Shown piece by piece: positions 1-39,451 of a stretch of 39,451 nt of DNA. A program made the position numbers and the translations under genes. The notes below the pieces were generated by a model, which saw only the letters and a list, made by a program, of their open reading frames with translations, was not told the origin of the DNA and made no database searches. Position 1 is the first letter of the stretch. The number at the start of each line of letters is the position of its first letter. This DNA is from a bacterium. GTDB lineage: Bacteria; Patescibacteriota; Minisyncoccia; Phycocordibacterales; Zambryskibacteraceae. The stretch spans positions 64,369 through 103,819 of the forward strand of contig JAHFOF010000001.1 in the NCBI GenBank assembly GCA_023266935.1. Reading direction: 5' to 3'.

Positions 1-1
1 A

Positions 2-949
2 AATAATGATGGGGGAATAGTAAACCCCGATAACATTTCTAAGGACATTTCTTTTATTGTTCAACCAGAAACTCCAGGCCCTAACACCCCCGTTTCAATT
101 TCCATCGAAAGTTCCGGTACAGATTTAAACAGCTCCATCATCACTTGGAGTGTGAATGGAAAAACGGTCAAAACTGGGCTCGGGATAAAAACAATAAACA
201 TCACCACCGGCCAAACTGGTTCAGATAGTAATATAAAGGTATCTGTTGATTCTACAAATGGTCCATTCTCAGAATCTCTCACTATCAGTCCAAACGAAGT
301 AGATCTTTTATGGCAGGGGAAGGGATACGTGCCACCTTTTTATAAAGGTCTCACTCTTTGGTCCACCCAAGGCCCTATCACTCTGGTGGCAATACCTCAT
401 GTTTTAAATCAGGATGGCAAAATGATTAACTCCTCTTCTTTAATATATAAATGGTCCAAAGATGGGACAGTCCTCGGCAGTGCTTCAGGAGCAGGGAAAA
501 ACTCTTTGAATCTTTATGATTCAATTCTTTCTTTACCTCAAACAATAAGAGTGGATGTGTCCGTTGATTATTCAACCTTTGTCGCAAGTGCAGAAATAAA
601 TCTAACCCCAGTGAATCCCAGGTTACTCGTTTATGAGAATAATCCTCTTTATGGACCTTTGTTTAATAGAGAAGTGGGTAATAAAATTTCTTTGATTAAT
701 AAAGAGGTTTCTCTCATTGCCTTGCCCCTCTTCTTTAGCCCAACAAACAGAAATTCTTCGACTTTAGATTATAATTGGTTTGTGAACGGCATATCGACCG
801 GTCAAACCACGAGTCAGACAACCTATAGATCGCCTGATTCTGGTGTTGGTTCATCAAATATCTCTGTTAAGCTAACAAATAAAAACAAAGTTTCTCAAAC
901 AGCAGAGAAATCTTTCGGAGTAGAGTTTGGTAAACAAAATAATTTTTAA
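2..949 (+). CDS. Partial (5' truncated by window) extracellular protein with repeated Ig/PKD-like segments
   Basis: Frame is open from base 2 (NNDGGIVNPDNISKDISFIVQPETPGPNTPVSISIES...) through the 152..949 ORF; Ig-like motifs such as 'YKWSKDGTVLGS' and 'YNWFVNG'. Confidence 0.75.
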   Translation, partial: NNDGGIVNPDNISKDISFIVQPETPGPNTPVSISIESSGTDLNSSIITWSVNGKTVKTGLGIKTINITTGQTGSDSNIKVSVDSTNGPFSESLTISPNEVDLLWQGKGYVPPFYKGLTLWSTQGPITLVAIPHVLNQDGKMINSSSLIYKWSKDGTVLGSASGAGKNSLNLYDSILSLPQTIRVDVSVDYSTFVASAEINLTPVNPRLLVYENNPLYGPLFNREVGNKISLINKEVSLIALPLFFSPTNRNSSTLDYNWFVNGISTGQTTSQTTYRSPDSGVGSSNISVKLTNKNKVSQTAEKSFGVEFGKQNNF

Positions 950-950
950 A

Positions 951-1841
951 ATGAAATCATTTATTAAATTTATTTCTTTAGTTTTCATCACCTTACTTTT
1001 TGTTACCCACATAACTCCTATCCATGCCGACGATTCTTACCAAATGCTCGCTCCGCTTCCTGTGGTATCAAATGCAACAGGAAGCGCTGGCTTGGGGACA
1101 TATATTCCAAATGTAGTAAAACTGGCTATAGGGATAGCTGGAGCATTGGCTGTGATCAGAATCATCATGGGAGGTATAAAGTATATGAGTACAGATGCAT
1201 TCGATGGTAAGAGTGACGCAAAGGAAACGATAAACAACGCTATCATTGGGTTACTCCTTGCGATGAGTGCTTATATTATTCTCTATACAGTAAATCCAAA
1301 ATTGGTTACTTTTGATTTTAGTGTCGCTGGGTTAAGAGTTGGGGCACCGATTGATACTACAGTTGTTACTTCTACAACAGTAGTCACTGGGCCTAGTGCG
1401 GGTGTGGCGTGGCCCAGTGATTCAACCGATCGCACAAATTTGACAAATTTACACATAACTATTAATAATTTCAATTGTGCGAAAGTAGGAGATGTCGGAT
1501 GCACTTCTGTTGAGTCGATGGGTCAATCAGTAATAAATGGTCTGGAAAAGTTAAAAAAGGGTTGCGGTTGTGTCGTTGAAATTACAGGTGGGACAGAGTA
1601 CTGGCTTCATGGAAACAGGTCAACAGAAATTGATTTAAACAAAACACAACACAAACCGGGAGGAACTGTGGTGGATTTAAGCCTCTCAAATGAACCTATG
1701 AATATTTTCATAAGAACCCACGGAACTCCAGCAAAAGGGACAGACTGCACAACAGGAACGGAGCGATATAATTTTCAAGGAGGACTTTATGTAAATGAAC
1801 AAATAGATAACAACAGCCCACATTGGCATGTATGTTTTTAA
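951..1841 (+). CDS. Pilin-like (TrbC/VirB2-type) two-TM protein with C-terminal M15-peptidase-like domain
   Basis: Signal peptide; 'LGTYIPNVVKLAIGIAGALAVIRIIMGGIKYMSTDAF...NAIIGLLLAMSAYIILYTVNPKL'; C-term 'HKPGGTVVDLSL...PHWHVCF'. ATG at 951 preferred over track start 927. Confidence 0.75.
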   Translation: MKSFIKFISLVFITLLFVTHITPIHADDSYQMLAPLPVVSNATGSAGLGTYIPNVVKLAIGIAGALAVIRIIMGGIKYMSTDAFDGKSDAKETINNAIIGLLLAMSAYIILYTVNPKLVTFDFSVAGLRVGAPIDTTVVTSTTVVTGPSAGVAWPSDSTDRTNLTNLHITINNFNCAKVGDVGCTSVESMGQSVINGLEKLKKGCGCVVEITGGTEYWLHGNRSTEIDLNKTQHKPGGTVVDLSLSNEPMNIFIRTHGTPAKGTDCTTGTERYNFQGGLYVNEQIDNNSPHWHVCF

Positions 1842-1844
1842 AAT

Positions 1845-3107
1845 ATGTCTAGAAAACTTTTAATTACTCTAATAGCTGGTCTCATTATAATCCTTGGCGC
1901 ATTGGCTTGGTTTTTCTTTTTTAACTCCTCAACTCCAAACCAAACAAACCAAACCACAGGCACGGGATTACCTTTCGGGCAGAGTCCTGACAATGTTTCA
2001 ACCTCTGGTTCCAGCACGACTAGTGGTTCGAGTATTTCTACGGGAGTTAATTCTCAAGGCAAGCCTGTATCAAAACTCTTTCGAGTATCAGACAGTCCTG
2101 TGGCAGGAATGGTAGCTTTTAATAAAAACAAAATCCTTACTGTTCGTTTTGTAGACAGAGCAACAGGACATATTGTAGACGCGGATCCAACTACTCTAGA
2201 AAAGACCTCTATTACTAATAATACTTATCCAAAAATTCAAGAGGCTTATTTTAAAAATGACGGTTCTGCTGTTCTTTTGCGAGACTTAAAAAATGATTCT
2301 GATACGATAGAAAATATTTCTCTTGCTCTCACGGCCCCAAAATCAATCACCGTTGCAAGCGGGACCCCGCCACAGGCGGTGGCCACCACGGATACTTTGT
2401 ATTCCGTGAAGGCTCTCCTGCTAAACGGGAATATTGATGATGTTTCTGTTGGCCCAACAAACTCATTGGCTTACATTCTAAAAGACACCGGTTCTATTAT
2501 CACCTCATTGTTTGATGGTTCAAAGGGTTTAAACCTTTTTACTTCAGGTTTTAATGACTGGAGAATCTCTTGGCCAACCAACAATACAGTAAACATAACA
2601 ACCAAAGCGGGGACGGATATTTCTGGCTTTTCTTATAATCTCAATACAACAAACGGGGCATTAACAAAAATTCTAGGGCCCCTGAATGCTTTGACTGCTC
2701 TAGAAAGTTCGGATGGAAAAAATATAGCCTATTCATATGTTTCCAGTGGAGAAACGGTTTTCTTCTATAAAAACTTCGTGGATAAATCCTCTGGTAAAGT
2801 CCTTCCTACCACTTTTGCTGATAAATGTGTTTGGGGTAAAAAAAATACCAACATCTTATACTGTGGGACACCAACAGATACTATAAATCAAGGTGAGCCG
2901 GATAACTGGTATAAAGGTGCTACTCATTTTTCTGATCAAATCTGGAAATTTAATGTTTTGACAAAAACCAGTGAAGTATTGGTGGAACCGAAAAAAGATT
3001 TCGGCGTTGATTTAGATTTAATAAATCCAATACTTTCTCCAGACGAAGACTACATTTTCTTTATAAACAAAAACGATTTAACTCTTTGGGCTCTTAAGCT
3101 GAAGTAG
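1845..3107 (+). CDS. Membrane-anchored hypothetical protein, possible beta-propeller-like periplasmic domain
   Basis: N-terminal TM (LLITLIAGLIIILGALAWFFFF), Ser/Thr-rich linker, repeated beta-type segments. Confidence 0.7.
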   Translation: MSRKLLITLIAGLIIILGALAWFFFFNSSTPNQTNQTTGTGLPFGQSPDNVSTSGSSTTSGSSISTGVNSQGKPVSKLFRVSDSPVAGMVAFNKNKILTVRFVDRATGHIVDADPTTLEKTSITNNTYPKIQEAYFKNDGSAVLLRDLKNDSDTIENISLALTAPKSITVASGTPPQAVATTDTLYSVKALLLNGNIDDVSVGPTNSLAYILKDTGSIITSLFDGSKGLNLFTSGFNDWRISWPTNNTVNITTKAGTDISGFSYNLNTTNGALTKILGPLNALTALESSDGKNIAYSYVSSGETVFFYKNFVDKSSGKVLPTTFADKCVWGKKNTNILYCGTPTDTINQGEPDNWYKGATHFSDQIWKFNVLTKTSEVLVEPKKDFGVDLDLINPILSPDEDYIFFINKNDLTLWALKLK

Positions 3108-3819
3108 TAGCGAGTTTCTTGCGAACCACGATCTCCTGACCGATGGTAAACAGGTTTGAGGTTAACCAATAAAGAGCGATTACTCCAGAAATTTTGTAAG
3201 AAATAAAGAAAACAAGGATAGGGAAGAAATATTTCATCTGAGTTTGCATGCTTTGAGCGAGGTTGCCCCCGAAAGATTCATCTGTTTTGTTTGAAGAAGG
3301 TTTCGGTGTCGCTAGTTTTAATTGAAAAAAGGTTGAGACGGCCGCAAGGATTGCGAGGGCTACACTTTTTTGAGAAAGATTAACCAACCCAAGAAAAACC
3401 GTGTTTATATGCTCTGGAGCATGAACAAATGAATAAAGGATTGATTTATCTACGTTTGGAAATCCTGCGTACAAAAAGATTCTATAAAGAGCGAAGATGA
3501 TCGGGAGTTGAATAATTAAAACCAAAACCCCCGAAAACGGGTTCACCCCTTTTTCTTTATAAAGTTCTAAAGTTTTTCTCGCTTGCTCTTGAGAATCATT
3601 TTTGTATTTTTCTTTTATAGCAACGAGGGCGGGGTTAATTTCCTGCATTTTTATTTGGGTATGCACAGCTTTTCTAGAAAGAGGGAAGAGGACAAGACGA
3701 ACAATACAAGTAAGAAGAATAATGGCTACCCCGGCATCCGCCCAAGGTAAAAGATTAAAAATCCCGATTAATCCATTATACAAAGGATCGTGTATGGCCA
3801 AGTGATAAAAAGCAGTCAT
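3094..3819 (-). CDS. yidC: YidC/Oxa1 family membrane protein insertase
   Basis: Hydrophobic protein with LLPWADAGVAIILLTCIVRLVLFPLSRKAVHTQIKMQEINP...; next to rnpA/rpmH. Confidence 0.9.
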   Translation of the reverse strand: MTAFYHLAIHDPLYNGLIGIFNLLPWADAGVAIILLTCIVRLVLFPLSRKAVHTQIKMQEINPALVAIKEKYKNDSQEQARKTLELYKEKGVNPFSGVLVLIIQLPIIFALYRIFLYAGFPNVDKSILYSFVHAPEHINTVFLGLVNLSQKSVALAILAAVSTFFQLKLATPKPSSNKTDESFGGNLAQSMQTQMKYFFPILVFFISYKISGVIALYWLTSNLFTIGQEIVVRKKLATTSA

Positions 3820-4148
3820 TGGTTCAATTTTAACACAAGTTTTTTTATTTCATCTTTTAGTTTTTTTCCTTTTAGTTTTTCTGAACCCGGCTTCGCTACA
3901 AATAGATACAGCCCCCTTGAAAGCTCTTGAACGGCTTCGTCCATAACTGAATACGTTCGACGGCGAATGGTATTTCTCACCACAGCGGATTTGGAAATTT
4001 TTTTAGAAACAGAAACACCTATTTGTGGTCTACTGACCGTGCCTCCAACAACATAGCGTAAAGAAAACTCTGGAGAATTTATGTATTTTGAATTTAGGAG
4101 AAGTTCAGAAAAAACCTTTCTTGAAATCCTATTCTTTCTAGAAAGCAT
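3816..4148 (-). CDS. rnpA: Ribonuclease P protein component
   Basis: 'GVSVSKKISKSAVVRNTIRRR' RNase P signature; between yidC and rpmH. Confidence 0.92.
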   Translation of the reverse strand: MLSRKNRISRKVFSELLLNSKYINSPEFSLRYVVGGTVSRPQIGVSVSKKISKSAVVRNTIRRRTYSVMDEAVQELSRGLYLFVAKPGSEKLKGKKLKDEIKKLVLKLNQ

Positions 4149-4151
4149 ATG

Positions 4152-4286
4152 TTATGCGGTCAAGCGGGCTCGTCCTTTCCTTCGGCGAGCTCTGACAGTT
4201 CTCTTGCCACCTGTTGTTTTTGCTCGTTTTCTGAAGCCGTGCGCTCGAGCTCTCTTCCTTTTTCTTGGTTGGTATGTTGTAGACAT
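4152..4286 (-). CDS. rpmH: 50S ribosomal protein L34 (44 aa; absent from the ORF track)
   Basis: Manual reverse-strand translation: [44 protein letters not shown]. Confidence 0.95.
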
Positions 4287-4393
4287 GAATATTATCGAGG
4301 GTTATTAACACATTATAAACAGTTTTATACTCTTTCACAAGTTTTCGGTCTTTAGACAGAAGGATATACTACAAGAACTTTGATACAAAAACT

Positions 4394-5743
4394 ATGATCG
4401 ACTACAAACAACTTTGGCAAAGCGTGCTTGTAGAAATAGAACTTGGTGTTTCGAAAGCAAATTTTACTACTTGGTTTAAAGACACAAAAATTGTAAAGGA
4501 GGATGGGGGAGTAATAGTCTTGTCGGTACCCAATGCTTTTGTGAAAGAGTGGCTCCTTGAGAGATACCACAACACCATCCTTAAATCCTTGAGGGCCTTG
4601 GAAAGCTCAGTTCACAGCGTAGAATATGTTGTGAACAAAGAAGAGTCTCGTCGTAGAGAAGAAAGGTCTACCATTAACCACCTGGGTATGAGCGAGCTTC
4701 CTATACCAGAGATTACGGTAAACAAAGACGATAACCTAAACCCCCGCTATACCTTTGAAACCTTCGTTATAGGACCATTTAATGAATTGGCCCACGCAGC
4801 AGCCCAGGCAGTTATAAAAAACCCCGGCGCACTCTACAACCCATTGTTCATTTATGGGTCAACAGGACACGGAAAAACTCACCTAATGCAGGCCATAGGG
4901 AATCACATCAAGAAAACTAGCCCTTCAAAAAAGGTCTACTACATGACTTCTGAAAGGTTCTGCCAGGACTGTATGAACGCCCTACAGTTTCAAAAAATGA
5001 CCTCTTTTAAGGAAAAGTATCGTAAATACGATGTTCTTATTATGGATGATGTTCAGTTTTTTACTGACAAACAAAAATTTCAAGAGGAGCTCTTTCATCT
5101 TTTTAATAGTCTGTATGACAACAATAAACAAATTATTCTCTCTTCAGACAAAAACCCTCATTTTATTGCGGGATTAGAAGAGAGATTAAAATCTCGTTTT
5201 TCCGCGGGAATGGTAATAGACATTCCTCCGCCAGATGAGGAATCGAGGATTGCTATTATTACAAAAAAAGCAACGAATCAGGGAATAAACCTGTCTCAGG
5301 AGGTTGTGGATTACCTCGCCCACACAGTAAATGGAAACATTCGAGATCTCGAAGGAACCCTAAACACTCTCATCATGCACTCTCAACTTAAAAACAAAGA
5401 GGTGAGCTTGGCTGATGTGAGAAATTTTGTAAAAACAAATGCAAAACCAAAGAGAACCGTCGCGGTAAAAGACATCGTCAAGATTGTTTCTGACTTTTAT
5501 TCAATCGAGGAAGATAGTATTTATGAAAAAACAAGAAGAAAGGAGGTAATTCGACCTAGGCAAATAATTATGTACCTCCTTCGAGAGGACTTTAATATTT
5601 CTTATCCTTCGATTGGTCAGAAGTTGGGGGGGAGAGACCATACAACGGTGATTCACTCATGTGAGAAAGTAAAAAATGATTTAAAAGAAGATCTGTCTCT
5701 TTCTCAAGAAATTGGGCAAATTAGAAATCTTTTAATTGTGTAA
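4394..5743 (+). CDS. dnaA: Chromosomal replication initiator protein DnaA
   Basis: Walker A 'YGSTGHGKTHLMQAIGN', 'LIMDDVQFF', C-terminal 'GGRDHTTVIHSCEKV'. Confidence 0.98.
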   Translation: MIDYKQLWQSVLVEIELGVSKANFTTWFKDTKIVKEDGGVIVLSVPNAFVKEWLLERYHNTILKSLRALESSVHSVEYVVNKEESRRREERSTINHLGMSELPIPEITVNKDDNLNPRYTFETFVIGPFNELAHAAAQAVIKNPGALYNPLFIYGSTGHGKTHLMQAIGNHIKKTSPSKKVYYMTSERFCQDCMNALQFQKMTSFKEKYRKYDVLIMDDVQFFTDKQKFQEELFHLFNSLYDNNKQIILSSDKNPHFIAGLEERLKSRFSAGMVIDIPPPDEESRIAIITKKATNQGINLSQEVVDYLAHTVNGNIRDLEGTLNTLIMHSQLKNKEVSLADVRNFVKTNAKPKRTVAVKDIVKIVSDFYSIEEDSIYEKTRRKEVIRPRQIIMYLLREDFNISYPSIGQKLGGRDHTTVIHSCEKVKNDLKEDLSLSQEIGQIRNLLIV

Positions 5744-5955
5744 TACTATGTGGAGAAGAAACACTAATCTTGTGGATAAAAAGGAGAAAAAAGGGGAGAA
5801 TTTTGTTTTTGAGGGGGAAAAGAAATTTAGTTTTAAAGAATTAAAAGAAGTTATGAACATAAATTATTTTTCTCTCTTTAAAAATATGTTACTGAGTAAG
5901 GTTAAAAAAGTTTTCCACATATCCACAGACCTAATAGTATTAATAAGTATTTAAT
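5744..5955. promoter_or_regulatory. oriC: Candidate oriC between dnaA and dnaN
   Basis: DnaA-box-like 9-mers TGTGGAGAA (5749-5757), TGTGGATAA (5771-5779, consensus), TTTTCCACA (5911-5919), ATATCCACA (5919-5927) in a very AT-rich gap. Confidence 0.75.
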
Positions 5956-7059
5956 ATGAAAATAGAATGCATTAAGGATCGAATCATGGAAGCTGTGGGT
6001 AGGGCAGAAAAAGTGTCTGGGAGAAACCCAACACTCCCGATTCTTTCTGGTTTATATTTAGAAGCAAAAAAGAACGAGTTAATTATTCGAGCTACTAATC
6101 TAGATCTGGGTCTTTCTACTTCTCTTTCTGTAAAAGTAATAGAAGAAGGCTCCGTTGTTGTTCCTGCGCAAATTCTTAATCAATTTTTAAATTCTTTATC
6201 CAAAGAAAAAACAATAAAGATAAATCTTAAAGGACAAACCCTTCATGTGGCTACAGATAAAACAGAAACTTCGATTAAAACACTAAATACAGAAGATTTT
6301 CCAATCATTCCAGAAATTAAAGACGAAGAAAGTTTCTCTCTTCCCGCCAGAGATCTTGTTTTGGGCCTTAAATCAGTCCTGTATGCCGCCGCAGTGGGAA
6401 GCATGAAGCCGGAGCTTTCAAGTATCTATCTAGGTTACGAAGATGATCATCTAATCTTTGCAGCCACAGATTCTTTTAGACTCGCGGAGAAGAAAATTAG
6501 AACAAAAAAGACTCCAAACTTTAAATATGTTTTGATACCCCAGAAGAATGCAGGAGAAATAGTGAGAATATTTGATTCTGTTGATGAAGACATCTCCTTG
6601 ACCATAGAAGAAAATCAGATAGCTTTTCGCGGGGGGGAAATTTATCTAACCTCGAGAATTATTGATGGAGTTTTTCCAGATTACAAACAGATTATTCCAA
6701 AAGAGGCAACATCAAAAGTTATTGTTCTTAAACAGGATTTGGTTAGTTCTCTCAAAACGGCACTAATTTTTTCTGACTCTCTTAACCAGCTTCACCTCAC
6801 TATCTCTCCATCAGAAAAACTTTTTGAGATTGAATCAAAAAACAACACAGTGGGAGAGAATGTTTATGCTGTTGAGGCGATTATCGAAGGAGATGACCTC
6901 ACTATTAATGTTAACCATCGATATCTTACTGATTGTTTTCAATCTATTCCTTCAGACACCGTGAATCTGTCTTTCAGTGGGCAAACTCGACCCATTGTTG
7001 TTACTGGGCTGGAAGATAAAACTTTTATGTATCTAACGATGCCGATGAATAAATCCTAA
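5956..7059 (+). CDS. dnaN: DNA polymerase III beta sliding clamp
   Basis: Adjacent to dnaA; typical clamp sequence ending '...RPIVVTGLEDKTFMYLTMPMNKS'. Confidence 0.95.
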   Translation: MKIECIKDRIMEAVGRAEKVSGRNPTLPILSGLYLEAKKNELIIRATNLDLGLSTSLSVKVIEEGSVVVPAQILNQFLNSLSKEKTIKINLKGQTLHVATDKTETSIKTLNTEDFPIIPEIKDEESFSLPARDLVLGLKSVLYAAAVGSMKPELSSIYLGYEDDHLIFAATDSFRLAEKKIRTKKTPNFKYVLIPQKNAGEIVRIFDSVDEDISLTIEENQIAFRGGEIYLTSRIIDGVFPDYKQIIPKEATSKVIVLKQDLVSSLKTALIFSDSLNQLHLTISPSEKLFEIESKNNTVGENVYAVEAIIEGDDLTINVNHRYLTDCFQSIPSDTVNLSFSGQTRPIVVTGLEDKTFMYLTMPMNKS

Positions 7060-7064
7060 AATGA

Positions 7065-7325
7065 ATGTTGAATTTAGACTCACTTCTTGGACGGTTTAGA
7101 AAGTCATTGGGTCGAAATGTCTTAGCAAAAGAAGCCATAGTAGAAACCATTGAATTCACGACCGGGATTAAATTAAAAGACGAAGAAGTTGATATTAAAG
7201 AATTTGTTTTGGAAATTTCTACTTCCCCAATCAAAAAAAATGAAATCAAACTTCATGAGGAAGAAATTTTATCTCTTGTTCGGACGAGAACAAATCAAAA
7301 CATCAGAAAGATTTTTTATAAATAA
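7065..7325 (+). CDS. Small hypothetical protein downstream of dnaN
   Basis: 86-aa ORF, tight spacing after dnaN. Confidence 0.6.
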   Translation: MLNLDSLLGRFRKSLGRNVLAKEAIVETIEFTTGIKLKDEEVDIKEFVLEISTSPIKKNEIKLHEEEILSLVRTRTNQNIRKIFYK

Positions 7326-9536
7326 TTACTGAACAGGAGAAGTGGTTGAGTTTTGATTTGCGCTTTGTGTGACATAAAGAGAAACGGGGGAATCTTTTAT
7401 TCCTTGCCCAGTTACCCAAGCTCGGACAGAGTATTCCCAGTTTTTAAACTGCGAATCATTACCAGGGAAGAAAGGAACGGAACCTCGAGGATTGTCTTTG
7501 TCTACCCAATACAAAATCGAATGAACTCCCCCAGAAACAATCTCCATTGCCTGATTCGGGTTATTTTCTAAAGTAGAAATACCACCTTGCCATACCCCAC
7601 GAAGAACAGGTTTAGTGTTTATTTCTTCTGGCATGGGGGAAACGAATGATTCGATCGGTCTTGTTGGAAGAATTTCATTCATCAAATCTCTCCACATAGG
7701 AGCAACGATATATCCGGCAACCTTTTTGTCCATAGGGGTATTCTCGTTGTTTCCTACCCACATACCTACTGTGATGTTTGGAGTATAACCAACAATCCAG
7801 GCGTCCTTATAATCGTTTGTGGTTCCTGTTTTAACGGCTACATCTTGATTTGCTATATATAAAACAGAGTTTGTTCCGTATGCTGGTGTTCGAGCTGTGT
7901 TGTCAGATAAAATATTAGAAATTTTTCTTGCAGTTTCTTCGTCCAACACTCTTCTTGGGGAATACGAAGCTTCTTCTAGTACCTGTTCGTTTTCATCTTG
8001 AACTTCAAGAACAGCATTATAAGGATTACGAACACCATCGTTTGCAAAAACGGAATATGCAGAAGTCATATCAAGGGGAGAAACTTCTCCTCCACCGAGA
8101 ACGAGAGACAGTCCATATTGATCTGATGATGCGAGTTTATCTATGCCCATATTTTTTGCCAAAGAAAGAGAGTTTTGAATCCCAGCAAGGTAAAGCGCTT
8201 TAACCGCTGGAATGTTAATGGACTGAGCGAGTGCGTCTCTAATGGTCATTGGGCCTCTATACTTCCCGTCATAGTCTACGGGAGCGTAGCAACCATCGGC
8301 AGATCTCGTCGCGTCATCTGTAGTGTTGTCCGGCGAACACGTTGGATTGAATTGAGTGGGAACGTCAAAAAGAATTGTTTCTGGTGTATACCCTTTGTTA
8401 AATAAAGTTGAATAAACAAAAGGTTTGAATGTTGAACCAGGCTGTCGATGTGCCGTGGCCACATTGAAGTTTCCGTTTATTGTTTTATCAAAATAATCTC
8501 GTGAGCCGACCATTGAAAGTATGTCACCTGTTTTTGGGTCGATGACTACGATCGCATCATTGTCCGCATTAAACTTTTCTTGATTGCTAATGCCGTATTG
8601 TTTGGCTAAAGATTCTGCTTGAGACTGTATTTCATAATCAAGTGTGGTGGTTACTTTTAATCCGCCAGTATTAAGCACGTCTTCGCCATATTTTTTTACC
8701 AAATAATCTATAACAAAAAAAACAAAGTGGGGAGCCTTAATACCCCCTGTATTTTCTTTCGGTTTAAAAGTTACGATTTCTTTTTGAGCCTTATCCATTT
8801 CACTTTGAGAGATAAATTTATTATTAAACATCTCTCTAAGCACTAAATTTTTTCTTGCCTCGAGTTTGTCTCTGTTTGAGCCATACGGGGAATAAAAAGT
8901 GGGCGCGTTTTCCATTGAGGCAAGATAAGCCGCTTCTGTCAGACTAACCTCATTTGCATGTTTACCAAAAAAACTCTCCGACGCTTCTTCTACCCCATAA
9001 ACACTTCCACCATAAGGAATTTCATTTAAGTAGAGATTGAAAACTTGATCTTTGGTTAAAACTTTCTCAAGTTTCATTGCCAATATAATTTCTTTAAGTT
9101 TCCGAGTAATACTTTTATCACCCGTTAAAATGGAATTCTTCACTACTTGTTGGGTGATGGTTGACCCTCCTTGCTTGGAAGATAGGCTAGAAATATCTAC
9201 AAGAATGGCTCGAATAATAGACTGGGGATCGATTCCTCCGTGGGTGTAAAAATTCTTGTCTTCTATGGCCAGAGTGGCATTTTTTATATACGGAGAGATA
9301 TCTTCAAAAGGAACGAGGGTCCTTCGGACGTTCTGGGCCATGTCATAGAGTAAAATTTGGCCCGTACGGTCGTATATCTTGGTTGATTGGACAATTTTGC
9401 GTGTTGCCAAATCAGAGAGGTCTGGGACTCGAAATGAGGCTACCCACAAAAAAAACAAACCCAGCACAATCAGACAGATTGAACCGCTGAATAAAAATTT
9501 GTTTTTCCAACCTTTTAAGTGTCCCCAAGGCTTCAT
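7326..9536 (-). CDS. Penicillin-binding protein 1A family (transglycosylase/transpeptidase)
   Basis: GT51 motifs 'AIEDKNFYTHGGIDPQSIIRA', 'GGSTITQQVVKN'; transpeptidase 'RQPGSTFKPFVYS', 'KTGTTNDYKDAWIVGYTP'. Confidence 0.95.
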   Translation of the reverse strand: MKPWGHLKGWKNKFLFSGSICLIVLGLFFLWVASFRVPDLSDLATRKIVQSTKIYDRTGQILLYDMAQNVRRTLVPFEDISPYIKNATLAIEDKNFYTHGGIDPQSIIRAILVDISSLSSKQGGSTITQQVVKNSILTGDKSITRKLKEIILAMKLEKVLTKDQVFNLYLNEIPYGGSVYGVEEASESFFGKHANEVSLTEAAYLASMENAPTFYSPYGSNRDKLEARKNLVLREMFNNKFISQSEMDKAQKEIVTFKPKENTGGIKAPHFVFFVIDYLVKKYGEDVLNTGGLKVTTTLDYEIQSQAESLAKQYGISNQEKFNADNDAIVVIDPKTGDILSMVGSRDYFDKTINGNFNVATAHRQPGSTFKPFVYSTLFNKGYTPETILFDVPTQFNPTCSPDNTTDDATRSADGCYAPVDYDGKYRGPMTIRDALAQSINIPAVKALYLAGIQNSLSLAKNMGIDKLASSDQYGLSLVLGGGEVSPLDMTSAYSVFANDGVRNPYNAVLEVQDENEQVLEEASYSPRRVLDEETARKISNILSDNTARTPAYGTNSVLYIANQDVAVKTGTTNDYKDAWIVGYTPNITVGMWVGNNENTPMDKKVAGYIVAPMWRDLMNEILPTRPIESFVSPMPEEINTKPVLRGVWQGGISTLENNPNQAMEIVSGGVHSILYWVDKDNPRGSVPFFPGNDSQFKNWEYSVRAWVTGQGIKDSPVSLYVTQSANQNSTTSPVQ

Positions 9537-9568
9537 AAAACCATTCTAACATGTTAAATTGAACCTGT

Positions 9569-10753
9569 ATGAAATCAGATATTGATGAATTGCTAACACG
9601 GGGGGTGGCCAACGTTATTCCTCGTGATTTGGCTTTAAACAAATTAAACTCAGGTGATTCTTTGCGTATTTATTTTGGTATTGACCCGACAGGGGCAAAA
9701 CTTCACCTAGGACATTCAGTGCCACTTCGAAAACTCAAAGCCTTTAGCGAAGCGGGACACCACGTTATTTTTGTAGTCGGGAGCTTTACTGCGATGATAG
9801 GTGATCCCTCCGGACAAGATACTCTCCGAGAACCATTAACAAAAGGACAAGTTGAAGAAAATTTTAAAAATTATAAAGAACAAGCTCAAAAAGTTTTAGA
9901 TTTATCTAAAGTTGAAATACGTTACAATCACGAATGGCTAGAACCATTAAGATTTCCAGACATCATCAACCTGGCCAGCAAGTTTACTGTTCAACAAATG
10001 CTTCAGCGGGATATGTTTGAGAGAAGAATGAGAGAAGGGAAGCCGATTGCACTCCATGAATTTCTCTATCCTCTTATGGTTGGTTATGATTCAGTCGTGC
10101 TCGACGTGGACGGAGAGATGGGTGGTTCTGATCAAGAATTTAACATGTTGGCCGGACGAGACCTTCAAAAAAGTTTTGGCAAACGAGAAAAATTTGTTTT
10201 AACAACAAAGCTTATAGAAGGAACTGACGGGCGCAAGATGAGCAAAACATATAATAACTGTATTTACCTAGAAGATAAGCCAAACGATATGTATGGGAAA
10301 ATCATGAGCATGATTGATGCTCAGATCATTCCTTATTTTGAACTCTGCACGAACACGCCCACATTAGAAATAAAAGAAATGTCGGTCAAACTAGAAGACG
10401 GCTCTCTTCATCCCAAGGAAGCGAAGATGCAACTTGCTCGGGAAATTGTTTCTCTCTATCATGGAGAAAAATCTGCGAAGGAAGCGGAGGAAAATTTCAT
10501 AAAGACTTTCTCTAATAGAGAAATACCAAATGATTTAATGGTAACCGAGGTTGTTTTAAGATCTAAGTTGGTCGATATTCTGCTCGAACAGAAATTGGTT
10601 GAGTCTAAAAGTGAGTGGAGAAGACTGGTAGATGAAAAAGCGGTTTCAGATGCTGAAACAGGTGAAATTGTAGAATCTGCTGACCAAATCGTAGAAAAAA
10701 ATATCATATTAAAAATCGGCAAGCGCCGATTTTTAAAGATAGAAATCCTTTAA
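9569..10753 (+). CDS. tyrS: Tyrosyl-tRNA synthetase
   Basis: 'FGIDPTGAKLHLGHSVPLRKL', 'DGRKMSKTYNN' KMSKS motif, C-terminal S4-like segment. Confidence 0.95.
   Translation: MKSDIDELLTRGVANVIPRDLALNKLNSGDSLRIYFGIDPTGAKLHLGHSVPLRKLKAFSEAGHHVIFVVGSFTAMIGDPSGQDTLREPLTKGQVEENFKNYKEQAQKVLDLSKVEIRYNHEWLEPLRFPDIINLASKFTVQQMLQRDMFERRMREGKPIALHEFLYPLMVGYDSVVLDVDGEMGGSDQEFNMLAGRDLQKSFGKREKFVLTTKLIEGTDGRKMSKTYNNCIYLEDKPNDMYGKIMSMIDAQIIPYFELCTNTPTLEIKEMSVKLEDGSLHPKEAKMQLAREIVSLYHGEKSAKEAEENFIKTFSNREIPNDLMVTEVVLRSKLVDILLEQKLVESKSEWRRLVDEKAVSDAETGEIVESADQIVEKNIILKIGKRRFLKIEIL
10711..10735. terminator. Terminator-like hairpin inside the 3' end of tyrS
   Basis: AAAAATCGGC-AAGC-GCCGATTTTT, 10-bp perfect stem, A/T flanks, just before the stop codon. 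Confidence 0.7.
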
Positions 10754-10927
10754 CTACATCTCGTCTTCATCGCCGAACCCTTCCTCTTCCTCATCTTCTT
10801 CATCTATTAAATCATCTATAGGAACAGTATTCTGGTCGAGGTCATCATCATCTAGGGGTACAGCAGGTTTAGCACCTGGTGTAAAAGGGTCGTCGAGTTC
10901 CAAGTCATCTTTTAAAATGTCATCCAT
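10754..10927 (-). CDS. 57-aa highly acidic protein (absent from the ORF track)
   Basis: Manual reverse translation: MDDILKDDLELDDPFTPGAKPAVPLDDDDLDQNTVPIDDLIDEEDEEEEGFGDEDEM*. Confidence 0.7.
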   Translation of the reverse strand: MDDILKDDLELDDPFTPGAKPAVPLDDDDLDQNTVPIDDLIDEEDEEEEGFGDEDEM

Positions 10928-10998
10928 TGTTTATCGTTTTATTTTTAACTCCATATTTGTAGCAGATAGCTATATATTTTGCAAACAAGACGAGAAGG

Positions 10999-11550
10999 TT
11001 AATCTGTGGATAATCGTTTTTTTTGTTTAAAAGAAACTAGATGGGTGATTCCTATCGCACAAGCGTCCACCTCGTCGTCATATTTTGGGACGGTTTTCAT
11101 CGAAAGCAGACGAAGAGTCATTGTTTCCACTTCATTTTTCCCTGCTTTGCCGTATCCAGTTACTGCAATTTTTATTTCTTGTGGGCTGTATTCAAATATT
11201 TCTAATTTGGCACTAATAGATTCGTACAAGATTACTCCTCGAGCCTCTGCCACCCTGAGTGCAGTTGATGTGTTTTGATTAAAAAATAGTTTTTCAATAG
11301 CTAGTTGTGTGGGTTTGTATTTTTTGATTATTTTTTTAATTTCTAAACCAATTTGTTTTAATCTTCGAGATTGGGATTCTTTTTTGTTAGTCAAAATGCA
11401 TTTAGAAAAAAACAGTTTTTCTTTTTGGCCATTTTTAGAGAGCACAGCTATACCGATTCGATCGAACCCGGGATCAACGGCCAGAATTTTTGCCTCGGCC
11501 AGATCGGTGGGGTTAGTCGGCGTTTGTGTAGACGTCTTGAACTTCTTCAT
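10999..11550 (-). CDS. ruvC: Crossover junction endodeoxyribonuclease RuvC
   Basis: 'ILAVDPGFDRIGIAVL', 'AIEKLFFNQNTSTALRVAEARGVIL', 'DEVDACAIGITH'. Confidence 0.93.
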   Translation of the reverse strand: MKKFKTSTQTPTNPTDLAEAKILAVDPGFDRIGIAVLSKNGQKEKLFFSKCILTNKKESQSRRLKQIGLEIKKIIKKYKPTQLAIEKLFFNQNTSTALRVAEARGVILYESISAKLEIFEYSPQEIKIAVTGYGKAGKNEVETMTLRLLSMKTVPKYDDEVDACAIGITHLVSFKQKKRLSTD

Positions 11551-12049
11551 TTTCTTCTAAATCATTTATAAGTTTTTCTAAGGTTGACTCGTCTTCTGAC
11601 GAAAGAGGGGTGGTCGAGTTCGGAATCCATTCGGTGCTGTGAGGTTCTTTGGTAAAAGCCCAAAGAGCGGAGCCAGGTGTTGCTAATTCAAAACCGTTCA
11701 AACTTAAAACATGTTTTATTTCTTGAGCGGCCTTGTTTCTGTTCGTGGTTAAAGCTTCGATAATTAAAGCAGAGCCTCCGGGACCATAACATTCATAAGT
11801 AATTGCATCTAAGTGTTCTCCCTCACCCCCAGCGCCCTTTTTAACCGCTCGGTCAATATTATCTGAAGGCATATTAAATTCCCGCGCTTTTTCTATGACT
11901 GCTCTAAGAGAAGGAGAATTAACATCGCCTTTGGTTATTCTTGAAGCGGAAGAAATCAGTTTGGCCATTTTAGAAAAAACCTTTGATTTTTGGGCGTCAG
12001 TTTTTTCCTTTTGCCTTTTTATCTTTGACCATTTGTTGTGTCCTGACAT
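11513..12049 (-). CDS. YebC/PmpR family protein, shortened form
   Basis: 'MSGHNKWSKIKRQKEKTDAQKSKVFSKMAKLI', 'RAVKKGAGGEGEHLDAITYECYGPGG', ends 'EEVQDVYTNAD'. Confidence 0.92.
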   Translation of the reverse strand: MSGHNKWSKIKRQKEKTDAQKSKVFSKMAKLISSASRITKGDVNSPSLRAVIEKAREFNMPSDNIDRAVKKGAGGEGEHLDAITYECYGPGGSALIIEALTTNRNKAAQEIKHVLSLNGFELATPGSALWAFTKEPHSTEWIPNSTTPLSSEDESTLEKLINDLEENEEVQDVYTNAD

Positions 12050-12148
12050 GCCCATAGCTTATAGGTTTTATCCCCCAGCTTCAAGTTTGCTTTTGGTTGA
12101 AGATTAGGGTAATTTCAAATTAGAAAGTTTCCCAAACATGAGGACCAA

Positions 12149-12721
12149 ATGAAAGAGGTATTTCTTACAGTTGGACCGCGTGGTGCTGGCAAATCGATGT
12201 TCTGCGAGAAGGCCTTAGAGCTTGATCCGGAGCTTGTTTTGATTAGTCGAGACAAGATTCTTATTGAACTCTTTGGTACTACCGGATTAAGTCCGTACAC
12301 CAACGATCATGTTATCGGTTGGAAAAAGATGGAAAAGGTGGTTCAGAGTATTCTCAAAAGAATAAAAGTTCAGATAATCCTTGATTGTTGGAACGGATTT
12401 CCTGAAGAACGCCGAAATCTGACCGAGTTTCTGCGAACTTGCGGAGCGGAAAAAATCACCGCTTGGTATTTTGTAACCAGTGAGGAAATTTGTACAAAAC
12501 AACGGCTAACAAGAGATAAAGAGGAAGGACCGAACGGTCTAGCAAACCGAGATTGGTATGATGCCGTGTATTGCGGTGCCTACAAACGAGATCACGCGCT
12601 GTTTCATTCTATGCCGGTCGATGTTGATCAGGGATTCGATGAAATAATTCGGATTGATCCTTTCACCATGCATCCGAAAGATATTCTTCGTCTTCAAATT
12701 GATCTAGATTTGATTCAGTAA
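12149..12721 (+). CDS. P-loop kinase/ATPase (AAA or polynucleotide-kinase-like)
   Basis: Walker A 'TVGPRGAGKSMF'; 'LILDCWN'-type strand; single-gene unit ending in a terminator. Confidence 0.7.
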   Translation: MKEVFLTVGPRGAGKSMFCEKALELDPELVLISRDKILIELFGTTGLSPYTNDHVIGWKKMEKVVQSILKRIKVQIILDCWNGFPEERRNLTEFLRTCGAEKITAWYFVTSEEICTKQRLTRDKEEGPNGLANRDWYDAVYCGAYKRDHALFHSMPVDVDQGFDEIIRIDPFTMHPKDILRLQIDLDLIQ

Positions 12722-12750
12722 CCGATTTTCTAATGAGAATCGGTTTTTTT
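12721..12750 (+). terminator. Intrinsic terminator
   Basis: ACCGATTTTC-TAAT-GAGAATCGGT + T7. Confidence 0.9.
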
Positions 12751-13780
12751 ATAAAAGTTTTCGCTGAAGATTTTTTGGTAATTTTAATCCCAGATGATGA
12801 TATGCAGTTTCAGACAAGGTTCGACCTCGTGGAGTACGTTCTATCATTCCCATCTGAATTAAATACGGCTCGTTGAATTCTTCTATGGTCGCTTCTTCTT
12901 CAGAAAGGGCAGCGGCCAATGTCCCGAGACCTACTGGACCACCATTGAATTTATGGGCCATCGTTTCAAGAAGTTTCCTGTCAGATGGGGAAAGCCCAAT
13001 ATCATCTATTCCTAAAAGTTTAAGTGATTCTTCCACGGTTTCTTTGTCCAAGGTTTTTTTATGAACCTGTGCATAATCTCGAGCGCGTTTGAGAAAATAA
13101 TTTGCTGTGCGTGGAGTGAATCTACTTCGTTTGGAAATTTCTTTTTCTGCTGTGCCGTCTGTTTCTACTCCGAGAATTTTGGCCGACCTTTTTATAATTT
13201 TTTCTATTTCTTCGTCTGTATAAAATTCGAGACGGAATACTCCTCCTGAAAAACGCGAACGAAGAGGAGAAGAAATCATGGCCACACGTGTTGTGGCTGC
13301 AAGGAGAGTGAATGGGGGTAATTCGAGTTGGATGGTTCGAGCAGACGGACCTTTGCCAATGATGATATCAAGTGAGCCAGATTCCATCGCAGGGTAGAGG
13401 ACTTCCTCAATCGTTTTGTTTAATCGATGAATCTCGTCAATAAACAAAATATCTCCAGGCGTAAGGTTGGTCAAAATAGAAGCAAGGTCGCCAACTTTTT
13501 CTAAGGCCGGCCCGGAAGTAATCTTCATCGCTCTACCTGTGGTTTTCGATATCAAATGAGCGAGAGTCGTCTTCCCGAGTCCAGGAGGGCCATAAAACAG
13601 AATGTGTTCGGGGGGAACTCCTCGTTCTTCGGCTGCTTGGAGAAGGATGCGGAGGTTTTCTTTGATTGCTTTTTGTCCAATGTAATCATCCCATTTTGAA
13701 GGACGAAGTTCTTCGCCCACAAATTTTTCTTCCCCCTCTGTTTTTTCCTTCTTTTTTTCTGTGATTTTCTTACTTGACAT
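12749..13780 (-). CDS. ruvB: Holliday junction DNA helicase RuvB
   Basis: 'LRPSKWDDYIGQKAIKENL', 'HILFYGPPGLGKTTLAHLI', 'LFIDEIHRL', 'RGRTLSETAYHHLG'. Confidence 0.97.
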   Translation of the reverse strand: MSSKKITEKKKEKTEGEEKFVGEELRPSKWDDYIGQKAIKENLRILLQAAEERGVPPEHILFYGPPGLGKTTLAHLISKTTGRAMKITSGPALEKVGDLASILTNLTPGDILFIDEIHRLNKTIEEVLYPAMESGSLDIIIGKGPSARTIQLELPPFTLLAATTRVAMISSPLRSRFSGGVFRLEFYTDEEIEKIIKRSAKILGVETDGTAEKEISKRSRFTPRTANYFLKRARDYAQVHKKTLDKETVEESLKLLGIDDIGLSPSDRKLLETMAHKFNGGPVGLGTLAAALSEEEATIEEFNEPYLIQMGMIERTPRGRTLSETAYHHLGLKLPKNLQRKLL

Positions 13781-13802
13781 AAAATCTATTCCATGCTAGG
13801 AT
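13774..13802 (+). promoter_or_regulatory. Sigma70-type promoter for the ncRNA
   Basis: TTGACA (13774-13779), 17-nt spacer, TAGGAT (13797-13802); -35 overlaps the divergent ruvB start codon. Confidence 0.7.
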
Positions 13803-13809
13803 ATTTATT

Positions 13810-14040
13810 GAACAAATCGGTTCTCCAAATTGTGCTCCAAATCATAAATCTCTAAGCAACAACCGCCGCAAGGCACTTCGGGGGTTTCTTTGAGGACGTT
13901 CTTGGGAGCCCCGTGCTTTCTGAGGCTATCCTAGAAAGATTCTCTTAACTTTTAACTTTTGGGTTCTAAGTGTTGCTTGGAGATTCATGCTTTTGAGCTC
14001 TCTCCCTATTCCATTATTCATGGAAAATAGGAGCTTGCAA
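13810..14040 (+). ncRNA. Structured small RNA, 6S-like candidate (approximate ends)
   Basis: 15-bp closing stem AATCTCTAAGCAACA (13847-13861)/TGTTGCTTGGAGATT (13971-13985) with internal hairpins; promoter upstream; no supported ORF. Confidence 0.6.
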
Positions 14041-14070
14041 CGATTGACAGGATTTATCTCTCTGTCGCAG

Positions 14071-15753
14071 TTATTCCATTCTAGAAAGATCAACCACTCG
14101 ACGTAGTTCTTCTACAGAAGTTACTCCAGCTAATATTTTTAATACTCCATCTTCAATTAGGTCCAAAAGTTTTTGAGGTTTGGCTGCAAGCACGATGTCT
14201 CGTTCGCTAGGGTTAGCGATAACAGCTTTTTCTATCGCATCATCAATCAAAATCGCTTCGTATATACCGATTCGGCCCTTAAATCCAGAGCCGTTGCATT
14301 CTTTACATCCAACAGGTTCCCAGACTTTTTCTTTTTGAACACCCTCTAAATAACTCGCGTCAGTAATTTCTGTGAGGGTTTTTTCTATAAGACTTTTTTC
14401 TGTACCGACAAGTAGCTTTTCTTTTTTACAAACAGGACAAAGTTTTCGTACCAATCTTTGGGCGATGGAAATATTTAAAGCCGAAGAAATCACTTTTGGG
14501 TTCACTCCTAAATCAAGAAGGCGAGGGAATGAACCAGCGGCATTATTTGTGTGAAGAGTTGAAAGCACGAGGTGTCCGGTGAGAGCTGCATTTACGGCCA
14601 CCTCTGCTGTTTCTGTGTCTCGGATTTCTCCAACCATGATGACATCTGGATCTTGGCGTAAAGCACTACGAAGTCCAGAAGCGAAAGTGTAGTCTCCTTC
14701 TTCGTCGGTTTGAGTTTGGACTATACCAGCGATGTGATACTCAATCGGGTTTTCTATGGTGATAACTTTTATATCTGGAGTATAAATTTTGCGTAGAAAA
14801 GCATATAAAGTAGTAGTTTTCCCTGAACCTGTTGGTCCGGTGGTGAGAATCATTCCGTTTGGTTTGACGATTTCTTTTTTAAGGACTTCCAACAACTTAG
14901 GATGAATACCTAAATCTTCTAAAGGAACAGAAATTGCTTCTGGGGTAAGGATACGAAGAACTACTGATTCATCATATGGACCAGGGAGAAGAGAAGTACG
15001 AATTTCTATTTCAGCGTCACCAATTTTAATAGAAAAGCGTCCGTCTTGCGCCTTGCTTTTTGTGTTAAGTTTTAAATTTGAAATCAATTTAACGCGTGAA
15101 AGCAGAAGTTCAAACGTTTCCTTATCAAATTTTAAAATATCTGTAAGCACTCCATCGAGTCTGTAGCGAAGACGAACCGAGGTTTCTTCTGGTTCAATGT
15201 GGATATCAGAAGCTTTGAGCGATATACCTCCAGCGAGAATTATTTCAAGGATTTTAGAAATTCTATAAGCGCGTTTCATCGAAAGCACTCCGTCGATGAG
15301 CTTTTTTACATCTTCCAGAGTTTCAACTTTTTTCATCATGTCTAAAATATCTGCGTTTGAGATATCGAGCGCTCCGGATGAAGTTTCAGAAGAATAAGAT
15401 AGGTCTTTGTATCTCTCCCAAACTTTATTGAGTGAGGCATGAGAAACCATATACATCTGGGGGGTGAACCCTCGAGTTTTGAAGTCTTCTATAAGCTCTA
15501 GAGTTTTTTCATTTGTTGGGGCTAGGACGGCCACGTCAATTTTTTTATCGGTGATGTTAAATACAGCGAGGTTTGCGCCTCGAGCATCAATTTCTTTTAC
15601 CACACGTAGAGCATCGATGTTTATAGGGTGAGCCGATAGGTCGAGATAAGGTACCCCATATTTAACAGAGAGAGTAGAAGCCAAAGCTTCCTCTTCTTGT
15701 TTGAGGAGAACTTCAACTCGTCCTTTTTCTTTCTCTTCATCGAACTGAATCAT
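14071..15753 (-). CDS. pilB: Type IV pilus/type II secretion assembly ATPase PilB/GspE family
   Basis: 'GMILTTGPTGSGKTTTLYAFL', 'GEIRDTETAEVAVNAALTGHLVLSTLHTNNA', CxxC pair 'CPVCKK...CKECNGSGFKGRIGIYE'. Confidence 0.95.
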   Translation of the reverse strand: MIQFDEEKEKGRVEVLLKQEEEALASTLSVKYGVPYLDLSAHPINIDALRVVKEIDARGANLAVFNITDKKIDVAVLAPTNEKTLELIEDFKTRGFTPQMYMVSHASLNKVWERYKDLSYSSETSSGALDISNADILDMMKKVETLEDVKKLIDGVLSMKRAYRISKILEIILAGGISLKASDIHIEPEETSVRLRYRLDGVLTDILKFDKETFELLLSRVKLISNLKLNTKSKAQDGRFSIKIGDAEIEIRTSLLPGPYDESVVLRILTPEAISVPLEDLGIHPKLLEVLKKEIVKPNGMILTTGPTGSGKTTTLYAFLRKIYTPDIKVITIENPIEYHIAGIVQTQTDEEGDYTFASGLRSALRQDPDVIMVGEIRDTETAEVAVNAALTGHLVLSTLHTNNAAGSFPRLLDLGVNPKVISSALNISIAQRLVRKLCPVCKKEKLLVGTEKSLIEKTLTEITDASYLEGVQKEKVWEPVGCKECNGSGFKGRIGIYEAILIDDAIEKAVIANPSERDIVLAAKPQKLLDLIEDGVLKILAGVTSVEELRRVVDLSRME

Positions 15754-15875
15754 TTGGTTATATTCTACATTAGAGCCGAGAAATTACCCATAACCTCTGA
15801 TACCACTTTACTTATTTGTTTGAATGAGTAGAGTAAAACCAGTATGTTCCCTATGATCCCAATCGCGAGGCCCCA

Positions 15876-16451
15876 ATGCTATTAAAGTGTTTTGAAGAAC
15901 CAAGGTATACAGGCAGTTTTCAAGAAACTAACACGGCAGAACAGATTATCAGGGTTTGTCCGTGGCTCTGGGCCTTTAGGCAGATTTGGGCAGAAGGTTG
16001 GGCTTGTCAATCGGGTTCAATTCACATTCCCACCAGAGAGATGCTCAAACAGAAAGTAGGTAGTGACAGTATTTTCTTCTATTGTGTGAAAAATCACATT
16101 CACACAGTGAAAAAACTTCCTCCCAGAGAACTGTTGAATTTCGCTGATCTCAGCAAACCTCTCTCTGAGCCAAATCCAGATTCGGATGGAGAAACAATCG
16201 CGGAACGAATCATCGCTTCTCTGAGAATTTCACCCGATGTTCTTAAAGAAATGGTTGTGACGGGGAAACTCTACATTCCACAAATTGTGGTGGAAACCCA
16301 AGGACCAGTAGACCGAAGCGAGCATTACTTCATGTACATGTCCCAGAATGAATCTGGTGGACCAAGGCCAAACCTGGCCCCAATGATTCTTTTGGAAGCC
16401 GGAACCTTCGAGCCCAAGTGGTTCAAGAAGTCAGACATAACCGCAGATTAA
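15876..16451 (+). CDS. Hypothetical protein, single-gene unit
   Basis: 191-aa ORF, ends inside an intrinsic terminator; no recognised motif. Confidence 0.6.
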   Translation: MLLKCFEEPRYTGSFQETNTAEQIIRVCPWLWAFRQIWAEGWACQSGSIHIPTREMLKQKVGSDSIFFYCVKNHIHTVKKLPPRELLNFADLSKPLSEPNPDSDGETIAERIIASLRISPDVLKEMVVTGKLYIPQIVVETQGPVDRSEHYFMYMSQNESGGPRPNLAPMILLEAGTFEPKWFKKSDITAD

Positions 16452-16464
16452 TCTGCGGTTTTTT
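16439..16464 (+). terminator. Intrinsic terminator overlapping stop codon of 15876..16451
   Basis: AACCGCAGAT-TA-ATCTGCGGTTTTTT. Confidence 0.9.
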
Positions 16465-16504
16465 ACATATAATTATTAAATCGGACAAATGTTATAATGC
16501 TCGA

Positions 16505-16939
16505 ATGGAGCATATTTCTAAGAGTTTAGAGGAAACAAGGGCTGTAGCCGAGGGCTTTTTAGAAGGTTTAAAAAAAGGAGAGAGAGCTACGGTGGTAGCC
16601 CTCTCTGGTGAGCTTGGTTCGGGAAAAACAGCTTTCAGCCAGTTCGTTGGAGACATATTAGGAGTGAAAGAAACAATGCAGAGTCCAACGTTTGTTCTCA
16701 TGAAAATTTATCCAATTGAATACAAAGGATTTAAAAATTTGATTCATATTGATGCATACAGATTAGAAAAAGAATCGGAACTTCTTCATCTGGGTTGGGA
16801 GGAAATAATAAAAGAACCAGAAAATTTAATCTTGATTGAATGGCCAGAGAGAGTGAATGAAATAATTCCTCTCGACGCACAGAAAATTTCTTTTGCCCAC
16901 ATAAATACAGATACTCGATCTATCACAAATGAAAACTAA
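16505..16939 (+). CDS. tsaE: tRNA threonylcarbamoyladenosine biosynthesis ATPase TsaE
   Basis: 'VVALSGELGSGKTAFSQFVGDILGV', 'QSPTFVLM', 'HIDAYRL', 'LIEWPERV'. Confidence 0.92.
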   Translation: MEHISKSLEETRAVAEGFLEGLKKGERATVVALSGELGSGKTAFSQFVGDILGVKETMQSPTFVLMKIYPIEYKGFKNLIHIDAYRLEKESELLHLGWEEIIKEPENLILIEWPERVNEIIPLDAQKISFAHINTDTRSITNEN

Positions 16940-19304
16940 AACAGACAAAAAAAGATTAGTTCTCCTTGATGCCCATGCGATTATTCATCGTGCGTACCAC
17001 GCCCTCCCAGAATTCGCCACCTCCAAAGGTGAGCCCACAGGTGCTCTTTATGGTGTGGTAGCCATGCTCATAAAAATCATTGAAGAACTAAAGCCAGAAT
17101 ATATTGTGGCTTGCTACGATCTTCCTCAACCCACTCACAGACATGAAGCTTATGAACAATACAAAGCAGGGAGAGCCAAAACGGATGACAATCTGGTTCT
17201 TCAACTTGAAAGATCAAAAGATATTTTTAAGGCTTGGGGCATTCCCATTTATTCTAAACCTGGATTTGAAGCAGATGATATTCTCGGTACTATCGTTGAA
17301 GAATTAAAAAAAGATAAGAAAACCGACATTATTATCGCTTCAGGAGATATGGATACTCTCCAGCTTGTAGATGACGAGAAGGTTCGGGTTTATACCTTAA
17401 AAAAAGGTATTCGAGACACGATTCTCTATGATGAAAAGGCGGTCGTTTCTCGTTTTGGATTTACCCCAACACTCCTTACAGACTATAAAGGGCTACGAGG
17501 AGATCCTTCGGATAATATTATCGGAGTGAAGGGGATTGGAGAGAAAACGGCTACTCAACTCATCACCACATTTGGAACCATTGAACAAATCTATAAAATT
17601 TTAAAAAAGAAGAGTGATGAATATAAAAAAGCGGGGATAAATGAACGAGTTAGAGATTTATTAATCGAGAACGAAGAAGAAGCCTTGTTCTCTAAAACCC
17701 TAGCTACTATTCGTCGAGATGCTCCAATCGATTTTAAACTTCCCAAACCGTGGAAAGAAAATTTAGTAGTAGATAATTTAATAAAACTGTTTGCAGAGCT
17801 CGAATTTAGAACGATGGGAGAAAGAATAAAATCACTTTTAAACAAAAAAGAAGAAGCCAAAGAAATAAAAGAAAAAAAGGAATCTAAAAAACCAGAAATC
17901 AATTTAAACAACCCAGAAGAACGAGAAATTTGTCTTGCTCTTTGGGTCATTGATTCAAATATTGCTAATCCAACACTCGATGATGTTTTTGTTTTTACTA
18001 AAACTTCTAATATTGCTGATGCCTGGAAGGTTATAAATACAGAATTGAATAAAAGAAAAGTGAAAGATGTTTTTGAAAAAATAGAAAAGCCCCTCATCCC
18101 AATCGTAGATAAAATAAAAGAGCACGGAGTAAAAATAGATGCAAATCAATTAAAAAAACTTTCAATAGATTATCACAAAGAACTTTCTAAATTAGAAAAA
18201 GATATTTGGACGGATTCTGGCGGAGAATTTAATATTAATTCCCCAAAACAACTCGGAGAAATATTATTTGGACGGTTAAATCTTGCTGGGAGCCGACAAA
18301 AGAAAACTGCTTCGGGTGGATTCACGACCAAAGAATCAGAATTGGTGAAACTTGTTGATAAACACCCAATCGTCAATAAAATTTTAAGTTATAGGGAACT
18401 TCAGAAACTTCTCTCTACCTACATAGACGTTATTCCTAAACTTTTGGACAAAGACTCTCGTCTGCATTCAACTTTTCTTCAAGCCGGCACCACTACAGGA
18501 AGAATGGCTTCAGAGAGCCCTAATTTACAGAATATCCCGACCAAATCAGTTCTCGGACAGGCAATCAGACATACATTTATTGCTGACAAAGGATTCAGCT
18601 TGCTCTCGCTCGATTATTCTCAAATCGAACTCCGCATCGCAGCTATCCTCTCAAAGGATAAAAGTCTAATTGAAATTTTTAAAAACAAAATAGATGTTCA
18701 CACTGGGGTGGCCTCAAGAGTTTTTAAAGTTCCAGAAAATAAAGTAGACAAAGAGATGAGAAGAAAGGCCAAAGTGATTAACTTCGGGGTGTTGTTTGGG
18801 ATGGGGGTAAGTGCTTTAAAAATAAATCTAGGGACAGACAGAGCCGAAGCGCAAAAGTTTTATAATAATTATTTTTCTACATTTTCTGGTTTGTCTGCTT
18901 ATGTTGACCATATAAAAGCTGATGCTGAACGCACAGGATTCACTGAAACGATGTTTGGACGCAGGAGATATTTTGCGGGATTGAAGTCCCCGCTACCATT
19001 TATTCGAGCAGCCGCAGAGAGGATGGCCATTAATGCGCCGATTCAAGGCACGGAAGCAGATATAGTGAAGATTTCTATGATTAAGATTGATGAATTAATA
19101 AAGAAAAAAGGTTGGAAGAATGATGTTTACACCATTCTAAATGTTCATGATGAAATAGTTTATGAAGTGAAAGATGATTTAGTTGAAGAATGTTCAAAAG
19201 AATTTAAGAAAATAATGGAAGGAGTGTTGGTGGATAAAGAGACCCATGGGGTGCCTATCGTGGCCGAAGCTGTCTCAGGTAAAAGTTGGGGAGATCTAAA
19301 ATAA
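16929..19304 (+). CDS. polA: DNA polymerase I (5' nuclease + polymerase)
   Basis: 'LVLLDAHAIIHRAYHALP', 'ATTTGRMASESPNLQNIP', 'LLSLDYSQIELRIAA', 'NVHDEIVYEV'. Confidence 0.97.
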   Translation: MKTKTDKKRLVLLDAHAIIHRAYHALPEFATSKGEPTGALYGVVAMLIKIIEELKPEYIVACYDLPQPTHRHEAYEQYKAGRAKTDDNLVLQLERSKDIFKAWGIPIYSKPGFEADDILGTIVEELKKDKKTDIIIASGDMDTLQLVDDEKVRVYTLKKGIRDTILYDEKAVVSRFGFTPTLLTDYKGLRGDPSDNIIGVKGIGEKTATQLITTFGTIEQIYKILKKKSDEYKKAGINERVRDLLIENEEEALFSKTLATIRRDAPIDFKLPKPWKENLVVDNLIKLFAELEFRTMGERIKSLLNKKEEAKEIKEKKESKKPEINLNNPEEREICLALWVIDSNIANPTLDDVFVFTKTSNIADAWKVINTELNKRKVKDVFEKIEKPLIPIVDKIKEHGVKIDANQLKKLSIDYHKELSKLEKDIWTDSGGEFNINSPKQLGEILFGRLNLAGSRQKKTASGGFTTKESELVKLVDKHPIVNKILSYRELQKLLSTYIDVIPKLLDKDSRLHSTFLQAGTTTGRMASESPNLQNIPTKSVLGQAIRHTFIADKGFSLLSLDYSQIELRIAAILSKDKSLIEIFKNKIDVHTGVASRVFKVPENKVDKEMRRKAKVINFGVLFGMGVSALKINLGTDRAEAQKFYNNYFSTFSGLSAYVDHIKADAERTGFTETMFGRRRYFAGLKSPLPFIRAAAERMAINAPIQGTEADIVKISMIKIDELIKKKGWKNDVYTILNVHDEIVYEVKDDLVEECSKEFKKIMEGVLVDKETHGVPIVAEAVSGKSWGDLK

Positions 19305-19305
19305 T

Positions 19306-19746
19306 ATGGATGATTTTTATCATAAAAATATATTCGGAGAGATTGTTGATTTAGATTTTAGTGCTGTTGATGAACAAAAGGATGAAATAAAAACAAAACA
19401 TTCAGATTTTAATATTTTTTCTTTAACCGATGCAGTAGGGGCGAGAAACAAAAAAGAAGCGTGGGTGTTGTATCAAAAAGCCCTTGCAAGCGGGATGGTA
19501 GCCGAAGAAATATTTTACAGAATTGTTTGGATAATTAAATCTATGCTCATCGCTTCTCAAACAAAATCGTTTGAAGAAACAGAGATGAAAGAATTTCCTT
19601 ATCAAAAAGCCAAGGGCTATGCGAAGAATTTTTCGAAGGAGGAATTAGAGGATCTTTCAGAAAAATTGGTGGTTGGGTATCACAACGCAAGGAGGGGGGT
19701 GGGAGAGATAGATGGACTAATAGAAAAGACTCTTTTGGGGCTATAG
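19306..19746 (+). CDS. DNA polymerase III delta (HolA) C-terminal-domain-like protein
   Basis: 'NIFSLTDAVGARNKKEAWVLYQKALASGMVAEEIFYRIVWIIKSMLIA...' resembles the HolA collar domain only. Confidence 0.6.
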   Translation: MDDFYHKNIFGEIVDLDFSAVDEQKDEIKTKHSDFNIFSLTDAVGARNKKEAWVLYQKALASGMVAEEIFYRIVWIIKSMLIASQTKSFEETEMKEFPYQKAKGYAKNFSKEELEDLSEKLVVGYHNARRGVGEIDGLIEKTLLGL

Positions 19747-19782
19747 ACCACCGCTTTTAGCGGGGTCCCGCTGTGGCGGTGA
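19746..19782. repeat. Palindromic repeat element, family A
   Basis: GACCACCGCttttaGCGGGGTCCCGCtgtGGCGGTGA. Confidence 0.75.
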
Positions 19783-19839
19783 TAAAGATTTATCAATCTG
19801 TACCTCTTTGTGGGGGAGAGGTATATAATTCACCTTGCC

Positions 19840-20862
19840 ATGAGGATAGAAACAGAAGTAAAGCTCGATTATGCGGATGTGTTGATTCGTCCAAAACGAA
19901 GCACCCTTTCGAGTAGAAAAGAAGTGAGTCTAGAAAGAGAATTTAAATTTCCTCATACAAAGAAAGTTTGGAGTGGAGTGCCTATTATCGCAGCCAATAT
20001 GGATGGAGTAGGGACCATTTCTATGATGAAGTCTCTTTCTAAGATTAAAATTTTAACAGCCTTGCATAAACATCATAAATTAACAGATTTTGAATCCATA
20101 GATAAAAAACATACTTTCATCACTATTGGGGTTCGGGAAGAAGACAAGGAATTTCTAAAAAAATATTTAAAAAAATTTGGTGAACCATATTTACTTTGTA
20201 TCGATGTGGCGAACGGTTATACAGAAAGGTTTGTCGATTTTGTAAAAGAAGTCAGGGCTTTATTAAAAACGAGTATTATCATGGCAGGGAATGTGGTCAC
20301 CGGAGATATGACTGAACAACTAATTCTTTCGGGTGCAGATATAGTGAAGGTGGGAATAGGCCCTGGTACAGTTTGTACTACTAGAAGGGTGACGGGGGTG
20401 GGTTATCCTCAACTCTCAGCGATTATTGAATGTGCAGATTCAGCCCATGGTCTTGGGGGATTAATTTGTGCTGATGGAGGATGTCGTTCTTCAGGAGATA
20501 TATCCAAGGCTTTCGGAGCAGGTGCAGATTTTGTGATGATTGGAGGAATGCTCGCTGGACACGATGAAGGAGAAGAAGAGATTATTGAAGAAAAAGGAGA
20601 AAGGTTTGTTTACCACTACGGTTCGAGTTCTGTAGATGCGATGGAGAGACACAATGGGGGCAAAGCCAGCTATAAAGCCTCGGAAGGAAAGAAAATAAAA
20701 ATTCCTTATAGAGGAAAAGTTTTAAATACTGTTGAAGATATTTTGGGAGGAATTAGAAGCGCTTGCACTTATGTTGGAGCAAGGAGACTCAAAGAACTTC
20801 CACGTCGAACCACCTTTGTTTTGGTAAATAGGCAACTCTCTCCAGAAATTATTGGAAAGTAA
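19840..20862 (+). CDS. guaC: GMP reductase / IMP dehydrogenase family
   Basis: '[13 protein letters not shown]', '[27 protein letters not shown]', '[30 protein letters not shown]'; ATG at 19840. Confidence 0.9.
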
Positions 20863-20886
20863 AAAAGAGCACTTCAGTGCTCTTTT
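20863..20886. terminator. Bidirectional terminator between convergent genes
   Basis: AAAAGAGCACTTCAGTGCTCTTTT. Confidence 0.85.
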
Positions 20887-21407
20887 GGGATACCCTTACC
20901 CTCAACGTGAAGGGTTCTTTCTTGGCCACGAAGTTTCATCCAGATACGACCCAGGTGATTTTGTCCGCACCAGTCTGAACCTCGTCCCCAGAAGGCATTC
21001 TCGTTCGAGTTTTCGATAAGAATGGCATCACCTGTTTCAAGAAGTCTCCTTAAAACGTAGGGATGCTGAGAAATCTTGGTTTTAATCAAACTTTCCATAA
21101 TCTGGAGTTTAACCTGGTTCCAGTCGGAACGAACCAGTTTCTTGTTGGCCCTGGCAATCTCTCTGGAAACGTGAGCCGACAGAGCGTCCTTAATCAGGCC
21201 CCGTATCCGAAGGTGATCAGAAAATTTCATGGCTTGATAGATGTGTTCTACTGTCATCCAAGTTTCTCCACCAACGACAAGAGCAAAGGCAGAGAAGTTT
21301 GAAAGATAGTAATGTTCATCTTCGTAGAAGAATACCTGCTTCCCCTTGGGAGTGTTCAATAACGATCTCAATCCTCTGAATTGATAGATCTCTACTGCTT
21401 CAAACAT
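20874..21407 (-). CDS. NADAR-family protein (YbiA-like)
   Basis: 'YYLSNFSAFALVVGGETWMTVEHIYQAMKF', 'NAFWGRGSDWCGQNHLGRIWMKLR'; ATG at 21407 has an upstream GAGG. Confidence 0.85.
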   Translation of the reverse strand: MFEAVEIYQFRGLRSLLNTPKGKQVFFYEDEHYYLSNFSAFALVVGGETWMTVEHIYQAMKFSDHLRIRGLIKDALSAHVSREIARANKKLVRSDWNQVKLQIMESLIKTKISQHPYVLRRLLETGDAILIENSNENAFWGRGSDWCGQNHLGRIWMKLRGQERTLHVEGKGIPKEH

Positions 21408-21490
21408 GAGTACCTCTTGCGTAGTGAGTGGTGAAGTCTTGGACCACCCTAGCACAAATGGTCTGTTATTCAAATAATAACTTTCAAAAA

Positions 21491-22111
21491 TTAACGAGGG
21501 GTCAAGTTATAAGTAGAAATTTCAATAATAATTATTAAAATAAGCCAACTAATCGAGGTTGAAGATAAGTACCACCAGACTGCAGAAGTAAATATCATAA
21601 GAATAATATGAATATATTTAAAATTATTATTAACTCCGATTATCACCGGAAATGTTCTCATCCCTTCTTTTTTATCTTTTGCCATATCTCTAAAATCACC
21701 GGCTAAGTTTCTAATAAGGAATAGTCCGCCGACTATGTATGTAACCACTGAATGATAACCAATGACCCCAGCTACAATAAATAAATTCTGTAGTCCTCTT
21801 AGTGCAGGGCTTACAAACCCCAATTTTCTTGTCTTTTTGACATAAAGAAAACCAAACAATAAATAAATTATCCCCTCAATCTTTCCGTATACCAAGACTC
21901 CAATAATTGCCAAGATGTAAGAAATCCATCGTGGCACTCTTGCTCTATATGGGTGAGAATGTTTGTTTTCCAGATAAGCTAAAAAAGCTATGTGAAGAAT
22001 TATTGCGCCGATAAATTCCAATCTATCTGCCCTAATAGCAACTAACAGTAATATAAGATCTGCCAATGAATATAATCTGAGTTGTCCTATATAGTTTTTA
22101 ATTCTATTCAT
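21491..22111 (-). CDS. UbiA-like prenyltransferase superfamily membrane protein
   Basis: Multi-TM; 'NLAGDFRDMAKDKKEGMRTFPVIIG'; track start at 22153 lies inside tRNA-Lys, so M at 22111 preferred. Confidence 0.65.
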   Translation of the reverse strand: MNRIKNYIGQLRLYSLADLILLLVAIRADRLEFIGAIILHIAFLAYLENKHSHPYRARVPRWISYILAIIGVLVYGKIEGIIYLLFGFLYVKKTRKLGFVSPALRGLQNLFIVAGVIGYHSVVTYIVGGLFLIRNLAGDFRDMAKDKKEGMRTFPVIIGVNNNFKYIHIILMIFTSAVWWYLSSTSISWLILIIIIEISTYNLTPR

Positions 22112-22119
22112 ACAATAGT

Positions 22120-22195
22120 TGGTGCGCCCGGCAGGAATCGGACCTGCGACCATCTCCTTAAAAGGGAGCTGCTCTACCGACTGAGCTACGGGCGC
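22120..22195 (-). tRNA. tRNA-Lys(TTT), CCA encoded
   Basis: GCGCCCGTAGCTCAGTCGGTAGAGCAGCTCCCTTTTAAGGAGATGGTCGCAGGTTCGATTCCTGCCGGGCGCACCA. Confidence 0.97.
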
Positions 22196-22428
22196 AAAAC
22201 TTTCTTCAGAAACTTTCGACCCGCAGCTGTCTTGAAATAAATTTCACGATTGCGAGCCTGTTCAAAGTTATCATACTCCTCTGTATATACAACTCTGAGA
22301 TTTTTTAGGTGTCTAGTTGATTGAGTATGACCACGCCTATGTTCTGCGAGTCTTCGTTTCAAATCATTTGTAACACCTTTATACAATTTGCCAACAGAAT
22401 CTTTAAGTACGTAGACCGTGTGATTCAT
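22186..22428 (-). CDS. Small GIY-YIG nuclease-domain protein; 3' end overlaps tRNA-Lys
   Basis: 'MNHTVYVLKDSVGKLYKGVTNDLKRRLAEHRRG...TR...VVYTEEYDNFEQARNREIYFK'; stop TAG is formed by tRNA nt 8-10. Confidence 0.9.
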   Translation of the reverse strand: MNHTVYVLKDSVGKLYKGVTNDLKRRLAEHRRGHTQSTRHLKNLRVVYTEEYDNFEQARNREIYFKTAAGRKFLKKVLRP

Positions 22429-22434
22429 GTTATA

Positions 22435-22492
22435 TCTACCGACTCCCGCCCGAACGACTGAAGCCGTTCAGTCGGGCGGGGAGCACGGGCGC
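22435..22492 (-). pseudogene. tRNA-Lys 5' remnant (nt 1-23) split by a 36-bp palindrome
   Basis: GCGCCCGT-GCTC (22481-22492, A9 missing) and AGTCGGTAGA (22435-22444) match the intact tRNA-Lys 5' end. Confidence 0.85.
22445..22480. repeat. 36-bp palindromic insertion in tRNA-Lys remnant
   Basis: CCCGCCCG-aacg-ACTGAA-gccg-TTCAGT-CGGGCGGG. Confidence 0.85.
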
Positions 22493-22539
22493 AAACGCAA
22501 AGAAACAATAACTAAAATCTACTCACTTGTCTATTAATG

Positions 22540-22944
22540 CTACAGGCCGATATCAAAAGCAAATGCCCCCGCGCCGGTGAGGAGTAGAGAAACAGCGATA
22601 GCCAAGACAAGAAGATAAAAGACGAAGTCGCGTTTAAGCACGCTTGCGTCTCTATATTCAACATAAAATTCAAGACCAACGAGAATAACAAACGCAAGGG
22701 CAGCAATTTGAGTCCAAGCTCCAGCGAGAAGTAAAGCTCCACCGATGATTTCTATTAATCCAAAAAGACTAACGAGAAATTCTGCAGGATTCAGATGCAA
22801 GGCTTTAAATGATTCAATCCAGCTTTGTTTTTCAGATTTAAATTTTAAAATACCGAGGTCGAGAAAAACCAGACCGATGACGAGGCGAAGAATAAAAGGA
22901 CCTATAAGGGCGAACGATAATAGTCCGGGGAATGGATTAAGCAT
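22540..22944 (-). CDS. DoxX family membrane protein
   Basis: 4-TM, 'LRLVIGLVFLDLGILKF', 'LFGLIEIIGGALLLAGAWTQIAAL'. Confidence 0.8.
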   Translation of the reverse strand: MLNPFPGLLSFALIGPFILRLVIGLVFLDLGILKFKSEKQSWIESFKALHLNPAEFLVSLFGLIEIIGGALLLAGAWTQIAALAFVILVGLEFYVEYRDASVLKRDFVFYLLVLAIAVSLLLTGAGAFAFDIGL

Positions 22945-22970
22945 GGATTTATGATAGCATATCCGCAATT

Positions 22971-23435
22971 ATGAACGAATGCGTATTGATATTAGACAAT
23001 ATTCGAAGCGTGGCTAATGTTGGCTCTATTTTTCGTACCGCAGACTGCCTCGGAGTGTCTAGGGTTATTCTTATAGGTACAACTCCAACTCCACTCGATC
23101 GATTTAGGAGAAAGCGCAAGGATTTTATAAAGGTTTCCCTTGGCGCAGAAGAATATGTGAAATGGGAGTATAAAAAAGAGATTGGGTTGGCAATTAAAGA
23201 ATTAAAAAGTAAAAAATATAAAATATTGGTTTTAGAACAAGACAAAACCTCGAAAGACTTGAAAAAATTTAAAGCACCAAAAAAGTTTGTTTTGGTGGTA
23301 GGAAACGAAGTTGAAGGAGTTTCAAAATCCGTTTTGAATCTCGCGGACACAATCCTTGAGATATCTATGCAGGGGCGAAAAGAGTCCATGAACGTTTCTG
23401 TTTCTGCGGGGATAGCTTTATTTAATCTTTTATAA
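22971..23435 (+). CDS. TrmH/SpoU family RNA methyltransferase
   Basis: 'LDNIRSVANVGSIFRTADCLGVSRVILIG', 'LVVGNEVEGVS', 'MNVSVSAGIALF'. Confidence 0.92.
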   Translation: MNECVLILDNIRSVANVGSIFRTADCLGVSRVILIGTTPTPLDRFRRKRKDFIKVSLGAEEYVKWEYKKEIGLAIKELKSKKYKILVLEQDKTSKDLKKFKAPKKFVLVVGNEVEGVSKSVLNLADTILEISMQGRKESMNVSVSAGIALFNLL

Positions 23436-23436
23436 A

Positions 23437-24297
23437 ATGCCTGAACTTCCAGAAGTCCAAACAACAGTAAATGGTTTAAATAGAACTGTGAAGGGCCGAA
23501 GGATTATAGATGTTTGGACGGATTATGAGAGTAAGCTAAAAATGCACAGAGGAAGTGTGAAGGAGCCAAAATTCTTCATCAATTTTAAAAAACAAATTAA
23601 GAATCAAAAAATAATAAAGGCAGAACGTAGAGCAAAAAATATTTTAATTCATCTTTCAAACAACAAAACCATCTTGGCTCACATGAAGATGACCGGATAT
23701 TTTTTCTATAATCCACCCAAAGATGCTCCGTTCGTGCATTTGGATTTTACTTTAGACAACGGCAAGCACCTTGCATTCAGTGATATGCGCAAATTTGCGA
23801 AGGTTACTCTCGTAGATACGAATAAACTTGGTGAATCAATCCATTTGAATCATCTCGGACCAGAGCCACTCGATAGATCTTTTACTTTTAAGATATTTAA
23901 AGAGAGATTAATGAAAAAGCCGAAGGGCAAGGTTAAAACTGTTTTGATGGATCAGACTTTAATCTCTGGTATAGGGAATATTTATTCGGATGAGATACTT
24001 TGGAGAGCCAATGTACATCCACTTTCTACACCAAGGACAATTCCAGAGAAAAATTTGAAGATGATGTATAAAGCAGTGCGGGAAACTCTAAAGAAGGGGA
24101 TAGATTTTGGTGGGGATTCTATGTCTGATTATAGAAATATAAACGGGGAGAGGGGAGAATTTCAAGATCACCACAGAGCATACAGAAAAACAGGGAAAAA
24201 ATGTTCAAAATCAAAATGCAAAGGAATTATTAAACGACTAGTCGTAGGAACCAGAAGTGCTCACTTTTGCCCAATTCACCAAAAACTCTATAAATAA
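23437..24297 (+). CDS. mutM: Formamidopyrimidine-DNA glycosylase
   Basis: 'MPELPEVQTTVNGLNRTVKGRRI', 'SGIGNIYSDEILWRANVHP', C-term zinc finger 'CSKSKCKGIIKRLVVGTRSAHFCPIHQ'. Confidence 0.96.
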   Translation: MPELPEVQTTVNGLNRTVKGRRIIDVWTDYESKLKMHRGSVKEPKFFINFKKQIKNQKIIKAERRAKNILIHLSNNKTILAHMKMTGYFFYNPPKDAPFVHLDFTLDNGKHLAFSDMRKFAKVTLVDTNKLGESIHLNHLGPEPLDRSFTFKIFKERLMKKPKGKVKTVLMDQTLISGIGNIYSDEILWRANVHPLSTPRTIPEKNLKMMYKAVRETLKKGIDFGGDSMSDYRNINGERGEFQDHHRAYRKTGKKCSKSKCKGIIKRLVVGTRSAHFCPIHQKLYK

Positions 24298-24313
24298 AGC
24301 TGTATAATTTAGC

Positions 24314-24342
24314 TTGACTTTTGACTTTGATAGGTGTATAAT
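24314..24342 (+). promoter_or_regulatory. Consensus promoter of GC-rich cassette gene
   Basis: TTGACT (24314-24319), 17-nt spacer, TATAAT (24337-24342). Confidence 0.8.
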
Positions 24343-24378
24343 ATTAGGCAGTAAAGTACTTTAATATCTACTTGCATT

Positions 24379-24491
24379 CGCCATAGCCAAAAGGGCCTTA
24401 AATTAAGACTTTTTTGGCTATGGCGACACAATGTTGCCACTAGCCAACCTTGCTACCCGAAAGGAGTAGCGCAACATAGGAGTTTCCTATG
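24379..24491 (+). promoter_or_regulatory. Structured 5' leader with possible start-codon-sequestering hairpin
   Basis: CGCCATAGCCAAAA...TTTTGGCTATGGCG (24379-24425); ATGTTGC/GCAACAT (24431-24437/24471-24477); CATAGGA-gtt-TCCTATG (24475-24491). Confidence 0.65.
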
Positions 24492-25097
24492 AGCAATGCA
24501 ACCTTTGGACAGGCGAGCCACTCGCTGACCATCATTGGCCAGCAGAATCCGAGCGCGGATGATCTTCGGATTCTCCACGACGGATGCCTCGCCGATCTCG
24601 TGCAGGCCATCCAGGCACGCACGGTTCCAAACCGTGACGAATTCCGCAAGTTCCTCGGTCTCATACCTTTGGAACCGCGGATCATGGTCGACTACACCAA
24701 GTCGCTCGCGGAGATGATCACCGCCGGTCGCTACGACTGGAAGAACGATGACATCACCGAGAAGCGATTCCCCGTGAAGGGCGAGGGGACGAAGGAATTC
24801 GTCTGCGAACTCGTTCACCCGAATCGCGGCATCTCTTCGGAGAACGCGTTGAAGGAGATCGAGAAGAGCGGGAAACTTCGTCCGGCGACAATCGAGGAAC
24901 TACTCGCCTTTGGGGCGACTTTCCCCGAAATCCAGCGCCAGTTACCGGTGGTTGCCCTCGGTTCCTCTGCGGAGGTCCGTGGCGACTGCGGCGTGCCGTG
25001 CCTCCTCAGGGACGACTCGGAGCGGATTCTGGACCTCCGCTGGTTCGAGCGCGTCTGGGGTGACCGCTTCCGCTTCCTGGCGGTTCGCAACAAGTAG
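24489..25097 (+). CDS. GC-rich hypothetical protein (accessory cassette)
   Basis: 202-aa ORF starting MSNATFGQASHSLTIIGQ with GGAG upstream; clear promoter and downstream palindrome. Confidence 0.8.
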   Translation: MSNATFGQASHSLTIIGQQNPSADDLRILHDGCLADLVQAIQARTVPNRDEFRKFLGLIPLEPRIMVDYTKSLAEMITAGRYDWKNDDITEKRFPVKGEGTKEFVCELVHPNRGISSENALKEIEKSGKLRPATIEELLAFGATFPEIQRQLPVVALGSSAEVRGDCGVPCLLRDDSERILDLRWFERVWGDRFRFLAVRNK

Positions 25098-25164
25098 TAC
25101 TCTGGCTCTTTGTCCTCGGGTCTGTAACTTAGACCCTTTGACCCTTGAGCCCGAGCGAAAAAAG

Positions 25165-25197
25165 AAGGGGCGAACTGCACAGTGCAGTTCGCCCCTT
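25165..25197. terminator. Terminator with 16-bp perfect stem (U-rich tail on minus side)
   Basis: AAGGGGCGAACTGCAC-A-GTGCAGTTCGCCCCTT; minus-strand tail TTCTTTTTTC. Confidence 0.8.
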
Positions 25198-25237
25198 TCC
25201 ATTTACAAAAATTTTTATATAAAATACAAAGCAAATT

Positions 25238-26512
25238 TCACTTTAGGATTTTTTCTAATTCCTCTCTCGCTACCTTCTCATCACTCCACGGAGTCTTTTC
25301 TCCGTCTTTACCCATGATGAATGGATCGGTACCTTTGCCCGTGATTAACACTACATCACCAGATTTTGCTTTCTTGATGGCCGAATGAATCGCTTCACGT
25401 CTGTTCATGATAATAGTTACTTTGTGTTTGGTGAATCCAGGAAGCATATCTTCAATAATTTTCTTCGGATCTTCATCGTACGGATCTTCGTTCGTGAGGA
25501 TGGCCTCACTACAATATTCGTCAGCTACTTTGGCCATCTCCATACGTTTCCATTGATCCCTTCCTCCGCCAGTATTTCCTAATACACAAATTTTTTTCTT
25601 ACCTTCAAAAGTTTTATAAAGCTCGGAGAGTGAGCCGGAAGTGTGAGCGTAGTCCACAACCACATCGAAGTCTTGTTTTTTGTTTTCTAATTTAATAAAT
25701 TCTACTCGGCCTTTAATAATAGAAAGATTCTCTAACCCCTTTTTTATATTTTCTGCAGAAACTCCAAACGCACTTGCTGTCGTAGCTGCTCCGAGCATGT
25801 TGTATAAATTGAACTGTCCACGAAGAGGGGATTTGATGGTTGTGTTTCTGAACACAAACGACACCCCATCATCTGTGGTGGTATAAAGCCCAGCGTCTCT
25901 AATAGAAAACGAATAAGCTTCATCCACACCAAATTTTAGAAAGTCTGGATAAGCTTTGTCATCACTGTTTACCACGATCACTGTTCTTTGTTTTGAACTC
26001 TCGGCCAGCGCTCTGGCTATATCAAGCTTCGCTTCTTTATATTTTTCAAACGAACCATGAGATTCAATATGTTCTGGGGCTAGGTTAGTGAAGACTAAAG
26101 CGTCGAGGTCGATGAATTTATGTCTAAATTGTTTTGAGGCTTCACTTGAAAGTTCGAGGATGACGAGGTCACACTTTGCATCCACTGCTTGTTTAATAAA
26201 TTTTTGAACAAAAAATCTCCCAGGAACGGTCATCTTACGTTTATTCGGAGTTGAGTTTCCTCCGATTTTAAATCTAATGGTGTTTAATAGGGCAGTTTTT
26301 TTATCACTCGCTTCAAAAATTGTGTTTAGCATCTCGCTTGTAGAAGATTTGCCTTTTGTGCCTGTTACCGCGATCACGGTAATTTTTTTAGAAGGGAATT
26401 CATAAATAAAAGCTCCAAGGACAGCGAGTAAATAGTGGTAAGTTGGTGCGAGTGCATCAAAAAGCGATTTCGGGATGAATTTTTTTATGATTCGCAAAAT
26501 ATTATCTACCAT
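25238..26512 (-). CDS. Mur ligase family protein (MurE-like)
   Basis: 'VIAVTGTKGKSSTSEML', 'VFTNLAPEHIESHGSFEKYKEAK', 'DVVVDYAHTSGSL', 'ILTNEDPYDEDP'. Confidence 0.93.
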   Translation of the reverse strand: MVDNILRIIKKFIPKSLFDALAPTYHYLLAVLGAFIYEFPSKKITVIAVTGTKGKSSTSEMLNTIFEASDKKTALLNTIRFKIGGNSTPNKRKMTVPGRFFVQKFIKQAVDAKCDLVILELSSEASKQFRHKFIDLDALVFTNLAPEHIESHGSFEKYKEAKLDIARALAESSKQRTVIVVNSDDKAYPDFLKFGVDEAYSFSIRDAGLYTTTDDGVSFVFRNTTIKSPLRGQFNLYNMLGAATTASAFGVSAENIKKGLENLSIIKGRVEFIKLENKKQDFDVVVDYAHTSGSLSELYKTFEGKKKICVLGNTGGGRDQWKRMEMAKVADEYCSEAILTNEDPYDEDPKKIIEDMLPGFTKHKVTIIMNRREAIHSAIKKAKSGDVVLITGKGTDPFIMGKDGEKTPWSDEKVAREELEKILK

Positions 26513-27083
26513 TTTTTTCTGAAAGCAGTTTCAGGGCTTGTTTTACTCGTTCGCTAGTGTTTTCTATTTCTTTAGAAATCTTTTTTAGAGCATCTCGAGC
26601 ATCCCTCTCACTGTATCCGAGGGAAACCAATGCTTCGAGAGCATCACCTTCGGCTCGCATATTCATACCTTTGTCTGCAGAGGTTGTGACTAATTTATCT
26701 CTAAGTTCCAAAACAATTTTCTCTGCGTTTTTCTTGCCTATACCCGAGACGCGAGTCAGATACGAAGTTTCTTCCTCAGCTACTGCTTGTCTAAGCATTT
26801 CTGGTGTGGCTACATTCAAGATTCCTAGAGCAGTTTTTGGTCCTATGCCTGATATACCGATTAACAATTCAAAAAGATCTAAATTTTCTTTGTCTTTAAA
26901 ACCGTACAAATCCAAAGCATTTTCTTTGACTGCAAGGTAAGTCCAAAGAGAGATTGCCTGTCCGGCAGAGGCGTCCAAGGTGGTTTCCAGAGGAACAAAA
27001 ACTTTGTACCCAACCCCGTTTACATCCACAATCAGGGAATTGGTCTCCTTATGCCTTATTTTGCCTGATATTGTGCCTATCAT
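26502..27083 (-). CDS. ruvA: Holliday junction DNA helicase subunit RuvA
   Basis: 'MIGTISGKIRHKE', 'GISGIGPKTALGIL', 'VSGIGKKNAEKIVLELRDKL'. Confidence 0.95.
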   Translation of the reverse strand: MIGTISGKIRHKETNSLIVDVNGVGYKVFVPLETTLDASAGQAISLWTYLAVKENALDLYGFKDKENLDLFELLIGISGIGPKTALGILNVATPEMLRQAVAEEETSYLTRVSGIGKKNAEKIVLELRDKLVTTSADKGMNMRAEGDALEALVSLGYSERDARDALKKISKEIENTSERVKQALKLLSEKNGR

Positions 27084-27106
27084 GACGATATGATAGCATG
27101 TCCGGT

Positions 27107-27370
27107 ATGCCTATTACTCGTAGTGCAAAAAAGGCCCTCCGAAGCTCGTTCAAAAAACGAGATTTTAATACTATTAGACGAGACAAGGTTTCTAAATCCC
27201 TCAAATCTTTAAAGAAGCTAATTGCTGAAAAAAACAAGAAACAAGCCATGGTGGTTATGCGTACGGTTCAAAAAGCTCTGGACAAAGCGGTCAAAGGTCG
27301 TACTTTGGATAAAAATACAGCATCCAGGAAAAAGTCTCGGCTCTCAAAGATGATAAAAAAGATTAGTTAA
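27107..27370 (+). CDS. rpsT: 30S ribosomal protein S20
   Basis: 'MPITRSAKKALRSSFKKRDFNTIRRDKVSKSLKSLKKLI...' basic S20-like. Confidence 0.88.
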   Translation: MPITRSAKKALRSSFKKRDFNTIRRDKVSKSLKSLKKLIAEKNKKQAMVVMRTVQKALDKAVKGRTLDKNTASRKKSRLSKMIKKIS

Positions 27371-27405
27371 CAAAAAATCTGGGAAATCCCAGATTTTTTG
27401 TTAAC
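27366..27405. terminator. Long perfect-palindrome terminator after rpsT
   Basis: GTTAACAAAAAATCTGGGA-AA-TCCCAGATTTTTTGTTAAC; contains the rpsT stop codon. Confidence 0.9.
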
Positions 27406-27447
27406 ACTTTGTGTTGTTCTTTAATTCTGCGGGTATAGAATTGGGGT

Positions 27448-27867
27448 ATGAAAAATTTAAATTATAGTAAAACGGTTTTAATCATAGGCATTGCGGGTGT
27501 TTTGTTTTCTGGGTATTTAAGTGGAGTGAAGTTTTTCACTTCAACCTGTGCTTTGAGTGAACCTTGCCCATATTTTCTAGGTTATCCAGCTTGTTACTTT
27601 GGTTTCCTTATGTTTGCTGTGCTTTTTGTTTCAGCCTTGCTCGCTCATTATCAAAAAGTTTCAATTTTAGTTTTGGCCAAGGTTCAAAGTTTTGTTTCCG
27701 CCCTCGGGATTCTCTTTGCGGGTTATTTTGTGATTCCAGAAATAGGGAAATTACTTGCTGGGACAAGAAACTACTCTCTAGGCCTTCCTACTTGTGCCTA
27801 CGGTCTGATTTTCTACATCATTGTTTTCTTCCTTTCTGTTAATTATCTTAGAAACAACAGAGGATAA
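27448..27867 (+). CDS. VKOR-like (vitamin K epoxide reductase/DsbB-type) membrane protein
   Basis: 4-TM with 'CALSEPCPYFLGYPACYFGFLMF' and 'GLPTCAYGLIFY'. Confidence 0.65.
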   Translation: MKNLNYSKTVLIIGIAGVLFSGYLSGVKFFTSTCALSEPCPYFLGYPACYFGFLMFAVLFVSALLAHYQKVSILVLAKVQSFVSALGILFAGYFVIPEIGKLLAGTRNYSLGLPTCAYGLIFYIIVFFLSVNYLRNNRG

Positions 27868-27871
27868 TTTG

Positions 27872-27943
27872 TGCTCCCAGTAGGAATCGAACCTACATTT
27901 TAACTTCCGCAAAGTTATGTCCTATCCATTGAACGATGGGAGC
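27872..27943 (-). tRNA. tRNA-Arg(GCG)
   Basis: GCTCCCATCGTTCAATGGATAGGACATAACTTTGCGGAAGTTAAAATGTAGGTTCGATTCCTACTGGGAGCA. Confidence 0.95.
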
Positions 27944-27969
27944 AATATGCCGACTTTATCATACAGAAA

Positions 27970-28440
27970 CTAAAACCCCAAATACTCCAAAATCTTTTCG
28001 ACAAAAGGGAGAGAATAGTATTGCTCTTCCAGTTTTTGTTGGAGCATCTCGTGTAGTTTTTCTACGTCAGTTTTTTCTCCAAGAGGGACGATGATGAGAG
28101 GCATAAACATTTTTTTAGAACGAAGGAGTATTTTTTTATGAGGATGTTCTTCATCAATCCAAAAAGAATGAATGGTGTCGTATGGATATCGTATGTTTGC
28201 TCGAGTAACACCCGCTTCATCGACGGTGATATGAATAGTTTCTGGGGGTCTATTTATAAAAAGGGAGAGAGAAAATGAAGCAACGATGATAAGGATACCA
28301 AAGATGATATTACCGAGGATTATGGCTGCGATAGCCACGGAAGAAGCCACAATGCCTACAGCCCAAAACCAATCCGAGCTTCGTTCTTTGTGTTCGTAGA
28401 TGTGTGCATCCCATTCGATTTTAAAGGTCTGCTTTGCCAT
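27970..28440 (-). CDS. Hypothetical membrane protein (two TM, PH-like C-term)
   Basis: 156-aa ORF with 'WFWAVGIVASSVAIAAIILGNIIFGILIIVASFSLSLFI'. Confidence 0.65.
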   Translation of the reverse strand: MAKQTFKIEWDAHIYEHKERSSDWFWAVGIVASSVAIAAIILGNIIFGILIIVASFSLSLFINRPPETIHITVDEAGVTRANIRYPYDTIHSFWIDEEHPHKKILLRSKKMFMPLIIVPLGEKTDVEKLHEMLQQKLEEQYYSLPFVEKILEYLGF

Positions 28441-28501
28441 ACAAAAATTGTAGCATAAAAGGTTTGATTAATAACCCTCTCTGTGGTTTGATAAGCGTAT
28501 T

Positions 28502-28561
28502 GGAGGAGTGGCTGACCACCGCCTACGGCGGGGCCTCGCCAAAGGCGATGGGTGGTCTAAA
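28502..28561 (+). pseudogene. tRNA-Ser 5' remnant (nt 1-24) split by a 36-bp palindrome
   Basis: GGAGGAGTGGCTGA (28502-28515) and GTGGTCTAAA (28552-28561) match the intact tRNA-Ser at 28818. Confidence 0.88.
28514..28557. repeat. Palindromic repeat, family A, inserted in tRNA-Ser remnant (36-bp insert 28516-28551)
   Basis: GACCACCGCCtacGGCGGGGCCTCGCCaaaGGCGATGGGTGGTC. Confidence 0.85.
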
Positions 28562-28569
28562 ACTAACCG

Positions 28570-28812
28570 ATGTACTTTGTATACATAATTCAAAGCGTTA
28601 AGACAAATCGATATTATATTGGGTACACAAACAATATTGAAAATAGATTAGCCCACCATAATTCTGGAGCATCAACTTATACTAGAAAATATCGTCCTTG
28701 GGTACTTGTTTATTCAGAAAAATTTCCAGATAAGATTTCTGCTTGGAAACGAGAGCGTCAAATTAAATTATTTAAAGGTGGTAATGCATTCAAAAAACTG
28801 TTAGAAATATAG
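28570..28812 (+). CDS. Small GIY-YIG nuclease-domain protein
   Basis: 'MYFVYIIQSVKTNRYYIGYTNNIENRLAHHNSGASTYTRKYRPWVLVYSEKFPDKISAWKRERQIK'. Confidence 0.93.
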   Translation: MYFVYIIQSVKTNRYYIGYTNNIENRLAHHNSGASTYTRKYRPWVLVYSEKFPDKISAWKRERQIKLFKGGNAFKKLLEI

Positions 28813-28817
28813 CTGTA

Positions 28818-28904
28818 GGAGGAGTGGCTGAGTGGTCTAAAGCAACAGTCTTGAAAACTGTCACCTGGGTAACTGGGTCGTGAGTTCGAATCTCACCTCC
28901 TCCG
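28818..28904 (+). tRNA. tRNA-Ser(TGA)
   Basis: GGAGGAGTGGCTGAGTGGTCTAAAGCAACAGTCTTGAAAACTGTCACCTGGGTAACTGGGTCGTGAGTTCGAATCTCACCTCCTCCG. Confidence 0.97.
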
Positions 28905-28908
28905 CAGT

Positions 28909-29133
28909 TTAGATAACTTCAACTTTGTATTTCTTCGAGACGAAGAAGAGGTAGATGATTTCAAGAAGCCCCATCGTGTTTAAAACGAGGATGGCGATGA
29001 ACCAATACTTTTGTCTAAGTTCGCCGGCTTTCCAGAGAGCGAAACCCTTCCAAACCAAGGACCAAACTATGACTAAAAATCCAATAAATGGGTGAGCTGT
29101 TAACCAGCGGGTAAATATGTTTATGTTTGTCAT
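28909..29133 (-). CDS. Small two-TM membrane protein
   Basis: 74 aa 'HPFIGFLVIVWSLVWKGFALWKAGE...WFIAILVLNTMGLLEIIYLFFV'. Confidence 0.75.
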   Translation of the reverse strand: MTNINIFTRWLTAHPFIGFLVIVWSLVWKGFALWKAGELRQKYWFIAILVLNTMGLLEIIYLFFVSKKYKVEVI

Positions 29134-29158
29134 GTGATTATTATACTATAATCATCAA

Positions 29159-29536
29159 ATGAAACTCATGGGTATTGATTATGGGTCCAAGAGGGTAGGC
29201 GTCGCTTCTACAGATGAAGCAGGAGAGTTTGCGTTGCCCAGAATGGTTTTGCCGAATGATGAAAGTTTGCTTCGCAAGGTTCTAGATTTTATAGAAGAAA
29301 ATAAAATCGAGAGGATTGTAGTCGGGGAATCAAAAAATCTAGATGGGAAACCAAATCCAATATTGGACGATATAATCAAGTTTGCCGATACTTTGTCCGA
29401 AGACGGATTAGAAGTTGTGCTTCATCCAGAAGTTTATACTTCAATGGAAGCTCAACAGATTCAAGGCAAGACGACGATGAACGATGCAAGTGCGGCGGCT
29501 ATTATTTTAAAAAGTTATTTAGAAAGAAAACAATAG
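29159..29536 (+). CDS. yqgF: YqgF/RuvX-type RNase H-fold nuclease
   Basis: 'LMGIDYGSKRVGVASTDE', 'IVVGESKNLDGKPN', 'DASAAAIILKSYL'. Confidence 0.9.
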   Translation: MKLMGIDYGSKRVGVASTDEAGEFALPRMVLPNDESLLRKVLDFIEENKIERIVVGESKNLDGKPNPILDDIIKFADTLSEDGLEVVLHPEVYTSMEAQQIQGKTTMNDASAAAIILKSYLERKQ

Positions 29537-29560
29537 TTCGATTAACTCACTATAAATAAA

Positions 29561-29887
29561 ATGGCTACTATAGACGATTTTCTAAAAATAGAAATGAAGG
29601 TTGGTAAAATTTTATCCGTTGAAAACATCGACGGCAGTGAAAAGCTTTTAAAACTTTCTGTTTCTTTCGCTGAAGAGAATCCTCGGCAAGTGCTTTCTGG
29701 GATTAAAAAATATTTTCCTGACCCACAAGTTTTAGTTGGGAAAAAATGTGGATTTGTGACTAACCTTGAACCAAGGGAGATGATGGGTCTAGTCAGCCAA
29801 GCGATGATCATGGCGGCTTCTGCTGAAGATAAAATAAATCTTTTTGAAATCTCCGAAGACATCCCCGAAGGAACGAAGATTAAATAG
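29561..29887 (+). CDS. tRNA-binding domain protein (MetG C-terminal-like)
   Basis: 'MATIDDFLKIEMKVGKILSVENIDGSEKLLKLSV', 'PREMMGLVSQAMIMAA'. Confidence 0.88.
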   Translation: MATIDDFLKIEMKVGKILSVENIDGSEKLLKLSVSFAEENPRQVLSGIKKYFPDPQVLVGKKCGFVTNLEPREMMGLVSQAMIMAASAEDKINLFEISEDIPEGTKIK

Positions 29888-29890
29888 ATG

Positions 29891-29963
29891 TGGGCGATAC
29901 AGGACTCGAACCTGTGACCTTCTCAGTGTAAATGAGTTGCTCTACCAACTGAGCTAATCGCCC
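29891..29963 (-). tRNA. tRNA-Val(TAC)
   Basis: GGGCGATTAGCTCAGTTGGTAGAGCAACTCATTTACACTGAGAAGGTCACAGGTTCGAGTCCTGTATCGCCCA. Confidence 0.97.
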
Positions 29964-30023
29964 GACTTTTCCCGCTACGGCGCGGATGGAACGATACTAA
30001 CATATAATGTATTGTCTGAGTAT

Positions 30024-30105
30024 GGGCATGTGGCGGAATTGGTATACGCGTACGCTTCAGAAGCGTATGTCTCACGACTTGAGGGTTCAAATCCCTCCGT
30101 GCCCA
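30024..30105 (+). tRNA. tRNA-Leu(CAG)
   Basis: GGGCATGTGGCGGAATTGGTATACGCGTACGCTTCAGAAGCGTATGTCTCACGACTTGAGGGTTCAAATCCCTCCGTGCCCA. Confidence 0.97.
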
Positions 30106-30144
30106 CTAAAGAAAAATGTGTTAATTTGAAGCTGTGTTAACTAT

Positions 30145-30216
30145 GTCCTCGTAGCTTAATGGATAAAGCAGAGCTCTTCTAAGGCTTTGATGCAGGTTCG
30201 ATTCCTGCCGAGGACA
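30145..30216 (+). tRNA. tRNA-Arg(TCT)
   Basis: GTCCTCGTAGCTTAATGGATAAAGCAGAGCTCTTCTAAGGCTTTGATGCAGGTTCGATTCCTGCCGAGGACA. Confidence 0.96.
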
Positions 30217-30217
30217 C

Positions 30218-30973
30218 ATGAATTTATCAGACAGAATAATTTTTGAAGATGACGATATCTTGGCCATAAACAAACCAGCCGGAATTGTTGTTCATAGTGA
30301 TGGAAAGACGGTTGAACCAAGTGTTTCTGAATGGTTGGTAAAAAAATATCCTGAAGCAAAGAATGTTGGAGAAATGATCCGGCTCGAGGGGGGTGACATT
30401 ATTGACCGCAGTGGGGTGGTGCATCGTTTGGATCGAGATACTTCAGGGGTTTTGCTTTTGGCTAAAACTCAAAAAGGGTATGAACATCTAAAAAAACAAT
30501 TTCAAGATAGAACAATTCAGAAAACTTATTATGCATTCGTGTATGACAATGTGAAAGAAGATCATGGGACGATTAGTTTGAAGATAGGCAAGAGCCCAAG
30601 TGATTTTAGAAAATATTCTGCGGGGCGTGGAGCGATGGGGGAGATGCGTGATGCGACAACTTATTTTCAAGTGCTTAAACGTGGAGACGGCCTGCCTGCC
30701 GGCAGGCAGGGATTTACTTTGGTTGAAGCGAAACCTAAAACCGGTCGAACACATCAAATCCGCGTGCATTTCACTGCCCAACAGAGGCCGGTAGTGGGGG
30801 ATAAACTTTATGCATCATCCAAAGAAAACATTCTCGGATTCAAACGCCTCGCCCTTCATGCCCGTCGAGTAGAATTCAAAGATTTAAATAATAACCCTCA
30901 AATCCTAGTAGCTGATTTCCCTGAAGATTTCTTAAATGCGTTTAAAGAGATTGGATTTGACAAAATAGTTTAA
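30218..30973 (+). CDS. RluA family pseudouridine synthase
   Basis: 'DILAINKPAGIVVHSDG', 'VVHRLDRDTSGVLLLAKT', 'PKTGRTHQIRVHF'. Confidence 0.94.
   Translation: MNLSDRIIFEDDDILAINKPAGIVVHSDGKTVEPSVSEWLVKKYPEAKNVGEMIRLEGGDIIDRSGVVHRLDRDTSGVLLLAKTQKGYEHLKKQFQDRTIQKTYYAFVYDNVKEDHGTISLKIGKSPSDFRKYSAGRGAMGEMRDATTYFQVLKRGDGLPAGRQGFTLVEAKPKTGRTHQIRVHFTAQQRPVVGDKLYASSKENILGFKRLALHARRVEFKDLNNNPQILVADFPEDFLNAFKEIGFDKIV
30691..30710. repeat. 20-bp perfect palindrome in-frame in the RluA-family CDS (LPAGRQ)
   Basis: CCTGCCTGCCGGCAGGCAGG, encoding G-LPAGRQ-G. Confidence 0.9.
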
Positions 30974-30984
30974 AGGTGTATAAT
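30957..30984 (+). promoter_or_regulatory. Consensus promoter of GC-rich cassette gene
   Basis: TTGACA (30957-30962), 16-nt spacer, TATAAT (30979-30984); -35 overlaps 3' end of the RluA-family CDS. Confidence 0.8.
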
Positions 30985-31070
30985 ACAAAGAGATTGGTAA
31001 GTGGGGGTACCAGTGCTCTTTCAATTCCCCTACCCGTTGAGAGCGGCATTCTCGAATACGGGAGTTGCAC

Positions 31071-31586
31071 ATGCAGGATTCTTGGAACGTCATTTCAGTT
31101 GTTTTTGTCGGGCTCTGTCTTTTTCATGTGTTTTACGAATGGATGGAGCACCGCCGCGCCACCAAGAATGGGGTGGGTCAGAAACTCACCAACCATGACA
31201 CCAAGGAGAACGACGAGAACAAGACTCGTCAGATCCGTGACCATCAGTTCAACATGGGGCGACGGATCCTGAACCTTCTGAAGGCTCAGGAGAAGCTCTT
31301 CAACAGGCTTGGAGTCAGGATCAATGAGTGGTCTGTGGTCGATGACAACGAAAGGTTTGTCATCGACTTCACCCACGGGACAGGGAAGAATGCGGGATCC
31401 ATCCTGCAGTTGACCCTCGACTTCGTGGGGAGGTTCGGTGGGAAGGGCAACGCTTCGATTCATTATGGAGCGTACGGGTCGACAGTCTACTTTGATGTCA
31501 CCGACCAAGCGCCGGATCACTTCATCCCGTACCTCGTCTGGCCGTATCTCCGGCTGTACGAACAGCCTGAAGCGAAGACGCTCTAA
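31071..31586 (+). CDS. GC-rich hypothetical protein with N-terminal TM (accessory cassette)
   Basis: MQDSWNVISVVFVGLCLFHVFYEWMEHRRATKNG...; GGGAG RBS; own promoter and terminator. ATG 31071 preferred over track TTG. Confidence 0.75.
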   Translation: MQDSWNVISVVFVGLCLFHVFYEWMEHRRATKNGVGQKLTNHDTKENDENKTRQIRDHQFNMGRRILNLLKAQEKLFNRLGVRINEWSVVDDNERFVIDFTHGTGKNAGSILQLTLDFVGRFGGKGNASIHYGAYGSTVYFDVTDQAPDHFIPYLVWPYLRLYEQPEAKTL

Positions 31587-31610
31587 AACTAGCCTGAATA
31601 AGGATAACCG

Positions 31611-31638
31611 GGCACCACCTAAGACGTGGTGCCTTTTT
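31611..31638 (+). terminator. Intrinsic terminator
   Basis: GGCACCAC-ctaagac-GTGGTGCC-TTTTTCTTT. Confidence 0.9.
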
Positions 31639-31680
31639 CTTTACATAAAACGGCCTCTGTGTTAGATTATTGCGACTTAT

Positions 31681-32064
31681 ATGAAGAAAATATATTCATC
31701 AGTAAACATAGAAGAGCGACAAAAACTTGATTTTCGAACAGGCGACACCGTGCGTGTTCAACAGAAAATCCAAGAAAAGGGCAAGACTCGTCTCCAAGCG
31801 TTCGAAGGTTTGGTGTTAGCTCGCAAACACGGACTTGAACCGGGTGCGACTTTCACTGTTCGAAGAATGGCCAGTGGTGTAGGTGTAGAAAGAATTTATC
31901 CACTTTATTCTCCAAATATAGACAAGATAGAAGTTGTGAAGAGATCAGCTGTTCGCCGAGCGAAGCTTTATCACATCAGAGACAAGGCGGCTAAGGATAT
32001 TCGTCGACAAATGAGAAATGTGAGAATGGCCAAAGAGGTTGAAGCGACTGAAGTAGTAGAATAA
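31681..32064 (+). CDS. rplS: 50S ribosomal protein L19
   Basis: '[32 protein letters not shown]', '[29 protein letters not shown]'. Confidence 0.95.
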
Positions 32065-32092
32065 TTCTCCTGTTTTGATATAGTGTCGCTAC

Positions 32093-32174
32093 GCTCGGGT
32101 GGCGAAATTGGTAGACGCACTACCTTGAGGTGGTAGCGCCGAAAGGCGTGCTGGTTCAAATCCAGTCCCGAGCA
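32093..32174 (+). tRNA. tRNA-Leu(GAG)
   Basis: GCTCGGGTGGCGAAATTGGTAGACGCACTACCTTGAGGTGGTAGCGCCGAAAGGCGTGCTGGTTCAAATCCAGTCCCGAGCA. Confidence 0.97.
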
Positions 32175-32207
32175 CACTTCGGCTCGTCCGGGCTATAATT
32201 AAATAAT

Positions 32208-32279
32208 GGTGGCTATGGTGTAGCGGTAGCACTCAAGCTTGTGGAGCTTGCTGTTCGGGTTCAACTCCCGATAGCCACC
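32208..32279 (+). tRNA. tRNA-His(GTG), including G-1
   Basis: GGTGGCTATGGTGTAGCGGTAGCACTCAAGCTTGTGGAGCTTGCTGTTCGGGTTCAACTCCCGATAGCCACC. Confidence 0.96.
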
Positions 32280-32302
32280 CCAATCTTAAGAATCTTATTT
32301 AG

Positions 32303-32842
32303 GTGAAAATTACAGTAACAAAACTAGATGTTGCCAGAGGACAATTGGAAACTGCTATTGAATTGTTTTTCAAAGAAGGAGATTCAATTTCAATACATAC
32401 TTTAAGTAGGGCCGCACATGAAATATTAGAGACTATAGGTAAGAAGCAAGGGTTTAACAGCATTCTAGAAGAGGGTTATGAAAAGTTCATACCCAAAGAG
32501 AAGCAAAAAGAAGTGAGAAATAAATTAAGTGAGGTAAAAAATTTCTCCAAACACGGAAGTTTCGATTCTGATAAAAGTATTGAATTCCAACCAGAATTGA
32601 ATACTTATTATTTGTGGGATTCAGCCAGACTGTATCTTTTACTGACTAAAAATCTGACGAAAAATATGGCCATATTTCAAACTTGGTTTTCGGTGAAAAA
32701 CCCCGATGTTTTAACCCCGGAACAACAGCAAAGTGTAAATAGAGAAACTTTGTCTGAGATAACAGATCTTGAAAATAAAAAACAGTTTTATCACGATTTG
32801 TCTGAAGGATATGACGAGCTTAGACGGCGTGGGCTTCTATAA
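32303..32842 (+). CDS. Hypothetical protein (GTG start)
   Basis: 179-aa ORF immediately after tRNA-His. Confidence 0.65.
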   Translation: MKITVTKLDVARGQLETAIELFFKEGDSISIHTLSRAAHEILETIGKKQGFNSILEEGYEKFIPKEKQKEVRNKLSEVKNFSKHGSFDSDKSIEFQPELNTYYLWDSARLYLLLTKNLTKNMAIFQTWFSVKNPDVLTPEQQQSVNRETLSEITDLENKKQFYHDLSEGYDELRRRGLL

Positions 32843-32873
32843 GTTTTACTTTGTTTACTGTTATACTTTTTAA

Positions 32874-33314
32874 ATGACGTTACCAACCCATATTATCCTT
32901 GGGGCAATAATCGGAAAGGTAACTGGAAATTATTCTCTCGCCGTTGTTGCATCAATCGCACCAGATTTAGATCATTTTAGTTCTTATATTAAAAACGGAG
33001 TAATAAAAAATCCGAGGAAATTATGGCACACAATTACAAACGAGGAAGACCCTTATGGTGACCAAAGAGGAATATTTCACAACATAGTATTTTTCATTCT
33101 TGCGTCGATTATATTAATTTTAGTTTTTAAAAATCTTGGGTGGATTATGGTTGCTGGCTGGTTTGGGCATATTATTCTTGATGCTCTTGATGCATCAGAT
33201 TATTGGCCTTTATATCCAAATAAAAGCTTTAATCTTAAGGGCTTTGTTAAATATTTTTCTAAACAGGAAATATTACTCTTTTTGATTTTATTTGTAATTT
33301 ACATTATTTTATAA
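32874..33314 (+). CDS. Membrane protein resembling YdjM/DUF457-type metal-dependent hydrolases
   Basis: 'MTLPTHIILGAIIGKV', 'IAPDLDHF', 'FHNIVFF', 'FGHIILDALDASDYWPLYP'. Confidence 0.7.
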   Translation: MTLPTHIILGAIIGKVTGNYSLAVVASIAPDLDHFSSYIKNGVIKNPRKLWHTITNEEDPYGDQRGIFHNIVFFILASIILILVFKNLGWIMVAGWFGHIILDALDASDYWPLYPNKSFNLKGFVKYFSKQEILLFLILFVIYIIL

Positions 33315-33384
33315 AACAACAAAGTTCTAAATCTATCTATTAAATGTAAATGATCCAATTTTGTTTTACTGGTATAATTAAATT

Positions 33385-33786
33385 ATGAAAAAAGGATTTA
33401 AAGAAAATATTGAGGAAGCCACACTTAATAATAATAATTTTAGAAAAGTGCTTTATACCGGAGAGCATTCTCAACTTGTGTTGATGAGTTTGAAACCAAA
33501 TGAAGAGATTGGAAGTGAAGTCCACACAGACAACGATCAATTTTTTCGTTTTGAAAAAGGTGAAGGCAAAGTGATAATCAACGAGACAACTTATGAAATA
33601 AAGGATGGCGATGCGGTCATCGTTCCCTCTGGTTCACAACATAATGTGATAAATACTTCAGTGACAGAAGACCTCAAACTTTATACTCTCTATTCTCCAG
33701 CTCATCATCAAGATGGGGTAGTGAGAGCAACTAAAATTGAAGCAGAAGCCAATGGCCCAGAGTTCGATGGGAAGACGACCGAATAG
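33385..33786 (+). CDS. Cupin domain protein
   Basis: 'EVHTDNDQFFRFEKGEGKVIINETTYEIKDGDAVIVPSGSQHNVINTS'. Confidence 0.92.
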   Translation: MKKGFKENIEEATLNNNNFRKVLYTGEHSQLVLMSLKPNEEIGSEVHTDNDQFFRFEKGEGKVIINETTYEIKDGDAVIVPSGSQHNVINTSVTEDLKLYTLYSPAHHQDGVVRATKIEAEANGPEFDGKTTE

Positions 33787-33825
33787 AAAGAAAAGTTTCT
33801 TCAGTAGTTATATAATGAGCCCAAC

Positions 33826-35178
33826 ATGAAGCGATCCATATTGGTTATTGTTTGTGTTTCTCTCATAGCTCAGTTTGGTTTATTTTTTTATTTAAAAAGT
33901 ATTTCTGTTGGCTCCAACTCTTTATTTCCAGTGATAGAAGGGGATTCTTCTCTTTATGCTTCTTTGGCTCATAATCTTGTGGCTCACCACACCTTTGCTT
34001 GGGATGAGAAGACTCTAACTCCGATTCGACACTATGCTGTGGGATATCCAGCATTTCTCGCTGTTTCAGAAAAAATCTTTGGGAGTTTTGTCCCAGCCGT
34101 TTTTCTACAAATTTTCCTTTTGGCTTTAGCATCTGTCCTTATTTTTCTCATGGCTCGGAAATTTTTGCCGGACTGGGTTTCGTTGATTCCTGCGCTGATA
34201 TTTTCTTTAGATCCATCAATAATCTTCCTTAATACGACAGTCATGACTGATGGTTTCTTCGCTTCACTTCTAATTATTTTAGTTTATGTAGTTTTTTTTA
34301 ATAAAAAATGGAGAGATTGGACGATGTTTTTGTGTGCGGGATTGTTACTCGGGTATATGACTTTGGTTCGACCCATCGCAGAATATTTGGTTATTTTCTT
34401 GCCATTGATTTATTTTCTTTTAGTTCGTTTTGATAAAAAAACAATTCTCGTCGCTAGACGGAAATCTCTGGTTGTTTTTCTAATCGGATTTGTTTTAGTT
34501 GTTTCTCCTTGGATGATTAGAAACAAAAATATTTTTAATCATTATCAAATCGTGAACGACGGAGGTTTTCTCTTATACAACGCTCAAATATTTTTGACTT
34601 GGAAGGAAATGTGGAGTCATGGTACACATCTCTATATTTTATTAAGCCGACACACTAATACTCCAGAATATGTTGATACTAAAACAAAAATAACTTCTGA
34701 TTTAAATAAATTAACTCCTAAATCTGGTAGTGTTGATGATTATATGGGCGCTTTGGCTAAACAATATATTTTGGCTGATCCTATTAGTTATACTTATTTT
34801 CACTTAGCGAATAGCCTGCCCATATTCTTTGGGGGGAGCTTCTCTGAATATTTAAGAAATGTGAATTCTTTGCGCTCTGCACCTGCTCCAGTTATCTCTT
34901 TTATTCCTAAACTTCTAGAAACTGGTTTTCAAATATTAGTATTTATTTTTGCCCTCGCTGGTTCTATAGCTGCTTTTCGTCGCAGACATTTAATCCTGGT
35001 GGTTTTTGCTTGTCTTATTATTTATTTCACCGTACTTACAGGACCAATAGGGAACGCTCGTTATCGTACTCCGATCCAACCTTTTCTTTTGATTCTGGCT
35101 ACTTATGGGGCTTGTGTGGTTATAGAAAACACCCGTTTTAGATTTAAGAAAGAGATAAGGTATAATATTGCTTCATGA
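33826..35178 (+). CDS. GT39/ArnT-like membrane glycosyltransferase
   Basis: Multi-TM, '[17 protein letters not shown]', '[17 protein letters not shown]'. Confidence 0.8.
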
Positions 35179-36734
35179 AAAAAGAAACCGCTCTCATTAT
35201 CGGAGCTGGACCGGGTGGGTTAACAGCGGCTTATGAACTTTTGAAGCACACATCGATTAAACCGATTGTGGTAGAAGCCTCTGATATTATCGGCGGGATT
35301 TCTTGTACGCATGTTTATAAAGGCAACCGCATAGACATAGGCGGGCATCGATTCTTCTCTAAATCAGAGCGAGTGATGAAATGGTGGGAGAATATTATGC
35401 CCATAGCCAATTCTTCAACAGACACGACCATCACTTATCAAGGCAAAACCAATGTAATAGAGAAAAATGGAAACACCGAGGACGATGGAAAGGTCATGCT
35501 CCTTCGTCCTCGCAAATCTCGAATTTATTATGGAGGAAATTTTTTCGATTACCCGATTTCTCTTAGTTTGGACACGATAAAGAAACTCGGGTTAATAAAA
35601 ATGTTCAAGATGGGTATAAGCTACACCATTGCTGTTATCCACCCGATTAAAAATCCGAAAAGTTTGGAAGATTTTTATGTTAACCAGTTTGGTCGAGAAC
35701 TCTACGAAACTTTTTTTCGTGAATATACAGAGAAAGTTTGGGGTGTGCCTTGTTCACAAATTAGTGCTGAATGGGGCGCCCAACGAGTGAAGGGCTTGTC
35801 TATAGCCAAATCGATTATTCATTTTCTTCGCAAAACATTTTTTGGTATCCAATTTGGAGATAAAAAAACAGAAACATCCCTTATTGAACAATTTTTATAT
35901 CCGAAACTTGGCCCAGGACAGATGTGGGAGACTGTAGCTCATAAAGTTCTGAGTATGGGTGGAGAAATATTAATGAATACAGCGGTTGTGGGGATAGAGA
36001 TGCAGGAGCAGAAAGTTGTTTCTGTAGATGTTAAGGATTTTAAAACTGGAGAGGTAAAGAAAATCAGTGCCGAATATTTTTTCTCCACTATGCCTGTGAA
36101 AGAATTATTTGAAGAGATGAATCCGAAACCGCCTGCAGAAGTTTTGAAAGTTGGAGAAGGTTTGGTGTACAGAGATTTTGTGACTGTGGGGGTGCTTTTA
36201 AAAAAATTAAAAGCAGAAGAAAAGAACGGGGAGAGATTAAAAGATACTTGGATTTATATTCAAGAACCGGGTACTAAAGTTGGACGTATTCAATTTTTTA
36301 ACAATTGGAGCCCGTATCTAGTGGCTGATTCGAACAATGTTTGGCTCGGGATGGAGTATTTCTGCACAGAAGGGGATTCTCTCTGGGGATTGAGTGATGA
36401 AGAGATGAAAAAGCTTGCGGTGAAGGAGCTCGAAGAGATTGGACTTGCGGACTCGAGAGATGTTTTGGATGCGACGGTGATAAGGGTGAAAAAGACTTAT
36501 CCGGGATATTTTGGTTCATACGATCACTTTGAAATAGCCCGAGAATTCACAGACAGCATCCCAAACCTTTTTCTCATCGGACGAAATGGTATGCATAAAT
36601 ATAACAACCAAGATCATTCGATGCTCACAGCCATGACTGCAGTAGAAAATATCAAATCAGGGAGAAACGACAAGTCTAATATTTGGTCCATCAATACAGA
36701 ACAGGATTATCACGAAGAGAAAAAATCTGAATAG
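35175..36734 (+). CDS. NAD(P)/FAD-dependent oxidoreductase (UDP-galactopyranose mutase/protoporphyrinogen oxidase-like)
   Basis: '[20 protein letters not shown]', '[17 protein letters not shown]', '[16 protein letters not shown]'. Confidence 0.88.
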
Positions 36735-36752
36735 GATTATAATAGAAACCAT

Positions 36753-37301
36753 ATGATTAATTTTGGACAAGAAACACATTTGGGGAAGAGAGCTTTTATT
36801 ATTTTATGCTTGGAAAAATCAAAGATTCCTGGTATTTCTGCTCTCATCACAGTAATTTTTGTTTTATTAAAAGATATGTTGCCGTCTTCTATGCTGTCGA
36901 TTATATCTTCGATTATCACAATTCTAGTTATCATCACTGTCTTGGCTTTCGCTGTAGCTTTTGTTGTTGGGTGGCTTGATTATCATGATTATTCATTTGT
37001 TTTCGAAGAATATGATGTGAGACTTAAAAGAGGTTTGATTAAAAAAAGAGAAACCTCTATCCCTTATAGACAAATTCAAAACATAAATATAGAACGAGAT
37101 ACTACTCACCAAATGTTTGGATTAAGCAAGGTTATTATAGAAACAGCAGGACGTGATGAAACAGACGCCGAAAGGGGGATGAGTGAGGTAGTGATAGAGG
37201 CGATGGATAAAAAGCTAGCCGAAGAAATGAGAGACATGCTTCAGAAAAAGATAGGAGTGCAGGTTGTTCGTCCAGAGGCCACTTCTACAAGCTCGGTTTA
37301 A
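36753..37301 (+). CDS. Membrane protein with bacterial PH-like domain (YdbS-type)
   Basis: 'VRLKRGLIKKRETSIPYRQIQNINIERDTTHQMFGLSKVIIETAG'. Confidence 0.8.
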   Translation: MINFGQETHLGKRAFIILCLEKSKIPGISALITVIFVLLKDMLPSSMLSIISSIITILVIITVLAFAVAFVVGWLDYHDYSFVFEEYDVRLKRGLIKKRETSIPYRQIQNINIERDTTHQMFGLSKVIIETAGRDETDAERGMSEVVIEAMDKKLAEEMRDMLQKKIGVQVVRPEATSTSSV

Positions 37302-37310
37302 ATTTCTGAC

Positions 37311-37339
37311 TTGACTATCTTTTGAACTAGTTAGATACT
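37311..37339 (+). promoter_or_regulatory. Promoter of small ORF
   Basis: TTGACT (37311-37316), 17-nt spacer, GATACT (37334-37339). Confidence 0.6.
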
Positions 37340-37391
37340 ACCTGTAGGGCAGAAGCCCTTTTTCTTTCCACCACTTTTTGAGGGTTGAACC

Positions 37392-37586
37392 ATGCTTGAG
37401 AAGGAAACGCAATCGGGTGCGTCGTCTACCAATTCGTCTTCTCCCAACTCCTTGCCTAAGACTTGCGTCAGAATTGGGAAGAATGGGTCAAGAACACTCA
37501 TCGAGTTAGGAAGCAGCAAACCAGGCCAAAAGCTAGCAACTCCTGGTTGGGCATCAACAGATGGCAAGAATTTCTGGCGAACATAA
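37392..37586 (+). CDS. Small hypothetical protein (64 aa)
   Basis: MLEKETQSGASSTNSSSPNSLPKTCVRIGKNGSRTLIELGSSKPGQKLATPGWASTDGKNFWRT with promoter and terminator. Confidence 0.55.
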   Translation: MLEKETQSGASSTNSSSPNSLPKTCVRIGKNGSRTLIELGSSKPGQKLATPGWASTDGKNFWRT

Positions 37587-37596
37587 CGCGCTACAC

Positions 37597-37624
37597 CCCG
37601 ACTTCGGTCGGGTTTTTATTTATT
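37597..37624 (+). terminator. Intrinsic terminator
   Basis: CCCGAC-TTCG-GTCGGG-TTTTTATTTATT. Confidence 0.9.
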
Positions 37625-37661
37625 CGGAGTTCAATTGAACGGTTTATGATACGATTAACTC

Positions 37662-38336
37662 ATGATTTCTTTCAGAAATTCTTCCAAGAACATCCTTTTT
37701 CTCTTGGTCTATATCATGTCTGGCCTCGCCCTGGCTACTATTATCGGAGGATTGGTCACAGGAACAGAGCTGACCCCATTCAATACCACGATCGAAGAGG
37801 TGATCGTTCATTTGCGTCAACCCGTTCTAACCACTTTTATGATTTGGGTGACGAATGTTGGATCACCAGCCCTTCTTCTTTTCTTTTCTCTTTTTTTGGC
37901 TATTGTTTTGTTAATTCACAGAGATACATATGATGCGTTGCTTTATGTTGTCTCGATTATTATTTCATTCATTGCTCTTTTGGTTTTGAAAGATTATTTT
38001 CACCTCGCTCGACCAGATGCTGCCTTAGTCGGAGTTTCTGGTTGGAGTTTCCCATCTGGTCATGCGACTGTGGCTACTGCATTTTTCTTTACCACAGCTT
38101 ATTCTTTCTTCGATTGGACAAAAAGTACTTTAAATAAAACCCTCTTGGTACTAGGTTGTGTGGTTGGGGGAGGGCTCATTTCTTTCTCGAGGATTTATTT
38201 AGGTGCTCACTGGTCACTTGATATCCTTGCAGGGATTGCTCTAGGATTTCTCTCCGTCAGCTTTGTAGCCCTTGTTTTCAATGTTTTTCTTGAGGAAAGA
38301 AGCTTTCTAAGGCGTAAGGGGGTTGCCCGAGTTTAG
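37662..38336 (+). CDS. PAP2 superfamily phosphatase
   Basis: 'KDYFHLARPD', 'SFPSGHATVATAFF', 'SRIYLGAHWSLDILAG'. Confidence 0.93.
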   Translation: MISFRNSSKNILFLLVYIMSGLALATIIGGLVTGTELTPFNTTIEEVIVHLRQPVLTTFMIWVTNVGSPALLLFFSLFLAIVLLIHRDTYDALLYVVSIIISFIALLVLKDYFHLARPDAALVGVSGWSFPSGHATVATAFFFTTAYSFFDWTKSTLNKTLLVLGCVVGGGLISFSRIYLGAHWSLDILAGIALGFLSVSFVALVFNVFLEERSFLRRKGVARV

Positions 38337-38376
38337 TGTGTTAGAATGGGTGAATTACTCAAACTAGCATAAATAT

Positions 38377-39156
38377 ATGGATTCTATAGAAACAAAAAAA
38401 CTTTTGAAATGGGCATCGTTTGCTTTTCTCATCCTCGGTATCTTTTTGATTGTGGAGACACTCAACGCGTTTAAAGATTGGAACAATGTAGATGTGGCTT
38501 TTAATTCTATCTCCATTACTGGTACTGGTGAATCGGTTTCTGTTCCTGATATTGCTGTTTTTTCTTTTAGCGTTAGTGCTGATGCTAAAAATGTTTCTGA
38601 TGCACAAGACAAGGTGACAAAAAATACGGACACTATCCTCGCTGGATTAAAAGATTTGGGTGTCGCAGAGAAAGATATAAAAACTACAGATTATTCTGTT
38701 TATCCAAAATATACTTATGCTCCAGCAGTTTGTGCGAATGGATACTGTCCTCCGGGGAGACAAATTCCAGACGGATACACTGTGAATCAATCTGTCTCGG
38801 TCAAAGTGAGAAAAACCGCAGATGCTGGTAGGGCCCTTGCGCTCGTAGGAGACAAAGGGGCAACGAATGTTAGTGGTTTAAGCTTCTCTACTGATGATAA
38901 GAACAAAAGTGAGAATGAAGCTAGGGCGAAAGCCATAGAAGATGCGAAGGGTAAAGCAGAAGCACTTGCTAAAAGTCTCGGTGTTCGGATTGTGCGAGTA
39001 GTTGGATATGCGGACAATTTCTCTAGCCCCGTGCCTATGTATGGAGAAGGTTTCGCTGGAGTAAGTATGATGAAAGCCGACGTTTCTACACCCACTATCC
39101 CAGTCGGAGAAAACAAAACCACAGCGAACGTGACCGTGACTTACGAGATTCGTTAG
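38377..39156 (+). CDS. SIMPL/DUF541 domain protein
   Basis: 'SITGTGESVSVPDIAVFSFSVSADAKNVSDAQDKV', 'DAKGKAEALAKSLGVRIVRVVGYAD'. Confidence 0.9.
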   Translation: MDSIETKKLLKWASFAFLILGIFLIVETLNAFKDWNNVDVAFNSISITGTGESVSVPDIAVFSFSVSADAKNVSDAQDKVTKNTDTILAGLKDLGVAEKDIKTTDYSVYPKYTYAPAVCANGYCPPGRQIPDGYTVNQSVSVKVRKTADAGRALALVGDKGATNVSGLSFSTDDKNKSENEARAKAIEDAKGKAEALAKSLGVRIVRVVGYADNFSSPVPMYGEGFAGVSMMKADVSTPTIPVGENKTTANVTVTYEIR

Positions 39157-39214
39157 GAGGAAATCCCCTAAAAACGCCATAAAATAAGACTAAAATATGG
39201 CGCAAAGAAAGTCC

Positions 39215-39243
39215 TTGACAAACTCCTAATTTAGGTATATAAT
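39215..39243 (+). promoter_or_regulatory. Consensus promoter of GC-rich cassette gene
   Basis: TTGACA (39215-39220), 17-nt spacer, TATAAT (39238-39243). Confidence 0.8.
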
Positions 39244-39320
39244 TATAAATAGTTCTTTACAGTGCGACCCATAACCTCGGGCAGAGGTCAACTCTCGGCA
39301 ATCAGCCGAAGGAGAACACC

Positions 39321-39451
39321 ATGAAGTACGGCAACGCGACTCTCGGACAGGTGGAAGCGGTGTGGAACATCCTCGGTGGCGAAGAAGGTGTGGCCCGTGT
39401 CCTTTCAAGGAAGGTCGAGGTGATCCTCAAGCTCATCGTGGAATCCCTCAC
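39321..39451 (+). CDS. GC-rich hypothetical protein, partial (3' end outside window)
   Basis: MKYGNATLGQVEAVWNILGGEEGVARVLSRKVEVILKLIVESL...; GGAG at 39311. Confidence 0.75.
   Translation, partial: MKYGNATLGQVEAVWNILGGEEGVARVLSRKVEVILKLIVESL

Follow-up and report, generated by a model that had tools for sequence, protein, structure and literature searches.

Integrative elements that target tRNA genes use integrases and usually restore the 3' end of the tRNA. Phages T4 and T6 encode SegB, a free-standing GIY-YIG homing endonuclease from their tRNA region; it cuts within tRNA genes, is widely co-located in phages with tRNAs of many isotypes and drives inheritance of its own region, and the tandem tRNA amplification of T6 arises by recombination (PMC2988022, PMC13096335). 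In the fungal mitochondria of Allomyces and Glomus, mobile endonuclease ORFs in atp6, atp9, cox2 and nad3 bring a duplicated gene end that replaces the native end, which stays behind as a remnant; one example is GIY-YIG (PMC3630166). Insertions in rRNA genes of the Candidate Phyla Radiation (CPR) are mostly LAGLIDADG and intron-like, while GIY-YIG genes are sparse and were judged to lie outside spread by homing; tRNA is mentioned nowhere in the text of that paper (PMC11270868).

The locus described here, a tRNA-Ser(TGA) gene in a 39,451-nt stretch of bacterial DNA (hereafter, the window), shares features with each of these systems. Like SegB, it has a free-standing GIY-YIG ORF next to a tRNA gene. 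Unlike SegB, which belongs to phage genomes and for which the consulted parts of those papers describe neither a split remnant nor a regenerated tRNA, it is chromosomal, encodes an 80-aa single domain, and comes with a palindrome-split remnant and clade-specific tRNA targets. Like the fungal ORFs, it lies within a host gene and supplies the gene end that restores it, leaving a remnant; in contrast to the fungal protein genes, their 3' (C-terminal) ends and their foreign, divergent copies, the targets here are bacterial tRNA genes, the end is mostly the 5' one, and a near-identical copy is accompanied by a palindrome. The CPR rRNA insertions share the CPR hosts, and several relatives of our ORF lie in 16S and 23S genes, but those insertions differ in being mostly LAGLIDADG, intron-like and within rRNA genes. 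As in integrative elements, insertion is in a tRNA gene and a duplicated piece restores an intact tRNA; here, however, the 5' end is restored and no integrase was seen between the tRNA copies. The suggestion in the original prediction, which knew of no described system like this, was thus too strong, as SegB (PMC13096335) and the fungal ORFs (PMC3630166) are precedents. In the open-access literature, to which our search was confined (subscription papers and preprints lay outside its scope), we found no paper on GIY-YIG genes at CPR tRNA genes, most other matches being to fungal mitochondrial genomes, and no description of the combined system, which unites SegB, fungal ORF and CPR-insertion features on bacterial chromosomes, at tRNA 5' ends, with a palindrome-split remnant. 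We consider it probable that the locus is a free-standing GIY-YIG homing cassette that would break a tRNA gene and restore the tRNA by duplicating its 5' end.

Nucleotides 1-24 of tRNA-Ser(TGA) are present twice in the window; in the upstream copy, a 36-nt palindrome separates the first 14 nt from the last 10 (Table 1). The order is native flank, split 5' remnant, ORF and complete tRNA, and remnant and intact copy are identical. The original prediction had read this anatomy exactly to the base, including the end of the remnant just before the D-stem GC and the lack of an integrase; its element of about 250 bp gave way to a measured interruption of 316 nt, from nt 14 of the first copy to nt 15 of the second. 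With up to one mismatch allowed, GGAGGAGTGGCTGA occurs at only these two sites in the window, and shuffled sequences are expected to hold none. The 88-nt tRNA has one copy at full identity in the whole genome, together with one 74% identical tRNA-Ser relative, and 28818..28905 is the sole copy of this isoacceptor found in the genome. Insertion leaves this functional copy uninterrupted, the tRNA being complete downstream of the ORF. The 80-aa GIY-YIG frame is the sole ORF read between the two tRNA copies, and no Rfam intron family matched 28300-29000 at E values up to 5. The ORF has no terminator, and a single promoter-like match, at chance level, lies inside it. The RNA fold of the whole remnant region is unexceptional (z -1.3).

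Table 1. Features of the tRNA-Ser(TGA) and tRNA-Lys(TTT) loci (window coordinates)
Feature	Position	Strand	Basis or remark
tRNA-Ser 5' remnant, part 1 (tRNA nt 1-14, GGAGGAGTGGCTGA)	28502..28515	+	directly 3' of native upstream flank; flank identified from empty sites
36-nt palindrome with two hairpins (CCACCGCC...GGCGATGG), inserted in the D-loop of the remnant	28516..28551	+	folding z -2.3
tRNA-Ser 5' remnant, part 2 (tRNA nt 15-24, GTGGTCTAAA), last base just before D-stem GC	28552..28561	+	direct reading
8-nt leader between remnant and ORF	28562-28569	+	direct reading
GIY-YIG endonuclease ORF, 80 aa, minimal single domain, UPF0213/SLX1-like fold	28570..28812, stop included	+	
5-nt spacer between ORF and tRNA	28813-28817	+	direct reading
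Regenerated complete tRNA-Ser(TGA)	28818..28905	+	ARAGORN; Rfam tRNA 63 bits
tRNA-Lys 5' remnant, part 1 (GCGCCCGTGCTC)	22481..22492	-	
37-nt palindrome CCCGCCCGACTGAACGGCTTCAGTCGTTCGGGCGGGA in tRNA-Lys remnant	22444..22480	-	
tRNA-Lys 5' remnant, part 2 (GTCGGTAGA), last base just before D-stem GC	22435..22443	-	
tRNA-Lys GIY-YIG ORF, 80 aa; stop codon TAG within tRNA-Lys 5' end	22186..22428	-	
Intact tRNA-Lys(TTT)	22120..22195	-	ARAGORN; same-genus empty sites

Empty sites were sought with the gene upstream of the tRNA-Ser remnant (27970-28440, minus strand) as the anchor. A genome of the same genus (G007, locus L024) carries the same upstream gene, an uninterrupted tRNA-Ser(TGA) and the same downstream gene, with no ORF, and in three others (G017, G023, G045) the upstream gene is followed directly by an uninterrupted tRNA-Ser. 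The upstream flank is kept by the remnant and the downstream flank by the second tRNA copy. Since the empty sites have these flanks around an uninterrupted tRNA, the insertion affects the tRNA gene alone. Overlooked in the original prediction, this anatomy is repeated in the window at tRNA-Lys(TTT) (22492-22120, minus strand); two same-genus genomes (G004, G006) have an intact tRNA-Lys right after the corresponding upstream gene, again with no ORF. The empty alleles proposed as a check are therefore present in related genomes at both tRNA genes.

All 4 GIY-YIG genes found in the host genome are located at tRNAs. One (L149) lies at tRNA-Asp with a 5' remnant and palindrome, and another (L148) is a mirror-image case at tRNA-Val, in which intact tRNA, ORF and 3' remnant follow one another. 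Three elements of this genome have a remnant whose last base immediately precedes the D-stem GC. The L148 remnant clearly differs from the intact tRNA-Val, making a foreign donor tRNA end possible at this site; for the window, a foreign tRNA 5' half was ruled out, as remnant and copy are identical. tRNA-Ser(GGA) (L181, G000:C4:76590-77202; minus strand, 330-160) is preceded by a palindrome-split remnant of itself in which the palindrome is near-identical, but the ORF is absent. In its place are ~20 nt that resemble the conserved end of the ORF, and from this similarity the site looks like a relic left by ORF loss.

Relatives of the ORF were found at 117 loci, drawn from sets of 61 and 397 genomes and from a scan of one collection, with hosts that are mostly uncultured and known from metagenome-assembled genomes; the loci were picked by similarity to the window ORF, and the proportions given below apply to that subfamily. 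Across the 117 loci, 54 tRNA or tmRNA starts lie in the 150 nt downstream of the ORF on its own strand, and none on the opposite strand. A few target labels, with distances of up to 300 nt, may be incidental, and no RNA gene was assigned at 35 of 116 relatives. In 37 of 47 loci, no more than 25 nt separate the end of the ORF from the tRNA start, and in 17 the stop codon falls within the tRNA. Where the ORF is followed by a tRNA, a 5' remnant of that same tRNA beat all 20 swapped-tRNA controls in 38 of 46 loci. Remnants terminate shortly before the ORF, differ from the intact copy at 22 of 980 nt (98% identity), and are nearly all interrupted by an insert. Their ends recur: the closest Ser relatives share an end at nt 24-25, three Tyr loci one at 27 and three Ala loci one at 35, within a family-wide range of nt 15 to 47. 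At some loci a 3' remnant additionally follows the intact tRNA, as in L093, where tRNA pieces 1-35 and 36-76 flank the ORF and a complete tRNA.

These observations bear on the refuting case named by the original prediction, an ordinary tandem tRNA array that decayed by chance; the small ORF between the copies would then be unrelated to them. Duplicated tRNAs in tandem are a real phenomenon, and one locus (L043) has multiple partial copies. However, the empty sites of closely related genomes, the recurrence of this anatomy across many tRNA isotypes, the 54 to 0 strand bias and remnant scores exceeding those of swapped controls all argue against ordinary decay, which we regard as extremely unlikely and, because of the recurrence, already refuted. 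The linkage of GIY-YIG ORF, tRNA and remnant that was to be sought elsewhere recurs widely. Together with the empty sites, this upholds the predicted arrangement, a module within a tRNA gene whose duplicated 5' part keeps the tRNA intact.

The tRNA-Ser ORF encodes a GIY-YIG protein (PF01541; E 1.8e-18, 67.1 bits against a Pfam cut-off of 22.6). Residues Y5, Y16, R26, H30 and E62 are invariant among 14 relatives, and we take these conserved Tyr, Tyr, Arg, His and Glu positions to be the active-site residues with catalytic roles. Structure prediction (mean pLDDT 90.9) places the fold closest to UPF0213 and SLX1, followed by I-TevI, and the nearest solved sequences and folds (1ywl, 1zg2, 7cq3) are UPF0213 or SLX1-type; UPF0213 structures carry no assigned function, and SLX1 is a eukaryotic partner-dependent branched-DNA nuclease. 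The 80-aa protein consists of the catalytic domain alone, with no recognisable DNA-binding domain. A phage origin of the ORF was rejected: phage matches were weak (best 48%, 11 records), and the one record inspected, Rhizobium phage RHph_Y65, has no annotated tRNA close to its match.

Nucleases of this kind are widespread in CPR, 53 of 61 genomes having a GIY-YIG match at E 1e-3. Such prevalence would fit a domesticated host gene, retained in tRNA leaders because it serves the host, for example in repairing tRNAs, in regulation or in defence against phages, rather than being selfish, as would the report that phage SegB amplifies tRNAs against tRNA-cutting defences (PMC13096335). Yet presence varies within one genus, host family does not predict the target, and the ORF-less relic shows that the ORF is dispensable in the same genome. 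We consider domestication very unlikely.

The relation of nucleases to targets and hosts was evaluated on a tree of 116 nucleases, which is built on few alignment columns and whose bootstrap is not settled. Target labels require 32 changes on this tree, compared with 59 for shuffled labels (minimum 52), the shuffling ignoring relatedness. Among 65 order-level loci, target requires 23 changes (46.8 shuffled, minimum 40) and host family 52 (55.7 shuffled, minimum 51). These counts suggest that nuclease clades follow the RNA target rather than the host family, and are supportive rather than final. Eight loci (L007, L076, L095, L101, L102, L108, L112, L115) form a well-supported nuclease clade located just 5' of tmRNA genes. 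The closest relative of the window nuclease, in a genome of another family (G041), is 71% identical, whereas the same genome pair shares 63% identity for ribosomal protein L19 and 39% for a neighbouring gene; we counted this difference as an indication that the nuclease may jump between hosts.

The inserts that split the remnants are a recurrent part of the anatomy unforeseen in the original prediction, as are the mirror-image cases and the tmRNA and rRNA targets. Most are palindromic (25 of 34 with folding z below -1.5), although those of L079, L097 and L125 show no excess folding. The Ser-type insert, CACCGCC(N3-5)GCGGGGYCYCGCC, occurs at 4 sites in 61 genomes, 3 of them within Ser-type remnants of different families. 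CCGCC-GGCGG palindromes in general are dispersed (18 sites, compared with 1 for the reversed control). A mere dispersed repeat was partly rejected as an account of the palindrome, since in the 61 genomes its specific double-hairpin form is nearly confined to remnants. Similarity among inserts increases weakly with nuclease relatedness (Mantel r 0.205, a value reached by 29 of 1000 permutations). The CCTGCCTGCCGGCAGGCAGG palindrome, which splits tRNA-Leu remnants in other genomes, is a generic dispersed one. A copy of it lies at 30691-30710 of the window, in frame within a protein gene (30218-30973). Two sister nucleases at tRNA-Ser(GCT) (L117, L126) have nearly the same two-hairpin insert in opposite orientations.

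These properties raise the alternative that the palindrome itself is the mobile unit, in a pairing like that of REPIN and RAYT, with a structure-specific GIY-YIG nuclease moving palindromic doublets that belong to it into tRNA genes, at their unpaired loops; duplication of the tRNA would then be a by-product. The prevalence of palindromic inserts, the recurrence of the Ser-type form in remnants, its ORF-less copy at tRNA-Ser(GGA), the correlation with nuclease relatedness, and a fold nearest UPF0213 and SLX1 all speak for it. Against it, the tRNA sequence on either side of the insert is the local tRNA's own, the Leu-type palindrome is generic and present within a protein gene, the clade correlation is weak, and three inserts lack excess folding. 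The protein is a GIY-YIG nuclease and not the RAYT (Y1 transposase) of a REPIN/RAYT system proper. On balance we find this alternative unlikely. Equally doubtful is a new type of mobile system, a minimal structure-specific nuclease with cognate two-hairpin palindromes that would recognise tRNA, tmRNA or rRNA genes by hairpin or cruciform and sequence, insert a palindrome in a loop and regenerate the target. If it is real, the pairing would be REPIN-like without a transposase and would explain part of the dispersed palindromic repeats of CPR.

The homing cassette has in its favor that the ORF lies outside any intron or intein, that occupied and empty alleles exist at one site, and that target tracks nuclease phylogeny over host phylogeny, albeit on few alignment columns. 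In the mechanism we propose, the minimal nuclease would break an uninterrupted tRNA gene in its 5' half, and the break would be repaired from a cassette-bearing chromosome or sister copy, with the 3' part of the broken tRNA as one homology arm. Repair would copy the tRNA 5' half and the nuclease ORF and rejoin near the original broken end. One locus (L004) carries a truncated earlier ORF end and tRNA nt 1-47, followed by a second ORF and intact tRNA; judged from this order it is a nested double invasion, and the arrangement matches the product expected if a one-ended invasion were completed by end joining. The palindrome interrupts both the direct repeat and the leftover target; it may be a repair scar or insert that destroys that target and breaks the repeat, or else part of the cassette, and its position (14/15) and nt 24/25 are equally possible insertion points. 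The ORF would lie in the 5' leader of the tRNA transcript, which, going by established tRNA maturation, RNase P trimming should tolerate or remove. Because the ORF is flush with the tRNA or borrows its stop codon, its loss could easily damage an essential gene, which would favor retention.

Several observations count against homing. The protein is a catalytic domain only, with UPF0213 and the structure-specific SLX1 as closest solved relatives; pure homing does not require the inserts present in nearly every remnant; remnant ends vary from nt 15 to 47; and 35 of 116 relatives lack an assigned RNA gene. In addition, the presumed target is still there in the intact tRNA, and the host must either tolerate or prevent self-cutting. 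A staggered insertion resembling transposition, with duplication of the target site and without homologous homing, would account for a duplicated 5' piece that is always the local tRNA's, hardly differs from the remnant and in most loci begins near nt 1. But transposases rarely make duplications as long as 15-47 nt or with right ends that vary, there is no transposase gene, and seg-type GIY-YIG homing enzymes leave 2-nt 3' extensions (PMC2988022). We judge staggered insertion to be clearly improbable.

Taken together, these results demonstrate insertion within the tRNA gene, 5' duplication, an intact tRNA, gain and loss, and target-linked clades, and the cassette resembles a widespread selfish gene that can enter tRNA genes and still leave them functional. 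In highly reduced genomes, essential single-copy tRNA genes appear to be settled repeatedly by a selfish nuclease that brings along the repair of its own damage. A homing cassette would extend tRNA-linked GIY-YIG homing from phages to bacterial chromosomes, with the tRNA restored at the end opposite to that of most integrases, and contrasts with the published view placing CPR GIY-YIG genes outside homing (PMC11270868). It would also provide a compact, clade-specific set of nucleases with predictable tRNA targets, and a testable case for the entry of palindromic repeats into CPR genomes.

Other relatives lie within 16S or 23S rRNA genes, or beside RNase P RNA. Five related ORFs (L009, L056, L059, L118, L133) are within 16S genes, near the gene's 5' end in L009 and some others, and no duplication was noticed in L009. 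Similar structures are found in Bacteroidota genomes (L043, L044, L045, L060, L064). In a Bacteroidales locus (L043, 1128-1817), several tandem tRNA-Asp copies, whose anticodon arm is replaced by the short palindrome GTCCCGAGTCCTCGGGA, surround the intact tRNA and GIY-YIG ORF. Finally, four loci (L116, L094, L079, L087) have, 3' of the intact tRNA, parts of the tRNA T-arm repeated in inverted orientation and then the tRNA 3' end repeated in direct orientation, a pattern that reads as if hairpin-primed repair had taken place.
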